Assembly: GCF_001403635.1 (NCBI RefSeq)
Contig: NZ_LN879468.1
Location: forward strand, 992,001 to 1,056,000
Source: Clostridium massiliamazoniense
Lineage (GTDB): Bacteria > Bacillota > Clostridia > Clostridiales > Clostridiaceae
Reading direction: 5' to 3'
Length of the DNA: 64,000 nucleotides
The notes beneath the pieces are model-generated. The model ran no database searches, was not told where the DNA came from, and saw nothing but the letters and a program-made list of their open reading frames with translations. The position numbers were made by a program, and so were the translations under genes. Numbering within the stretch: position 1 is the first letter of the stretch; every line of letters begins with the position of its first letter. Below, one piece after another: positions 1-64,000 of the stretch.

Positions 1-735
1 AATTGATGTAGCTACCGCAACATTAAGTGATTCAGCATCTCCAGGCATTGGAATTTTTACTTTTTTATCTGCTAATAAATATACCTCATCAGATATTCCA
101 TTTCCTTCATTCCCCACTGCTATAATAACCTTATCTCTTAAATCTTCCTCAAAGAAATTATTTTCACCTTGTAGAGAACTAACTACTAATTTAAAACCTT
201 GTTCTTTTAATGTTTTTATAATAGATAAATCATTATCCTCTATAATTGGAACTTTAAATATAGAGCCCATAGTTGACCTTAGAGTTTTATCATTATAAAT
301 ATCAACTGTTCCCTTAGTAATTATAAGAGCTGAAGCATTTACTGCATGGGCTGTTCTAATTATAGTTCCCATATTCCCTGGATCTTGAACCTTATCCACA
401 AGAACTACAATATCCCCTCCCTTCATCTCCTTCTTCTCAATAGAAACCACAGCTATGATTCCCTGTGGTTTCTCTGTAAAACTTAATTCCTTTAGTAAAT
501 TTTCACTTAATACTATTTGTTCTATATTAGAATCTAAACTTAGTTTATCACCATGTTTTTCATTAAAACTTTCTGTATATAGAACTTTTTCTATCTTAGC
601 ATTATTTTTAATAGCTTCTTCAACAAACCTTAATCCTTCTATTAAAAATTGTTTATTTTGATTTCTATACTTTTTTTCTTTTAATTTTTTTATTTCTTTA
701 AAAAGATTATTATTTTTACTTTCTATAAATAGCAA
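1..735 (-). CDS. TrmH/SpoU-family RNA 2'-O-methyltransferase (3' end outside window)
   Basis: SAM-dependent 2'-O-ribose methyltransferase of the SpoU (SPOUT) superfamily, acting on rRNA or tRNA. Reading the minus strand from a TTG at 735 gives 245 residues without a stop before the window edge. An AAAGGAG site lies 8 bases upstream of this TTG; a second TTG at 740 runs straight into a stop. The N-terminal 100 residues match the SpoU substrate-binding region (IEGLRFVEEAIK). The catalytic half carries the family motifs: DKVQDPGNMGTIIRTA, then GNEG, and finally ESLNVAVATSI at the edge, so only about 15-20 residues are missing. The ribosome-binding site overlaps the stop of ktrA, so it is probably cotranscribed with ktrBA. 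Exact RNA target unknown. Confidence 0.9.
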   Translation of the reverse strand, partial: MLFIESKNNNLFKEIKKLKEKKYRNQNKQFLIEGLRFVEEAIKNNAKIEKVLYTESFNEKHGDKLSLDSNIEQIVLSENLLKELSFTEKPQGIIAVVSIEKKEMKGGDIVVLVDKVQDPGNMGTIIRTAHAVNASALIITKGTVDIYNDKTLRSTMGSIFKVPIIEDNDLSIIKTLKEQGFKLVVSSLQGENNFFEEDLRDKVIIAVGNEGNGISDEVYLLADKKVKIPMPGDAESLNVAVATSI

Positions 736-748
736 AACAATTTCTCCT

Positions 749-1411
749 TTATCTAGATATTTTATCCTCTAGTCTATTTAAATCCTCAACAGAACCAATT
801 GCTACTATAACATCATTAGCTTCAACCACATCATCTGGTGATGGTGAAATATTAACATCATTTCCGCTCTTTATAGCCATAACATTTATTCCATATTTAG
901 CTCTTAAACTTAAGTCTCTTATAGATTTGCCATGCCATTCTTTTAAGCTCTCTATTTCTATAATACTATAATCTGGAGAAAGTTCTATATAATCTAAAAT
1001 GTTAGAGGATACTAAGTTATGAGCTACTCTAACTCCCATATCCTTTTCAGGTAAGATAACTCTATCTACACCTATCTTATACAATACCTTAGCATGTAAA
1101 TCACTATTTCCTTTAGCTATTATATACTTTACTCCCTGCTCTTTAAATACCAAAGCAGCCATTATACTAGCTTGAATATTTGCACCTATTGTTATAACTG
1201 CAACATCAAAATTTCTTATTCCTAAGCTTTTAACTGCATTTTCATCTATAGCATCCATTTGTACTGCATGAGTTACATGGTCAGCAATTTCCTGTACAAC
1301 ATCCTCATTTGAATCTATAGCTAATACATCATTTCCTAAACCATACAAAGTTTTAGCAACTGATGAACCAAATCTACCAAGTCCTACTACAATAAATTGT
1401 TTACGTGCCAT
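749..1411 (-). CDS. ktrA: Ktr potassium uptake system regulatory subunit (RCK/TrkA-N, KtrA)
   Basis: Cytoplasmic gating ring of the KtrAB potassium transporter. The Rossmann RCK_N domain has GLGRFG at residues 10-15 and an acidic residue (D33) after strand 2, typical of NAD(H)/ATP binding. A RCK_C domain fills about residues 135-220, which in KtrA homologues binds c-di-AMP. I place the start at the ATG at 1411: GGAG (1423-1420) is 8 bases upstream. A possible GTG start at 1420 lies inside that ribosome-binding site. Length 220 aa fits Bacillus KtrA (about 222). It follows ktrB directly in one operon, the ktrB stop lying inside this gene's ribosome-binding site. Confidence 0.92.
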   Translation of the reverse strand: MARKQFIVVGLGRFGSSVAKTLYGLGNDVLAIDSNEDVVQEIADHVTHAVQMDAIDENAVKSLGIRNFDVAVITIGANIQASIMAALVFKEQGVKYIIAKGNSDLHAKVLYKIGVDRVILPEKDMGVRVAHNLVSSNILDYIELSPDYSIIEIESLKEWHGKSIRDLSLRAKYGINVMAIKSGNDVNISPSPDDVVEANDVIVAIGSVEDLNRLEDKISR

Positions 1412-1422
1412 TAAAATCACTC

Positions 1423-2796
1423 CTACCCAATTAATATTTTGTCCTCTGGATATTTTATACCAGATTTTTTACTCATTCTATTTGTTAATGCTAATAATAC
1501 TGTCATAGGACCTACTCTTCCTAAATACATAGTAATCATTATTATTATTTTACCAGCTGTATTAAGATGCTGTGTTAAGCCTAAGGTTAATCCTACAGTT
1601 CCATAAGCTGAACTTGCTTCGTACAATAAATAATTAAATTTATCTCCATCTGGTACACCTTGTTGAGTTATGCATAAAAGCATGGTAACAACAATAACTA
1701 ATAACAAAGATAAAACAAATAAGGCAAAAGCTTTATATACAGTATCCTTTGATATTCTTCTCTTAAATACTTCTATATCTTCTCTTCCTCTTATTATAGA
1801 TATTAATGTTATCATAAGAACTCCAAAGGTAGCTGTTTTTAATCCACCTGCTGTTGATCCTGGTGAACCACCTATAAACATAAGTATTATTGTTAAAAAT
1901 TGTCCACCTAAAGTCATATCAGATGTTGATATTGTATTCATTCCAGCAGTTCTAGGAGTTACAGCTGCAAAAAAGGCATTATTAAACTTTTCAAATAAAG
2001 GCATATTTCCTATAGTTAATGGGTTTTTATATTCAAGGAATAACATTAATATTGTTCCTCCAATGATTAACACTCCAGTCACTGTTAATACAACCTTACT
2101 ATGTAAGGAAAATTTCTTTCTTTCCTTATAATTGTAAACTTCACTCCATACAGTGAATCCAAGACCACCTATTATTATTAAGGCTGATATTGTATATATT
2201 ACAACAGGATTATTAGCAAAAGCTGTCAAACTAGAATATTTACCTGAATATGTCCCCATTAAATCAAAGCCAGCATTACAAAAAGCTGATATAGAATGCC
2301 AAATACTATAATAAATCCCCTTACTTACACCAAAAAGAGGTATAAATTGAGTTGATAGTAATAAGGCTCCTAATCCTTCTACTGCAAAGGTAAATATTAA
2401 TATATACCTTATTAATTTAACTAAACCTTGGATACTAAATGTATTCATAGACTCCTGTAATAGCAATCTTTCTTTTAATGTAATTTTCTTCCCTATTAAT
2501 ATAGCTAATAAAGTAGTAAATGACATAAAGCCAAGACCACCAATTTGAATAAGTATTATTATCACTGTTTGCCCAAAGTAATTCCAATGTGTTGCTGTAT
2601 CTACAACTATAAGCCCAGTAACACATACTGCTGATGTAGCTATAAATAAGGAATCTACTATACTTGTACTTTGACCACTATTACTCGCTATTGGCAAGGA
2701 TAATAAGAAACCACCAACCAATATAAGAGAAAAAAATCCTAAGGCAAGTATTTGGACAGAGTTAAATCTAATTTTCTTCCCTAGATTAACGTACAC
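1423..2796 (-). CDS. ktrB: Ktr potassium transporter membrane subunit (TrkH family)
   Basis: Membrane K+ (Na+-coupled) channel-like subunit, 457 aa, with four repeated M1-P-M2 units. The four pore-loop glycine motifs of the SKT superfamily are visible: CVTGL (residues 58-62), CNAGF, RTAGM and GTVGL near the C-terminus. Start is a GTG at 2796 preceded by GGAGGTG with 8-base spacing. It is first in the ktrB-ktrA operon. The 400 bp upstream contains no recognisable c-di-AMP (ydaO) riboswitch, unlike some Bacillus ktr operons. Confidence 0.93.
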   Translation of the reverse strand: MYVNLGKKIRFNSVQILALGFFSLILVGGFLLSLPIASNSGQSTSIVDSLFIATSAVCVTGLIVVDTATHWNYFGQTVIIILIQIGGLGFMSFTTLLAILIGKKITLKERLLLQESMNTFSIQGLVKLIRYILIFTFAVEGLGALLLSTQFIPLFGVSKGIYYSIWHSISAFCNAGFDLMGTYSGKYSSLTAFANNPVVIYTISALIIIGGLGFTVWSEVYNYKERKKFSLHSKVVLTVTGVLIIGGTILMLFLEYKNPLTIGNMPLFEKFNNAFFAAVTPRTAGMNTISTSDMTLGGQFLTIILMFIGGSPGSTAGGLKTATFGVLMITLISIIRGREDIEVFKRRISKDTVYKAFALFVLSLLLVIVVTMLLCITQQGVPDGDKFNYLLYEASSAYGTVGLTLGLTQHLNTAGKIIIMITMYLGRVGPMTVLLALTNRMSKKSGIKYPEDKILIG

Positions 2797-2974
2797 TTCT
2801 TCACCTCCAAGTAATAAAGAATAATACTATTTAATTAAAATTTTAAACTATAAATCTAATTTAATTTAAATTTAGCTAGACTTATATTATATCTTTAACT
2901 AATATTATAAATATTATTTTATAATCTATTATTCTTGTAAAAAAGTTTTAACACAATCTTAATCAAAACTTTAT

Positions 2975-3108
2975 ATAAACCTATACTTAATTCAGGTAGA
3001 GTTTTGACTCCATCTGAATATTTAGTGCTCCTTATCTAGAAACATGAGGCTATTTATCTCCTACTTATAGAAGATAAGAGTATTACACCTCTAGCTATTA
3101 GATAAATT
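2975..3108 (+). repeat. Two-hairpin dispersed element, copy 1
   Basis: Copy 1 of a repeat also found at 6399-6535, 21459-21590 (minus) and 29883-29992. Flanks are ATAAAC (2975-2980) and ATAAATT (3102-3108). Hairpin 1 pairs ATTCAGGTAGA (2990-3000) with TCCATCTGAAT (3009-3019), with one mismatch. After the conserved TTTAGTGCTCCTTATCTAG comes a second, imperfect hairpin from GAGG (3046) to CCTC (3091). It lies in the 400-bp gap between ktrB and rplT, which otherwise holds only the rplT terminator and AT-rich promoter sequence. Confidence 0.75.
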
Positions 3109-3160
3109 CCTTACTTTCTTTCCCCTTTGACTAAAAATAATTATATGTGTAAAAAACTTT

Positions 3161-3190
3161 AAAAAAAAATGCGACTATATAAGTCGCATT
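3161..3190 (-). terminator. Intrinsic terminator after rplT
   Basis: On the minus strand AATGCGACT and AGTCGCATT form a 9-bp stem with a 4-base loop (ATAT), followed by a run of nine T. It ends the infC-rpmI-rplT operon. Confidence 0.9.
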
Positions 3191-3196
3191 AATATA

Positions 3197-3556
3197 TTAA
3201 GCGTTTAATTGCTTTTTAGCTAATTCTACTAAATCAGTGAATGCTTTAGGATCATTTATAGCTATTTCAGAAAGCATTTTTCTGTTTATATCAACACCAG
3301 CTAATTTTAAACCATTCATGAATTTTGAATATGAAAGACCATTCATTCTTGTAGCTGCGTTTATTCTAGCTATCCATAATTTTCTATAATCTCTTTTCTT
3401 TAATCTTCTACCAACATAAGCATTTCTTAATGCTCTGATTACTGACTCATTAGCAGTTTTGAATAATTTGCTTTTTCCGCCATAGTAACCTTTTGCAAGT
3501 TTTAAAACTTTTTTATGATTTTTACGAGCATTTACCGCTCTCTTAACTCTTGCCAT
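3197..3556 (-). CDS. rplT: 50S ribosomal protein L20
   Basis: 119-residue basic ribosomal protein of the large subunit that binds 23S rRNA early in assembly. The conserved beginning [20 protein letters not shown] and the internal [13 protein letters not shown] segment identify it. In Firmicutes L20 also represses its own operon by binding the infC leader, consistent with the leader at 4317-4474. Last gene of infC-rpmI-rplT; terminator directly downstream. Confidence 0.98.
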
Positions 3557-3585
3557 TTTACAGACCTCCTACTCCATCGTTTTTC

Positions 3586-3783
3586 TTATAGATATGGTAA
3601 TAATTTCTTCATTGCTTTTTCTTGTGTAGTTGAAACATATCCAGTTTTTCTAAGATTTCTTTTTCTCTTAGCGCTTTTCTTTGTTAAGATATGGCTTTTG
3701 TAAGCTTTAGCTCTTTTGAACTTTCCTGTTCCTGTTTTTTTAAATCTTTTTGCTGCACCTCTATGAGTTTTCATTTTTGGCAT
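3586..3783 (-). CDS. rpmI: 50S ribosomal protein L35
   Basis: 65-residue very basic large-subunit protein, of the usual length. The typical [20 protein letters not shown] start and the KSHIL...[11 protein letters not shown] core are present. Middle gene of infC-rpmI-rplT; starts 20 bases after the infC stop with an AGGAGGATATC ribosome-binding site. Confidence 0.98.
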
Positions 3784-3803
3784 AGTGATATCCTCCTCTC
3801 AAG

Positions 3804-4316
3804 TTATGCTTTTTTTGGAGCCAAAATCATTATCATGTTTCTGCCTTCCAATTTAGCAGGTTTTTCTATAATACAATGTTCTTCAAGTTTATTGAAGAAT
3901 TTATCAAGTATTACATTTCCAACAGCTGAATGCTCAGCTTCTCTTCCTCTAAATCTAACAGTGATTTTAACTTTATTTCCATCAATTAAGAATTTACGAG
4001 CATTCTTTGCTTTTATATCAATATCATGCTCTTCTATAGTTGGACTAACTCTTATCTCTTTAATATTTATGACTTTCTGCTTTTTCTTAGCTTCTTTGTC
4101 TTTTTTTGTTTGCTCATAAAGAAATTTGCCATAATCCATTATTTTACAAACTGGTGGCTTAGCATTTGGAGAAATCATAACTAGATCAAGGTCTTTCTCC
4201 TCCGCAATTTTTAATGCCTCTTTTGATGACATTAAACCTAATTGCTCACCATCTCCAGAGATAACTCTTATCTCCTTTTCTCTTATTTCTTCATTCATTG
4301 CAATCTTTTTATTAAT
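3804..4316 (-). CDS. infC: Translation initiation factor IF-3 (AUU start codon)
   Basis: IF-3 binds the 30S subunit, prevents 50S joining and enforces start-codon fidelity. N-domain (about residues 1-75) and C-domain (about 85-170) are both complete, with the signature segment [11 protein letters not shown]. An in-frame GTG at 4325 lies within the GGAGGTG ribosome-binding site and cannot be the start. The codon 8 bases after GGAGG is ATT at 4316-4314, giving [12 protein letters not shown] and 170 residues. An AUU start is the well-known self-limiting start of infC in many bacteria. First gene of infC-rpmI-rplT, behind an L20-type leader. Confidence 0.95.
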
Positions 4317-4474
4317 ATCTTTCACCTCCGATAGAATTTAGCCAACACAAATATATAAAAAAAGGACGGCTATAAGCCGTCCTTTTGTTATCACAAACTA
4401 TAAAAAGTGTAATAAACTACTCCAACCTTACTAAGCTTTGCCGTAAGGTGAGAAACGGCTGTTTCTACTTAACA
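4317..4474 (-). promoter_or_regulatory. Ribosomal L20 leader (autoregulatory 5' UTR of infC operon)
   Basis: The transcript from the promoter at 4508-4480 starts near 4473 and has a structured leader. It contains CACCTTACGGCAAAGC...TTAGTAAGG, in which CCTTAC pairs with GTAAGG around a GGCAAAGCTTA loop, and a flanking GAAAC/GTTTC stem. This resembles the L20-binding rRNA mimic of the Firmicute L20 leader family (known from B. subtilis). It is followed by an intrinsic terminator (4386-4355), so control is probably by transcription attenuation when L20 is in excess. Family assignment is from remembered consensus, not a covariance search. Confidence 0.8.
4355..4386 (-). terminator. Attenuator terminator in the infC leader
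   Basis: Minus strand: AAAGGACGGC, loop TTATA, GCCGTCCTTT, then a T run. A strong stem between the L20-binding region and the infC ribosome-binding site; expected to be the conditional terminator of the L20 leader. Confidence 0.9.
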
Positions 4475-4479
4475 AATAT

Positions 4480-4508
4480 AATTTATCACGATTATTCATT
4501 ATTGTCAA
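4480..4508 (-). promoter_or_regulatory. Promoter of infC-rpmI-rplT
   Basis: TTGACA (4508-4503), 17-base spacer, TAAATT (4485-4480) on the minus strand. A good SigA-type promoter placed just before the L20 leader. Confidence 0.8.
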
Positions 4509-4515
4509 TAATTTT

Positions 4516-5403
4516 TTATAAAATTTTTGTACTATTTTCAAATAATACTCTATCTCCAAAAACTGAAGATATAGTATTAAGAAATTCTTTATTTAAACAA
4601 TAATCCTTGTTTATTATGGATATATGTTTTGGCGCATTAGTTATAAGTCCACTAATTATGATATCCTCAGCATTAGCATCCTTACTTTCTTTATTTTCTA
4701 TTAAATCTTTTATAAACTCATCAAATAAGTTTTTTCCATCCTTATCTTCTACTACATATTCACCATTAGGTTTTATAGTTATATTTATAAGATCAATTTT
4801 ACTTTCTTGAATTTCTACAAAATATTTTAGAAGTTTTATAAACTCATTATATTCTTTTTCTACCATATATAATTCTATAATTTTATCAACTATAAATTGA
4901 ACATGATTTCTCATAGATTTTAATCTAAATCTAATAAATCCATCTATATTTATCTTACCTTCTTCAAAAAGAAACTCTTTTATTATATCATTTAAATAAT
5001 TAATTTTATTTTGCAAAGAAATTCCTACATCATCACTTATTTTTTCTTTTCCTAGTAATATTTTGTTTACTTGTGAGTCTATTTCTATTATTTCGTCATG
5101 TCTTAAAAAGAAATAATTTTCTGTTATATATTCTAAAAGTTCTCTTTTTCTATATTCATTAATTATTTCTTTATAAATTAAATTTGCTACATAAGTAAAT
5201 ACTTTATTTTTTATAGTTTCTATATTTTCTGTATTTTTTCCTTCTTCTATATCATTACAAAATATTTTAATGAAGTGAGTATTTTTTTCTATGGACTCTG
5301 ACATCCCTATATTTATACTCTTAGTTTTAAGAATATTTCTTAGTTCTTGTAAATCCTTTACAAAGTCTCTTTCACCTTCAAATGCTACTTGTATTAAAAG
5401 CAA
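4516..5403 (-). CDS. ytxC: YtxC-like putative sporulation protein
   Basis: 295-residue protein resembling the YtxC family (putative sporulation protein), which in Bacillus also lies close to thrS-infC. No membrane segment or catalytic motif is visible; the middle is rich in charged helices (LLEYITENYFFLRHDE, RFRLKSMRNHVQFIVDKI) and a beta-rich tail ends in DRVLFENSTKIL. I prefer the TTG at 5403 (LLLIQVAFEGE), 8 bases after GGAG; the in-frame GTG at 5412 overlaps the ribosome-binding site. It ends immediately upstream of the infC promoter. Function unknown; family assignment is by recognition. Confidence 0.7.
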   Translation of the reverse strand: MLLIQVAFEGERDFVKDLQELRNILKTKSINIGMSESIEKNTHFIKIFCNDIEEGKNTENIETIKNKVFTYVANLIYKEIINEYRKRELLEYITENYFFLRHDEIIEIDSQVNKILLGKEKISDDVGISLQNKINYLNDIIKEFLFEEGKINIDGFIRFRLKSMRNHVQFIVDKIIELYMVEKEYNEFIKLLKYFVEIQESKIDLINITIKPNGEYVVEDKDGKNLFDEFIKDLIENKESKDANAEDIIISGLITNAPKHISIINKDYCLNKEFLNTISSVFGDRVLFENSTKIL

Positions 5404-5535
5404 ATTTCTCACTCCTTTCTTTATACTTAGTATGGATTAAAACAGCACTGCTATACGAAAAAAAACTAGTGAATAATCGACAAATTCCTCATTATTTAGT
5501 AAGATGTTTTTAAAGAAAATTAAAGGAGAATCCAT

Positions 5536-6234
5536 ATGAATATTTCTTTTGTAGATTATAGATTAACAGAAAAACAAATAAACCTCTTATTAGATGAAGG
5601 TTTAAACATAATTAAGGTTCCTAAATCAAATAATTTATATGATGCTATTTCAGGTCATCCTGATATCCAACTAAATATTATTAATTCAAAAAAAATAATT
5701 TTAGCAAAAAACTCTAATCTTTCCTTAGAAACACTAAATCAATATAATATAGATTTTGAATATTCTTCTAAAGAATTAGAGGAAAAATATCCTAAAAATA
5801 TTTTTTTAAATGCTGTTAATTTAAAAGATTTTTTTATACATAATTTTAAATTTACAGATAAAAATTTATTAAAACATGTTTCTGACAAAGAGCTAATAAA
5901 TATAAAACAAGGTTATAGCAAATGTTCCATAGCTATAGTTAATGATAAAGCTTTAATAACCTCAGATTTAGGAATTTACAATACCTTAAAGAAATACCCT
6001 TTAGACGTACTACTAATTCCTTCTGGTGATATAATACTTCCTGGATTATCTTATGGATTTATTGGTGGAACCTGTGGATTAATTTCTGAGGACAAAATGG
6101 CCTTTTTAGGTGACTTAAAAAACCATTCTTATGGAAATGATATAAAAGACTTCCTTTTTAAACACAATGTTGAACCAATATATCTAGATGAAGGAAAATT
6201 AATTGATAGAGGAAGCATTCTTACTTTATTTTAA
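5536..6234 (+). CDS. DUF6873-like GME-fold protein
   Basis: 232-residue soluble protein with AAAGGAG 7 bases before the ATG. The repeated pattern (SKCSIAIVNDKALITSDLGI, then DVLLIPSGDIILPGLSYGFIGGTCG, then KMAFLGDLKNHSYG) resembles guanidine-modifying-enzyme fold proteins related to dimethylargininase and agmatine deiminase. I recognise it as the DUF6873 type. A cysteine occurs in GGTCGL, but I cannot say it is the catalytic Cys of the enzymatic families. It stands alone on the plus strand; the gene has no clear partners. Confidence 0.6.
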   Translation: MNISFVDYRLTEKQINLLLDEGLNIIKVPKSNNLYDAISGHPDIQLNIINSKKIILAKNSNLSLETLNQYNIDFEYSSKELEEKYPKNIFLNAVNLKDFFIHNFKFTDKNLLKHVSDKELINIKQGYSKCSIAIVNDKALITSDLGIYNTLKKYPLDVLLIPSGDIILPGLSYGFIGGTCGLISEDKMAFLGDLKNHSYGNDIKDFLFKHNVEPIYLDEGKLIDRGSILTLF

Positions 6235-6307
6235 GCTTTAATATATTTTACTCTCTGATTAGCATAAATGTTAATGAATTAGCATATAAATATAAACTAA
6301 AAAAATA

Positions 6308-6380
6308 AGAGATTGTATTAAATCAACCTCTAAAATAGTTATATAACTAAAAAAAACAGGTGCTGTATCAAATCAACACC
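6308..6380 (+). repeat. Tandem short hairpins related to the GTATCAAA repeat
   Basis: Two similar hairpins follow each other 3' of the GME-fold gene: GAG-ATTGTATTAAATCAA-CCTC (6308-6331) and GGTG-CTGTATCAAATCAA-CACC (6359-6380). They share a TGTAT(T/C)AAATCAAC core. Between them an A-rich tract contains a TAGTTATATAACTA palindrome. The second is the left end of the composite repeat described next. Confidence 0.6.
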
Positions 6381-6398
6381 TTAATTTATATTACTTTC

Positions 6399-6535
6399 AT
6401 AAACGTAGACTTAATTCAGGTGGAGTTTTGATTCCATCTGAATGCTTAGTCGCAGTTATCTAGAAGCGTGAGGCTGTTTATCTCCTACTTAAAAAAGATA
6501 GGAGTATTACAGCCTCTAGCTATCAGATAAATGTA
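6399..6535 (+). repeat. Two-hairpin dispersed element, copy 2, with 9-bp direct repeats
   Basis: Flanked by ATAAACGTA (6399-6407) and ATAAATGTA (6527-6535). Hairpin 1 is ATTCAGGTGGA (6414-6424) with TCCATCTGAAT (6433-6443), 11 bp including one G-U. Then TTAGTCGCAGTTATCTAG, then hairpin 2 with outer arms GAGGCTGT (6470-6477) and ACAGCCTC (6509-6516), and inner arms CTCCTA / TAGGAG. The right end reads CTAGCTATCAGATAAA. The core is 119 bp and carries no ORF. Confidence 0.75.
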
Positions 6536-6553
6536 TTTTTTCATCTGCCGAGA

Positions 6554-6809
6554 TAGCTATATAGGTACAAAATGCTGTGAACATTGAACTAGTACTAGAA
6601 GCTCTTTATTTTTGAACAATAGTTTCGTAAGTTCCCTTTTAAAAGAAGCTCAGTGCTAAATGCACTGAGTAACTTTCAGTTACCAAATCACAGATTTGGA
6701 CTGTCAGTCAAACAAAGTGAGTTTGGAAATTTTAGAAACTGTTGTAGAAAAAAATATTAGAGCTTCTTTACGTAGATGAGTGGTCACAAATGATGAACCT
6801 ATGTAGCTA
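6554..6809 (+). mobile_element. 256-bp multi-hairpin element with 13-bp inverted ends
   Basis: Ends TAGCTATATAGGT (6554-6566) and ACCTATGTAGCTA (6797-6809) pair over 13 positions with one G-U. Inside are nested stems: TGTGA/TCACA (6576-6580/6784-6788), AGAAGCTCT/AGAGCTTCT (6597-6605/6759-6767) and AACAATAGTTTC/GAAACTGTTGT (6615-6626/6735-6745). In the centre five small hairpins follow one another: CTCAGTGC/GCACTGAG, GTAACT/AGTTAC, CCAAATC/GATTTGG, GACT/AGTC and CAAAC/GTTTG (6649-6725). The G-U pairs are wobble only if the plus strand is the RNA. Either a structured non-coding RNA or a hairpin-rich MITE. Confidence 0.7.
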
Positions 6810-6821
6810 GATAAAAGGTAA

Positions 6822-6858
6822 AGGGGATGTATCTGTATTTGATACATCCCCTTTGAAT
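6822..6858 (-). terminator. GATGTATC-type hairpin after the chemoreceptor gene
   Basis: GGGGATGTATC / GATACATCCCC (11-bp stem, loop about 7) directly after the MCP stop on the minus strand. A member of the dispersed hairpin family also at 11.88, 20.85, 44.2, 45.07, 50.34, 53.87 and 54.57 kb. The T run is weak. Confidence 0.7.
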
Positions 6859-8843
6859 TATATTCTAAATTTATTTGTTAAATCTCTTAGTTTACTACTT
6901 TCCTCAAGCATTGTAGTAGAACTTGCTGTAAGTTCCTCTACACCTGCTAATTGCATTTCTAATAAGGATGAAACCTCTGACATTTCACTAGCAATTTCAT
7001 TTGATGTAGCTGCTGTATTTATAGAACTTTCTGATATTTTTTCTGTTTTTTCACTTGAATTATTTATCTTATCTATTATTAATTCTGTTCTACTTATAGA
7101 AGTCATAAAACTATTTGAAAGATTTTCAAAAGTTTTTCTAGTATTTTCTATTCTAGATAAACCATCTTCTACAATAGTCTTACTTCCCGTAACTTCGCTT
7201 AATAATACCTTTAATTCACTTTCATTTTCTCTTAAAATACTTCCAGTTTTAATAGCTGATTCCTTACAACTATCTGCTAGTTTTTTAATTTCATTAGCTA
7301 CAACAGCAAATCCTCTTCCTGATTCTCCAGCTCTAGCTGCTTCTATACTAGCATTAAGTGATAAAAGATTTGTTTGTTCTGCAATGAAAGTTATATCTTC
7401 TAAAATATCTCTTATCTTAACAAAACTTTCTTGTAAAGATAACATACATTCTCCAACTTTAAATGTCCTTTCTTTAATATCACTTATTACCATAATAGCA
7501 TTATTCATTGCTTCTCCACCATTTTCAATTTCTGATGAAGCTTCCTTACTATGTTCCTTTAATCCATTTGCATTTTCTCTTATTTGACTCATATTGTCAT
7601 TCAATTCCATTATTGCACTATTTAAAATTCCTATACCTTTTGAACCACTTTCTACTTTTTCCCCTACTTTTATAGTAATTTCAGTTATATTACTTGCACT
7701 TTCAGTATTGCTTTCTATAGTTTCTTGGAATTGTTCCATACTCATTATAGTTTCTTTAGTACTCGTATCTATAGCTTCTATAATATCCTTTAAATTTTCT
7801 GCCATAATTAAGAAATTATTTTCTAAAACTCCAAGTTCATCTTCTCTATTACTTTTAGATAAATTTAATACTGCTAAATTACCTTCTGCTATTTTTTTAC
7901 TTTCATTAGCTATTTTATTTATTCCTTTTGTTATATTATTTATTGATATATATATTATATAACTTAATAATATAAGAGCTACAATAACTATTATTATTGT
8001 CATGTATTTTATAGTTGTTAATGGTCCAAAAAATTCTCCCTCAGCTGCATATAGTACTGCTACTAAATTTGTTCCTTCTATTACTGCTGAAGCATACAAT
8101 TGATTATTACCATTTACATGGAACTTAGTTATTTTTCTATCTCCTGCTGTTAATGGATCACCTAACTCTGCAACTGCTCCATTATCAACAGTTCTTATAT
8201 TCTCAGTTATCTTTCTTGAAGGATGTATTGCATAGTTTCCATCCTTATCAATAACGAATCCATGACCTGTTTCTGCTATTTTTATACTTGTAGAAATTTC
8301 TTTTAATTTATCTAAATTTACAATACCACCTATATATCCATTAGGAATCTTCATAGCTACTACTATTCCATTTTCCTCTCCAGTCATAGGATAAACCTTA
8401 GAAACAACTTTTTCTAATTCCTTTTTTCCTTTTAAATTCTCAAACCATTTTTCATTTTCAAAATTCACTTTATTCCCATAAATAGTGTTATTGCTATCTA
8501 TAAAGAAAAGACCTTTTATGTACTGATTATTTGAATAATTATTCATATCTTGTGCTATATTTACAGTTATCTCTTCTAAAGTTTTTCCATAAGCATTTTT
8601 ATAATAAATAGAATCTAAATATTCCTTACTATGACTTATAAAGTTCGACATTTGCATTTCATAATCAGCTAACACATAATTAATTTCGTCATTTATATTA
8701 TTCTCAATAATATTCTTTGATAAATAATAACTCCCTCCTCCTATAATTATCATGCTTACTATACAAATTGATAATATATTTGTAAGCATTTTGAACCTTA
8801 AGGATTTTTTGTAGTTCTTGAAATAATCTAATCTTATTTTCAT
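6858..8843 (-). CDS. Methyl-accepting chemotaxis protein
   Basis: 661-residue membrane chemoreceptor. Two transmembrane helices (about residues 19-45 and 278-302) bracket an extracellular Cache-type sensor that includes [22 protein letters not shown] domain (about 303-355) and the MCP signalling domain follow, with the hairpin tip [19 protein letters not shown]...GRGFAVVA. The C-terminus has no CheR-binding pentapeptide. The ATG at 8843 has only a distant AAAGGGG. Monocistronic, flanked by terminators; ligand unknown. C. perfringens lacks flagella but has such receptors, so it may serve type IV pilus motility or another output (inference). Confidence 0.93.
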
Positions 8844-8977
8844 AAATATTCTTCAATTCCCCTTTCTAAAGTCTACATACAAATTAATCGTCGGCATTTG
8901 TAATAACTTTAGAGAGTTACTTAATATTTTTTCAACTTTATGATAAAACATTATTTCTATTAAATAGTTCAAAATAA

Positions 8978-9022
8978 AAAACAAACTTTATCATTAATAA
9001 CTCTGACAAAGTTTGTTTTTAT
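8978..9022 (-). terminator. Terminator of the chitinase gene
   Basis: Minus strand ACAAACTTTGTC ... GATAAAGTTTGT, 12-bp stem with one G-U position, followed by TTTTTTATTTT. Confidence 0.88.
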
Positions 9023-9045
9023 ATTATTTTTACCTAAATTAATTC

Positions 9046-10973
9046 TTAGTTTATAGAATCAAAAAATTCTCTATATGCCTTTGAAAATTTAAATCCTGTA
9101 GTCTCATCCCAATTTGTTGACCAAGTCATAACTCCTCTAAACTTCTTATAACCCTCCTTATTTTGAAGCTTATACTTGCCACCAAAATCTTGTCCATTTA
9201 TTAAATAATTTAAAGCTTTTATTCCCTCTTCTTCAGAAATATATCCACTTCCTGCTGCCTTTGTTGATGATGGTAAGCCTATAGCTACTTTTTCAGCTGG
9301 CAATCCTTCAAAGTAATTAGTAGTACCTCTTCCTAAATAAAAACCAGTAATCATCATCTCAGCCATAGCCACTTCAAAATCAGCAGTTCCTTGCATATAA
9401 GTATTTCCATCTAAAGCTTCTTGTGAACCATGGTTGTAATGTTGAACATGCAATAAAGTTAATTCATCTCTAAGTCCATTAATAACAGGTAAATATGCGC
9501 CCCATGGACCAGCATATGAAATTAATCCACCTTGAACATAAGTTACTTCTGGCGCCATTGTTAAAATGAAATTTCCACCTACTTCTTCTCTGATTCTCTT
9601 TGTTCCATTTATTAAATGAACAACTTTTGGAGTTGTAGGATTATTTAAATCTGTATCTCCTGCATCTAAGGAAACAGCTCCACCTTCTAAATCTAAATCC
9701 ATACCATCAAAACCATAAGTTTTTATTATATCAACCATAGAATTAACAAAAGCATCTTCCTTTTCCTTTGTATCAAGATGTAATCTTCCATTTTGTCCTC
9801 CAATTGATATGATAACTTTCTTTCCTTTACTTTGTAAGTATTTAATTTCCTCCTTAAAACCTTCCTTTGTATTATTATAAGGTTCAAAAATCATAGTAGC
9901 TTGATCACTTAAAGATTCAGCAAAAGCAACATCTATTAAATCAAAATCTAAAGATGTATCCTTTAATGAAGTTGTTGTAGAACCATTATCAAAGTTATGC
10001 CAGTATCCTACAATAACTCTTTCAGGTAAACCATCATTTCCTAGCTCTGGTTTGTTACTATCTTCTTTTAAAGTAGTTGCTGAAACTAAATTAGAAAATT
10101 CACTTGCTCCAACCTTATTAACAGCTCTAACCTTATATTCATGTTTACTTTCTGCTGTTAAACCACTATGTGTATATTTATTGTCATTTACCTTTACTAT
10201 TTTTCCATCAAGGGATAATTCATAATAATCAACATTATTACTAGAAACCCAACTTAATTCTATAGTTTTACTATCTTTAGCCTTTGCCACTAAGTTCTGA
10301 GGTACTGTTGGTTTTTCAACTACTTCTGGTGCTTCAGAAGTTTTTGCTGTCACCACACTGCTCCAGTCACTAACACCATTAGCATTTTACTTCTAACTCT
10401 ATAACTATGAGTAGAACCTGCTTTTAACCCCTCATGATTATATTGTTCTCCATTTATTGAATTAACTGTACCATCAACTTCTAACTCATAAGAATTTGCT
10501 TCATCTACTTTATTCCATGTTACTATTATAGAATTTTCTCCATTAGTCATGGCTTTTAAATTAGATGGCACCTCTGGTTTACTATTATCTACTTCCTTTG
10601 TTACAGTAACATTTATTACTGAACTTTCGCTTACTCCAGCTCCATTAACTAACTCGCACTTATAACTATAAGTTCCTTTAGCTTTTCCTGTAATCTTAAA
10701 ACTTGCTGATTGTGCCTGAGGGCTTTGATTTACCAAACTTTCTTCATGTATAAGCTTATTATTCTCATATAATCTCCATTTGTCTCCATTTTCTCCCCAC
10801 CATATATTCATGGTGATTTCATAATTTGGCTCTCCACTCCAATTATTATGTTGTAAATTAGGAGTTGCTGGTTTTGCTAAGGCATATGCCACTTTTCCAT
10901 CAACTAACACCAAAGTAAATAAAAATAGAAAACTCATAAAGGTAGCGGTAATTTTTTTTAAATTCCTTTTCAT
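9046..10973 (-). pseudogene. GH18 chitinase, interrupted by a 1-bp frameshift
   Basis: Secreted chitinase split into two frames. The first (10973-10350) has a signal peptide (FMSFLFLFTLVLVDGKVAYA), a chitinase-A-N-like Ig domain and a first FN3 domain, then goes out of frame at SYRVRSK. The second (from 10380 in the other frame) continues NANGVSDWSSVVTAKTSE, a second FN3 domain and a full GH18 barrel with the catalytic DGMDLDLEGG. Adding one T to the TTTT run at 10385-10388 (plus strand) restores one reading frame of about 643 codons. Everything else is intact, so the lesion is recent or a sequencing slip. Terminator at 8978-9022. Confidence 0.9.
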
Positions 10974-11052
10974 TAATATCCCCCCACAGATTCTTTATAA
11001 ATAAATATTATCATATTAATCCTTAAATGGAATTATTTACAAAAATTTTATC

Positions 11053-11092
11053 AAAAAAAAATACTTACCCTAAACTAGAGTAAGTATTCTTA
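11053..11092 (-). terminator. Terminator of the NUDIX gene
   Basis: Minus strand AATACTTACTC, loop TAGTTTA, GGGTAAGTATT and a T9 run. Confidence 0.9.
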
Positions 11093-11093
11093 A

Positions 11094-11648
11094 TTAAATA
11101 GTTAATATAGCTAAAGCTGTTTTTATTGAAACATTGTTATTTTTAACAAATTCTTTTCCTTCAGCTTTTTTTATTTTTATAACTTCAATTTCTTCATCTT
11201 CTTCAGCGTTATCAGAAGTTACTTCACCCTTAACTAACATTTTAACAACACTTATACTTTCATCTGTCATCCCAACAGAGGTATAACTAGGCTTTAAAAT
11301 AATTTCTGAATTTATAGCCTCAAGTCCCGTTTCCTCAAAAAGTTCCCTCTTTGCAGCTCCTATAATGTCCTCTCCTGAGTCTATTAATCCTGCTGGAAAT
11401 TCAAAAATAAAATCATTTATGGCAGGTCTAAATTGCTTTAATATTATAAATTCATCATTTTCTGTAATAGGAATTATCATAACTGCATCTGCTTTATTGT
11501 GATTTTTAGTAAGAGCAGCTAATTCTTCTTCTTCTCTTCTACTTGCCACAAAATATTCTTTTTTATTTCCACTTTTATTTATTAAGTCAAGCTTATACAT
11601 ATTTAAGAACTTAGAATTTGTTAATTTTTTTACACCTGTTAATTTCAT
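11094..11648 (-). CDS. NUDIX hydrolase, ADP-ribose pyrophosphatase type
   Basis: 184 residues, cytoplasmic. The complete Nudix box is present: G-x5-E-x7-REL-x-EETGL, spanning GLIDSGEDIIGAAK and RELFEETGLE (about residues 92-114). Upstream (IPITENDEFIILKQFRPA, FEFPAG) matches the ADP-ribose/NDP-sugar subgroup that hydrolyses ADP-ribose to AMP and ribose-5-phosphate. Monocistronic; GAAGGA precedes the ATG closely. Substrate is inferred from subgroup. Confidence 0.85.
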   Translation of the reverse strand: MKLTGVKKLTNSKFLNMYKLDLINKSGNKKEYFVASRREEEELAALTKNHNKADAVMIIPITENDEFIILKQFRPAINDFIFEFPAGLIDSGEDIIGAAKRELFEETGLEAINSEIILKPSYTSVGMTDESISVVKMLVKGEVTSDNAEEDEEIEVIKIKKAEGKEFVKNNNVSIKTALAILTI

Positions 11649-11787
11649 GGTCCTTCACTTTCCCTTATATATATTTTACTTTAATTATATATTTTTTATA
11701 TTTATCTGTAAAACATGCTTTCTTTAATTATTTATCTGATAGCTAGATGATGAAAAGACACCGAGCTCTAGGTAATTTTAAAAATTG

Positions 11788-11907
11788 GAGCTGTATTAAA
11801 TCAGCATCTTAATTTATATTACTTTTATAAATGTATTTTTTTCATCTGCCGAGATAACTAGCTAAAAAGCAGAAAGGATGTATCTGCAATTTGATACATC
11901 CTCAATT
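11788..11907. mobile_element. MITE-like repeat, uninterrupted copy
   Basis: A 119-bp unit with imperfect inverted ends: GGAGCTGTATTAAAT at the left and ATTTGATACATCCTC at the right. It shares the blocks TTAATTTATATTACTTT, ATAAATGTATTTTTT and CATCTGCCGAGATA with the composite locus at 6358-6856. The right 35 bp also act as a terminator hairpin (GGATGTATC/GATACATCC, 11876-11905) for the minus-strand 1074-residue gene. Just left of it, 11731-11747 (TTTATCTGATAGCTAGA) repeats the inverted right end of the two-hairpin element. The remainder of 11649-11787 shows nothing else. Confidence 0.6.
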
Positions 11908-11908
11908 A
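11872..11908 (-). terminator. GATGTATC-type hairpin after the 1074-residue gene
   Basis: GGATGTATC and GATACATCC (9-bp stem, about 11-base loop) directly after the stop of the minus-strand gene; same family as 6822-6858. Confidence 0.6.
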
Positions 11909-11912
11909 AATC

Positions 11913-14900
11913 TTAATTCATATTTTTAAGCATAAAAGATAAGAATTCTAATATTTCCCTAATAATACTTCTAGCAGACTCTTCTACCGTTATCATAGTA
12001 GTTTGTCTATCATTAAATATTAGATTTTCCTCATCAAGTTTTATAAATTTCATATCTTCATGTGAAACAAACCAAGGTGTTCCAAATTTATTTTTACAAT
12101 AAACTCCTCTAGTTGTTAATAAGAAACCTTCCTTACCTGACTTAAATATAGTGCTATCAAAACATAGTATTGGTCTTTCTCCATTTTTAAGGCTAGCATA
12201 AGAATTTATAGCATTTTTAATTTTTCCATCTATTGAGGACCTTGGGTCTTGATATTTAATATGTCTTCTAACATTTATATCAGATATTTTTACAACGTAA
12301 GCTATAAGTTCATCTAAAGATGTTGGATTTCCTTTATATCTTGCAAATACATTATTTCCACGGAGCATATCCTCTACTCTTAAACTATTACTCTTAACAC
12401 TACACTCTTCGTATTTACACCTTTCTTCACCAACTAACATTTTATAAGAATTTATTAAATCAGTTATGAAATTCTTAAATATATCTATTTGTCTAAATCC
12501 TATAAATTCAAATTTATATTCTCCTGCTGTTGTTGCTAAGAATATATATGGCCTAAAGTATCTTTGAGAATTTTTAAATTCACTCTCTTCTTTCCATATT
12601 ATTTTCTTTATATCCTTAAATAATAATGCTCTATCCCAACTTGAATGATATATAGCCTTTGAAGTTATTAAGAAACCATCTTTATTATTTTCTTTTCTTA
12701 AGGTAAATAATTCTTTATCCCTTAATTCATTTCTTGTTTCTTCAAAATTTCTAATGAAAACTCCACAGTGGAAATCTTCATCTTTAAAACTACATAGCTT
12801 TGCTTCTAAGGACATACTTTGATATTTAGAGAATACTTCTAAAGCTTTATCAATAAATTCTAATTCCACAGCGTCCTCGTCATTAAGTGTTATTTCAGAG
12901 TTTCCTATTTTATTTTGAATAGCATAAAATTCGTGAGTTGAAAATCCACTTCTTTCCTTTAATTCATTTAAAAGTTCACTTTTTTTATCTTCACTAATAG
13001 GTTGCATAAGTATATTTTGTGATAAAGCTCTTACATACTTATACATAGAATCTCCAGATTTATCACTTAAATCTAGTTCTCCAAACCACCTACCATATTT
13101 CATAAGCTCCATATCTCTTGCTTCTATGAGATTAATTTTATAATTAACTCTTGCCTCAATAATTGCAGCTTCTAGTTTATCTTGATCATATTCATATTGT
13201 AATGCATTTAACTTTTCTTCATAAAGAGACTTTCTTATATCATAGTCCACTAAAGAAAAATCTACATCTTCTGAAATTATAGTGTTAAAGTTTGAAAGTT
13301 CTGTATCAATTATTATTTTTTGATCTTCAATATTATAATGTTCTCTTAAATAAGCACATCTATTATTTCTTTCTTCTTCATCACATCTACTTTTCTTAAG
13401 ATCATTCATAGCCTTTCTATAAAGCTTAATCCTAATATCTTCATTTACATTCTTATAATTAACTACGCTTATTACTCTACCAAAGTTATTAAGTTCTGTT
13501 TGTACTATAGTATTAGCATCTGTTATATTAAATTTATTTTGTAAATCTTCACAAAATCTTCTTATTTCATCAAATTCTAATTCATTATAATTTAATTGTT
13601 CTATAGATTCAGTGTATATTTTATTCCCCATCTCTATTAATTCATTATTTATAGAATTACATCCTTCTCCAGATGGTTCAATAACCTTATAAGCACATTC
13701 TAATAAATATTTTCTAATTTCTATATCATTTTCACTAAGCCTATCTATAATACCCAAATGCGCTTCCTCTAAGTAAGGATATTCCTTTAAAGCACTTATT
13801 AAAACAAAGGAACGTTTCTTTTCATCATTCTTTGTATCTAATTTCTTTAATTCCTCTAAATGAACTAATCCCTTTTGCTTACTCTCAATTATTTGAATTA
13901 AATCTAATGTTGAACCATATAAATTTTGTGTTATTAATTCATTTATGTTATACAATGCTCTATTAGTAAGATTAGCTACCATCATTATTAATATGTCATC
14001 TATAACTTTAAATGCTTTAAATTCTTTTTCATTTGAAATTACCCTTTTCATTTTACAATTTCTTATTATTTTTATTACATATTCTATAACTGGTCCAGTA
14101 AGCTTGGACATTATTTTCCTTGATTCAAATTGCATAGTAGATCTAGCAAGCCAAGCAAAAGTTGTTTCATCTTCTCCATCATCTATAGCTTTATTAAGAA
14201 TATCAATTTTCTCAGCATACTTAAGTATTACTTCATAGTTAAAGAACCCTTCTAAAGTATACTCTGGAATATTATCTAAATCTATTAAATTACTTTCTTT
14301 TAAAGAAATCATTAAATCATTTAAAAAATCAAAATATGTTGCCTTAAAAATTGATACCATATTAGTAGCTGTAACTTCTTTTCTTTTTTCTATAGAGAAA
14401 AGCTCACTCTCAAATCCAATTCCATAACTTATTGCTAAATTAAGTAACCTTACTTGCATAGTTATAGTTTTATTTTTTCTATTTTTATCTAATATTTCCT
14501 TATATTCTTCTAATAAAGTTTTCTCTCTTTTATGAGCCAAAACTATCCCCTTATCCATTATATTAGTTTCATAATCGAAAATATTTTCCTGATTATACAA
14601 AGAATTATCTATACCTTTTAAATAATCATCGTTTAACTCTTCTTCTAATATATCATTAGTCTTAATATTAGATGTATCTTGACCATAATTACTTTGAGAA
14701 TAATTACTTTGAGAATAATTATTAAATTCATATATTTCTTCAACTTCTGCATCAAAATTATTCTTATGTATATCATAATTTTCTCTCTCTCTTGAATTAT
14801 TAGTAAATTTATTGATTATTAATTCTAAAATTTTATTTCCATCATCATCAGATAGATCTAAATCTCTCCAAAATTCAACAATCTCTTCTCTATCACCACT

Positions 14901-15137
14901 ATCTATGCTTTTGTTTTCTATATCGAATCCACTAAATTCCAATATATTTTCAATAAAACTAATTAATGCATCAAATTTATTACTTAATTCATTTGATGCA
15001 TTCTCAACTTCATCCTCACTTAACCCCAAACTTATTCTTTTTTGTTGTAAAATAGCTAAACTTTTAGGGTTATCGATTTGACCTCTAAAGAATAATCTTT
15101 TATATGTTTCTAAATATCTCACTAACTTTTCATTCAT
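11913..15137 (-). CDS. Large cytoplasmic protein of unknown function with C-terminal PH-like pair
   Basis: 1074 residues, no signal peptide or membrane segment; I do not recognise the family. An acidic helical N-terminus is followed at about 130-165 by a linker with tandem NYSQS / NYSQS / NYGQD units. The middle is all-helical and holds three diverged repeats of about 65 residues around 505-690 (NITDANTIVQTELNNF, NIEDQKIIIDTELSNF, NLIEARDMELMKYG). The last 300 residues hold two similar beta-rich modules (DGFLITSKAIYHSSW and EGFLLTTRGVYCKNKFG), like the PH-like domains of bacterial YokE-type proteins. Monocistronic between a NUDIX gene and tRNAs. Likely a scaffold; that is inference. Confidence 0.75.
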   Translation of the reverse strand: MNEKLVRYLETYKRLFFRGQIDNPKSLAILQQKRISLGLSEDEVENASNELSNKFDALISFIENILEFSGFDIENKSIDSGDREEIVEFWRDLDLSDDDGNKILELIINKFTNNSRERENYDIHKNNFDAEVEEIYEFNNYSQSNYSQSNYGQDTSNIKTNDILEEELNDDYLKGIDNSLYNQENIFDYETNIMDKGIVLAHKREKTLLEEYKEILDKNRKNKTITMQVRLLNLAISYGIGFESELFSIEKRKEVTATNMVSIFKATYFDFLNDLMISLKESNLIDLDNIPEYTLEGFFNYEVILKYAEKIDILNKAIDDGEDETTFAWLARSTMQFESRKIMSKLTGPVIEYVIKIIRNCKMKRVISNEKEFKAFKVIDDILIMMVANLTNRALYNINELITQNLYGSTLDLIQIIESKQKGLVHLEELKKLDTKNDEKKRSFVLISALKEYPYLEEAHLGIIDRLSENDIEIRKYLLECAYKVIEPSGEGCNSINNELIEMGNKIYTESIEQLNYNELEFDEIRRFCEDLQNKFNITDANTIVQTELNNFGRVISVVNYKNVNEDIRIKLYRKAMNDLKKSRCDEEERNNRCAYLREHYNIEDQKIIIDTELSNFNTIISEDVDFSLVDYDIRKSLYEEKLNALQYEYDQDKLEAAIIEARVNYKINLIEARDMELMKYGRWFGELDLSDKSGDSMYKYVRALSQNILMQPISEDKKSELLNELKERSGFSTHEFYAIQNKIGNSEITLNDEDAVELEFIDKALEVFSKYQSMSLEAKLCSFKDEDFHCGVFIRNFEETRNELRDKELFTLRKENNKDGFLITSKAIYHSSWDRALLFKDIKKIIWKEESEFKNSQRYFRPYIFLATTAGEYKFEFIGFRQIDIFKNFITDLINSYKMLVGEERCKYEECSVKSNSLRVEDMLRGNNVFARYKGNPTSLDELIAYVVKISDINVRRHIKYQDPRSSIDGKIKNAINSYASLKNGERPILCFDSTIFKSGKEGFLLTTRGVYCKNKFGTPWFVSHEDMKFIKLDEENLIFNDRQTTMITVEESARSIIREILEFLSFMLKNMN

Positions 15138-15544
15138 ATTCTCACACCCTTTTCATCTCAATGTCATCAAATATATTTTAACATAATTACTATCTTTTTC
15201 CTAGTTTTTATATAAATTCCTATTATTTTTTTTCGACCTTCTATAACATTTTTTCTATTTATGAATTCGTTTTCTTTAATCATATTAAATTATTTTACTC
15301 ATCTTAGTTACTATGTTTTATAATATACTAATTTCCTAGATAGTCCCCCTTTAAAATTCAAATGAAGTTTAAGACTCCCTTTAATTTAAATAAAAGACTC
15401 TATTTTAAAATAATAAAACTCCTTTACTTTTGTATATGTACCAGATATGTTACTATAAACAAAAAAATTTTTAATTCTAATAGATTCTTTTTCTGAGCTA
15501 AATGTATTTATCCATTTGTGCCATTTCATATAGTCACTACAGAA
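15138..15544. other. Intergenic, AT-rich, one degenerate two-hairpin relic
   Basis: No gene supported. On the minus strand 15391-15330 reads TTTAAATTAAAGGGAGTC ... ATTTGAATTTT ... GACTATCTAGG, aligning loosely with hairpin 1 and the TTATCTAG segment of the two-hairpin element. The rest looks like promoter-type AT-rich sequence for the 1074-residue gene. Confidence 0.4.
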
Positions 15545-15580
15545 TAAAAAAAAGCAAGTAATTTTTAAAATTACTTGCTT
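15545..15580 (-). terminator. Terminator of the tRNA operon
   Basis: Minus strand AAGCAAGTAATTT ... AAATTACTTGCTT followed by TTTTTTT; directly after tRNA-Cys. Confidence 0.92.
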
Positions 15581-15582
15581 CT

Positions 15583-15657
15583 TGGAGGCGCCACCCAGAT
15601 TTGAACTGGGGAATAAAAGTTTTGCAGACTTCTGCCTTACCACTTGGCTATAGCGCC
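15583..15657 (-). tRNA. tRNA-Cys (GCA)
   Basis: 75 nt including encoded CCA. Acceptor stem GGCGCTA/TGGCGCC, D-loop AGCCAAGTGGTAAGGC, anticodon loop CTGCAAA (anticodon GCA), T-loop GTTCAAATC. Third tRNA in the Phe-Gly-Cys operon. Confidence 0.97.
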
Positions 15658-15666
15658 TTATTAAAT

Positions 15667-15741
15667 TGGAGCGAAAGACGGGACTCGAACCCACAACATT
15701 CACCTTGGCAAGGTGACGCTCTACCATTGAGCCACTTCCGC
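15667..15741 (-). tRNA. tRNA-Gly (GCC)
   Basis: 75 nt including CCA. Starts GCGGAAGTGGCTCAATGG, anticodon loop TTGCCAA (anticodon GCC), T arm GGGTTCGAGTCCC. Middle tRNA of the operon. Confidence 0.97.
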
Positions 15742-15745
15742 AATA

Positions 15746-15821
<76 letters not shown>

Positions 15822-15822
15822 A

Positions 15823-15849
15823 AATGTCTTAAGTCATCCTTAAGACATT
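15823..15849 (-). other. Perfect 11-bp leader hairpin of the tRNA transcript
   Basis: AATGTCTTAAG (15823-15833), 5-base loop, CTTAAGACATT (15839-15849). The expected start of transcription (about 15847) falls in its first arm, so the primary transcript begins with this hairpin and runs into tRNA-Phe one base later. Confidence 0.8.
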
Positions 15850-15853
15850 ATTA

Positions 15854-15882
15854 ATTATAATATTTTAAATCATTTTTGTCAA
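15854..15882 (-). promoter_or_regulatory. Strong promoter of the tRNA operon
   Basis: TTGACA (15882-15877), 17-base spacer, TATAAT (15859-15854) on the minus strand: both hexamers at consensus. Confidence 0.93.
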
Positions 15883-15900
15883 CTATTTTTAAAAAGTTTT

Positions 15901-16785
15901 TTAAAGATTCTTTAATAATTCACCAATTTGTTCATTAGTAAATTTATATCCAGTTCCACAGAAGTTGCATTTTATTTCTTCTTCTTTACCTTCATTATAT
16001 ATTTCTTCTAAATCTTTTTTACCTATACTAATAAATACTTTTTCCACTTTTTCTCTACTACAGTCACATTTGTATTCTGGAGTTATTTCTTCATTGTATA
16101 TTTTTAAATCCATACCATCGAATATTTCTTCAATTATATTTTCTATAGTTTTTCCTTCTGATAACATTGTAGTTACAGATTTTGTTTCTTCTAATCTATA
16201 AGTTAATAAATCTCCTAAAAGTTCATCAGCACCAGGCATTAATTGTATTATATATCCTCCTGCTGCTTTTATGCTTAAGTCAGTATCTACTAATACTCCT
16301 AAAGCTACTGCAGTTGGAACTTGCTCTGACATAGTATAGTAATATGCTAAATCCTCAGCCACTTCTCCACTATATATTGGAACCTGTCCAACATATGGTT
16401 CTCTTAACCCTTGATCTTTTATTACTGTAAGCATTCCATCTTTACCTATAGCTTCTCCTACATTTAATTTCCCATTAGCAACATTTAAAGGTAAGTTAAC
16501 ATTAGGATTACCAATATATCCTTTAACTGATCCATCTGAATAAGCAGTTACTGTAACTCCTTTTGCCGGTCCGCCACCTTTCATTTGAAGAGTTATAACT
16601 TCTTTCTCTGATTTTAAAGTTGATCCCATTAAAACACCAGCTGTTAATAATCTTCCTAAAGCAGCAGCTGCTGTTGGTGTACACCCATGAATACGACTTC
16701 CTTCATTTACTAAATCTCTAGTTTGAGCTGCTATTATTCTAACCATTCCATCTTTAGCTGTTGCTCTTATTAATTTATCCTTCAT
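15901..16785 (-). CDS. hslO: Redox-regulated chaperone Hsp33
   Basis: 294-residue cytoplasmic holdase activated by oxidation and heat. The N-terminal chaperone domain carries [20 protein letters not shown]. The C-terminal zinc redox switch has the four cysteines as CDC (about 240-242) and CNFC (about 272-275), the standard CXC-X(27-32)-CXXC spacing. Strong GGAGGAAATTTTT before the ATG. It follows the methyltransferase gene by 14 bases, so the two are probably cotranscribed. Confidence 0.96.
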
Positions 16786-16799
16786 AAAAATTTCCTCCG

Positions 16800-17537
16800 T
16801 TACTTTTTTAATATGTATAAGATTCTTTCACTATCTTCTTTTACACTATTATAACTGTATCCTTCATTTTTGGAAACAATATTGAATCCAACTTTTTTCA
16901 CAATATCCTCTATAAGTTTTTCCTTATAAGCTCTTTCTTCATGTATTTCAGTGAATCTTTCATATAACTCTCCATCTCTAATAAAGAAATTTAAAGTCAT
17001 TTCAACTATTTCATCTTCAAATATATTTTCCCATGAATAAAATATATCTTCACTGTCATAGGTATATACATTGTTACCAAGAACCTCTGATAATTTATAA
17101 TAAGAATTTATATCAAATATAAATAAGCCATCATTCTCTAAATGCTCATATACAGACTTAAAATATTTCTCTAAGTCTTCTTCTTCTAATATGTAGTTAG
17201 TTGAATCTAAAACACAACTTATTAAATCAAACTTTTTTAATAAATTCAATTCACACATATCCTGACATATTATTTTACCTTTAACTTTAGAAGCCCTTAA
17301 CTTCGCATCTGCTTCTATAAGCATATCTTCTGATAAATCTACAAAGTAATTATCTTTGAAATACTTTCCTACTAATATGCCTACATTTCCTGTTCCACAG
17401 GCTAAATCTAAATAAGAATTAAAGTTAACATCATATTTTTTGCAAGCATCTACTAAGAAATTGCTTATTTCCTCGTAATTTATATCTTCATTTATGAGTT
17501 CATCATAGACTCTAGCCATTTTGTTATAACTGTCCAT
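16800..17537 (-). CDS. Class I SAM-dependent methyltransferase
   Basis: 245 residues, cytoplasmic. SAM-binding motif I is [11 protein letters not shown] (about residues 42-52), with acidic motif II DLSEDML and a motif III region [12 protein letters not shown]. It resembles the small Firmicute methyltransferases of unknown substrate (YrrT/Methyltransf_25 type). I start at the ATG at 17537, 6-7 bases after GGGGGAG; an earlier in-frame ATG at 17552 lies upstream of that site. Likely in operon with hslO. Substrate not predictable. Confidence 0.88.
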
Positions 17538-17598
17538 AGATTTCTCCCCCATCTAATTTAAATTATACATAAAATATTATATTTAAAAGTATTTTTAG

Positions 17599-17856
17599 TC
17601 AATATTTTCGTCTACCTAATATAATATCATTACTTGGTATCTTCCTTTCTTTTTTTCTTTTAGTCATTATCCCTCCAATTCGACCAGTTTCTTCTGCTGT
17701 AAGTCCCCCCCAACCTAAACTATCAACCTTGTCCTTTAATCCTAATTCATCAGCTATTTCATACTTCATTTTTTCCCTAAGTTTTTCTTCTTCTGTAAGT
17801 TCCTTATTAGTTTTTAATTTACTTTTTATTATTTTTTTCAAAGGTGTCTTACTCAT
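17599..17856 (-). CDS. ssp4: Alpha/beta-type small acid-soluble spore protein, Ssp4-like
   Basis: 85-residue DNA-binding spore protein that coats spore DNA and protects it. The core matches alpha/beta SASP: KMKYEIADELGLKDKV (with the EIA germination-protease cleavage site) and GGLTAEETGRIGGIMTKRK. Compared with the major SASPs it has an extra charged N-terminal 29 residues, and matches what I know as Ssp4 of C. perfringens. Start at the ATG at 17856, 6 bases after AGGAGG; the longer frame from 17880 overlaps that site. Residue 36 is Asp. Monocistronic; expected to be made in the forespore under SigG. Confidence 0.88.
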   Translation of the reverse strand: MSKTPLKKIIKSKLKTNKELTEEEKLREKMKYEIADELGLKDKVDSLGWGGLTAEETGRIGGIMTKRKKERKIPSNDIILGRRKY

Positions 17857-18178
17857 TTTAAGTCCTCCTACTTTATACAATTATTCAAAAATAATATTCA
17901 TATTCAAAAGTTTTAATTGTATCCTTATATTCTTATTTAGGTAAAACCCTGCATTAACTAATATTTTATAAAAAACAAATTTAGAAAAAGCACTTATTTT
18001 ATCCTACTTTCAAATATATAGATTATAGTTATTTTTCCCATTTTCTAAAACATTATACTTATTATATTCAAAAAATTAATATTTTCTTAATTTTTTCATT
18101 AATAAAACTTGCTAATTAAGACCATTTTGAACTATTATTGAATATATAATATTATTTATATTTTAGGAGGGGATAGTT

Positions 18179-19150
18179 TTGTATAATGTTGCAATAGTCG
18201 GTGCTACAGGTAACGTAGGAAGAAAATTTTTAGAAATACTTGAAGAAAGAAATTTCCCAATTAAGGAGTTATTTTTATTTGCTTCTAAGAGATCTGCTGG
18301 TAAGACTTTACCATTTAAAAAAGAAAATTATTTAATAGAAGAATTATGTGAAGAAAATATAAAAAATAAAAAAATAGATTTTGCTTTATTCTCAGCAGGT
18401 GGTGGACCTAGTCTTGAATTTGCTCCTATATTCGCTAACTATGGTGCTGTAGTAATAGATAATAGTAGTGCTTGGAGAATGGACCCTAAAGTACCTTTAG
18501 TTGTTCCAGAGGTTAACCCTGAAGATATTAAATGGCATAATGGTATAATTGCCAATCCAAATTGTTCTACTATACAAGCTATGGTTGCCTTAAAACCATT
18601 AGCTGATAAATATGGTTTAAAAAGAGTTGTTTACTCTACTTATCAAGCTGTATCAGGTGCTGGAATTCAAGGGATATTAGATTTAAAAGAAGGTACTTGC
18701 AAAAAATTTACACAAAATATAACGGGCAATATTTTACCACATATAGATGTATTTTTAGATAATGGATACACTAAAGAAGAAATAAAAATGATTGAAGAAA
18801 GTAGAAAAATCTTACACGATTCAGATTTAAGAGTTACTGCTACAACAGCTAGAGTTCCTGTATTAAATTCTCACAGTGAGAGCATTAATATAGAACTAAA
18901 TACAGCTTTCGATTTAGATGATGTTATAAATACTTTTAAGGAAGCTAAAGGACTAGTTGTTATGGATGACTCATCTAAAAATCTATATCCTACCCCTTTA
19001 AATTGCGATGGTAAGGATGAAGTATTTGTTGGAAGAATAAGAAGAGACTTTAGTGTTGATAACGGATTAAATATTTGGATTGTTGCAGATAATATAAGAA
19101 AAGGTGCTGCATTAAACGCAATACAAATAGCAGAATTATTAATAAAATAA
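18179..19150 (+). CDS. asd: Aspartate-semialdehyde dehydrogenase
   Basis: NADPH-dependent reduction of aspartyl phosphate to aspartate semialdehyde, feeding lysine/diaminopimelate and threonine. 323 residues: GATGNVG (about 7-13) for NADP, catalytic Cys in NPNCSTIQ (about 128) and the QAVSGAG loop. TTG start 8 bases after AGGAGG. First gene of asd-dapA-dapB, 21 bases before dapA. I see no lysine riboswitch in the 298 bp upstream, which otherwise shows only AT-rich sequence. Confidence 0.97.
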   Translation: MYNVAIVGATGNVGRKFLEILEERNFPIKELFLFASKRSAGKTLPFKKENYLIEELCEENIKNKKIDFALFSAGGGPSLEFAPIFANYGAVVIDNSSAWRMDPKVPLVVPEVNPEDIKWHNGIIANPNCSTIQAMVALKPLADKYGLKRVVYSTYQAVSGAGIQGILDLKEGTCKKFTQNITGNILPHIDVFLDNGYTKEEIKMIEESRKILHDSDLRVTATTARVPVLNSHSESINIELNTAFDLDDVINTFKEAKGLVVMDDSSKNLYPTPLNCDGKDEVFVGRIRRDFSVDNGLNIWIVADNIRKGAALNAIQIAELLIK

Positions 19151-19171
19151 TTTACTTAGGAGGTATTTTTC

Positions 19172-20053
19172 ATGGCAATTTTTAAAGGATCCTGTGTAGC
19201 TCTAGTTACACCATTTAATGAAACTGGAGTTAATTTTGACAAATTAAAAGAACTTATTGAATGGCATATTGGACAAGGAACTGATGCTATCTTAGTTTGT
19301 GGAACTACTGGTGAAGCAACTACTATGTCACTTCAAGAAAGAAAAGACACTATAGAATTTACAGTAAAAACAGTAAAAGGAAGAATACCTGTTATAGCTG
19401 GTACTGGAAGTAACAATACCAAAGCTTCTATAGAAATGAGTATTTGGTCTGAAAAAATGGGTGTTGATGGACTTCTAGTTATTACTCCTTATTATAATAA
19501 AACATCTCAAAAAGGATTATATGAACATTTTAAGGCTATAAATGATGCTGTAAAAACTCCAATAATCCTATATAATGTTCCATCAAGAACTAATATGAAC
19601 ATAAGTCCAGATTTACTTTTAAAATTATCTGATCTTAACAATATTGTAGCTATTAAAGAAGCTAGTGGAAACTTCTCTCAAATAGCAGAAATGAAAGCTC
19701 TTTGTGGAGATAAAATTTCAATTTACTCAGGAAATGATGACCAAATCATTCCTCTTTTATCACTTGGTGGAGAAGGTGTTATATCTGTTCTTGCCAATGT
19801 TTTACCTAAAGAAACTCATGAAATGTGTGAGCTTTACTTAAATGGCAAAACTAAAGAAGCTTTAGATCTTCAATTAAAATATTTAAATCTTGCTAACTCC
19901 TTATTTATAGAAACAAACCCTATTCCTGTTAAAACTGCAATGAATTTAATGGGCTTTGAATGTGGTGAACTTAGACTTCCACTTTGCGATATGGAAGAAG
20001 TTAATCTTTCTAAATTAAAGGATGTTTTAAAAGAAAATAACTTATTAAAATAA
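19172..20053 (+). CDS. dapA: 4-hydroxy-tetrahydrodipicolinate synthase
   Basis: Condenses pyruvate with aspartate semialdehyde. 293-residue TIM barrel with CGTTGEATT, the tyrosine of ILYNVPSRT and the Schiff-base lysine in VAIKEASGN (about K162). It supplies both peptidoglycan DAP and spore dipicolinate. AGGAGG ribosome-binding site; one base separates its stop from the start of the dapB-proximal frame. Confidence 0.98.
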
Positions 20054-20066
20054 CTTGGAGGATATT

Positions 20067-20831
20067 ATGGTTAAAGTTTTATTAAGTGGTTGTTGTGGTA
20101 AAATGGGTACTACAATAACTAATATGGTAGAAAATAAATTTCCAGATGTTAAAATAGTTGCTGGATTCGACAGAAATACAAATGTTACAAGAAGTTACCC
20201 TATATTTGATAATGTCAATAATATAGATGTTGACTTTGATGTAATACTTGACTTTTCAAGAGCAGAAACTTTAGGAAGCTTAGTTTTATTAGCAAAAGCT
20301 AAAAATAAAGCTTTAATATTATGCTCAACTGGATATACAAAAGAAGATTTAGAATTAATAGAAAATACTTCAAAAGAAATTCCATTATTTAGATCAGCTA
20401 ATATGAGTATTGGTGTTAATATAATGAATAATATTCTTAGAAAAGTTTCAGATGTTCTTTATAAGAATTTCGATATAGAAATAATTGAAAAACACCATAA
20501 TCAAAAAGTTGATGCTCCTAGTGGAACTGCACTTATGCTTGCTCATAGTATCCAAGATTCTATTAAAGATGAAACTAAATTAATCTATGGTAGAGAAGGT
20601 ATACAAAAAAGAGAAGAAAATGAAATCTGTGTTCACACTGTAAGAGGTGGTGGAATTATAGGTGACCATGAAGTTATTTTTGCTGGTGATAGCGAAATTA
20701 TAGAAATAACACATAAAGCTATATCAAGAGACTTATTTGCTATGGGTGCAATAAAAGCTTGTGAATTTATGTCTACTGTAACTTCACCAGGAAAATATGA
20801 TATGGACAATGTTTTAAATATTGAATTTTAA
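20067..20831 (+). CDS. dapB: 4-hydroxy-tetrahydrodipicolinate reductase
   Basis: NAD(P)H-dependent reductase after DapA. 254 residues; nucleotide-binding SGCCGKMG (about 6-13) and the catalytic segment EKHHNQKVDAPSGTA. Start at the ATG at 20067, after GGAGG at 20057-20061; the longer TTG frame from 20055 overlaps this site. Last gene of asd-dapA-dapB, ending in the terminator at 20848-20895. Confidence 0.97.
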   Translation: MVKVLLSGCCGKMGTTITNMVENKFPDVKIVAGFDRNTNVTRSYPIFDNVNNIDVDFDVILDFSRAETLGSLVLLAKAKNKALILCSTGYTKEDLELIENTSKEIPLFRSANMSIGVNIMNNILRKVSDVLYKNFDIEIIEKHHNQKVDAPSGTALMLAHSIQDSIKDETKLIYGREGIQKREENEICVHTVRGGGIIGDHEVIFAGDSEIIEITHKAISRDLFAMGAIKACEFMSTVTSPGKYDMDNVLNIEF

Positions 20832-20847
20832 ATAAAATTTAATTACA

Positions 20848-20895
20848 CAAGGGGATGTATCAAATTACAGATACATCCTCTCTGCTTTTTCTCTA
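20848..20895 (+). terminator. GATGTATC-type terminator after dapB, shared with cobO
   Basis: GGGGATGTATC ... GATACATCCTC followed by CTGCTTTTTCTC on the plus strand. The same 50-bp sequence including the CTAGCTATA tail recurs at 44203-44250. Between convergent dapB and cobO it may act in both directions. Confidence 0.8.
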
Positions 20896-20911
20896 GCTAT
20901 ACATTGACAAA

Positions 20912-21439
20912 TTAAAACTCTATACCTAATCTTGCTTGAACTCCCTCATTAAAATAATGTTTTACAACATTCATTTCTGTTACTAAATCAGCCTTATTTA
21001 TAATTGCTTCCGTTGGATATCTTCCTGTCATTACAAGCTCTACTGTATCTGGTTTTTTATCCATCAATTCTAAAACCTCTTGCTCTGTTAATAACTTTGC
21101 TCCTAAAGCACCCATTATTTCATCTACTATAACTACATCATATTTTTTTTCTTTAAATACATTTAAAATAAAATTATATGCTTTCTTTGTTTCTTCTTCT
21201 ATTTGTTTACGTTCACTTTCATTTAACTCCCAAGTAAACTTTTTTATAGTTTGAAATCTGAAAACATCTATATTATCTATTTTTTCTAAACTATTTAATT
21301 CTGATGTTTTCCAAGCCTTCAAAAATTGTACTATACAAACTTTAAGCCCACTTCCTGCTGCTCTTATAGCTAAGCCCATAGCTGCTGTAGTTTTCCCTTT
21401 ACTTTCTCCTGTGTATATTTGTATATATCCTTTTTCCAT
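20912..21439 (-). CDS. cobO: Cob(I)yrinic acid a,c-diamide adenosyltransferase
   Basis: ATP:corrinoid adenosyltransferase of the CobA/CobO/BtuR type. 175 residues; P-loop TGESKGKTTAAMG (about 8-20), KAAGSGLKVCIVQF-like strand, and VDEIMGAL Walker B. Needed to make adenosylcobalamin from imported or synthesised corrinoid. Stands alone: no cobalamin riboswitch is visible in the 377 bp upstream. Confidence 0.93.
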   Translation of the reverse strand: MEKGYIQIYTGESKGKTTAAMGLAIRAAGSGLKVCIVQFLKAWKTSELNSLEKIDNIDVFRFQTIKKFTWELNESERKQIEEETKKAYNFILNVFKEKKYDVVIVDEIMGALGAKLLTEQEVLELMDKKPDTVELVMTGRYPTEAIINKADLVTEMNVVKHYFNEGVQARLGIEF

Positions 21440-21458
21440 AACTCTACACTCCTATTAC

Positions 21459-21590
21459 TTTATCTCATAACTAAAGGCTGTAACACTCCTATCCTCCATA
21501 AGTTTAGGATGAATAGACACAACCTCCTAGTTAACTTTCACTAAAATTTAGTTAAAGTAAAAACTTTATCTAAATTAAGTTTCAGTTTAT
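21459..21590 (-). repeat. Two-hairpin dispersed element, copy 3
   Basis: On the minus strand: ATAAAC, ACTTAATTTAG, hairpin 1 (ATTTAG...CTAAAT), TTTAGTGAAAGTTAACTAG, hairpin 2 with arms AGGTTGT / ACAGCCT and inner CATCC / GGATA, then TTTAGTTATGAGATAAA. Relative to copy 2, ATTCAG/CTGAAT has become ATTTAG/CTAAAT: both sides of the stem changed together. It ends about 20 bases before the cobO start, so it is part of the likely cobO 5' UTR. A weaker hairpin-1 relic lies at 21695-21750 on the same strand. Nothing else in 21440-21816. Confidence 0.7.
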
Positions 21591-21816
21591 CTTAATTATT
21601 TTAACATACTTATATATTATTCTTTTATATTTTACCTCATAACTAATATTCTAATTCTTTATAAGCTTAAAATAAAAGATATATATTTCTAAGTGACTTT
21701 GCTATAAATTCAAATGAAGCTTTACTCTATGTAAATTAAACCTCACTTTATAACAAAAATTTAATTTAGATGAAAAAAGACCATTCATTACTGAATAGCC
21801 TTAAATATTATATAAT

Positions 21817-22479
21817 TTACATAATTTCTTGTGTTTCTATATCTGATGGTTGAGATTGTGACTCATCAACCTTTTCCATTTTAGAAATAGATACTTCATA
21901 AGCAACCTTTTTAACAACTTCCGTTTCAGAAATTTTCTTTTGGTATTCTCTGCTTTGAAGTCTTCCCCATATTCTTATATTATCTCCTACTTCTAATACC
22001 TTACAGAATCTCGAATTTCTTCCCCATGCAATTGTAGGAATATAATCTGACTTGTTATAAGCTCTATTAACAGCTAATAATAAATCTGCAATTTCTCTAC
22101 CAAAAGGTGTAGTTCTATATATAGGTTCTTTACATATAAATCCATCTAAGAATATCTCATTAGGATTTTTACTTCTTTCTAAACAAGGTTCTATATTTCT
22201 AGCAAAAACTGTTAATATAAGTTTGTTGCTTCCATCAACAAATTTATTGTAACTTCTTAATTGGCCTTCCACTATTACATCTTTACCAATAGTTAAGTCC
22301 AGTTCTGTCATTAATCTTTCTGACACTGTTATATTCAAAGTATCCTTTGAATCACTTAATCTCATTACATCTAAATCGAAAGTATAAAAACCCTCACCAT
22401 ACATTTCATGACTAAATTCTAATTCAGATGAAACTGTTCCTTCTAAGTAAATCTTGTTATTTAACATTAAATTATCCAT
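21817..22479 (-). CDS. Single-stranded-DNA-binding-like protein with two OB folds
   Basis: 220 residues with two tandem OB-fold modules: residues about 5-105 (NKIYLEGTVSSELEF...) and 108-205 (NEIFLDGFICKEPIYRTTPFGREI ADLLLAVN, IPTIAWGRNSRFC). The second closely follows the SSB pattern, while the acidic C-terminal tip typical of replicative SSB (DDDIPF) is missing; it ends ETQEIM. So it may be an accessory SSB or a PriB-like protein. I favour the ATG at 22479, about 11 bases after AGAGGGG; an ATG at 22503 has no ribosome-binding site. Confidence 0.75.
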   Translation of the reverse strand: MDNLMLNNKIYLEGTVSSELEFSHEMYGEGFYTFDLDVMRLSDSKDTLNITVSERLMTELDLTIGKDVIVEGQLRSYNKFVDGSNKLILTVFARNIEPCLERSKNPNEIFLDGFICKEPIYRTTPFGREIADLLLAVNRAYNKSDYIPTIAWGRNSRFCKVLEVGDNIRIWGRLQSREYQKKISETEVVKKVAYEVSISKMEKVDESQSQPSDIETQEIM

Positions 22480-22611
22480 GTTAATCTTAACCCCTCTCCC
22501 CATCAGTTGTTTAAATAAATTCTTTTCATTAATTTTGGTATTTAATCATTGTAATAAATTAACACATTTCCATTATAATACAAATATTTCTCTATTTTCA
22601 ATAGGTTTATG

Positions 22612-23376
22612 TTAATTTATTTTTAATTGTTTACCGTTTTCATTAACAATATAAGCACCATCATGCATTAACTCTTCCAATTTTACTAATTTATATCCCT
22701 TACGTTGTAAATCTGGAATTATTCTTTTTAAATTTTCAACAGTATTTTCTCCATTATTATGGAATAATAAAATATCTCCAGCATCTATGTCTTTCATTAC
22801 ATTATTATATTCTTTTTCAAGACCAATATTCTTCCAATCCACGCTGTCTTTACTCCACTGTATTGATTTATAATTCATAGCATTTACACATTTAACAGCC
22901 TCTTTATTGTAGGCACCGCTAGGAAATCTAAAAACCGTAGTTTTCTTTCCAGTTATATCATATATTATTTTTTCTGTTTTTACAATTTCGTTTTCAATTT
23001 GTTTTCTGTTTATTCGCAGAAAGTTTGGATGTACATAGCTATGATTACCTATTTGATGGTTTTTATTACATATTCTTACTAATTTCTCTTTATTCCCCTC
23101 AGGATATATAACCCATTTTCCCATTACAAAAAATGTTGCCTTTACATCATAATCATCTAAAACTTTTAGTATATCATCTAGATAATCTTTTTCAGCCCAA
23201 TTCACATCAAAAGTAATTGCTACTAACTTTTCATCACTTTCCACTGAATAAATAGGCATTTCATCTTTGTAATCTTTACTCGCTGAATACGCACTAACAT
23301 TAAAATTTAATAGCATGTTTATTATTAATAACACAACAAAATATATTTTTCTTCTCTTTATTTTCATTGACTTCAC
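22612..23376 (-). CDS. Polysaccharide deacetylase, PdaB-like
   Basis: 254 residues with an N-terminal membrane anchor or signal (IYFVVLLIINMLLNFNVSAYS) and one NodB domain (about 50-235). Motif 1 is ITFDVNWAE rather than the classical TFDDG, as in the sporulation PdaB group; motif 2 has NHSYVHP with the two metal-binding histidines; motif 3 is RFPSGAYN and motif 4 LFHNNGENT. Likely acts outside the membrane on peptidoglycan or spore cortex. GTG start at 23376, 4 bases after AAAGGAG. Confidence 0.85.
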   Translation of the reverse strand: MKSMKIKRRKIYFVVLLIINMLLNFNVSAYSASKDYKDEMPIYSVESDEKLVAITFDVNWAEKDYLDDILKVLDDYDVKATFFVMGKWVIYPEGNKEKLVRICNKNHQIGNHSYVHPNFLRINRKQIENEIVKTEKIIYDITGKKTTVFRFPSGAYNKEAVKCVNAMNYKSIQWSKDSVDWKNIGLEKEYNNVMKDIDAGDILLFHNNGENTVENLKRIIPDLQRKGYKLVKLEELMHDGAYIVNENGKQLKIN

Positions 23377-23483
23377 TAGTCTCCTTTCATTTTTTTAATA
23401 AAAACAAATAAAGTTTCTTATACTATAAATTATGTGTTATAATTAGAATAACTATTGCATCAAAATTATGGAGGAAAAAGAAA

Positions 23484-24008
23484 ATGTATGATAATACAAT
23501 AGAATTAGCTGAAAATAAGCTTTTACTATTATATATAATAAAATCTATAAAATACCCTATATCCCATTCTCAATTGACAGATATAGTTTTGGAAAAGAGC
23601 TTCATAAATTATTTTATGCTTCAACAATATATATCCGAACTTAAAGAATCTGAATTTATAAAATATGAAGAAAAGGATAATAAAGAATTTGTTTTCCTCA
23701 CAAAAAAAGGAGATACTGTTTTAAGTTTATTTAAAGATAGATTATCAACTAATAAAACTGCAATAATAGATGATTATCTATCAGAAAAAACAGAACAAAT
23801 AAAAAAAGAATTAAATATATTTAGTGATTACGTTCCAGACAATAAGGATTCATTTATAGTTACGTTAAAAGCATTAGAAGGGGATTGTTTATTATTAGAT
23901 TTAAGTGTTAATGTACCATCTAAAGCACAAGCTCAAGAGCTTTGTTCTAAATGGAAAAATAATTCATCTGAAATTTATAATAAAATAATAGATGCTTTAA
24001 TTAATTAG
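23484..24008 (+). CDS. DUF4364 family protein
   Basis: 174 residues, cytoplasmic. N-terminus (ENKLLLLYIIKSIKYPISHSQLTDIVLEKS) looks like a winged helix, and the whole matches the clostridial DUF4364 family. GGAGG precedes the ATG. 27 bases upstream of the AI-2E gene and probably cotranscribed. Possibly a regulator (inference); function unknown. Confidence 0.75.
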   Translation: MYDNTIELAENKLLLLYIIKSIKYPISHSQLTDIVLEKSFINYFMLQQYISELKESEFIKYEEKDNKEFVFLTKKGDTVLSLFKDRLSTNKTAIIDDYLSEKTEQIKKELNIFSDYVPDNKDSFIVTLKALEGDCLLLDLSVNVPSKAQAQELCSKWKNNSSEIYNKIIDALIN

Positions 24009-24035
24009 TTAGTTAAAATTTAAGGGGGACAAAAA

Positions 24036-25133
24036 TTGACAAAAAAAAATAAGTATTATTTGAATTTAATTCCCATAATACTAATCTCAATAATATTACT
24101 TAAATTTATTTTTAGTATTGAGTCTATTTTTTCAGGATTTTTTAGTACTATATTATCAATATTAATGCCTTTCTTTTGGGCATTTGGTATAGCTTACTTA
24201 CTAAATCCTATTTCTATATGGTTTGAAAATAGATTCAATCTAAAAAAATCCTTAAGTATTATTTTAACTTATCTTATTACCATAATAATATTAGTATTTC
24301 TATGTTTAGTAATAATACCTACAATCATAGAAAGTATTACTGATTTAGCACATAACCTATCCAATTATATTAATACAGCACAATCTTTTATTACAGAATC
24401 ACTTGGTAAAATCCATACTTCTTCTCCTGATTTAACAAATCAAATAGAAAATGTATTTCTATCAACCTTTAGCAATTTAGCTGAATTTTTAAGTAATTTT
24501 ATGAAACAATTACTTGACCAAACAATTAGATTTACATCTTCTTTTATTAAATTTCTCTTTGGATTTATAATCTCTATTTATATGTTATCTGAAAAAAATA
24601 AAATAAAAGCATTTTTTATTAAATTCCTAAGAGCGATTTTACCAAAGGAAAAGTCAGATTTTACTATAGAATTTTTATCTACATCTAATTTAGTGTTTTC
24701 TAAATTTATAATTGGAAAAACTATTGATTCTATAATAATAGGTGTTCTATGCTACATAGGTTTAATAATATTAAAAGCTCCATTTGCACTATTAATTGCT
24801 TTAATAGTGGGAATTACAAATATGATTCCTTACTTTGGACCTTTTATAGGAATGATACCAGCTTTCATATTAACTTTATTTGTTAATCCTAAACTAGCTA
24901 TTATCGTTCTAATTTTCATATTCCTACTACAACAGTTTGATGGTTTATACTTAGGTCCTAAAATACTAGGAGATCAAGTTGGAGTTTCTCCATTATTAAT
25001 AATTTTTTCAGTTACTGTTGGTGGAGGTATCGGCGGTGTTCTAGGAATGTTTTTAAGTGTTCCTATTGCTGCTTTACTAAAGATATATGTAGATAAATAC
25101 TTAGAACTTAAATTATCTAAAAAAACTGAATAA
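24036..25133 (+). CDS. AI-2E family transporter (YtvI-like)
   Basis: 365-residue polytopic membrane protein with about eight helices; the family signature MIPYFGPFIGMIPA and LGPKILGDQVGVSPLLII are present. TTG start after GGGGGA. The name AI-2E is historical; many members are Na+/H+ antiporters or of unknown role, and YtvI is linked to sporulation. Downstream of DUF4364; terminator at 25145-25197. Confidence 0.88.
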   Translation: MTKKNKYYLNLIPIILISIILLKFIFSIESIFSGFFSTILSILMPFFWAFGIAYLLNPISIWFENRFNLKKSLSIILTYLITIIILVFLCLVIIPTIIESITDLAHNLSNYINTAQSFITESLGKIHTSSPDLTNQIENVFLSTFSNLAEFLSNFMKQLLDQTIRFTSSFIKFLFGFIISIYMLSEKNKIKAFFIKFLRAILPKEKSDFTIEFLSTSNLVFSKFIIGKTIDSIIIGVLCYIGLIILKAPFALLIALIVGITNMIPYFGPFIGMIPAFILTLFVNPKLAIIVLIFIFLLQQFDGLYLGPKILGDQVGVSPLLIIFSVTVGGGIGGVLGMFLSVPIAALLKIYVDKYLELKLSKKTE

Positions 25134-25144
25134 TTCATTTTTTA

Positions 25145-25197
25145 AAAAAAGATGTTGATTTATCAAAAATTAAGATAAATCGACATCTTTATTTTTA
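25145..25197. terminator. Bidirectional terminator between convergent genes
   Basis: AAAGATGTTGATTTATC (25149-25165) and GATAAATCGACATCTTT (25174-25190): 17-bp stem with one G-U, A run on the left, TTATTTTT on the right. Serves both the AI-2E gene and the hemolysin-III gene. Confidence 0.9.
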
Positions 25198-25836
25198 CTA
25201 TATTATAAATAGCATTGAAAAATACTGTAATGCACTTCCTAATAAAACAAATATATGCCATATGGCATGATTAAATCTCCATTTATCCTTTACAAAAAAT
25301 AAACATCCTGAGGTATAGGCTATACCTCCTAAAGCTAATAACACCACTGAAGCTACAGGAACATTCTTTACTAAATTACTAATATTAAAAATAACTAGCC
25401 ATCCCATAGCTATATAAAGAATTGTCGATAACTTAGTAAATTTCTCAAGCCAAAAGGCTTTACAAAATATCCCTATTATAGCACAAGTCCAAACTAAGAT
25501 TAACATAAGCCATCCAAAGTCATCTCTAAGTGAAATTAGTGTAAATGGAGTATAAGAACCAGCTATTAGCAAATATATAGATGAATGGTCTACTATTCTA
25601 AAAAATTTTTTAGCCATTTTTCCAGGTATACTATGATAAAGAGTAGAACCTAGATATAAACAAATTAATGTTGCACCATATATACTTACACTAGTTACCT
25701 TATAAGCATCACCAGTTAACGTAGCTAAAATAACAATAATAACAGTTCCTGCAATGGCAAGACATAATCCTAAGCCATGAGTTATGGCATTAGCTATTTC
25801 TTCACCCAAAGTATAAAATCCACTATTATTTTCCAT
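25198..25836 (-). CDS. Hemolysin III family (PAQR-type) membrane protein
   Basis: 212 residues with seven predicted helices. Family motifs: EEIANAITHGLG, TLYHSIPG, DHSSIYLLIAGSYTP and HAIWHIFVLLGSALQYF, supplying the histidines of the presumed metal site. Homologues include YqfA of E. coli; haemolytic activity is not established for most members. 27 bases after folC start region, likely read with valS-folC or from its own promoter. Confidence 0.9.
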   Translation of the reverse strand: MENNSGFYTLGEEIANAITHGLGLCLAIAGTVIIVILATLTGDAYKVTSVSIYGATLICLYLGSTLYHSIPGKMAKKFFRIVDHSSIYLLIAGSYTPFTLISLRDDFGWLMLILVWTCAIIGIFCKAFWLEKFTKLSTILYIAMGWLVIFNISNLVKNVPVASVVLLALGGIAYTSGCLFFVKDKWRFNHAIWHIFVLLGSALQYFSMLFII

Positions 25837-25863
25837 TAAAACACCCCTTTTACAACCTTCTAA

Positions 25864-27165
25864 TTAAATATTAAATAGTTTTCTAGTTATTTCTTTTCTC
25901 ATGTCTCCTACCATGTATAGAGAACCACATATAAGGATTAAATCATCCTCATTTGCAAGGTCTAAAGCTTTTTCATAAGCTTCTCTATAATTCATTATTT
26001 TGTAGACATTTTTATTTTCTTCTTTTAAATAACTTTCCATAACTTCTAAGGATTCTGCTCTTTCATTATGAGGTTCTGTTAATATTATATCTTCTCCTAA
26101 AGAACCTATAGTATTAACCATTTCCTTAACTTGTTTATCACCTAAAATCCCTAATATTAATATTAGCTTATTATATGAAAAATATTCCTTAACTGATTCT
26201 TTTAATGTTCTTATTCCATCAATATTATGAGCACCATCTATTACAACCATAGGATTTTTATTTAGTCTTTCCATTCTTCCTATCCATCTAACATTTTCAA
26301 GACCAGCTTTAATAGATTCCTCTTTAACACTTCCCCCTAAAGTTTTAAAGGCTTCTATAACATTTAAAACTACCATAGCATTTTTCACTTGATGCTTTCC
26401 TATTAAGGCTAATTTATATTCTTTTAATTCACTTCCTACTTCTAGCTTAATGTTTTGTATATTATCATTTTTATTAATAATTACTTCCTTTATTGAGCTC
26501 TCTGAAGTTTTAATTAATTGTACTGATTTTTCCTTGCACTTCTCTTCTATGACTTTCATAGCTTCTTCAACTTGAGGATATGTAACCACAGGAGAATTTT
26601 TTATTATTCCACACTTTTCTCCCGCTATTTCTTCTATAGTTTCTCCTAAAATATTCATATGGTCGTAACTTATAGATGTTATAACTACTAAAACTGGATC
26701 TATAACATTAGTAGCATCTAATCTTCCACCAAGGCCAACTTCAATTATTGCATAATCTACATTTTCCTCTGAGAAATATAAAAACATTATAGCTGTTATT
26801 ATTTCAAATTGTGTAGGATTATCAAATCCTAAAGTTACTATTTCCTCTGATACTTTTTGTATTTTACTTACTAATTCAGCTAACCTTTCTTTTGGTATGT
26901 TAACTCCATTTATTTGGATTCTTTCCTCAAATTCTTCTAAATAAGGAGAGGTATACATTCCTACAGTATACCCCTCTTCCTTTAGTATTGATGCAATCAT
27001 AGCTGTAGTTGAACCTTTTCCATTGGTTCCAGCTATATGAATGCATTTTATTTTATTTTGAGGATTTCCTAGTAGCTCTAACATTTTTTCTACTCTACTA
27101 AGACCAAAGTTCATACCAAATCTTGAAGTGTTAGCTATAAAATTCATAGCTTCACTATAATTCAT
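25864..27165 (-). CDS. folC: Folylpolyglutamate synthase / dihydrofolate synthase
   Basis: ATP-dependent addition of glutamate to folates (and to dihydropteroate in bifunctional members). 433 residues: P-loop HIAGTNGKGSTTAMI (about 42-56), DYAIIEVGLGGRLDATN and DGAHNIDG. 9 bases after valS stop: typical Firmicute valS-folC operon under the T-box. Confidence 0.96.
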   Translation of the reverse strand: MNYSEAMNFIANTSRFGMNFGLSRVEKMLELLGNPQNKIKCIHIAGTNGKGSTTAMIASILKEEGYTVGMYTSPYLEEFEERIQINGVNIPKERLAELVSKIQKVSEEIVTLGFDNPTQFEIITAIMFLYFSEENVDYAIIEVGLGGRLDATNVIDPVLVVITSISYDHMNILGETIEEIAGEKCGIIKNSPVVTYPQVEEAMKVIEEKCKEKSVQLIKTSESSIKEVIINKNDNIQNIKLEVGSELKEYKLALIGKHQVKNAMVVLNVIEAFKTLGGSVKEESIKAGLENVRWIGRMERLNKNPMVVIDGAHNIDGIRTLKESVKEYFSYNKLILILGILGDKQVKEMVNTIGSLGEDIILTEPHNERAESLEVMESYLKEENKNVYKIMNYREAYEKALDLANEDDLILICGSLYMVGDMRKEITRKLFNI

Positions 27166-27174
27166 GGCATCCTC

Positions 27175-29823
27175 CTATTTTAAAGCTTCTATTCTTTCTA
27201 ATACAGCTTCAAGCATTTCTTTATATTTTTCACCTTTAGCTCTTTCTTCATTAACAACAGCTTCTGGTGCTTTACTTACAAATCTTTCATTAGAAAGTTT
27301 TCCTTCAACTCTCTTGATTTCACCTTCTAATTTTTTCTTTTCTTTATCTAATCTTTCAAGCTCTTTTTCTCTATCAACTAAGTCTAATAGTGGTAAGAAT
27401 AATTCTCCACCCTTAACAACTACTGAAACTAAGTTCTTATCTAAGTTTTCTTTATTATCTAAGAAAGTAACTTCTGAAGCTGAAGCAAGTTTTTCAAGAT
27501 ATGCTGCACCATTTATAAATGCATCCTTAGCTTCTGCTGAAGCATAAGCCATAACTTTAGCTTTTCTTGATGGTGGTACATTCATTTCTGCTCTTAAGTT
27601 TCTTAATGACTTAATTGCTTCCATTACAAATTCCATATCTTTTTCTGACTTTTCATCTTTAAGTTCTTCTTCATATGTTGGCCACTCTGATATAGTTATT
27701 GACTCAACTTCTGTGCTTAAGTGAGTAAATATTTCTTCAGTTATAAATGGCATTACTGGATGAAGTAATTTTAATCCTGTTTCTAATACTCTGTATAGAA
27801 CATTAAATACTCTTCCTTTTTCTGACTCATCTTCACCATATAATACTGGTTTAACAAGTTCTATATAATAATCACAGAACTCAGTCCATAGGAAATCATA
27901 AACTTTTTGAAGTGCTATTCCTAATTCATATTTTTCCATGTTTTCTGTAACATCTTTAACTAAAGTGTTCATTCTTGATAATATCCACTTATCAGCTAAG
28001 CTGTAGTCTTTATTATCTTTATATTTTTCCATAAGATTTCTATCAAGGTTCATCATAACGAATCTTGAAGCATTCCAAATCTTATTAGCAAAGTTTCTTG
28101 CTGCTTCAACTCTACCTGGAATATATCTTATATCATTACCTGGAGCATTACCTGTTACAAGCATAAATCTTAATGCATCTGCACCATATTCATCTATAAC
28201 TTCAAGTGGATCAACACCATTTCCAAGAGATTTACTCATTTTTCTTCCTTGTTCATCTCTTATAATTCCGTGAATTAATACTGTCTCAAATGGAGTTTCT
28301 CCCATGTTGTGTATTCCTGAGAATATCATTCTAGCAACCCAGAAGAATATAATATCATATCCAGTAACTAATGTTGCTGTTGGATAGAAGAAATCTAAAT
28401 CTTCTGTTTTATCTGGCCATCCAAGAGTTGAGAAAGGCCATAAAGCTGAACTGAACCAAGTATCTAAAACATCAGTTTCTTGTTCTATATTCTTTGAACC
28501 ACAGTGCTTACAAGCAGTTGCATCTTCCATTGACACTGTAATTTCATTACAATCCTTGCAGTACCAAACTGGAATTCTGTGTCCCCACCATAATTGTCTT
28601 GAAATACACCAATCTTGAATGTTTTCCATCCAGTTGAAATATGTTTTTTCAAATCTTTCTGGAACAAATTTAGTTTCTTTATTTCTAACAACTTCTATAG
28701 CTGGTTTTGCTAATTCTTCCATTTTAACATACCATTGTTGTGATATAATTGGCTCAATAACAGTACCACATCTATCATGTGTTCCAACGTTGTGAACATG
28801 AGGTTTAACTTTAACTAATAAACCTTGTTCTTCTAGGTCTTTAACCATAGCTTTTCTAGCTTCATATCTATCTAAGCCTGCATATTTTCCACCTAATTCA
28901 TTGATTACACCAGCATCATCCATTATTCTGATTTGTTTTAAGTTATGTCTTTGACCTACAGCAAAGTCATTAGGATCATGAGCTGGAGTTATTTTAACAG
29001 CTCCTGTACCAAACTCTACATCAACATAATCATCAGCTACTACTGGTATTTCTCTATCTGTTAAAGGTAATTTAAGCATTTTTCCTACTAAGTGCTTATA
29101 TCTTTCATCATTTGGATTTACAGCAACAGCAGTATCTCCTAATAATGTTTCTGGTCTAGTTGTAGCTATTTCTAAAAATTCATCTGAACCTACAACTGGG
29201 TATTTAATATGCCAGAAGTTACCTTCTTGTTCTTCATATTCTATTTCTGCATCTGATAAAGCTGTTTGACATTTTGGACACCAGTTAGTTATTCTGTTTC
29301 CTCTGTATATTAAGCCTTCTTCATATAATTTTACAAAGACATGTCTTACTGCTTTACTTAAGTTTTCGTCCATTGTGAATGCTTCTCTTGTAAAGTCAGC
29401 TGAACAACCCATTTTCTTAAGTTGCTCTCTTATTCTCTCTCTATATTCATCTGTCCATTCCCAAACTTTTTCAAGGAATGCTTCTCTTCCCATTTCCTTT
29501 TTATAAAGACCTTGCTTTATAAGCTCATTTTCAACCTTAACTTCTGTTGCAATACTTGCATGGTCTTCTCCTGGAAGCCATAAAGTGCAGTATCCTTGCA
29601 TTCTTTTAAATCTTATAAGCATATCTTGAAGAGTATTATCAAGAGCATGACCTAAATGTAATTTACCAGTTATATTTGGGGGTGGCATTATTATTGTATA
29701 AGGCTTTTTACTCTTATCAACTTCTGGTGTAAAGTATTTTTTTTCTTGCCATTTGGCATAAAGTCTTTCTTCAAATTCCTTTGGATTATAGGTAGTAGAA
29801 ATATTTACATTGTTATTATCCAT
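27175..29823 (-). CDS. valS: Valyl-tRNA synthetase
   Basis: 882-residue class I synthetase. HIGH motif as HLGH (residues 56-59), editing domain with [22 protein letters not shown] as [11 protein letters not shown] (about 529-539), anticodon-binding domain and C-terminal coiled coil ([20 protein letters not shown]). GGAGGAATTATAG before the ATG. Expression is governed by the T-box leader at 30097-30335. Confidence 0.98.
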
Positions 29824-29882
29824 CTATAATTCCTCCTCTTATTTCTCTTATATCTAGAAGATATAATGTTTTTCTTGTAAAG

Positions 29883-29992
29883 TTCCACTTAATTTATATA
29901 GAGCTTTAACTCTATATGAAATTTAGTTGAAGTTATCTATTGATGTGTGCCTGTTACTTTTAATTTATAAAAGATTGAAATGCTACAGGCTA
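29883..29992 (+). repeat. Two-hairpin dispersed element, copy 4 (inside the valS leader region)
   Basis: Plus strand: ACTTAATTTATATAGAG, loop CTTTAA, CTCTATATGAAAT (hairpin 1, 9 bp perfect), TTTAGTTGAAGTTATCTA, then GCCTGT (29949-) ... ACAGGC (-29990) enclosing ACTTTTA/TAAAAGAT. Both stems differ in sequence from copies 1-3 but keep pairing. It lies antisense, between the T-box terminator and valS, so it would be transcribed in the reverse orientation as part of the long valS leader. Confidence 0.65.
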
Positions 29993-30096
29993 CAGCAATG
30001 AAATATTTAATAGAATAATTTTGAACAAAATTTTCATCCTTATTCTCATTTAACTTACTTAATGTGATACTTTATTTTGCTCAATAAAAGCTTTAA

Positions 30097-30335
30097 AAAA
30101 TAAAAAAACCCTCATCCATAAAAGGACGAAAGCTCGCGGTACCACCTTTTTTCCCTAAAAATAATTTAGGGCTCTCTTAAAATAACGACTAAAATTGCCG
30201 ACTTTAACTACTTAAATTTCACTAAAGTTGCTCAGAAGCTACCTTCAAGATATCAAATAAAAAAGTCTCTCAGCCTATGGACTTTTCTCTCTATATACTC
30301 TTCCTATCTCTACTCCTCTTCCTCAAAGCTTTTTA
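30097..30335 (-). promoter_or_regulatory. T-box riboswitch upstream of valS
   Basis: The 14-base T-box core AAGGTGGTACCGCG lies at 30149-30136 on the minus strand, preceded by a stem-I region with GAGAG and a GUA triplet at 30242-30240 in TGAAGGTAGCTTC, a plausible valine specifier. After the T-box, CTTTCGTCC / GGATGAGGG (about 30128-30104) forms the terminator with seven T. Uncharged tRNA-Val is expected to stabilise the antiterminator and allow valS-folC transcription. The 30336-30579 stretch upstream is AT-rich with no other gene. Confidence 0.92.
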
Positions 30336-30579
30336 TTAATTCATTTTTAATTACAAGAAATTTATTCTTACATATTCTTAATAACTAAATATAAATTTAG
30401 TTTCTTAATATCTATTATAATACTATTCAATTCTACTTAATGTCAACTAAATTAATCACTTAATTAACTTAAGATGAATATTTTTTAATATAAGTAATAT
30501 TAATATTAATATTAGCCTAAGGTATAAATTGGGAATTCATTGTTAATACTATAGTTAAAGTAATTATTGGAGGTATGAA

Positions 30580-30933
30580 ATGAATTATTTTTCAAAGGCA
30601 AATGAATTTTACAATGATCAAAATTATTCAATAGCCTTAGATTATTATAATAAAGCTATTGAAAACAAGCAATATGAAGCCCATGCATATTATAATGCTG
30701 GAGTTTGTTATATAAAATTGAAAAAATATGATAAAGCAATTAAAATGATAAAACAGGCTTTGGTTATATGCCATGAATCCAAATACTTTTTTAACTTAGC
30801 TTATTGTTACTCTATGTTAAATGACAATAAAAATGCTTTAAGGAACTTTAACATAGCTTGGTCTTTAGACAGCTCTGATAAAGATTGTGAAAAGGCAATA
30901 TCTCTCATACTAAAAAAATTAAATAAATTCTAA
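30580..30933 (+). CDS. Small tetratricopeptide-repeat protein
   Basis: 117 residues made of three TPR units: ANEFYNDQNYSIALDYYNKAIE, AHAYYNAGVCYIKLKKYDKAIK and YFFNLAYCYSMLNDNKNALRNF. Cytoplasmic, a probable protein-protein adaptor; partner unknown. TGGAGGT precedes the ATG. Monocistronic, ending at a bidirectional terminator. Confidence 0.8.
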   Translation: MNYFSKANEFYNDQNYSIALDYYNKAIENKQYEAHAYYNAGVCYIKLKKYDKAIKMIKQALVICHESKYFFNLAYCYSMLNDNKNALRNFNIAWSLDSSDKDCEKAISLILKKLNKF

Positions 30934-30936
30934 TAA

Positions 30937-30990
30937 AAAAGCCTGTAGAATTATTCTTAAATTAAGAATAAAACCACAGGTTCTTTTATT
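30937..30990. terminator. Bidirectional terminator, TPR gene and transglutaminase gene
   Basis: GCCTGT ... ACAGGT outer stem and ATTCTTA/TAAGAAT inner stem, AAAAAA to the left and TTTTATTTTA to the right. Confidence 0.75.
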
Positions 30991-32070
30991 TTACCATTGC
31001 CCTATTACTTTAGCATCTCTATGTGTATCATAGAAATTTGATGTATTGAAGAAATCCCCTGAACTTTCAAAAGTCGGGTCTACAGGTATCCACTTTCCTT
31101 CGCTTGGAATATAAACTTCATTCCATGCATGTGGTCCCCATTCCGTTCCAGTATATCCTTCTCCTGAAACCATTCTTACTTTTAGCCCAACAGCTCTTGC
31201 CATTGCAACATATAGTGAAGCATAATCAAAACATACACCTGATCTTGTATTGAAAGCTGGTATAGCCCCTGATGGTATACCCTCTCCCCCTGTTTTGTTT
31301 ATTTCATCTGCCTTTTGGTCACTATAAGTTACATTATTACCAACCCAAGTGTAAATAGCTTTTGCTTTTTCTAAATCAGTAGTATCTCCAGCAGTAATTT
31401 CTTTTGCCATATTATTTATAGCTGCATCACTTTTAACTGCTGTACTTAATTTTACACCATTATAATATACAATTACATTACTTCCATCATTTGATGAAGA
31501 TGTGGTAAAGGCTTGATCTATTGGCTTTTTACCACTAATTAATCTTTCCGTATTAGTTACTATATTATTAAAATCACTCTTTAATGAACTTAAATTTGAA
31601 ACAGGTAATATTGTAACAACTAGAAAAACTATTAATAAGTAAGATAAAGCATTTGGAAGGTTAAATAAAACTCCTGAAATTCCTGATTTTCTTCCACTTT
31701 TTCTTGCATCTAAAGCTCTTATAGATGATTTTATTATGGTATTGTTTATAGCTATTAATATTCCTCTAAGAATAACATATATAATATATATTATTAAAAG
31801 GAATATGATTACAAGCATTATATATGCAGTCATAGCTGGACTTATAATTGAAAAATTAAAATGAGATATTATAGATGATATACCTCTTTCTATAACATTA
31901 CTTGATTTTACAATATAATAGCCAATAGCAAAGGCTACCAGTTTAAGCAAAGTCCTTGCCCCTCCATTAAAATCATCATATATACTTTTCTTATCAAACT
32001 TCTTAAAATATGACATTACGAGAGGTATTATAAATACTGCTATTGCTAATAAATAAATATATTTATTCAT
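30991..32070 (-). CDS. Membrane-anchored transglutaminase-like protein
   Basis: 359 residues. The N-terminal 190 hold four hydrophobic segments (about 4-22, 40-58, 82-112 and 140-160). The C-terminal transglutaminase-core domain carries the Cys-His-Asp triad: GVCFDYASLYVAMARA, HAWNEVYIP and PVDPTF. In bacteria such domains are usually proteases or peptide-processing enzymes. Start at the ATG at 32070, 6 bases after GGAGG; the longer frame from 32091 overlaps that site. Overlaps the recX stop by 8 bases, so they are in one operon. Confidence 0.85.
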   Translation of the reverse strand: MNKYIYLLAIAVFIIPLVMSYFKKFDKKSIYDDFNGGARTLLKLVAFAIGYYIVKSSNVIERGISSIISHFNFSIISPAMTAYIMLVIIFLLIIYIIYVILRGILIAINNTIIKSSIRALDARKSGRKSGISGVLFNLPNALSYLLIVFLVVTILPVSNLSSLKSDFNNIVTNTERLISGKKPIDQAFTTSSSNDGSNVIVYYNGVKLSTAVKSDAAINNMAKEITAGDTTDLEKAKAIYTWVGNNVTYSDQKADEINKTGGEGIPSGAIPAFNTRSGVCFDYASLYVAMARAVGLKVRMVSGEGYTGTEWGPHAWNEVYIPSEGKWIPVDPTFESSGDFFNTSNFYDTHRDAKVIGQW

Positions 32071-32710
32071 AGTTCGCCTCCACTTCCTCATTTGTAACTT
32101 TTTTTATTACACTTTTAATCAGGCCATAATCATAACCTTTTCCCAATAAAAATCTGATTAATTTTTGATTCAATTTATATTTATCATTTTCTTTTTTAGA
32201 TAAAATTCTATATTTTTTTATTGCTAAATTATAAGCTGTTTCCTCTTCTACACTATTATCCATTGATTCTAATGTATTTTCTATAGTATCCTTATCTATA
32301 CCTTTTTTCATAAGAGAATATTTTATTTTATTTTTTCCTTGAATTTTACTCTTGTCCCTTGCATACATTAAACTATATTTTTCATCATTCAAAAAATTAT
32401 ACTCTTTCAAAAAAGCTATAGTTTTTTCTATTATAATACCTTCATATCCTTTTTGCAAAAGTTTATCTATCATTTCTTTTTCTGTTTTATAAGTCTTTTC
32501 TACTATTCTTAAGGCTGAATTTTTACATTTTAAAAATTCTTCTTCTTCAATTATTTTTCGAAGTCTCTCTAATTCAACTTCCATATCCTTTTTAAGACAT
32601 TCTTTATAAACTATCTCTTTATAACAAGCAAATGCAAATTCATTATCTATATAGATATTGACTCTTTCCTCGTTTCTTTTTTGTGTTTCTATATTAGTAA
32701 TCTTATTCAT
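32063..32710 (-). CDS. recX: RecX, RecA regulatory protein
   Basis: 215 residues, modulating RecA filaments. The three tandem three-helix RecX repeats are visible: ALRIVEKTYKTEKEMIDKLLQKGYEG, YSLMYARDKSKIQGKNKIKYSLMKKG and KLIRFLLGKGYDYGLIKSVI. Just after the M16 peptidase gene (4 bases) and overlapping the transglutaminase gene, in an operon far from recA. Confidence 0.9.
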   Translation of the reverse strand: MNKITNIETQKRNEERVNIYIDNEFAFACYKEIVYKECLKKDMEVELERLRKIIEEEEFLKCKNSALRIVEKTYKTEKEMIDKLLQKGYEGIIIEKTIAFLKEYNFLNDEKYSLMYARDKSKIQGKNKIKYSLMKKGIDKDTIENTLESMDNSVEEETAYNLAIKKYRILSKKENDKYKLNQKLIRFLLGKGYDYGLIKSVIKKVTNEEVEANYE

Positions 32711-32714
32711 TAAA

Positions 32715-33959
32715 TTACTCCTCAGATTTTAATATATGAATAGTTGCTCCCTCTAAAAACTTATTACATACTCTATGAATATCATCCTCCTTAAGCTTTT
32801 CAAGTTTTTTCATATCATCTATAAAATCATCTATAGGACGATTTTCTAAACTTTGATTTAAAACATAATTACATAAATCACTTGAATCCTCTAAAGTTGA
32901 TAACACAGATGTCTTATGTATTTTTTTCATAAGCTCTAAAGTTTCTTCATCAAAGACTATATCTTTACTTTTTATTTTTTTTATACAATCGTTTATTACA
33001 TTAATAGTTTCATCTATTGATTCTTCACTTACAGCAGTGAAAATATTCATTATTCTTACATCTTTACTTAAATCTAGACTTGTATATACATCATAAGCTA
33101 GTCCCCTATTTTCTCTTAACTCTCTAAATAAAATAGAGTTAGCACTTTCACCTAACTTATGATTTAATATTTTTAAAGGCATTTCATCCTCTTCTTCAAG
33201 ATTCTCCATACTATATAAATATATCACTGTACTTTGTTCAATTTGTTTTTTATAACTTGTAAAAAGTCCTGAATGATTCTTTTCATAATGAATCTTTATT
33301 TTCTCTCCTACAGTTCCCTTCCACTCTTTAAAAACATCTTTTATTAATTTTATTGCATCACTATGATTTAAAGAACTAACAAGTACTAGTGTAGCATTAT
33401 CTGGAGTATAATATCTATTATAATAGGTTACAATATCATTTCTTTTAAAATTACTTACTGTTTCTTCTGTTCCTAAAACATCATATCTAAGTGGTGATTT
33501 TAAAAATGCAACTTCACTTGTTCTCTTGAAACTTAAATCTTCTATGTCATCCTTACTTGCCTTTATTTCTGAAAGCACTACACCTTGTTCTTTCACTATT
33601 TCATTTTCATCCATAACTGAATTCATTAACATATCACCTAATAATTCAATTGCATTCCCTATTTCCTCTTCTATACAACTTACAGTGAATACAGTGTTAG
33701 AATTATCAGTGTAGGCATTATAATCTCCGCCTAAAAACTCCAATTTTTTATTTAATTCTTCATTATTTCTAGTTTTAGTTCCTTTAAAAAGCATATGCTC
33801 TATAAAGTGACTTAATCCTCTTTCACTATCTTTCTCGTATAGCGAACCTATATTTATTCCTATATTTAAAGAAGCTATCTGTGTATCTTTTTTTATAGTT
33901 ATAACCTTTAAACCATTATCTAAAGTTATAATTTTATTATCAATATTTAAATTATTCAT
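32715..33959 (-). CDS. M16 family zinc peptidase
   Basis: 414 residues, M16B group (processing-peptidase-like). Inverted zinc motif HFIEHMLFKGT (HxxEH at about 49-53) with the distal Glu in a conserved E(I)xN-type region downstream. Second half has the R/Y-type inactive lobe (ANSILFRELRENRGLAYDVY). Cytoplasmic; substrate unknown. First gene of M16-recX-transglutaminase. Confidence 0.9.
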   Translation of the reverse strand: MNNLNIDNKIITLDNGLKVITIKKDTQIASLNIGINIGSLYEKDSERGLSHFIEHMLFKGTKTRNNEELNKKLEFLGGDYNAYTDNSNTVFTVSCIEEEIGNAIELLGDMLMNSVMDENEIVKEQGVVLSEIKASKDDIEDLSFKRTSEVAFLKSPLRYDVLGTEETVSNFKRNDIVTYYNRYYTPDNATLVLVSSLNHSDAIKLIKDVFKEWKGTVGEKIKIHYEKNHSGLFTSYKKQIEQSTVIYLYSMENLEEEDEMPLKILNHKLGESANSILFRELRENRGLAYDVYTSLDLSKDVRIMNIFTAVSEESIDETINVINDCIKKIKSKDIVFDEETLELMKKIHKTSVLSTLEDSSDLCNYVLNQSLENRPIDDFIDDMKKLEKLKEDDIHRVCNKFLEGATIHILKSEE

Positions 33960-34054
33960 TAAAGTTCTCCTATTTTTTAATTACTAAATTCCAATTTTCA
34001 TTGTATAATAATACTTGAGGTAAAAGCAATATTATTTTGGGGTGATTGATTGTA

Positions 34055-34738
34055 ATGAAAAAAAACATACTTATTGTTGAAGATGAACTTAGAATAAGAA
34101 TTCTCTTAAAAGATTATTTCCGTAAAGAGGGTTTTAAAATATATGAAGCTAGTGATGGAGAAGAAGCTCTAAACAGTTTTTCAGAACATAATATAGATTT
34201 AGTTGTACTCGATATAATGATGCCTAAAATAAATGGCTTTAAAGTTTGTGAGACCATTAGATCTGTATCTAATATTCCAATAATACTTTTAACTGCTAAA
34301 GAAGAAGAAGAAGATAAACTAAGAGGCTATGATTTAGGTGCAGATGATTATGTAACAAAACCCTTTAGTCCTAAAGTCTTAGTTGCTAAAATTAAAGCTC
34401 TTCTTAAAAGAATAGAAAATACAAATGTTGATAAAAACATATTAGATTTTAATGGTTTAACCATAAATAAATTATCTCATGAAGTTAGATTAGGAGAAGA
34501 AGAAGTTTCTTTATCCCCTAAAGAATATGACCTTTTGATATATCTAACATCAAACAAAGGCATAGCTTTATCACGGGATAAAATCCTTGATAATGTATGG
34601 GGATTTGACTACTTTGGCGATATTAGAACTGTAGATACAAATATAAAAAGGTTAAGAGAGAAATTACTTAGCAAATCTTCATATATAACAACTGTAAGAG
34701 GAAGCGGTTATAAATTTGAAGTTAAAGATGAAAAATAG
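34055..34738 (+). CDS. OmpR-family response regulator
   Basis: 227 residues. Receiver domain: acidic E9 D10 E11, phospho-acceptor D53 (in VVLDIMMPKING), T in ILLTAK and K in VTKPFSP. C-terminal winged helix with LSPKEYDLLIYLTSNKG and RTVDTNIKRLREKL...TVRGSGYKFE. Start at the ATG at 34055; a TTG at 34046 is only 3 bases from GGGG. Its partner kinase, which overlaps by 11 bases, is broken, so phosphorylation must come from another source if it is active. Confidence 0.93.
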   Translation: MKKNILIVEDELRIRILLKDYFRKEGFKIYEASDGEEALNSFSEHNIDLVVLDIMMPKINGFKVCETIRSVSNIPIILLTAKEEEEDKLRGYDLGADDYVTKPFSPKVLVAKIKALLKRIENTNVDKNILDFNGLTINKLSHEVRLGEEEVSLSPKEYDLLIYLTSNKGIALSRDKILDNVWGFDYFGDIRTVDTNIKRLREKLLSKSSYITTVRGSGYKFEVKDEK

Positions 34739-35503
34739 TATTACAAAAAAACTCATACTAATAATTTTCTCCTTAATCGCCTCTCTTCTTATTGGCTTTA
34801 TGATTTTTCAAAGCTTCTTTTTCCAAGGTTTTTATCTCCAAAAAAAAAGTGAAGATTTACAAAATTCACTTTTACAATTTAAAAGAGATTATGACTATAA
34901 TTGGCCTGTTAATACTCAAGCTGTCATAAATGCCATGACTACATTTGAACTAAATAATACTGCTAAAATTGCTATTTGTCCAATAGATTCAAATATAAGC
35001 AAAATAACAGTTAGCCAAAAAAATAACGAAGATATTGATGCTACCTTAGATAGCATTTTAAATAAACTTAAGGAACAAAAACTTTATACACAGGAATTTT
35101 TAAATTCAAGTAAAATTATTACTACTGTAGTTAACACTAAGGGAAATAGTAAACAGATAGTTTCTATAGCTCCATTTTCACTTAGTAGTAAAAATGATGC
35201 TGTTATAATATCTATCTCTCCCTTTAGAACCATAGAAGAAGCAAGTGCTATTATGAAAGACTTTTATGAAGCTATAATTCTGCTACTTATTATTTTCTGC
35301 TTTTTCTTTGCCTATATTTTTTCTAATTTAATCTCCAAGCCACTGCTAAAATTAAATGAAACTGCAAAAGAGATTCTGGAAGTTATGGTCTTGGATTATC
35401 TATTGCTAAAAATCTCTTAGAGTTACACAATAGCCAATACGGAGTTGTCCATACAGATAAAGGAATTGAATTTTATTTCTATCTTGAAAAACTTAAAAAT
35501 TAA
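34728..35503 (+). pseudogene. Sensor histidine kinase with internal deletion
   Basis: Starts intact: membrane helix (LILIIFSLIASLLIGFMIF), extracellular sensor to about residue 175, second helix (IILLLIIFCFFFAYIF) and the opening of HAMP (SNLISKPLLKLNETAKEI). Then it jumps directly to the end of the ATPase domain: in another frame from 35369 the DNA reads RDSGSYGLGLSIAKNLL ELHNSQYGVV up to the stop at 35503. The H-box, N-box and most of the ATPase are gone, and the frame ends early (stop at 35418-35420). The junction is at AAAGAGATTCTGG, where the left and right ends share AGAGATT. Not functional as a kinase. Confidence 0.9.
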
Positions 35504-35510
35504 TGAGATA

Positions 35511-35572
35511 AAAAAGCTCTAATATTTCTATTGCAAAAATTGCTCAGAAATAAAGAGCTTTTATTTTTTATC
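35511..35572. terminator. Bidirectional terminator after the kinase relic
   Basis: AAAAGCTCT ... AGAGCTTTT outer stem, ATTTCT/AGAAAT inner stem, A run and T run on either side; shared with hppA on the minus strand. Confidence 0.85.
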
Positions 35573-35609
35573 TATTCAAATTCTGATTGAATTAAGTCTC
35601 TATTTATAA

Positions 35610-37637
35610 CTACTTACCTAATAATTTTAGTAGTACCCCTCCATACTCATATATTACTGAAGCAAAAACTACTGATACTATGGTCATAAGTTTTATTAAT
35701 ATATTCATAGCTGGTCCTGATGTATCTTTAAATGGATCTCCTACAGTATCTCCTACTACGGCTGCCTTGTGTGCCTCGCTACCTTTTCCACCTTCTAATC
35801 CACCTTCTATAGACTTTTTAGCATTATCCCATGCTCCACCTGAATTTGCCATAAAAATAGCTAATAAAACTCCTGTACCTACACCTCCTGCTATAGTTCC
35901 TGCTAAAGCCTCTGCTCCTAAAATTATCCCTACTACAATAGGTATAATTATAGCTAAAAGTCCTGGTACAACCATTTCTTTTAATGCTGCTTCTGTTGAT
36001 ATCTCAACACATCTTTCATAATCAGGCTTTTCCTTACCTTCCATTATCCCCTTCTTTTCTTTAAATTGTCTTCTTACCTCTTCTACCATCTTAGTTGCTG
36101 CTTTACCAACAGCCTCCATAGTTAAAGCACCAAATAAAAAAGGAAGCATACATCCAATTAAAAGTCCTACTAAAGTTAAAGGATTTAATAAGTTAATAGC
36201 TTCAATTTTTACAGCTTGAGCATAAGAAGCAAATAAAGCTAAAGCTGTTAAAGCTGCTGAACCTATGGCAAATCCTTTACCTATGGCTGCTGTAGTATTT
36301 CCAACTGAATCTAATTTATCTGTTATACTTCTCACTTCTTCTGAAAGTCCTGACATTTCTGCTATGCCTCCAGCATTATCTGCAATTGGACCATAGGCAT
36401 CTACTGATATTACAGTTCCTGAGGTAGCAAGCATACCTATAGCTGAAAGGGCTATTCCATATAGGCCTAATTCACTATTCTCAAAACCTCCCATAGCTAT
36501 ATATGAACTTATAATTCCTCCTCCTATAACTACTATAGGTACTACTGTGGATTTCATTCCTATAGCTAACCCCTCAATAATATTAGTTCCAGCACCAGTT
36601 TTGGACTTCTCAACTATACTTTTAACTGAATCATACTGGTCAGATGTATATATTTCTGTAATTTTTCCTATAACTACTCCAACAATTGTTCCTATTAATA
36701 CTGAAATAAAAGGTTTCATACTACTTAACAATACATTACTTAATATAAAAGAAAATATTATCATAAGAACGACTGATATATACATAGCCTTATTTAAAGC
36801 TCTTTGAGGATTTGTGTCTTTTGATTTTTTAACATAAAAGATTCCCATTAAAGATGCTATTATTCCTGCTCCTCCTAGTAAAATCGGTAATTTTAATGCT
36901 TCTTCTCCTAAAGTGACACTTGCCATAACTCCTAAGGTTATAGCTGATATTATAGAGCCCACATAGGATTCAAATAGGTCTGCCCCCATTCCTGCAATAT
37001 CTCCTACATTGTCTCCTACATTGTCTGCTATGACTGCTGGATTTCTTGGGTCATCCTCTGGTATTCCAGCTTCTACTTTTCCAACTAAATCAGCACCTAC
37101 ATCTGCTGCCTTAGTATATATTCCACCTCCAACTCTAGCAAATAAAGCTATAGATGAAGCACCAAAACCAAAGCCAGTTATATACTCTACTTTATCTATA
37201 CCAAATATAACTGCTACAATTGTAAGTCCTAAAATACCTAAACCAACAACAGAAAGCCCCATTACAGCTCCACCAGAAAAAGCAACTGCTAAGGCATCCC
37301 TTTGACCTTTCATAGCACCACTTGCCGTTCTTACATTAGCTTTAACTCCAACATTCATACCAATATATCCTGCTAAAATAGAAAAAATAGCTCCTAAAAT
37401 AAAACTAAAAGCAGTTATAACATTTAAGAAAAATCCTATAATAATTGCAACAGCTATTATAAAAATTAATAAGTATTTATACTCTTTTCTTAAAAATGCC
37501 ATAGCTCCTTTAGCTATACATTCGGCTATTTCTTTCATTTTTTCATTTCCAGCATCTTTCTTTATAATATCTTTTCTTATAAAGAAGGCTACACTTAAAG
37601 CTATTACACCTATAATTCCCACCCAAATTAATGACAT
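35610..37637 (-). CDS. hppA: K+-dependent membrane-bound pyrophosphatase
   Basis: Ion-pumping inorganic pyrophosphatase, 675 residues with about 16 helices, exporting H+ and/or Na+ using PPi. Active-site segments [29 protein letters not shown] and [12 protein letters not shown] are present. [14 protein letters not shown] has Ala where K+-independent enzymes have Lys, indicating the K+-dependent subfamily, which includes Na+ pumps. Start at the ATG at 37637, 6 bases after AAGGAGG; a longer frame runs to 37688 without a ribosome-binding site. Confidence 0.95.
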
Positions 37638-37814
37638 GGTCTTCCTCCTTAAATTTATCTCTTTTATATTCTTATTCCTTTTTCTCATATTTTATAAATA
37701 AAAAGAAAAATATATTTAAAGAGGCCTTTATTTTTTATTAGTTTACTCCTTCTGCTCATCCCATGTTTACTTTCTTATCTAAGAACTTAATTAAAAATAT
37801 ATTGAAACTCTTAA

Positions 37815-38564
37815 TTAGTTTACTTGAATTGATTTAATTAGTTCTTCTTTCTCTAAAATAGTCCCACCCTCATTGGTTCTTGTTATAATCTCTAAAATAT
37901 CATGATAATCATAATAATTTGACTTATCAACATTATCTAATACATCATAAGAAATTATTTCTTTACTAACAAATCTATTTATCACTTGGTCTAAATTATC
38001 ATCTATTATACATCTTATTTCCTCTGTAAAATCATCACAGCTCTTTTGTATCTTATTAATTAAATTTCTCTTAGCAACTCCTCTTCTCTCCTTAGAATTA
38101 ACTATGTCTTTTAATCTAATAAAATACCATGGTGCTTCATCATTATTCATAAATTTAAATTCATATTTTATATTTTCTTCATTAGGTTCTTGACCACTAA
38201 GCAAATTAAAATACATTTCCTTACCTTCATAACTTCCACAAATAGATACATATAAACATTGCATTCTTTGTTGTCCATCTAAAACTAAGAATTTTTTATA
38301 CTCATTAATAGGTTCACTCATTCTTATTAATTTTAATTTATCTGTAAATGTACTAACAAACCTTTTATATTTTATTGGACTTTCAGTTCTTAAAACTAAA
38401 AAATGACCAATTGGGTACTCTCTCATTATGGAATCTAAAAATTTTTCTATTTTCTTTTCATCCCATACAAAGGACCTTTGTACATTAGGTAACCAAAAAC
38501 CGCCTTGCTCTATTGGATTATTTAAATAACTCACTAATTTTCTAATTGATAAAGTATTTATCAT
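37815..38564 (-). CDS. DUF262 domain protein, short (probably truncated)
   Basis: 249 residues with the DUF262/GmrS-like ParB-fold motifs: NVQRSFVWDEKKIEKFLDSI, YPIGHFLVLR and FLVLDGQQRMQCLY. Usual relatives are 350-600 residues with an HNH or helical C-terminal part; this one ends at NEGGTILEKEELIKSIQVN, where others continue into a W-rich helix. In the 70 bp after the stop, a minus-strand frame reads WDEQKE, as in the next segment of homologues, so the gene may have been cut by small rearrangements. DUF262 proteins are found in restriction and phage-defence loci; no partner is present here. Confidence 0.7.
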   Translation of the reverse strand: MINTLSIRKLVSYLNNPIEQGGFWLPNVQRSFVWDEKKIEKFLDSIMREYPIGHFLVLRTESPIKYKRFVSTFTDKLKLIRMSEPINEYKKFLVLDGQQRMQCLYVSICGSYEGKEMYFNLLSGQEPNEENIKYEFKFMNNDEAPWYFIRLKDIVNSKERRGVAKRNLINKIQKSCDDFTEEIRCIIDDNLDQVINRFVSKEIISYDVLDNVDKSNYYDYHDILEIITRTNEGGTILEKEELIKSIQVN

Positions 38565-38687
38565 AATAAAAACTCTCCCTTACACATAACATCTTAAAAT
38601 TTTCTTTTCATTATTTTTATTTATATGTATATTATGGAAATATCATGTTGATTCTATACATTTATTGGTTAATTTTCATTTATCAAT

Positions 38688-38726
38688 AAAAAAAACACCC
38701 TAATAAATATATTATTGAGGGTGCTT
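38688..38726 (-). terminator. Terminator of the 46-residue ORF
   Basis: Minus strand GCACCCTC ... GAGGGTG type stem (CACCCT 38696-38701 with GAGGGTG 38717-38723) with T8 after it. Confidence 0.8.
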
Positions 38727-38782
38727 TATATTACAACTACTACTTAAATTCTCATCAAAAACATAATTTTTATTTAATTATT

Positions 38783-38923
38783 TTAGTATTGTTGGTTTTC
38801 TGTTTTTTTCACTCTTTGATCTCTTTTATTCATGTTATTGATATTTTGATTTAATTGATTATTATCTCCAGTTTCTTGAAAGTTCTTAATATTTGACATT
38901 TTTTTCTCATTTCTGTTGCTCAT
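38783..38923 (-). CDS. Small hydrophilic protein, 46 residues
   Basis: ATG at 38923 is preceded by AAGGAG with good spacing, and a clean terminator follows, so a real small gene is likely. The product begins MSNRNEKKMSNIKNFQE and ends KKTENQQY; it is rich in Asn, Gln and Lys, with no hydrophobic core and no Cys. Such composition resembles minor spore proteins, but I do not recognise a family. The rest of the 446-bp gap (38565-39010) has nothing else. Confidence 0.6.
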   Translation of the reverse strand: MSNRNEKKMSNIKNFQETGDNNQLNQNINNMNKRDQRVKKTENQQY

Positions 38924-39010
38924 AATAATTTCTCCTTATCTCTTAGTTAATTAATATCTCAATATTATTTTCCGCAACTTAGAAAAGTATATACTAATTA
39001 AACTACTCCT

Positions 39011-39823
39011 TTATTGGGTCTCTATGGCAACTTGTATTTCTGTTATGAATTCTTCATAATTTCCAGTTTCATGAATATCTATCTTATATATCTCTAAAGG
39101 ATCACTTTTTATTTTTAAGTGATTATTATCTATATATTTCATTATTCTTTTTAAGCATGATTTTTTATTACTATAGTCTCCCTTATAAGTACATGTTACA
39201 TAATTCCCTTTTTCTATAATTACGTTACTTAACTCTTCATTTTCTTCTAAGAAACAAAAAACTGACTTATAATAATTAAAATTATTTTTATTTATTTCCT
39301 CTAGAGAAAATACAGCTCCAATATTATTATTACCTAAAATATTAAATCTCTCTTCAAATTTTTTATGAAGCTTTTTTATTAAAAAATCTGCTTCTGAATC
39401 TCTTTCAATATCTCCATTAAGAATAATTGCTTTTCTATCATCAAAATATTTTAATTCTATCTTATCAAAATCATTAAAATCTAATTCTTTTTCTATATTT
39501 AAAAGTCTACTTTTTATATTTTCCTTTTGATTTAGAAACTCCTTTATTTTTTCATCTAGCATATTTAATTCTTCTTCTAATAAATTTTTAGTTGATTTTA
39601 TAGTTCTACAATCTAAATAATCCTTTATTTTATTCATGGGAAAGTTTAATGCTCTAAGTTCCTTTATTAAATTTAATCTCCAAATATCATTTATACTATA
39701 TAATCTATATCCATTCTTATCTCTTATTGGATTTAATATGCCTAACTTTTCGTAATACATCAAAGAATCCTTACCTATAGAATATATTTTAGAAATTTCC
39801 CCGATTTTATAATAATCCTTCAT
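39011..39823 (-). CDS. MerR-family transcription regulator with GyrI-like ligand domain
   Basis: 270 residues, BltR/BmrR-like. N-terminal winged helix (YYKIGEISKIYSIGKDSLMYYEKLGIL), dimerising coiled coil (about 75-115) and C-terminal effector domain (about 120-270) of GyrI type. Start at the ATG at 39823; a TTG at 39841 also in frame. Divergent from the MATE gene, whose promoter has the MerR signature, so it most likely activates that transporter when a drug binds. Confidence 0.88.
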   Translation of the reverse strand: MKDYYKIGEISKIYSIGKDSLMYYEKLGILNPIRDKNGYRLYSINDIWRLNLIKELRALNFPMNKIKDYLDCRTIKSTKNLLEEELNMLDEKIKEFLNQKENIKSRLLNIEKELDFNDFDKIELKYFDDRKAIILNGDIERDSEADFLIKKLHKKFEERFNILGNNNIGAVFSLEEINKNNFNYYKSVFCFLEENEELSNVIIEKGNYVTCTYKGDYSNKKSCLKRIMKYIDNNHLKIKSDPLEIYKIDIHETGNYEEFITEIQVAIETQ

Positions 39824-39859
39824 TTTACGTTCACTTCCCAATTATTAAATTAAATCCTA

Positions 39860-39890
39860 TTGACTCTAGTATTATACCATAGTTTAAAAT
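39860..39890 (+). promoter_or_regulatory. MerR-type promoter and operator of the MATE gene
   Basis: TTGACT (39860-39865), 19-base spacer, TAAAAT (39885-39890). Inside, ACTCTAGTAT (39863-39872) and ATACCATAGT (39874-39883) form an inverted repeat with 8 of 10 positions paired. The overlong spacer carrying a dyad is the hallmark of MerR-activated promoters. Confidence 0.85.
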
Positions 39891-39910
39891 TTTAATAAGG
39901 AGGTTTTAAA

Positions 39911-41284
39911 ATGACTAATAAACAATACAAAGAAACTAAATTAAGTAGAAAATTTCTACATTACTTAGTGCCTTCTGTTGCAGCTATGTGGGTATTTTCT
40001 ATTTATACAATGGTAGATGGTATTTTTGTTGGAAAATTTGTTGGAGCCAATGCTCTTGCATCAATAAATATATCTATGCCTTTTATAAGTTTCATTTTTG
40101 CCTTTGCATTACTATTTGCAGTGGGAGCATCCACTATTATATCCATTTATCTTGGAAAATCTCAAAAGAAAAATGCTGATAAGATATTTTCTTCTACTTT
40201 AATAATTTTAATAATATCTTCAATAATTATACTCTTATTAGCACATTTTAATATTAATAGATTAGCTTATTTTTTAGGAGCAGATAGTACAACCCTATCA
40301 ACTGTGAAGGAATATTTATCAATCATAGCTTATTTTAATGGATTTTTTATGGTTTCCTACTATCTTGAAGTTCTGTGTAAAGCAGATGGCGCACCCTATT
40401 TATCTACTATTGGTGTTACATCATCAGCATTAACTAATATAATTCTTGATTATATATTTGTAGTAAAACTTAATTATGGTGTTGCTGGTGCAGCCTTTGC
40501 TACTGGTTTATCTCAAGTTTTATCAACAATCATTTTTTTAAGTTATTTTTTAAGTAAAAAATCTAAATTAAAATTTACTAAATTTAAATTTACTTTAAAT
40601 GACTTTTCAAGAACTGTACGAGTTGGATTTCCTGATTCAATTACAGAATTATCTGCCGGAATTGTAATATTACTTTTTAATCAAGTTATAATAAAACTTA
40701 TTGGTGAAAATGGAATAGTAGCTTATAGTGTAATTAGTTATATAAACGGCTTAGTTTTAATGACTATGCTTGGAATAAGTCAAGGTATGCAACCATTAGT
40801 TAGCTTTTATTACGGAAAAGGTGACCGTGAATCTATAAAAAAATTATTAAAATTAAGTTTATTAACAGTATCTATTAGTTCTGCCTTTGCATTTTTAGTG
40901 TCTATATGCTTTAGTAAGCCTATAGTCTCAGCTTTTCTAGATAGTTCTAATGTAGAATTATTTAACTTTACTATTAAAGCATTTAGTATTTACTCAATCA
41001 CCTTCTTATTAATGGGCTTTAATGTTTTAATAGGTGGATTTTGTTCAGCCTTAGAAAAACCTAAATATGCTTCAATTATATCTCTTTCTAGAGGCTTATT
41101 TATTATTTCTTTAAGCCTATTTATAATGGTTCTAATATTTAAAAGCAATGGTATTTGGATTTCAGCTGCAATTTCTGAGGCTATTTGTCTTATTATTTCA
41201 TTAACTATTTTAATTAAAAAAATAAAAATTTTTGATTTGAATATATATCATAAAGAAAAAAATAGACCTGAATCAGCTTCCTAG
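39911..41284 (+). CDS. MATE family multidrug efflux transporter
   Basis: 457 residues, about 12 helices in two lobes. Typical MATE openings YLVPSVAAMWVFSIYTMVDGIFVG and second-lobe GFPDSITELSAGIVILLFNQ. Exports cationic drugs using H+ or Na+. AAGGAGGTTTTAAA before the ATG. Its last codons form part of the terminator hairpin. Controlled by the divergent MerR regulator. Confidence 0.93.
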   Translation: MTNKQYKETKLSRKFLHYLVPSVAAMWVFSIYTMVDGIFVGKFVGANALASINISMPFISFIFAFALLFAVGASTIISIYLGKSQKKNADKIFSSTLIILIISSIIILLLAHFNINRLAYFLGADSTTLSTVKEYLSIIAYFNGFFMVSYYLEVLCKADGAPYLSTIGVTSSALTNIILDYIFVVKLNYGVAGAAFATGLSQVLSTIIFLSYFLSKKSKLKFTKFKFTLNDFSRTVRVGFPDSITELSAGIVILLFNQVIIKLIGENGIVAYSVISYINGLVLMTMLGISQGMQPLVSFYYGKGDRESIKKLLKLSLLTVSISSAFAFLVSICFSKPIVSAFLDSSNVELFNFTIKAFSIYSITFLLMGFNVLIGGFCSALEKPKYASIISLSRGLFIISLSLFIMVLIFKSNGIWISAAISEAICLIISLTILIKKIKIFDLNIYHKEKNRPESAS

Positions 41285-41306
41285 CTGATTTTAGGTCTAT
41301 TTTTTA
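41261..41306. terminator. Bidirectional terminator, MATE and ClC genes
   Basis: AATAGACCTGAATCAGC (41261-41277) and GCTGATTTTAGGTCTATT, then T5; overlaps the last codons of the MATE gene. Confidence 0.9.
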
Positions 41307-42896
41307 TTTTCTATCCTCACAACACTTCACATCTGAAGCGCCGCTAACTTCTAACATATCAAAAATTTCAGTTGATTTTTGCTCACTAGTCATTACCATT
41401 AAATAATCACCAGCTAGTATTTTTGTATTTCCTCTTGGTATAATTTCACTATCCCCTCTTTTAATAGCTACTATCAAGCAGCAAGATGGTAGCCCTACAT
41501 CTTTAACTAATTTACCTTCTATAGGACTTCCAAGTTCAACTGAATGTTCTACAATTATTTTATTAGTGGCTATTACATCTCTATTTTTAAATCCAACCCT
41601 ATTTAATAATCGACCAAGTAATGACTCATAAATTGGCTCTACATTTAAAGCTTCTGATATTACATAAGAAATAATTACTACTATTGATAATGCTAATATA
41701 TGTTCAAAAGATCCTGTCATTTCTAATATTAATACCATACCTGTTATAGGAGCCTTTACTGTAGATGCAAAGTTAGCAGCCATTGCTAATATTATAAAAT
41801 TTAATATATATACTTCTGGAATATGAAAATAATGACATGCTGCAATTCCGAATATATCTCCTATTATAGAGCCAAGAACTAATAATGGGAAGAATATACC
41901 ACCTGGTAGACCTGAACCGAATGCAAATAAAGTTAAAATAAATTTTAATATAAGCATTGCAAAAAGAACATCTAATCCATAATTTGATGTAGGTAAGCTC
42001 ATTATAAGATTATGACCACCACTTAATAATATAGGTGCTGTCATTCCTGCTATACCTGTCATAACAAAAGGTATCATTACTTTTATTTCTATAGGTACTT
42101 TCTTCATACATCCATAAAGACTTTGAACTTTTAAAATTCCTTTATTAAATATAGCACCACCAACACCCATTATAATTCCTAATATTATTAAAATCCAATA
42201 ATATTTTAATGGTAATACTAAAAGTGGTGATTTAAATCCTAGTGCTAATCCTGGATGTAAAAATAACTTTAGTATAAAATCGGAAGCCAATGACGATGCC
42301 ATTGCAGATATTAAAACTAAAGGTGAAAAGTTTCTATGAACTTCTTCTAATGCAAATATTGCCCCTGAAAGTGGTGCATTAAATGCAGAACTTAATCCTG
42401 CTGCGGCCCCTGCTGTTATTAGAAATTTTTCTTCTACCTTTGAAAACTTAAATACTCTTGAAAAACCTTTTCCCACAGATGCACCCATTTGTACAGATGG
42501 TCCCTCTTTACCAACTGAAAGTCCAGCTCCTAAAGATATAACTCCACCCACAAATTTGAATATAAGTATTTTCCACCAACTCATTTTTAAGTTTCTACTT
42601 AAATCACCTTCAACCTGTGGTATTCCACTCCCTGAAATCATCGGTTCTAATCTTACCATAAAACCAACTATAGCACCTAATAAACATAATAAAACAAATA
42701 TTCCTATTATTCTTGTTACATCACCTTTTGCCCATTGATACAACTCAGTGAACTTAGGTAGTAACATATCTATTAATTCTCGATATATTACTATTACAAC
42801 TCCAGCTAGTGCTCCGACTACTGTGCCCTCAAAAATAAGTCTATATTTTAAGTTTTTTCTTCGGGATAACATATCATTTATTTGTCCGCCTCCCAA
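41304..42896 (-). CDS. ClC-type chloride channel/antiporter with RCK_C domain
   Basis: 530 residues. ClC signatures GSGIPQVEG, GKEGPSVQMGA (with the gating Glu) and GSGLPGGIFFPLLV are present in a full membrane domain (about 1-430). A cytoplasmic RCK_C/TrkA_C domain (about 445-520) suggests nucleotide or c-di-AMP control. The inner-gate region cannot be tied to H+ coupling from sequence alone. Start is uncertain: TTG at 42896, 10 bases from GGAGG, or the ATG at 42872. Confidence 0.9.
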   Translation of the reverse strand: MGGGQINDMLSRRKNLKYRLIFEGTVVGALAGVVIVIYRELIDMLLPKFTELYQWAKGDVTRIIGIFVLLCLLGAIVGFMVRLEPMISGSGIPQVEGDLSRNLKMSWWKILIFKFVGGVISLGAGLSVGKEGPSVQMGASVGKGFSRVFKFSKVEEKFLITAGAAAGLSSAFNAPLSGAIFALEEVHRNFSPLVLISAMASSLASDFILKLFLHPGLALGFKSPLLVLPLKYYWILIILGIIMGVGGAIFNKGILKVQSLYGCMKKVPIEIKVMIPFVMTGIAGMTAPILLSGGHNLIMSLPTSNYGLDVLFAMLILKFILTLFAFGSGLPGGIFFPLLVLGSIIGDIFGIAACHYFHIPEVYILNFIILAMAANFASTVKAPITGMVLILEMTGSFEHILALSIVVIISYVISEALNVEPIYESLLGRLLNRVGFKNRDVIATNKIIVEHSVELGSPIEGKLVKDVGLPSCCLIVAIKRGDSEIIPRGNTKILAGDYLMVMTSEQKSTEIFDMLEVSGASDVKCCEDRK

Positions 42897-43129
42897 CTTA
42901 AAAGCACCTCCTCAATAAATAAGCGTTTAGTTTATATTATATTACTTATTTAAATAACTCTCAAAACTATTAATTCATGTATTATAATTAAATTAAACTT
43001 TCTATACAAATGTAAAGGTTTACTTCACTTTTTTGCATTATTTTATAAAAAATATTCATTTTTTATTCACAAATTTATATTTTAATGTTATTATGTAATA
43101 AAAATCATTATAAACTAAAATTTATTTAA

Positions 43130-43144
43130 TAATAATGATTATTT
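43130..43144. promoter_or_regulatory. Possible Fur box upstream of ldh
   Basis: TAATAAT-G-ATTATTT fits the 7-1-7 Fur pattern TGATAATnATTATCA at 11 of 14 positions. It is 100 bases before the ldh start, and a TATAAT lies at 43199-43204 without a good -35. The rest of 42897-43244 is plain AT-rich sequence. Weak evidence in such AT-rich DNA. Confidence 0.3.
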
Positions 43145-43244
43145 TTAACAAATTTTTAGGTATCTTATTATTTACCATTATACACAGTCCAATCCTAGTA
43201 TAATTCAATGTTAGATGCCTAAAATAAAAAAGAGGTGATTATTT

Positions 43245-44195
43245 ATGAATACTGTAAAAACATCTAAAATTTCTATAATAGGTGCCGGTTTTGTTGGCTC
43301 AACTTCTGCTTATGCACTAATGCTTCAAGGCTTATGTTCTGAAATAGTTATTGTTGACTTAAATAAAGAAAAAGCTGAAGCTGAAGCAATGGATTTATCA
43401 CACTGTGCATCTTTTGTAAAACCAGTTACTGTTACTGCGGGAGATTATAAAGATACAGCAAATTCTGATATTATTGTGATTACAGCAGGTGCTGCACAAA
43501 AACCAGGGGAAACTAGATTAGATTTAATTAACAAAAATATTAAAGTCTTTAAAGATATTGTGCCACAAGTAGTACAATATAGTCCTAATTCTATACTTTT
43601 AGTTGTATCAAACCCTGTTGACTTACTTACTCAAATTGCTTATGAAATCTCTGGGTTCCCTAAGTCAAAAGTCATTGGATCTGGTACTGTTTTAGACTCA
43701 TCTAGATTGAAATATCTCATAAGTGATTACTTTGAAATTGATTCTAGAGATATAGAAGCCTATATAATTGGAGAACATGGAGATTCAGAAATAGCTGCAT
43801 GGAGTTTAGCAAATGTTGCTGGAATGCATGTAGATGATTATTGTCATAAAGTTTCTGACACTTGTGAAGAAGACTTTAAAAGAGTTATACCTGAAAAAGT
43901 TAAAAATGCAGCCTATGAAATAATTAATAAAAAAGGTTATACAAACTATGCAATAGGAATGGCTGTAGCTAGAATTGTGGAATCTATTCTAAGAGATGAA
44001 AATTCTATTTTAACAGTATCTTCTTTATTTGAAGGTGAATATGGAATTAATGATATTTATATGTCTATACCTACTATTGTTACTAGAGATGGTGCTAAAA
44101 AAATAGTTGAAGTTCCTCTTAGTGACAGTGAAAAAGATGCTCTTGTTAAAGCATCTGAAATGCTAAAAAAACATATAGCTTCATCTGAACTTTAA
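43245..44195 (+). CDS. ldh: L-lactate dehydrogenase
   Basis: NADH-dependent pyruvate to lactate, the redox sink of fermentation. 316 residues: NAD-binding [14 protein letters not shown] (about 12-25), substrate Arg in [11 protein letters not shown], catalytic His in IIGEHGDSE (about 178). AGAGGTGATT ribosome-binding site. Monocistronic. Confidence 0.97.
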
Positions 44196-44202
44196 AAAGC
44201 AG

Positions 44203-44250
44203 AGGATGTATCAAATTACAGATACATCCTCTATGTCTTTTATCTAGCTA
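44203..44250. terminator. GATGTATC-type terminator after ldh and exoA
   Basis: GAGGATGTATC ... GATACATCCTC then TATGTCTTTTATCTAGCTA. Nearly the same 50 bp as at 20848-20895, including the TAGCTAT tail. Between convergent ldh and exonuclease III. Confidence 0.8.
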
Positions 44251-44268
44251 TATAAAACATCTACTTTC

Positions 44269-45024
44269 CTAAATTTCTATTTCTAAGATTACAGGACAAT
44301 GGTCAGATCCTAATACTTCACTATGAATATCTGCATCTTTTATATTTTCCTTTATTCTCTCTGAAACAAGGAAATAGTCTATTCTCCATCCTGCATTATT
44401 CTTTCTTGCATTAAATCTATATGACCACCAAGAATATCTTCCTTCTTCATTTGGATGAATATATCTAAAGCTATCTACAAAACCTGCATCTAATAGCTCT
44501 GTTAATTTTTCTCTTTCCTCATCTGTAAAACCAGCATTTTTTCTATTGCTTTTTGGATTCTTTAAATCTATTTCCTTATGAGCTACATTTAAATCTCCAC
44601 AAACTATAACTGGCTTTTTCTCATTAAGTTTTAGTAAATATTCTCTAAAATCATCTTCCCATTTCATTCTATAAGGTAATCTTTTAAGCTCACCTTGTGA
44701 ATTAGGAGTGTATACTGTTATCATAAAATATTTTTCAAATTCTAAGGTTATAAGTCTACCTTCCTTATCATGTTCTTCTATTCCCATTCCATAGAATACA
44801 TTAATAGGTTTTTCCTTAGTAAAAATAGCTGTCCCTGAATACCCCTTCTTCTCTGCATAATTCCAATAATCATAATATCCTTCTAGGTCTAATGAAATTT
44901 GACCTTCTTGAAGCTTACTTTCTTGAATACATAATATATCAGCATTCTGCTCTTTAAAATAATCTAAAAATCCTTTAGTAACACAGGCTCTTAACCCATT
45001 AACATTCCATGAAATTAACTTCAT
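44269..45024 (-). CDS. xth: Exodeoxyribonuclease III / AP endonuclease
   Basis: Mg2+-dependent AP endonuclease of base-excision repair, 251 residues, EEP fold. Motifs LISWNVNGLRA, QESKLQ (metal Glu), VCGDLNVAH and LGSDHCPV (catalytic His). Start at the ATG at 45024 after GGAGG; the longer frame from 45039 overlaps it. Shares a terminator with ldh. Confidence 0.96.
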   Translation of the reverse strand: MKLISWNVNGLRACVTKGFLDYFKEQNADILCIQESKLQEGQISLDLEGYYDYWNYAEKKGYSGTAIFTKEKPINVFYGMGIEEHDKEGRLITLEFEKYFMITVYTPNSQGELKRLPYRMKWEDDFREYLLKLNEKKPVIVCGDLNVAHKEIDLKNPKSNRKNAGFTDEEREKLTELLDAGFVDSFRYIHPNEEGRYSWWSYRFNARKNNAGWRIDYFLVSERIKENIKDADIHSEVLGSDHCPVILEIEI

Positions 45025-45065
45025 AGCAAAACCCTCCAAACTAAAAATGTCAAAATCACTTAAAA

Positions 45066-45106
45066 TTTAGGGGATGTATCAAAGTCATTTTGATACACCC
45101 CAATTT
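45066..45106 (-). terminator. GATGTATC-type terminator of the cyclophilin gene
   Basis: GGGGATGTATCAAA and TTTGATACACCCC, one mismatch, with T or A runs near; downstream of the lipoprotein isomerase gene on the minus strand. Confidence 0.75.
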
Positions 45107-45170
45107 TAATCTTATCTTATTATAAACCTAAATTAAGTAATTTACCAAAGTTAAATACTATTTCAATAAT

Positions 45171-45845
45171 CTAACCTTTGATTTTAACTGCTTCTTTAGC
45201 ATTATATCCATTTAAATTAATTTTTATTGATTCTATTTCTATTCTCTCTATAGGTGTTTGTCCATTCACTTTCACTATATTTAACTTATCTAAAACATCT
45301 TCTCCTGAAATAAGCTTTCCAAAAGCTGCATAAGCACCATCTAATTGAGTTGCATCATCAGTCATTATGAAAAATTGACTTCCTGCACTATCTAATTGTT
45401 GTGCCCTTGCCATTGATAATACACCCTTTTTATGACTTATATCATTAACATTAAATCCATTTTCAAAGAATTCACCCTTTATTTCATATCCTGGACCTCC
45501 TATTCCTGTTCCCTCTGGGTCCCCTCCTTGAATTACAAAATCTTTTTGAACTCTATGAATTATTAAACCATCATAAAACTTTTTATTAGCTAACTCTATA
45601 AAGTTATTTACAGTGTTAGGAGCTTTGTGTGGATATAACTCAGCCTCCATAGTTCCATAATTTTTAATTTTTATTGTAGCTGTTGGTAGAATCTCTGGTT
45701 TTTCTGGAACCTCCACAAAAGCTGATACTTGCTCTTTTGTTTCCTCTTTATCTAAAGAATCACTTTTCCCCTTTCCACTAGAACATCCAACTAATAACAT
45801 TGGTAATAATATAGCCGCCATTAATCCTTTTGCAAATTTATTCAT
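45171..45845 (-). CDS. Lipoprotein cyclophilin-type peptidyl-prolyl isomerase
   Basis: 224 residues. Lipoprotein signal with lipobox LLVGC (Cys about 21), then a Ser/Lys-rich linker and one cyclophilin domain: IIHRVQKDFVIQGGDPEGTG, GVLSMARAQQLDSAGSQFFI. Probably attached to the outer face of the membrane and assists folding of secreted proteins. Start at the ATG at 45845 after GGAGGGG. Confidence 0.93.
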   Translation of the reverse strand: MNKFAKGLMAAILLPMLLVGCSSGKGKSDSLDKEETKEQVSAFVEVPEKPEILPTATIKIKNYGTMEAELYPHKAPNTVNNFIELANKKFYDGLIIHRVQKDFVIQGGDPEGTGIGGPGYEIKGEFFENGFNVNDISHKKGVLSMARAQQLDSAGSQFFIMTDDATQLDGAYAAFGKLISGEDVLDKLNIVKVNGQTPIERIEIESIKINLNGYNAKEAVKIKG

Positions 45846-46129
45846 AAACCCCTCCAATTAATATAATATATTGAAATTATATACTATTTTATCTTTTACA
45901 GGTAAACTTATTAATTAAAATAATTTAAACTTTTTATAAATATCTGCTTTTTGTATCTTTTTATTAACGCCCAAATTAAATTTATATTATATAATTAAGT
46001 TATATTACATATTTAATTACAATAATTTATTTATGACATTAATTCTAATAAACTAAGACTTAATTTAGAATTAGTGATGAAATAAATTTATAAAATTCAA
46101 AAGAAACGAAACGGAGCTGAGAATATACT

Positions 46130-47002
46130 ATGAGTTCTTTACTTAAAGAAAATGATAAAGTAGCTTTTTTTGCATCTTCTAATGGGCTATCTCCATTATT
46201 AAAAAGTAATATTTTTTCCTTGAAAAAACTTTTTAATAGTTTAGGTCTGGAAGTTATTTATGGTAATGAACTTTTTTACGAAGAAAAAAATTCACCATTT
46301 AATGAAGCCGCTATAATTAAGGCAAAATCTTTAGAAAATTTATTTACTGATAAATCTATAAAGGCTATCTTTGATATATCAGGTGGTGATTTATCAAATG
46401 GTCTTTTAAGTTACATAAATTTTGATATTATAAAGAAAAATCCTAAACCATTCTTTGGATATAGTGATTTATCAACTGTTCTTAATGCATTATATAAAAA
46501 ATGTGGATTTCCAACTTTCCACTATCAAATAAAACACTTAATAAACAATCCTAATTCGGAAAAACAAGTGAAATTATTTAAGGATAGTATTCTTGGAGAA
46601 AAAAATGATTTATTTAAATTTAAGTATAAATTTATTCAAGGAAATTCAATGAAAGGAATAGTTGTTGGAGGTAACATTCGTTGCCTATTAAAACTTGCTG
46701 GTACACCATTAATGCCTGATTTTAATAATAAAATATTATTCTTAGAAGGCTATAGTGGAAATCCTGCTAAAATTTATACTTTTCTTCATCAGTACAAGCA
46801 ACTTGGAGCCTTTGATAATCTAAAAGGAATACTCCTTGGAACTTTCACTGAAATGGAAGAAAATGATTATTCCCCAACAGTGGAAAAAATGTTATTAGAT
46901 ATACTGCAAAACAAATCAATAACCATAGCCAAAACTTTAGAACTTGGACATGGTGTAGATAGTAAATGTATAACAATAGGTGGTGCACTCAGCTTGAAAT
47001 AA
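46130..47002 (+). CDS. S66 family LD-carboxypeptidase-like protein
   Basis: 290 residues, LdcA/MccF fold. Candidate triad residues: Ser in FFGYSDLS (about 116), Glu in LFLEGYSGN (about 207) and His in LELGHGVDS (about 279). Members trim L,D-bonds in recycled peptidoglycan tetrapeptide or inactivate microcin C-like compounds. No signal peptide, so cytoplasmic recycling is more likely. Monocistronic. The 270 bp upstream shows nothing. Confidence 0.85.
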   Translation: MSSLLKENDKVAFFASSNGLSPLLKSNIFSLKKLFNSLGLEVIYGNELFYEEKNSPFNEAAIIKAKSLENLFTDKSIKAIFDISGGDLSNGLLSYINFDIIKKNPKPFFGYSDLSTVLNALYKKCGFPTFHYQIKHLINNPNSEKQVKLFKDSILGEKNDLFKFKYKFIQGNSMKGIVVGGNIRCLLKLAGTPLMPDFNNKILFLEGYSGNPAKIYTFLHQYKQLGAFDNLKGILLGTFTEMEENDYSPTVEKMLLDILQNKSITIAKTLELGHGVDSKCITIGGALSLK

Positions 47003-47006
47003 AAAA

Positions 47007-47062
47007 TAAAGGGATTCTATATAGAAAGGTATTTCACTAATCTACATAGAATCCTTTATTTG
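47007..47062. terminator. Terminator after the S66 gene
   Basis: AAATAAAGGGATTCTATATAG ... CTACATAGAATCCTTTATTT: about 18-bp stem with a large loop; T runs on both strands. Confidence 0.85.
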
Positions 47063-47066
47063 TATT

Positions 47067-47426
47067 TTATAAACTTCTTAAATTATTTTTTATATATTCT
47101 ACAATGTTTTCTACATACCCTTTATTAAATTCTTTTTCACTTAACACATATAAGTGATTTTTATGAACTCTATCCATATCTGCTTTATCCTTCACATAAG
47201 GAGACACTAAAATAAGATTTACTCCTCTCTTGACCATAGTTTCACAGTTATCATAGGTTCTATCTACCTCTATATTGCAATCTATCTTTTCCTCACTTAA
47301 TTTTTCTTTTAGATTATTTTTTAAAGCTCCTGATAATGTTCCTTTAAAAATATTACCGCCTCTATCTATACCTATAGGCACAGGTCTAACTCCCCCAATC
47401 ACCTTTGATACAATTACAATATTCAT
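47067..47426 (-). CDS. Hypothetical protein, 119 residues
   Basis: Not recognised. Alternating beta/alpha pattern: MNIVIVSKVIGGVRP, then IDCNIEVDRTYDNCETMVKRG and LILVSPYVKDKADMD, ending in an amphipathic helix. This is reminiscent of a small flavodoxin- or PTS IIB-like fold, but the PTS active Cys near the N-terminus is absent. Soluble. AAAGGGGGAG before the ATG. Ends at the S66 terminator. Confidence 0.55.
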   Translation of the reverse strand: MNIVIVSKVIGGVRPVPIGIDRGGNIFKGTLSGALKNNLKEKLSEEKIDCNIEVDRTYDNCETMVKRGVNLILVSPYVKDKADMDRVHKNHLYVLSEKEFNKGYVENIVEYIKNNLRSL

Positions 47427-47525
47427 AAATTCTCCCCCTTTAATTTAACTTTTTTATAATATACTTTAAAAGTTTATTATTTATAATGCATATTTATTTT
47501 AAATAGTCATTTAAATACTTAAATT

Positions 47526-48266
47526 CTAAAGCATTCCACCATCTACAGTAATAATCTGTCCTGTCATATATGAAGAATCTTCTGAACATAAAAAAGCAAC
47601 CACTTTTGCTACTTCTAAAGTTTTTCCAAATCTATTCATTGGAATCTCCTCTTCTAGTTCTTCTCTCTCTTCTTTATTCATCCAAGAATTCATTGGTGTA
47701 TCAATTACCCCCGGTGCTACAGCATTTACTCTTACATTGGACATTGCCATCTCCTTGCCTAAGGCTTTTGTAAATGAGTTTATAGCACCTTTAGTTGCTG
47801 AGTATAATACTTCACAAGATGCACCAACATTTCCCCATATGGATGATATATTAACAATAACACCTTCAGTTGATATAAGCTCTGACATTGCTAATTTACT
47901 ACAAGCTAAAACAGATTTTAAATTAATATTAAGAATTCTATCAAATTCTTCAAAATCATTATCCATAAATAATCCAACTGTTGAAATAGCTGCATTGTTT
48001 ATTAAAATATCTATTCTCCCAAAAACTTTTACAGCCTCTTCTATTAAAAGCTTACAGCCTTCATAATCACCTACTGAAGCTTTCACTAATATTCCATAAG
48101 CTCCTAATTCCTTTATTTCATTTAAAGTTTCTCTAGCTGCATCATCATCACTACTATAATTAATAACAACACTTGCTCCTCTACATGCAAGCTCTAAAAC
48201 AATTGCTTTACCAATCCCCTTAGTTCCTCCTGTAATAATTGCTACTTTTCCAGCTAAGTTCTTCAT
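47526..48266 (-). CDS. Short-chain dehydrogenase/reductase (FabG-like)
   Basis: 246 residues. NAD(P)-binding TGGTKGIGKAI (about 12-22), NNAAIS, catalytic Ser in NISSIWG and YSATKGAI (Tyr-x3-Lys), and a typical C-terminus GQIITVDGGML. Resembles 3-oxoacyl-ACP reductase, but position outside a fatty-acid cluster makes the substrate unclear. Confidence 0.88.
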   Translation of the reverse strand: MKNLAGKVAIITGGTKGIGKAIVLELACRGASVVINYSSDDDAARETLNEIKELGAYGILVKASVGDYEGCKLLIEEAVKVFGRIDILINNAAISTVGLFMDNDFEEFDRILNINLKSVLACSKLAMSELISTEGVIVNISSIWGNVGASCEVLYSATKGAINSFTKALGKEMAMSNVRVNAVAPGVIDTPMNSWMNKEEREELEEEIPMNRFGKTLEVAKVVAFLCSEDSSYMTGQIITVDGGML

Positions 48267-48306
48267 TATTATTGTCCTCTCTCTTTCCTTACTTTTCCTA
48301 CTTAAA

Positions 48307-49260
48307 TTATCTTAAAACATCTTTTATTATTCTAAGTGCATTGCCATAAAATATCTTTTCAATTTCACTCTCTACAAATCCTTCTTTTTGTAAGGCAAAA
48401 GCTAATTTATTCATTTCACTTGAATTTTTTATTTCAACTTCATTTTCTATACCATCGAAATCTGAACCAATTCCTATTACTTCAATGCCACCAACATTTC
48501 TTATATGTTTTATGTGTCTAACCATATTTTTTATAGTTGCTACTTCATCATCTAGAGGATTTGAATCTTTACTTAAAAATGCATTACAAAAGTTTATTCC
48601 AGTTACTCCACCCTTATTAGCTAATATTTTTATCATTTCATCAGTTAAATTTCTACTATGATTAGTCATTACTCTAGCATTTGAATGTGATGCTATGAAT
48701 GGCATTTTTGAATACTTTGCCACATCAAAGAATCCACCATCTGATAAATGAGAAACATCTATAAGCATTCCAAGTCTATTCATCTCTTCAACTGCTTCTA
48801 TGCCTTTTTCTTTTAATCCTTTATCCTTATTTACAAAAGCAACATTTGGATACCCTAAATCATTTTCAAAATTCCATGTTAATGTCACTAATGAAATTCC
48901 TTCTTCTTTAAAATATCTAAGATTATCTAAATTACCTTTTAAAGCATCTCCCTCTTCAATAGTTAAAAAAGCTCCTATTTTCCCTGATGCCTTTACTCTT
49001 TTTAAGTCATCAAAATTTCTACATAATTCTATAGTGTCTTCATGTTTTGAAATTTCCTTTTTGAAATTTAATAGCATTTTATTGCAATATTTAAAAGAAT
49101 CCTCTACTTGATCCTTTTCTATAAACATGGCAAAAAATTGTGCCATGGCATTTCCAGCCTTAATATTATTTAAATTTGCCTTAAGATTTGAATCAGTAAT
49201 ATTTTTTCCCTCTTCAATCATTCTATAAGCAGTATCACAATGAAAGTCTATAAAATTCAT
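48307..49260 (-). CDS. M19 membrane-dipeptidase family protein
   Basis: 317 residues, zinc-dependent renal dipeptidase family. FHCDT (HxD, residues 5-9), active Glu in LTIEEGDA, SHSNARVMTNHSRN (two His) and IGSDFDG. Cleaves dipeptides including D-amino-acid ones. No signal peptide. Upstream of an SDR gene and downstream of rbsK, all on the minus strand, separate operons uncertain. Confidence 0.92.
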   Translation of the reverse strand: MNFIDFHCDTAYRMIEEGKNITDSNLKANLNNIKAGNAMAQFFAMFIEKDQVEDSFKYCNKMLLNFKKEISKHEDTIELCRNFDDLKRVKASGKIGAFLTIEEGDALKGNLDNLRYFKEEGISLVTLTWNFENDLGYPNVAFVNKDKGLKEKGIEAVEEMNRLGMLIDVSHLSDGGFFDVAKYSKMPFIASHSNARVMTNHSRNLTDEMIKILANKGGVTGINFCNAFLSKDSNPLDDEVATIKNMVRHIKHIRNVGGIEVIGIGSDFDGIENEVEIKNSSEMNKLAFALQKEGFVESEIEKIFYGNALRIIKDVLR

Positions 49261-49370
49261 ATATATTCCTCCTTACTTTATAGTTTCTTTTTCTATTAAT
49301 TTATGCTTAAAAACTAACTTTATCTTTTTTTAAGAATCTTTATTATCTCTTCTCCTATTTTATAATCTTA

Positions 49371-50300
49371 TTATTCCTCCCCATAGATTTCTATTACTTC
49401 TTTTAATATTCCTATAGATGGTTGTGCTCCTTCTTTTTGAACAGTTATTGATGAAACTTTATTACCAAAAACAACTGCCTTTTCTAAAGTTTCAAAGTTT
49501 AAATTATTTATATCTAATTTAGAACTTAATCCTCCTATAAAACTATCACCTGCTGCTGTTGTATCTATAGCTTTAACCTTATAGGCTGGAATTATTTTAG
49601 CCATATCTTTACTTATTAAAGCTGCTCCCTTTGAACCTAAAGTTATAATAACAAACTTTATCCCTTTATCTAAAAATTTTTTTCCTGCTACTTTAGCACT
49701 TTCTAAATCATAAACCTTAATTCCAGTTAAAAGTTCAACCTCTGTTTCATTAGGAATTATTATATCTGTATAATCTAAAATATCTGTTCTTATTTCCTTA
49801 GCAGGAGCAGGATTTAATATTGTTACCTTCTTTAACTCCTTAGCAAATTTAAATGCTTTTGCTGTAATTTCTTCAGGAGTTTCAAATTGAGCTATTAAAA
49901 TATCATTTCCTTTTATAGCTTCCTTAGCCTTATTTATTTCCTCTTCATTTATCGTCATATTCGAACCTGCTATAACAACTATTGAATTATTTCCTCTTTC
50001 ATTAACAGTTATTATTGCCATTCCTGTTGGATTAATCTCATCTTCATAAACAAAATCAACATTTATATTTTCACTACTTAAAGTATTTTTTAATACTTTC
50101 CCATTATCATCTTTACCTATTTTAGATATGATAGTTACTTCATTCCCACATCTCTTAGCCGCTATAGCTTGATTTGCTCCCTTTCCACCATTAGCCTTCT
50201 CAAAGGATTTTGAAAGAATTGTTTCTCCCTCCTTAGGCATATCTTTAACTTTTATAACTAAATCCATATTTATACTTCCAAGCACACAAACTTTATTCAT
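49371..50300 (-). CDS. rbsK: Ribokinase
   Basis: PfkB-family kinase making ribose-5-phosphate, 309 residues. GGKGANQAIAAKR (about 39-51) and the anion-hole/catalytic DTTAAGDSFIGG (Asp about 251). No rbs transporter genes nearby. Confidence 0.93.
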   Translation of the reverse strand: MNKVCVLGSINMDLVIKVKDMPKEGETILSKSFEKANGGKGANQAIAAKRCGNEVTIISKIGKDDNGKVLKNTLSSENINVDFVYEDEINPTGMAIITVNERGNNSIVVIAGSNMTINEEEINKAKEAIKGNDILIAQFETPEEITAKAFKFAKELKKVTILNPAPAKEIRTDILDYTDIIIPNETEVELLTGIKVYDLESAKVAGKKFLDKGIKFVIITLGSKGAALISKDMAKIIPAYKVKAIDTTAAGDSFIGGLSSKLDINNLNFETLEKAVVFGNKVSSITVQKEGAQPSIGILKEVIEIYGEE

Positions 50301-50337
50301 AACCTTAAACCTCCTTAAAAACTTAAATAATTAAAAA

Positions 50338-50382
50338 AGTGGAGATGTATGAAAAATCTGATACATCCCCGCTTTTTATATA
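50338..50382 (-). terminator. GATGTATC-type terminator of the ybaK gene
   Basis: GGGGATGTATCAGA ... TCATACATCTCC: stem with one mismatch; the upstream TATATAAAAAGC context resembles the other copies. Confidence 0.7.
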
Positions 50383-50403
50383 ACTAACACTGTACTTATA
50401 TCT

Positions 50404-50877
50404 TTATTTAGTTATATTATCTAAATGACCTTTGGTAACATCTAATAAATCTGAAAGATTTAATTCAACCTGCATACCAATTTTACCAGCAGAAACAATT
50501 ATTTTTTCTAAGTCTTTAGCTTTTTCACTAATAACAGTTTTATATTGTTTCTTCATACCAATAGGAGAACATCCTCCTCTTATGTATCCAGTAAATTTAT
50601 TTATATCCTTAACAGCAATCATTTCAACATTTTTTTCTGAAACAGATTTAGCTGCTTTTTTAAGATCTAATTCATCAGAGGCTCCTATAACAAAAACATA
50701 AAGTTCTTTACTATGTCCCATAGTAACAAGAGTTTTATAAACCATTTCTATAGGTTTTCCTATCTTACCTGAAACAGAAAGAGCATCTATTTTATTATCT
50801 TTATTGTCATACGTAAGAACCTCATAATCAATTTTATGAGAATCTAAAATTCTCATAGCATTAGTTTTTCCCTTCAT
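50404..50877 (-). CDS. ybaK: YbaK-type Cys-tRNA(Pro)/aminoacyl-tRNA deacylase
   Basis: 157 residues; trans-editing protein hydrolysing Cys misattached to tRNA-Pro. Catalytic Lys in VYKTLV (about 46) and GGCSPIGMK loop present. Monocistronic with its own terminator. Confidence 0.9.
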   Translation of the reverse strand: MKGKTNAMRILDSHKIDYEVLTYDNKDNKIDALSVSGKIGKPIEMVYKTLVTMGHSKELYVFVIGASDELDLKKAAKSVSEKNVEMIAVKDINKFTGYIRGGCSPIGMKKQYKTVISEKAKDLEKIIVSAGKIGMQVELNLSDLLDVTKGHLDNITK

Positions 50878-51083
50878 AAAAAGACTTCCTCTCTTTAGTA
50901 ATTAAAAATGAAGAGTTGAAAATATAAAATTTAATTTAGACATAATTTTTCTTAATCCATCATTATAAGAACAACTCCCCATTATGAAGACCTATTAAAC
51001 ATAATTATAAAAAATAATTGTTTATACATTATAATAACTATAATGCATATGTTATTATTTTTTGTATATTACTATTATAAATT

Positions 51084-52316
51084 TTAATATAGAGGATATT
51101 TTTCACAAAGCTTTTTAACTCTATTTTTTACTTCCTCTAAGTTACCTTCTCTATTTTCTATAGCATCATTTATTATTGTTGCTATTTCTTTCATATCCTC
51201 TTCCTTAAATCCTCTTGTTGTTACAGCTGGAGTCCCTATTCTTACACCACTTGTTACAAATGGGCTTCTTGTTTCATTTGGAACTGTGTTTTTATTTAAT
51301 GTTACACCCACTGAATCTAATAAAATTTCCACTTCTTTTCCTGTTACATTTTTATTGTTCAAATCTACTAATAATAAATGATTGTCTGTTCCATTTGATA
51401 CAATCTTAAATCCATAGCTTTTTAAAGCCTCACTAAGGGCTTTAGCATTCTTTACAACCTGTTGCATATATTCTTTAAATTCAGGCTCTAGAGCTTCCTT
51501 AAAACAAACAGCCTTCGCTGCAATTATATGCATAAGTGGACCACCTTGCATTCCTGGGAATATATTTTTATCTAGTTCTTTAGCAAATTTTTCTTTGCAT
51601 AAAATTAATCCCCCTCTTGGTCCTCTTAAAGTTTTATGTGTTGTTGTTGTAACAAAGTCAGCATATGGAACTGGTGATGGATGTATTCCCGCTGCTACAA
51701 GTCCTGCTATATGTGCCATATCTACCATTAAATATGCCCCAACTTCATCTGCAATCTCTCTAAACCTTTTAAAATCTATTACTCTAGAATATGCACTAGC
51801 CCCTGCAACTATTAATTTAGGTTTATGCTTTATAGCAAGTTCCCTAACATCATCATAGTTTATTTCCTCTGTTTCTTTATCAACACCATAAGATACAAAG
51901 TTATAAAGCTTTCCAGAGAAATTTACTGGTGATCCATGAGTTAAATGTCCACCATTACTTAAATCCATACCTAAAACAACATCCCCTACATTAAGTACAG
52001 TTAAGTAAACAGCCATATTTGCTTGTGAACCTGCATGAGGTTGAACATTAGCATGCTCCGCTCCAAATAATTTTTTTGCTCTTTCTCTAGCTATATCTTC
52101 TACTTCATCAACCACATAACATCCACCATAGTATCTTTTCTTTGGATATCCTTCTGCATATTTATTTGTTAAAAATGACCCCATTGCTTCCATAACAGCT
52201 TCACTAGTAAAGTTTTCAGATGCTATAAGCTCTATGCTTTCTTGCTCTCTTTTTAATTCTTTTTTTATCAATTCTTCTATTTCTAGGTCTACTTTTGATA
52301 AATTTTCAAAGTTCAC
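51084..52316 (-). CDS. glyA: Serine hydroxymethyltransferase
   Basis: PLP enzyme interconverting serine and glycine with tetrahydrofolate, 410 residues. PLP lysine in [14 protein letters not shown] (about 227), [13 protein letters not shown] at the N-terminus, and [14 protein letters not shown] after a ribosome-binding site of GGTGATAT type. No glycine or THF riboswitch is visible upstream. Confidence 0.97.
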
Positions 52317-52458
52317 AATATCACCCCAAATTCTTCATATTTATTTTAATTATATTAATTAAAAATATATTTATCAATAACATTTATACTATTTATTTCA
52401 GTATCTATTTATTTGTGCTATTATATACTAAGAGTTAGCTTTATTCTATAAAGTGGAA

Positions 52459-52503
52459 CTTAACTTAAGGAAAGTCTTGACTGAATTTAAGTTTAAATCA
52501 GTA
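52459..52503 (+). repeat. Two-hairpin element relic (hairpin 1 only)
   Basis: ACTTAACTTAAGGAAAGTC ... GACTGAATTTAAG TTTAAATCAGT aligns with the left half of the two-hairpin element and keeps a stem (CTTAA/TTAAG, AGTC/GACT). Second hairpin not found. In the glyA-thrE divergent gap. Confidence 0.45.
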
Positions 52504-52559
52504 AATACATATAATCTTAATCTAACAAAAATATATTTTGGACTTCTGTGAGGTGGGTT

Positions 52560-53321
52560 ATGGATATTGATAGCATTGTACACGTTGCTACCCTTGCTGG
52601 AAAAATAATTCTAGAAAGTGGTGGGGAAACCTATAGGGTTGAAGAAACAATAGTTAGAATTTGTCATTCCTTTGGCATAAGTCAAGCAGATAGTTATGTT
52701 ACACCTACTGGTATTATGGTATCTGTTTGTCACGATAAAAATACAAAAACCTTAATAAAAAGGGTTAAATCTAGAGGAAATAATCTTCAAAAAATACATT
52801 TAGTTAACAATCTTTCTAGAGAACTATATGTCAAAGAATATACTGTTACTGAATTTGAAGAAAAATTAAATGAAATAAACAGTATTCCAGCCTATCCCTT
52901 TAAAATAAATGTACTTTGTGCTGGTATTGCTGCTGCATCTTTCGCTATTCCTTTTGGAGGAACTTTTAAAGATTTCATTGCAGCATTTTTTATAGGAATG
53001 ATAATAAAAGTATTTGTTATTTATGCTGAAAAGCTCTCTTTAAATTCCTTTTTTATTAATTCAATTGGTGGTGCAATTGCAGCAGTTTTAGCAATAATAT
53101 CTTCTCAGCTAGGCATTAGTAGCAATGTAAACAATGTTATAATTGGTTCTATAATGCTTCTTGTCCCTGGTATGATTATTACAAATGCAATTAGAGATAC
53201 TATATCAGGTGATTTAGTTTCTGGGCTTACAAAGGCTGCTGAAGCTATATTAATAGCTGTTTCTATTGCAGTTGGGACTGGTATGGTTATGAATATTTGG
53301 ATTAATCATTTAGGAGGCTAA
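52560..53321 (+). CDS. ThrE-type threonine/serine exporter, N-terminal-type subunit (DUF1212)
   Basis: 253 residues. Soluble amphipathic N-half (ILESGGETYRVEETIVRIC, VTPTGIMVS) followed by about five helices, the ThrE/DUF1212 pattern. In Corynebacterium one fused protein exports Thr and Ser; in Firmicutes two proteins share the job. Start at the ATG at 52560 after GAGGTGG; longer frame overlaps this site. Next gene follows after 3 bases. Confidence 0.88.
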   Translation: MDIDSIVHVATLAGKIILESGGETYRVEETIVRICHSFGISQADSYVTPTGIMVSVCHDKNTKTLIKRVKSRGNNLQKIHLVNNLSRELYVKEYTVTEFEEKLNEINSIPAYPFKINVLCAGIAAASFAIPFGGTFKDFIAAFFIGMIIKVFVIYAEKLSLNSFFINSIGGAIAAVLAIISSQLGISSNVNNVIIGSIMLLVPGMIITNAIRDTISGDLVSGLTKAAEAILIAVSIAVGTGMVMNIWINHLGG

Positions 53322-53324
53322 ACT

Positions 53325-53858
53325 ATGGAAAAAATTTTTATAGAATCATTCTTTTCAGGAGTTGCTACTCTAGCCTTTGCAATAATGTTTAATATTAGAG
53401 GGAAATTTTTAATTTGGGCTGGTATTGGAGGATTCTTCAGCTGGTTTTGTTATTTAGTTTCTTTAGCAGAATTTAAAAATACAACTATGGCTATGTTCAT
53501 TGCTTCTCTTTGCCTTAGTATTTATTCGGAAATTCTTGCTAGAAAATTAAAGACACCAGTAACTACATTAGTTATTTGTTCATTAATGCCCTTAGTTCCT
53601 GGAAGTGGAATGTATTATACTATGTATAGTGCAGTTAGTGGTGATATGACAAAAACTTGGACTTTAGCTGCATCTACTTTATCATCTGCTGGAGTTTTAG
53701 CTCTTGGAGTAATATTAGTTTCTACTTTAACTAGATTACTTAAAAGTTTCAAAGACGATAAAGTTGAGGTAGTAAAGAAAAGAATAACAAAAACTAGGTC
53801 TAATTTCTTAAGAGATATTGAGAAAAATAATGATAAAGAAAATAGCGAAGAAAAATAA
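53325..53858 (+). CDS. ThrE-type threonine/serine exporter, C-terminal-type subunit (DUF3815)
   Basis: 177 residues with about five helices and the SLMPLVPGSGMYYTMYSAVSGD signature; a charged cytoplasmic tail ends the protein. Completes the two-gene exporter with the preceding DUF1212 protein. AGGAGG overlaps the upstream stop. Confidence 0.88.
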   Translation: MEKIFIESFFSGVATLAFAIMFNIRGKFLIWAGIGGFFSWFCYLVSLAEFKNTTMAMFIASLCLSIYSEILARKLKTPVTTLVICSLMPLVPGSGMYYTMYSAVSGDMTKTWTLAASTLSSAGVLALGVILVSTLTRLLKSFKDDKVEVVKKRITKTRSNFLRDIEKNNDKENSEEK

Positions 53859-53867
53859 TATATGAAG

Positions 53868-53908
53868 TAAGGGATGTATCAATAAACTTAGATACATCCC
53901 TTACTTTT
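53868..53908. terminator. GATGTATC-type bidirectional terminator
   Basis: AGGGATGTATC ... GATACATCCCT, then TACTTTTTATTT; between convergent thrE and csoR-like genes. Confidence 0.85.
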
Positions 53909-54210
53909 TATTTCACAAAACTATTTAAAGTTTTTATAAGTCTTTCAAGACCTGGATAATTTTCATCTCCCTCTTCTATTCCCATGCAGTTTCTAGCATA
54001 ATCTTCTATCATAAGAATACCGACTTTATTAATAGCTGCTTTTATAGCTGCTATTTGAGTAAGGACATCTCTACAACAAATATCCTTATCAATCATTCCC
54101 TGAATTCCCTTTACTTGTCCTTCTACTCTTCTTAGTCTTACAAGTATTTCTTTTTTTAGTTCGTCATCTTTAAGAGCTTCCTCTTTAACAAGATCTTCTT
54201 TTTGACTCAC
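53908..54210 (-). CDS. CsoR/FrmR-family transcriptional repressor lacking the metal His
   Basis: 100 residues, all-helical DUF156 fold. Characteristic RRVEGQVKGIQGMI and a Cys pair at about 45-46 (ICCRDVLTQIAAIKAAI). In CsoR the ligands are Cys-x24-His-x3-Cys; here the later site reads EDYARNCMG, with Tyr in place of His before the conserved Cys. That is closer to Cys-only persulfide sensors (CstR-like). GTG start after GAGGTGG. No copper or sulfur gene adjacent, so target unknown. Confidence 0.85.
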   Translation of the reverse strand: MSQKEDLVKEEALKDDELKKEILVRLRRVEGQVKGIQGMIDKDICCRDVLTQIAAIKAAINKVGILMIEDYARNCMGIEEGDENYPGLERLIKTLNSFVK

Positions 54211-54227
54211 AATTCCACCTCTTTAAT

Positions 54228-54473
54228 CTATTTTTCTTTTTGTTCTTTATTAATTTTTCTTCTTTCCTTCTTAGACATTCTTTGTCTAGAATTAGCTTTC
54301 CCTATTGTTTTAGATTTATATTTTAATCTTTCTGGTAAATACCTGTTAGCATACTCTTTTCTTCCTTTTTCAGTCTTTACCATATCTTTTCCCTTTTTAT
54401 CTAAGTGTGCAAGATACCAACAAAAAATCCCAATTATTAAAAATGCCATGGTTATTGTAAATTCACTTGACAT
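54228..54473 (-). CDS. Small single-pass membrane protein, basic tail
   Basis: 81 residues: N-terminal helix (FTITMAFLIIGIFCWYLAHL) then a highly Lys/Arg-rich cytoplasmic tail. AAGGGGG before the ATG. 17 bases upstream of the csoR-like gene, so cotranscribed. Family not recognised. Confidence 0.6.
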   Translation of the reverse strand: MSSEFTITMAFLIIGIFCWYLAHLDKKGKDMVKTEKGRKEYANRYLPERLKYKSKTIGKANSRQRMSKKERRKINKEQKEK

Positions 54474-54566
54474 ATAACTCCCCCTTAATTCTCTGTTACT
54501 ACCTATTATACCAAAGTTATATAAATAAATTATGCTTATATTAATTTTTTACAAAAATATAAAAAA

Positions 54567-54604
54567 TAGGGCTGTATCGAAAATCCAAAACTTAGATACA
54601 GCCC
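54567..54604 (-). terminator. GCTGTATC-type terminator of the aspS operon
   Basis: GGGCTGTATC and GATACAGCCC, 10-bp stem with compensatory C/G for A/T change relative to the GGATGTATC copies; ends the long recJ-like to aspS operon. Confidence 0.85.
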
Positions 54605-54611
54605 ACTATTA

Positions 54612-56408
54612 TTAATTTTCTGTAGTATTTTCTTCTTTTATAATTGATATTCCAAGCTCTTCTAATTGATTTTCATCAACTATATTAGGTGCTTCTGTTA
54701 AATAACAGAAAGCATTTTGATTTTTAGGGAATGCTATTACATCTTTAATATTTTCTGTTCCAGCCATGAACATAACCATTCTATCAAGACCAAAAGCTAA
54801 TCCGCCGTGTGGAGGTGGTCCAAATTTGAATGCTTCCATTAAGAATCCAAATCTTTCCCAAGCACTTTCCTTAGTAAATCCTAAAGCTGAGAACATTCTT
54901 TCTTGTAGCTTAGTGTCATGGATTCTTATAGAACCTCCACCTAACTCTTCACCATTTAGAACTAAGTCATAAGCTTTTGCTCTTACTCTTCCTGGATCAC
55001 TCTCTAAGAATTCTAAATCCTCTTCCATTGGCATTGTGAATGGATGGTGAGCTGCTGTATATCTTTCTTCTTCCTCATCATACTCAAGTAATGGGAATTC
55101 TGTTATCCAAGTAAAGTTAAATTCATTTTTATCCTTAACTAAATCAAACTTTCTTGAAAGTTCTAATCTTAATTCTCCAAGACTCTTGAATACTACTGAA
55201 TTCTTATCAGCAACTATTAATATTAAATCTCCAGTTTCAGCATTCATTGTAGTTTTAATAGCTTCTACTTCTTCTTCTTTTAAGAATTTAGCTATTGGTG
55301 ATTTAACACCTTCTTCTTTTAATTGAATCCATGCTAAACCTTTAGCTTTAAATGTTTTAACAAATTCTCCTAATCTGTCTATATCTTTTCTACCCATAGT
55401 AGCTCCACCCTTTAAGCAAAGAGCTCTTACTGAACCACCATTTGATATAGCATCACTAAATACTTTAAAATCAACTGACTTAACAACTTCAGTTAAATCT
55501 GTTATTTCCATTCCGAATCTTAAGTCTGGCTTATCTGAACCGTACTTCTCCATAGCTTCTTTAAATGCCATTCTCTTTATTGGAGTTTTTACATCTACTC
55601 CTAAAACATCTTTAAATACATGTTTTATTAAACCTTCATTCATAGCTATAACATCATCTATTTCAACAAATGACATTTCTAAATCTACTTGAGTAAATTC
55701 TGGTTGTCTATTTGCTCTTAAGTCTTCATCTCTAAAACATTTAACTATTTGGAAGTATCTATCAAATCCTGATACCATTAATAATTGCTTAAATAATTGT
55801 GGTGATTGAGGTAATGCGTAAAACATTCCTGGATAATTTCTTGAAGGTACTAAGTAATCTCTAGCTCCTTCTGGAGTTGATTTTGTTAATATTGGAGTTT
55901 CAACTTCTAAGAAATTATTATTATCTAGATAATCTCTTATAGATTTAGTTAATCTATGTCTTATTTTAAATATTTTTTGCATATCAGGTCTTCTTAAATC
56001 TAAATATCTATATTTTAATCTAATTTGCTCTGATGCATCTAAATCTTCTTTTATATAAATTGGTGGAGTTTCTGATTCTGATAAAATTTTTACACTATCA
56101 GCTATAACTTCAACCATACCTGTTGGTATATTGTTATTTACAGATTCTCTCTTAACAATTTCACCAGTTACAGCAATACAATACTCTGGTCTAATTGATT
56201 TAGCTTTTTCTAAAACTTCTTCACTTAAAGTATCTCTAAATACTATTTGAGCTATTCCTTCTCTATCTCTAAGGTCTATAAATTGAAGACCTCCTAAATT
56301 TCTATTTCTTTGTACCCATCCCATTAAAGTAACAGTATTACCTATGTGTTCTTCTCTAATCTGTCCACACATCATTGAACGTTTTAAACCATTTAAAGTT
56401 TCACTCAT
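54612..56408 (-). CDS. aspS: Aspartyl-tRNA synthetase
   Basis: 598-residue bacterial-type class II enzyme: N-terminal OB anticodon domain, catalytic core with FRDEDLRANRQPEFTQVD (motif 2), GAD insertion and GLDRMVM (motif 3). Size fits the bacterial family. 13 bases after hisS; last gene of the operon. Confidence 0.98.
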   Translation of the reverse strand: MSETLNGLKRSMMCGQIREEHIGNTVTLMGWVQRNRNLGGLQFIDLRDREGIAQIVFRDTLSEEVLEKAKSIRPEYCIAVTGEIVKRESVNNNIPTGMVEVIADSVKILSESETPPIYIKEDLDASEQIRLKYRYLDLRRPDMQKIFKIRHRLTKSIRDYLDNNNFLEVETPILTKSTPEGARDYLVPSRNYPGMFYALPQSPQLFKQLLMVSGFDRYFQIVKCFRDEDLRANRQPEFTQVDLEMSFVEIDDVIAMNEGLIKHVFKDVLGVDVKTPIKRMAFKEAMEKYGSDKPDLRFGMEITDLTEVVKSVDFKVFSDAISNGGSVRALCLKGGATMGRKDIDRLGEFVKTFKAKGLAWIQLKEEGVKSPIAKFLKEEEVEAIKTTMNAETGDLILIVADKNSVVFKSLGELRLELSRKFDLVKDKNEFNFTWITEFPLLEYDEEEERYTAAHHPFTMPMEEDLEFLESDPGRVRAKAYDLVLNGEELGGGSIRIHDTKLQERMFSALGFTKESAWERFGFLMEAFKFGPPPHGGLAFGLDRMVMFMAGTENIKDVIAFPKNQNAFCYLTEAPNIVDENQLEELGISIIKEENTTEN

Positions 56409-56421
56409 TTTAAACTTCCTC

Positions 56422-57675
56422 CTATCTAGCTTTAACTACCTTTGCTATTTCACCTATATTTGATAATTCAACTTCAAAAATTTCTCCATCGCTCATTCTC
56501 TTTATAGCAACTTTATTATTTTCTATTTCAGAATCCCCTATAACAAAGGTATATGCTGCTCCAACTTTATTAGCATATTTCATTTGTGCCTTAACACTTC
56601 TGCTTAAGTGATCTATTTCAGCTTTAACGTTGATTTTTCTTAGCTCATTAACCACTTTCATGGCATTCACTCTAGCCATATCACCCATAGCACCAACATA
56701 AACATCAAATCTATTTGGTTCTTCTATTTCTATTCCATCTTCTTCAAGAGTTAATAAAAGTCTTTCAAGGCCCATAGCAAATCCCATAGCTGGAGTTTTT
56801 GGTCCATCAATTTCTTCTACTAAATAGTCGTATCTTCCACCACCACATATAGTTAATCCATTTTTTATAACTTCAAAAACTGTTTTACTATAGTAGTCAA
56901 GCCCTCTAACTATTTGAGGATCAACAACATATTCTATGCCCATAGCATTTAAATAAGTTTTTAATTTTTCAAAGTGATCTGAACACTCATCACAAATAAA
57001 ATCTAATATAAGGGGAACATCCTTAACTATTTCTTTACAGCTTTTTTCTTTACAATCTATGATTCTCATCGGATTTTTTTCAAATCTTGTTTTACAAGTT
57101 TCACATAATTCATCATATCTTGATTTAAGATACTCTTTTAATGCTTCATTATATTTCTTTCTACAAGTTGGACATCCTAAACTATTTATATTTAAAGATA
57201 AACCTTTAACTCCAAATTCATCAAGAGTTCTCATAACTAAAGAAATAACCTCTGCATCAACAGTTGCTTCTTGTGATCCAAAAACTTCAATTCCATATTG
57301 GTGGAATTGTCTTAGTCTTCCTTTCTGAGCTCTTTCATATCTAAAGCATGGTGTGAAATAAAACATTTTTGTTGGTTGAGCATCTGCATATAAACTATTT
57401 TCAATAAAAGCTCTAACAGCTGGTGCTGTTCCTTCTGGTTTTAATGTAATACTTCTTCCACCTTTATCTTCAAAAGTATACATTTCCTTCTGAACAACAT
57501 CAGTTGTTTCACCAACTCCTCTTTTAAAAAGCTCTGTAGCTTCAAACATAGGTGTTCTTATTTCTCTAATACCATATTCTGCTGAAATTTTTCTTAATTT
57601 ATCCTCAATATATTGCCACTTATAAGCATTACTAGGCAACATATCCTTTGTTCCTTTTTGCGCTTGAATTGCCAT
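56422..57675 (-). CDS. hisS: Histidyl-tRNA synthetase
   Basis: 417-residue class II enzyme. HisRS motifs [13 protein letters not shown] and GGGRYDYL, motif 2 [17 protein letters not shown]-terminal anticodon domain. hisS-aspS pairing is usual in Firmicutes. AGGAGGAATAAG before the ATG. Confidence 0.98.
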
Positions 57676-57726
57676 TCTTATTCCTCCTATATTAAATTTT
57701 AATTAAATACCACTCTATAATTTAAA

Positions 57727-59169
57727 TTATAAACTATAGAGAGTATCTAAAAGTGCCATTTTTCTTTCTATCATTTCGTCAATTCTATCAATATAGCCTT
57801 TTACATCTTTTACGTTTGCAAATCTCTCGATTCTATTTTTGTTTTCATTTAAGTATACAACCTTTGAGACTGCATCAGCTCCTAATGCTATTATAGTTTG
57901 ACTATCTTCTATCATTTGCATATTATAAAGGCACTCTTTACCTTCTCTTGAGAATCCCACATTCTCCATATTACCAACCATATTTTTTTGTCTATACATG
58001 TAATATGGATTCATATTTAAATCCTTTGCTAAAGTCTTACTCATTTCGTACATTTGATTTAATTCATCTTGCTTTGCTATTTTAACAGTTTTCTTTAAAA
58101 CTAAATTTTCATGTAGCTTTGATGATCTTTTTATAGACATTCCATGTACAGTTAAACTGTCTGGATTTAATTTTTTTATTTCTTCTACAGTTTTCTTTAC
58201 AGAGTCTACACCTTCATTTGGTAAACCTATTATAATATCCATATTTATGTTATCAAATTCTAGCTTTCTTGCCAAATTAAATTTATCAATTACATCTTGA
58301 CTTAAATGCCCTCTACCAATAGATAAAAGAACTTCATCATTCATAGTTTGTGGATTTATTGAAATCCTAGAAACTCCATATCTTTTCATAGATAAAAGTT
58401 TTTCTTCAGTTATTGAATCTGGTCTTCCACATTCAACTGTAAATTCCTTAATATTATTATCCTTAACAAAACTACTATGGATGTGATTCATAACTCTTTC
58501 AAACTGTTCATTATTTACTGCTGTAGGTGTACCACCTCCAAAGTAAACTGTTTCTATGGTTAAGGATTTTTCCTTTACATATTTTTTAATTGCTTCTATT
58601 TCCTTATCTAAGGCATCTAAATAATCCTCTACAGCATTTTTAAATGCTCCTATTGGATTTGCTGCAAAAGAACAATAAGTACATCTAGTTGGACAGAAAG
58701 GCATTCCTACATAAATAGCAATGTTTTTTTCATCTCTATTTACATATTGATTTTCTCTTCTTGCAACTTCCATACATAATTCAGCTTTTTCTTTGCTAGC
58801 TTTATATTTATCATCAAAATATTTTATTACTTCTTCCTCACTCTTACCTTCGTTTAAAAGCTTAAGAGCTATTTTACTTGGTCTTATTCCTACTAAGGTT
58901 CCCCAAGGGTAAAAGTCTTTCAATTTATCTGTTAAATATATAAATATTCCTTTTTTAAGTTCTTCCTTAAAATTTTTCTCTTTATTTATTTCATAAGTAT
59001 ATTCTTTTCCATCCTCTGATATTTTTAAGTAATCTTCACTTATATTTACATCAAAGGTTAACTTATCATTTTCATTAAATTTAATTTCTTCAAATGTATA
59101 AAAAATATTAAACATCTGATAAACGTCATATCTATAATCTAAATTATTTAATCCTATGTTAATATACAT
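57727..59169 (-). CDS. hemZ: Radical SAM protein HemZ
   Basis: 480 residues, HemN-like. Radical SAM cluster motif FCPTRCTYC (CX3CX2C, about residues 156-162), GGGTPTA glycine motif, and HemN C-terminal domain. Annotated as oxygen-independent coproporphyrinogen III dehydrogenase, but related proteins (HemW) are haem chaperones, so its activity is uncertain. Overlaps the MBL gene by 11 bases. Confidence 0.9.
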   Translation of the reverse strand: MYINIGLNNLDYRYDVYQMFNIFYTFEEIKFNENDKLTFDVNISEDYLKISEDGKEYTYEINKEKNFKEELKKGIFIYLTDKLKDFYPWGTLVGIRPSKIALKLLNEGKSEEEVIKYFDDKYKASKEKAELCMEVARRENQYVNRDEKNIAIYVGMPFCPTRCTYCSFAANPIGAFKNAVEDYLDALDKEIEAIKKYVKEKSLTIETVYFGGGTPTAVNNEQFERVMNHIHSSFVKDNNIKEFTVECGRPDSITEEKLLSMKRYGVSRISINPQTMNDEVLLSIGRGHLSQDVIDKFNLARKLEFDNINMDIIIGLPNEGVDSVKKTVEEIKKLNPDSLTVHGMSIKRSSKLHENLVLKKTVKIAKQDELNQMYEMSKTLAKDLNMNPYYMYRQKNMVGNMENVGFSREGKECLYNMQMIEDSQTIIALGADAVSKVVYLNENKNRIERFANVKDVKGYIDRIDEMIERKMALLDTLYSL

Positions 59170-59776
59170 GATTTGCTCCTACCATATATGGGTTTGTCAT
59201 TTTTTCAAGACCTATAGTAGTACTTGGTCCGTGTCCTGGATAAACCATTGTACTCTCATCTAAAACACCAAGCTTATTTTTCACTGACGCAATTAAAAGT
59301 GGTCCATCTCCACCTTCAAAGTCACTTCTCCCTATAGTTCCTTTAAATAAAGTATCACCTGTAATTAAATGTCCATCAACTAAGAAACATATTCCACCTG
59401 GAGTATGACCTGGAGTTTCTATAACTTCTACAACCTTATTTCCTATTGCTATCTTTGAATTTTCATCTACGAAAAATTCTGGTTTACTCATCTTCCCAAA
59501 TATTTCAACCTTACTTTCTATCATATCCCAATCATTTTTATGCATATAAACAGGAACTTTTAAGATGCTTCTTAATTCATCAACACCTGAAACATGGTCA
59601 AAATGTCCATGGGTTAATAATATAGCTCTTGGATTCATTGACATGTCTTTAATAGCAGCAATTACTTTATGAACTTCTCCACCATTATCTACTATAAATC
59701 CGTCTTTTGTTTCCTCATCCATAACTAAATAAGTATTTGATTCATATGCTCCTATAGCTATAGCTTTTATAATCAT
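59159..59776 (-). CDS. MBL-fold metallo-hydrolase (glyoxalase II-like)
   Basis: 205 residues. Two-metal motif THGHFDHVSG (HxHxDH, about 55-62), later His in ETPGHTPG and Asp in ITGDTLF, YPGHGP. Similar small hydrolases act on hydroxyacyl-thiols or persulfides; substrate unknown. Tight coupling with hemZ. Confidence 0.9.
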   Translation of the reverse strand: MIIKAIAIGAYESNTYLVMDEETKDGFIVDNGGEVHKVIAAIKDMSMNPRAILLTHGHFDHVSGVDELRSILKVPVYMHKNDWDMIESKVEIFGKMSKPEFFVDENSKIAIGNKVVEVIETPGHTPGGICFLVDGHLITGDTLFKGTIGRSDFEGGDGPLLIASVKNKLGVLDESTMVYPGHGPSTTIGLEKMTNPYMVGANHVY

Positions 59777-59789
59777 TTAATCACATCCT

Positions 59790-60239
59790 TTAAAAATTCT
59801 TTTTACTTTCTAATAGTAATGTTACTGGTCCATCATTTTCTATAGATACCTTCATATCTGCTCCGAAAATCCCAGTTTCTACTTTTATATCTTCATCTTC
59901 AAAAAGCTTTAAAAATTCCTCATAAAGCTTTTTAGCCTCATCTCCACCTAAAGCCTCCATGAAATTTGGTCTTCTACCTTTTCTACAATCTCCATAAAGG
60001 GTGAATTGAGAAATTATTAAAAGTTCTCCTGAGACATCCTTTATTGATAAATTAAGCTTTTCATCCTCATCTTCAAAAACTCTTAAATTCATAATTTTAT
60101 CTTTTATATATTTAAGGTCTTCTATGGTATCATCCTTACTAATTCCAATTAGAACATTAAATCCCTTATTAATTGCTCCAACTACCTCTCCATTAACTTT
60201 AACACTTGAAGATGAAACTCTTTGAACAACAGCTCTCAA
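59790..60239 (-). CDS. dtd: D-aminoacyl-tRNA deacylase
   Basis: Removes D-amino acids (and Gly) misattached to tRNA. 149 residues beginning (L)RAVVQRVSSSSVKVNGE, with SQFTLYGD and the cross-subunit NDGPVTLLLES motif. Start at the TTG at 60239, 6 bases after GGGAGGG, which restores the canonical M-RAVVQRV start; the ATG at 60257 is part of the ribosome-binding region. Confidence 0.95.
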   Translation of the reverse strand: MRAVVQRVSSSSVKVNGEVVGAINKGFNVLIGISKDDTIEDLKYIKDKIMNLRVFEDEDEKLNLSIKDVSGELLIISQFTLYGDCRKGRRPNFMEALGGDEAKKLYEEFLKLFEDEDIKVETGIFGADMKVSIENDGPVTLLLESKKNF

Positions 60240-60275
60240 AGTTATCCCTCCCTTCATATTACTCTCTCATATATC

Positions 60276-62465
60276 TTAATTCTTTACTCTATATACATCA
60301 AATGTGCCTTTAATTTGTTTAATTTTCTTTATTAATAATTTTAACTTATCTATACTATCTATTTTAACTTTTATATTAACATTAGCTGTATTTTCTTTAC
60401 CGGCTTTAGCATTTAAACTTGTTAAATTAACCTTTGCATCAGTTAAAGCCATCATTAAGTCTGATAAATATCCTAGTCTATCTTCAGCTTTAACCTCAAG
60501 TTCAACAATAAAATCTCCATCAAAGCCATCTAACCATGAAACATTAACAACTTTTTCATTTTTAGTAGCTATGATATTATTAAAGTTATTACAATCTTTT
60601 CTATGTACTGATACGCCTCTTCCTTTTGTAACATAGCCAACAATTTCATCTCCAGGAACAGGGTTACAGCACTTAGCAAATCTAACCATTAGATTTCCCA
60701 CACCTTCTACCTGAACACTTGAACTACCATATTGCTTCTTTTTATTGTTGTTATTCTTTTGATTTTTAATTTTATCATTTATTTCACTTTGAATTTTTTC
60801 ATTTGTCTGTACTGATACTACTTCATCTCTAAGCTTATTTATAGTCATAGAAGCTGATATCATACCTGTTCCTACAGCTGCATAAATATCCTCTATTGTG
60901 TTCAAATTATATCTTTTAACAAACTTATCATACTTTTCGCCTTTTGCTATATCTGCAAAAGTAATGGACTGCTTCTTACATTCTTTTTCTATAAGGTCCT
61001 TGCCCTTTTCAATATTTTCTTCTTTTTTAATCTTTTTAAACCATTGTTTTATTTTACTTCTTGCTTGATTACTCTTTGCAAAATTTAACCAAGCTATATT
61101 AGGGCCTTTAGAATTAGCTGATGTTAATATTTCTACTATTTGCCCTGTTTTCAATGGTTGATCTAAAGATATAATTTTTCCATTAACCTTTGCTCCTACA
61201 CATCTATTTCCTACATCTGTATGAATTCTATAAGCAAAATCTATTGGTGTGGCTCCTGCTGGTAAATTTATAACAACCCCTTTTGGAGTAAATATAAATA
61301 TTTCATCAGAAAATAAATCCATTTTGAAGCCTTCCATAAATTCTTCTGCATCAGAAGCTTCATTTTGCCACTCTAAGATTTCATTTAACCACCCTAATTT
61401 ATTTTCCAAAGAAACATCTTTGTTATCTGTAGAATTATTACCTTCTTTATACTTCCAGTGAGCCGCAATACCGTACTCAGCAGTTTTATGCATTTCAAAA
61501 GTTCTTATTTGAATTTCAAAAGTTTTTCCCTCTTTTCCAATTACAGTGGTATGAAGTGATTGATACATATTTGGTTTTGGCATAGCAATATAATCTTTAA
61601 ATCTACCTGGAATAGGCTTATAGATTGTATGAACAATACCTAGAACTGCATAACAGTCTTTTACTGTATTAACAAGTATTCTAACTGCTGTTAAATCAAA
61701 AATTTGTTCTAAACTCTTATTTTTATTTACCATCTTTCTATATATACTATAAAAATGTTTAGGTCTACCTTCTATATCACACTCTATATTAGCTTTAGCT
61801 AAATTTTCATTTAATTGATCTATTATTTTTGCTATATACTCTTCTCTCTCTACTCTCTTCTCTGCTATTTGATGAACTAAGTCATAATAATCATCTGGAT
61901 GTAGATATCTTAAGCATAAATCTTCAAGCTCCCACTTTATTTTTGACATCCCCAATCTATTAGCTAAAGGGGCAAATATATCTAAAGTTTCTTGAGCTTT
62001 TGATTTTTGTTTATTAGCTGGCATAAACTTTAGAGTTCTCATGTTATGTAGTCTATCAGCTAATTTTATTATTATTACTCTAATATCCTTAGCCATGGCT
62101 AAAAGCATTTTTCTTACATTATCTGCTTGTTGTTCTTCTTTACTTTTATATTTTATTTTTCCAAGTTTTGTTACTCCATCAACAAGATTAGCAACTTCCT
62201 TATTAAACTCCTTTGACACATCATCATAACTATAATGTGTATCCTCTATAACATCGTGAAGAAGACCTGCTATTATAGTATTGCTATCCATGCCTAGTTC
62301 ACTTAATATCATAGCAACATTAACCGGATGCATTATATAAGGTTCTCCAGACTCTCTTTTCTGCTCCTTATGTGCTTCAAAGGCAAAATTATATGCTTTT
62401 TTTATTAACTCTATATCAGCACCTTTTACATTAGCCTCTATTTTTTCAATTAAACTATCTAGCAT
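60276..62465 (-). CDS. rel: Bifunctional (p)ppGpp synthetase/hydrolase Rel
   Basis: 729 residues, stringent-response enzyme. HD hydrolase domain with LLHDVIEDT (about 68-76), synthetase domain with RGRFKDYIAMPKPNMYQSLH-type motif, TGS domain (ITPK-like GVVINLPAGATPIDFAYRIHT), and C-terminal ACT. Both hydrolase and synthetase motifs look intact. GGAGGAGAC before the ATG. A terminator hairpin lies in the apt-rel gap. Confidence 0.98.
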   Translation of the reverse strand: MLDSLIEKIEANVKGADIELIKKAYNFAFEAHKEQKRESGEPYIMHPVNVAMILSELGMDSNTIIAGLLHDVIEDTHYSYDDVSKEFNKEVANLVDGVTKLGKIKYKSKEEQQADNVRKMLLAMAKDIRVIIIKLADRLHNMRTLKFMPANKQKSKAQETLDIFAPLANRLGMSKIKWELEDLCLRYLHPDDYYDLVHQIAEKRVEREEYIAKIIDQLNENLAKANIECDIEGRPKHFYSIYRKMVNKNKSLEQIFDLTAVRILVNTVKDCYAVLGIVHTIYKPIPGRFKDYIAMPKPNMYQSLHTTVIGKEGKTFEIQIRTFEMHKTAEYGIAAHWKYKEGNNSTDNKDVSLENKLGWLNEILEWQNEASDAEEFMEGFKMDLFSDEIFIFTPKGVVINLPAGATPIDFAYRIHTDVGNRCVGAKVNGKIISLDQPLKTGQIVEILTSANSKGPNIAWLNFAKSNQARSKIKQWFKKIKKEENIEKGKDLIEKECKKQSITFADIAKGEKYDKFVKRYNLNTIEDIYAAVGTGMISASMTINKLRDEVVSVQTNEKIQSEINDKIKNQKNNNNKKKQYGSSSVQVEGVGNLMVRFAKCCNPVPGDEIVGYVTKGRGVSVHRKDCNNFNNIIATKNEKVVNVSWLDGFDGDFIVELEVKAEDRLGYLSDLMMALTDAKVNLTSLNAKAGKENTANVNIKVKIDSIDKLKLLIKKIKQIKGTFDVYRVKN

Positions 62466-62495
62466 TAATGTCTCCTCCTTATTAATAAATTCAAT

Positions 62496-62525
62496 TAAAA
62501 TAAAAGCTGGTTAGTTAAAACCAGC
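62496..62525 (-). terminator. Intercistronic terminator between apt and rel
   Basis: Minus strand GCTGGTT, loop TTAACT, AACCAGC followed by TTTTATTTT. It lies inside the operon, so rel must be reached by read-through or by a separate promoter. Confidence 0.8.
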
Positions 62526-62574
62526 CTTAGTATAGTTAATATTATATTATATTTCAATTTCTATTTCAATAATA

Positions 62575-63093
62575 TTAAAACTCATAATCAACTAAAGATT
62601 TAATATCATAGTTTCCTATTTTATTTCTTCCCTCTAAGCCCTTAAGCTCTATAGCAAAAGCCATACCTACAACTTCTCCACCTACAGCTTCAATAAGCTT
62701 TGCAACAGCTCCTATTGTTCCACCTGTAGCTAATAGATCATCTACTATAGCAACTCTTGCACCTTTTTTTATAGCATCTTTATGAATTTCTAGACAGTCT
62801 TTTCCATATTCTAAATCATATTCAACTTTGACAGTATCAGCTGGTAATTTTCCTGGCTTTCTTACAGGTACAAATCCTGCACCTAATGCATAGGCAACTG
62901 GAACTCCAAAAATAAAACCTCTAGCTTCTGGTCCAACTACTACATCTACATTTTTATCTTTAAAGAATTTTGCCATTTCATCAATTGATTCCTTTAAAGC
63001 TTCTCCATCTGCAATTAAAGTAGTAATATCCTTAAAGCTTATTCCCTCTTTAGGAAAATCTTCTATCACTCTTATTTTTTCTTTAAAATCCAT
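62575..63093 (-). CDS. apt: Adenine phosphoribosyltransferase
   Basis: 172 residues; salvages adenine to AMP. PRPP motif [15 protein letters not shown] (about 117-131) and [10 protein letters not shown]. apt-rel coupling is common in Firmicutes. Preceded by GGAGGAATCAAA. Confidence 0.97.
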
Positions 63094-63131
63094 TTTGATT
63101 CCTCCAAAATAAAAATCTATTTAAATTTAAT

Positions 63132-63986
63132 TTATAACCTTAAATTTTCATTATGCAAATACTTAGTTATCTGCTCAGCCCTATCCTCATCATCTGTAGT
63201 TAACAGCTCAACAATTATCTTTGCATTGTCTTTTCTACAAACAGCGCTATCCCTCGGGGTAATGGTATCTATTATTTTTTTTATATTTTCATTGCTTATT
63301 GAATCTATGTTATGAAGGTCCTTTATAGCTCTTAATCCTACGTTGTTAGTAGTATCTAAATAGTTCATTCCTTCTTTTAGAATTATTTTATTTTCGCCTA
63401 CATCTCTAATTCCTGCGGCTAATCCACCTACTAAAATTAAGTCTAAATACCTATTTATACTTTTCATATTATAATAAATTGCTATAGCTTGCATAAGTTT
63501 GAAGGTTACGCCACTTTGGCTTATATCCTTATATCTGTAAAGAGATTTCTCTTCACTTGGGTTTATATATATGACATCATATACTGATTTTTTCCTCTTA
63601 TTTTCAGTTACTATTAAATCTATGTTACATTCCCTACAAAATTTCTCGACTTCTTTATCCTTTAACCCAGAACCAACAGTTATTAAAAGCCCCGCTCCTA
63701 AAAATGCAATTTGATTTTTAATAATATCCTCATCTAAATCATAACTGTGATTTTCTTTTTTAGCGATACAATACTCTACATCTGCATTTAAATACTTTAA
63801 AATTAGTAAAAGTGATGATATGCCACAAATGCAATCAACATCATAACCACCATAAATAACTATTTTTTCTCTATTATTTATAGCTTTTACTAATCTACTA
63901 ATGGCTTTATTCATATTTCTTATGTTAAAAGGGTTATAGCCCGATATATAATTGGGGGAATATATACTTTCCCAAACCTTATGCAT
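63132..63986 (-). CDS. RecJ-like DHH-family protein, shortened and lacking DHH residues
   Basis: 284 residues aligning along the whole DHH domain of RecJ (NPFNIRNMNKAISRLVKAINNREKI, then the GENKIILKEGMNYL region) but stopping before DHHA1 and OB domains. Metal sites are altered: GDYDVDG is GGYDVDC, DHH is replaced by ENK (IVTENKRKK), DCG by GSG, and the AD of the fourth site by AG. So catalysis by the usual two-metal mechanism is unlikely. ATG at 63986 follows GGAGGAG, so the N-terminus is complete. It occupies the place where other clostridia have full recJ, ahead of apt-rel. Confidence 0.8.
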   Translation of the reverse strand: MHKVWESIYSPNYISGYNPFNIRNMNKAISRLVKAINNREKIVIYGGYDVDCICGISSLLLILKYLNADVEYCIAKKENHSYDLDEDIIKNQIAFLGAGLLITVGSGLKDKEVEKFCRECNIDLIVTENKRKKSVYDVIYINPSEEKSLYRYKDISQSGVTFKLMQAIAIYYNMKSINRYLDLILVGGLAAGIRDVGENKIILKEGMNYLDTTNNVGLRAIKDLHNIDSISNENIKKIIDTITPRDSAVCRKDNAKIIVELLTTDDEDRAEQITKYLHNENLRL

Positions 63987-64000
63987 AATTAAACTCCTCC

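Follow-up and report, generated by a model that had tools for sequence, protein, structure and literature searches.

A long palindromic element near the 3' ends of clostridial genes, probably a copy of a MITE-like DNA repeat

The 64,000-nucleotide stretch of DNA analyzed here (the window) contains a 256-base palindrome, element C, that is probably a copy of a non-autonomous, MITE-like DNA repeat of the Clostridiaceae, built as a long palindrome and located at gene 3' ends. The initial annotation of this DNA had proposed either a structured ncRNA or a hairpin MITE. The second identity is now the better supported, on account of dispersed non-coding copies, sharp limits of 233 bp in one clade, copies of identical score in genome G072, and loci that lack the element. 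The first is, as such, not supported, given the lack of a G.U/A.C strand preference, of an Rfam family at threshold, and of promoter-like matches above chance.

Element C is the place of lowest energy among 498 windows of 256 nt sampled on the + strand in 128-nt steps, the best of which starts at 6529. Folded as + strand RNA, it reaches -95 kcal/mol, and none of 200 shuffled sequences was as stable; the - strand folds to -79.1 kcal/mol (z -7.51). The overall shape is a single long imperfect hairpin (Table 1). Its limits and 13-bp inverted ends hold as first described, the ends TAGCTATATAGGT and ACCTATGTAGCTA pairing by Watson–Crick rules at 12 of 13 positions, plus one T/G. Two internal stems reported with them were likewise found in place: AGAAGCTCT/AGAGCTTCT (6597-6605/6759-6767) pairs perfectly, and the stem 6615-6626/6735-6745 holds one wobble and one unpaired base. 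The stretch had also been called non-coding, and no ORF of at least 80 aa overlaps 6554-6809. The window copy is short and, at that ORF length, without coding capacity, as expected of a MITE, and terminal inverted repeats, a further MITE character, are present both in it and in the copies of the clade G101-G151.

Table 1. Element C, its parts, and neighboring or related features in the window.
Feature	Position	Strand	Evidence
Whole palindromic element C	6554..6809	+	Fold z -10.61; R1 match 6566-6794, 110.9 bits (the window copy is 1 of the 6 rows from which the R1 covariance model was built)
Left end, outer inverted repeat	6554..6566	+	Pairing with right end
Right end, outer inverted repeat	6797..6809	+	Pairing with left end
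Conserved left arm TTGAACTAGTACTAGAAGCTCTTTATTTTTGA	6584..6615	+	84-88% identity to C. thermopalmarium copies over 31-33 bases
Conserved right arm, includes AAATATTAGAGCTTCTTTACGTAG	6716..6775	+	71-77% identity to C. thermopalmarium copies over 58-77 bases
Presumed apical hairpin of the family AAACAAAGTGAGTTTGG	6710..6726	+	By-eye comparison with GAACGACAGTGAGTTTAGAA of other copies
Small repeat that appears to be nested close to the apex	6649..6712	+	Limits by eye
Miniature relative, arms only	35510..35565	-	R1 match E 1.2e-4; between two converging ORFs
Related unit without element C	11843..11867	+	Site comparison
Element A, adjacent different dispersed hairpin repeat	6409..6532	+	Other window copies; absent at 11.8 kb
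Element A, other window copies	2975-3107; 21459-21590; 29878-30005	+; -; +	Sequence matches
Terminator-like hairpin GGGGATGTATC/GATACATCCCC	6819..6855	both	Adjoins receptor stop codon
Two terminator-like hairpins with long T tails	6308..6381	-	Receptor gene's sense strand, beyond elements C and A

Relatives of element C are numerous. A plain BLAST of five genomes, with 6390-6860 as the query, matched both arms in C. thermopalmarium, in the same order and orientation as in the window. The covariance model R1 combines the window copy with five from C. thermopalmarium, and with it the search for homologues that the initial annotation had recommended gave related copies in 57 of 206 Clostridiaceae genomes (E <= 1e-3). 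Across the order, 62 of 225 genomes had matches at E <= 1e-5, six of the 62 being new to that search. The 149 Clostridiaceae genomes without a match are harder negatives than a set of 39 other genomes, none of which matched R1 at E <= 0.01: most of the 39 are less AT-rich, one (Youngiibacter) belongs to the family set, and they are an easy control that mostly yielded 73-2535 first-look candidates, compared with ~3,000-6,600 in copy-rich Clostridiaceae.

Copy numbers per genome, which are lower bounds, show the dispersed, multi-copy distribution of a MITE in the relatives. A deeper R1 search gave at least 21 matches in G149 and at least 20 in G134 (E <= 1e-3), and C. zeae (G017) has at least 55 (E <= 0.01). 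Among seven genomes near the window by DUF6873 identity, G129 has at least 12 matches, G099 has three weak ones (E 0.004-0.03), and the other five have none (E <= 0.1). In G072, 5 of 14 listed copies have the identical score of 120.8 bits and lie on different contigs in different surroundings. The window itself holds one full copy and one miniature by R1 search. Plasmids gave no match to the window query and three family queries, nor did phages to the window query and one family query. An initial scan of genomes, with the DUF6873 protein as query, returned no relative. As for the host, the IF-3 protein of the window is 77% identical to that of C. intestinale and 73% to that of C. thermopalmarium, the best among the matches listed, which puts the window within Clostridium or close to it; there may be named relatives that are nearer still.

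The two arms have changed together. The covariation that was to be checked is abundant in a 36-row alignment (A3; 34 sense rows and two antisense hits of the same palindromes, fitted to the model): pairing holds in 95.9% of cells, both sides have changed in 41 of 45 pairs, and the 375 cells with both-side changes were equaled in none of 500 shuffles. Covariation of this kind is normally read as evidence for RNA, but here few changes pass through G.U. An RNA reading drawn from this covariation alone was dropped after G.U was compared with A.C among the opposed bases of the two arms, scored symmetrically. Across 86 unique copies, G.U occurred 142 times (2.1% of opposed bases) and A.C 124 times (1.8%), G.U outnumbering A.C in 40 copies and A.C outnumbering G.U in 26 (p 0.11); in a set of 41 copies, the counts were 69 and 75. 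Neither set has a strand-specific excess of G.U over A.C. Because RNA selection on one strand should favor one mismatch class, and the two are about equally frequent, we infer that complementarity is kept at the DNA level.

Other observations on the same copies concern a single strand. Two alignment columns retain G.U in 29 and 21 of 36 rows, and conserved mismatches shared in this way could point to one strand being active, as RNA or as DNA. In 84 of 92 copies it is the + strand that folds more stably, with a mean advantage of 8.2 kcal/mol. This bias, together with the kept G.U columns, might fit a single-strand role and so counts against the DNA-repeat reading. A rather unlikely explanation that draws on it is that the element is a domesticated 3' UTR RNA that stabilizes, processes, or terminates the mRNA of its neighbor and whose pairing is kept by RNA selection. 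Covariation reached by none of the shuffles would agree with such an element, as would the better folding of one strand, yet the + strand is antisense to the right-hand gene. Moreover, G.U does not exceed A.C in either direction. For comparison, G.U makes up 10/56 pairs in a T-box of the window, 4/27, 6/29, and 2/19 in tRNAs, and 2/39 in the L20 leader, all known RNAs, i.e., 11-21% for the T-box and tRNAs and 5% for the L20 leader, obtained by minimum-energy folding, a different measure from the arm count.

Rfam also bears against the 3' UTR RNA element. Over element C, no family matched at gathering level. At E up to 10, the interval 6230-6870 had below-threshold matches only, such as rliA with 14.8 bits against a threshold of 50, the best being mir-873 with 26.1 against 95, which lies on element A; in 12 loci with related copies, no family reached threshold. 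The very stable fold of element C would also suit a small RNA gene standing alone and transcribed from a promoter of its own. This we consider very improbable, as promoter-like matches are at chance level, and the copies are dispersed, tied to gene ends, and free of wobble bias.

The position of the copies is far from random. We scored 92 copies, which are those at hand and not a random sample, some of them orthologous, with ORFs called by a simple script (60-100 aa minimum) and not by a gene finder. A right-hand ORF was present in 87 (5 copies had none, and 30 lacked a left-hand ORF, mostly because short flanks had been fetched), and its stop codon faces the element in 75, the remaining 12 having the opposite orientation; a set of 39 copies gave 34 facing stops. 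The 75 genes fall into 65 distinct clusters (sign test p 3e-12, or 6e-10 by clusters), and the median distance from facing stop to model end is 55 nt. Even between converging genes, the right-hand stop is nearer in 26 of 37 copies and farther in 11 (medians of 48 nt on the right and 169 nt on the left; Wilcoxon p 7e-4). By eye, the stop codon lies within ~3 nt of the element end in 4 of 7 C. thermopalmarium copies and in ~7 of 13 G072 copies.

That the element truncates genes and supplies their stop codon was considered and dropped, since the C-terminal residues of DUF6873 agree among genomes: by eye, they are the same in G141 and G101 (with the element), G065 (without it), and G087 (with a relic). 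Along the same lines, three right-side neighbors, dihydrofolate reductase (DHFR), an ABC-F C-terminal domain protein, and SelB, align with their Pfam profiles through to the C-terminus, and these genes are therefore not cut short. We also note that DUF6873 is directly followed by the element, or by the relic in G087, in several relatives (L136, L147, L237, and L240).

Ordinary terminators are scarce between these stops and the element. Among the 69 of 75 facing-stop genes with a stop no more than 130 nt from the element, 4 have a terminator-like hairpin in between, compared with 17.5 expected from a baseline of 73 gene ends in the window and five Clostridium loci, a small mixed set. There, 29 of 73 ends have a terminator within 130 nt and 40 of 73 within 250 nt (12 and 16 of 24, respectively, for converging genes only). 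The window copy is one of the four exceptions, as the receptor gene to its right has a terminator-like hairpin before the element. Up to 250 nt beyond the element, a terminator was found on the gene strand in 18 of 69 cases, on the other strand in 17, and in shuffled sequence in 5.

Because position and orientation are so strongly non-random, the element may act at the 3' terminus of the neighboring gene's mRNA. Stop-codon adjacency, orientation bias, the few terminators before the element (4/69), and internal motifs common to several clades would all suit the domesticated 3' UTR RNA element described above. The MITE-like DNA repeat that we prefer would account for the same facts if copies spread as DNA, with either hairpin-templated repair or the recognition of a hairpin in single-stranded or cruciform DNA keeping their arms complementary. 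The mRNA of the adjacent gene would end in the hairpin or run through it, the hairpin would often occupy the place of the gene's intrinsic terminator, and insertions at gene 3' ends in one orientation would persist owing to this role at the mRNA end. Only tentatively do we put forward a further-reaching account, in which a clostridial repeat is directed to stop codons, or survives there, in a single orientation and replaces intrinsic terminators, while a DNA mechanism keeps its arms complementary. If it were true, tens of genes per copy-rich genome, including housekeeping genes such as those for dihydrofolate reductase and selB, would end in a shared mobile hairpin. Several observations count against the MITE-like repeat that we prefer: no autonomous partner was seen, the 233-bp copies show no target duplication by eye, some copies are old, 12 of 87 have the other orientation, terminators lie beyond the element in 18 of 69 cases and before it in the window copy, and plasmids and phages gave no match.

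Copies differ between clades in their outer parts. Copies of the clade G101-G151 are sharply delimited at 233 bp, with the ends TTTTTCTTAGATTATGCTA/TAGCATAATCTAAGAAAAA. C. thermopalmarium, G072/G091, and G129 have a common core and different outer arms; that clades share the core rather than the ends, unlike a usual MITE, is a point against the MITE reading. No target-site duplication was seen by eye in the 233-bp copies, and one of TA or TAGCTA is possible at the window site. Some copies are old and common to more than one species, and relics consisting of the tips only occur in G149, G065, and G087. Long palindromes are expected to lose their middle in replication, an expectation that the tip-only relics fit. 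Two loci (L241 and L242, in G123 and G134) have a full copy immediately after a partial one, the same locus in G065 having the tips only. Most copies at the G072/G091 loci L158-L177 and at L106 of G102 have another conserved hairpin module, resembling TTTTCCGTAAC...GGAGGAAAATCCTCCTTTAGTAGG, at the element's far side.

The conserved mismatches within an otherwise near-perfect palindrome and the DNA-level pairing would also suit a single-stranded DNA repeat moved by an HUH (Y1) enzyme, similar to a giant REP or an element derived from IS200/IS605 and recognized by those mismatches. One clade without a clear target duplication and copies skewed to one strand along contigs would agree with this explanation, which we consider quite unlikely. 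The skew may merely track gene orientation, and at 170-250 bp the element is far above REP units, given as 20-40 bp in PMC3733652. Regarding the skew itself, C. zeae G017 has 13 copies on + and 2 on - in C1, and 15 on + and 2 on - in C2. Of the copies detected, 19 of 21 in G149 and 20 of 20 in G134 are on one and the same replichore, taking dnaA as the origin, assuming the terminus to be opposite, and comparing positions by hand. A replication-strand mechanism was set aside, as it is inseparable from gene orientation.

Several known repeats resemble the MITE-like repeat preferred here. Among these, Efa-1 and EFAR are the same family. MITE-like palindromes beside genes are an established kind, represented by ERIC, EFAR, Bcr1, NEMIS, and RUP in PMC3733652, PMC2229807, and PMC10969869, the first of which counts EFAR among MITEs. 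ERIC, or IRU, of the Enterobacteriaceae is a 127-bp, high-copy, mostly intergenic element with base-paired ends that, at gene 3' ends, changes the stability of transcripts, with an effect that depends on its orientation (PMC2229807 and PMC10969869). Compared by description, it differs from element C in its phylum, its TA ends, and its target duplication, which for element C is no more than a possibility, at the window site. Efa-1 of Enterococcus (163-nt model, 65 matches) is likewise intergenic and strongly folding, but, judged by its description in PMC2267715, its predicted form is two adjacent stem-loops instead of one long hairpin. Bcr1, a Firmicute intergenic repeat of 147-167 nt with mobile-element traits (PMC2267715), is, by description, set apart as specific to the Bacillus cereus group, as the title of its paper says. 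QMITE2 of Coxiella resides primarily in the 3' untranslated regions of ORFs (PMC10969869) and is distinguished, again by description, by its GTAG-type REP. Closest in host are Clop-1 of C. perfringens and Clot-1 of C. tetani, clostridial intergenic stem-loop repeats whose models, at 93 and 74 nt, are shorter, which sets them apart by description (PMC2267715).

No description of the element C family was found among the titles and abstracts listed from the open-licence literature, nor, apart from these shorter stem-loop families of PMC2267715, one of a repeat of this size in the group, and the available part of the MITE review contains no word starting with 'clostridi'. The family adds a broad repeat to the clostridia, for which few repeats of such length seem to have been described. 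It also offers two natural tests: how the arms of long palindromes stay complementary when no wobble intermediates occur, and whether gene 3' ends can be taken over by mobile DNA.

In the window, element C is flanked by DUF6873 (5536-6234 +) and by a methyl-accepting chemotaxis receptor gene (6858-8843 -). The initial annotation had found it missing from a related unit at 11.8 kb and suggested a separate insertion. The absence is borne out by comparison of the two sites: the 11.8-kb unit has the flanking pieces, lacks both element A and element C, and reads GAGATAACTAGCTAAAAAG, while the occupied site reads GAGATA[GCTATATAGG...CCTATG]TAGCTAGATAAAAG. An insertion fits this comparison, and other loci without the element exist; as far as the letters of the site go, they are consistent with one that duplicated TA or TAGCTA. 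In G023, converging DUF6873 and receptor genes are 178 nt apart, versus 623 nt in the window, and their spacer has no R1 match; the two receptors are 54% identical across 422 residues.

The region around 6554-6809 is a mosaic of repeats. Element A, next to element C, has matches in 42 of 206 Clostridiaceae genomes (E <= 1e-5); it measures ~120 bp, has compensatory differences between copies by eye, and is bordered in the window by ATAAACGTA and ATAAATGTA, which may form a direct repeat of 9 bp. Within element C, the interval 6665-6712 matches two C. vincentii sites at 81%; both are situated between tRNA genes and lack an R1 match even at E values as high as 1, and so most of the five small hairpins of element C probably derive from a nested small repeat. 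A small repeat with a CCAAATC(N)2AGATTTGG hairpin was seen at L096, L097, L117, and window positions 6683-6699; at L096, in C. vincentii, it sits within a tandem tRNA gene array.

Hairpins related to that at 6819-6855 recur at 11.8, 20.8, and 44.2 kb (11855-11905, 20833-20899, and 44201-44254). Because sequence similar to this terminator-like hairpin, GGATGTATC/GATACATCC, makes up the outer arms of the palindromic element in G129, the recurrent hairpin may be an internal-deletion relic of the palindromic element. The hairpin at 6819-6855 and its relatives are preceded by a leader like TAGCTAGATAAAAG.
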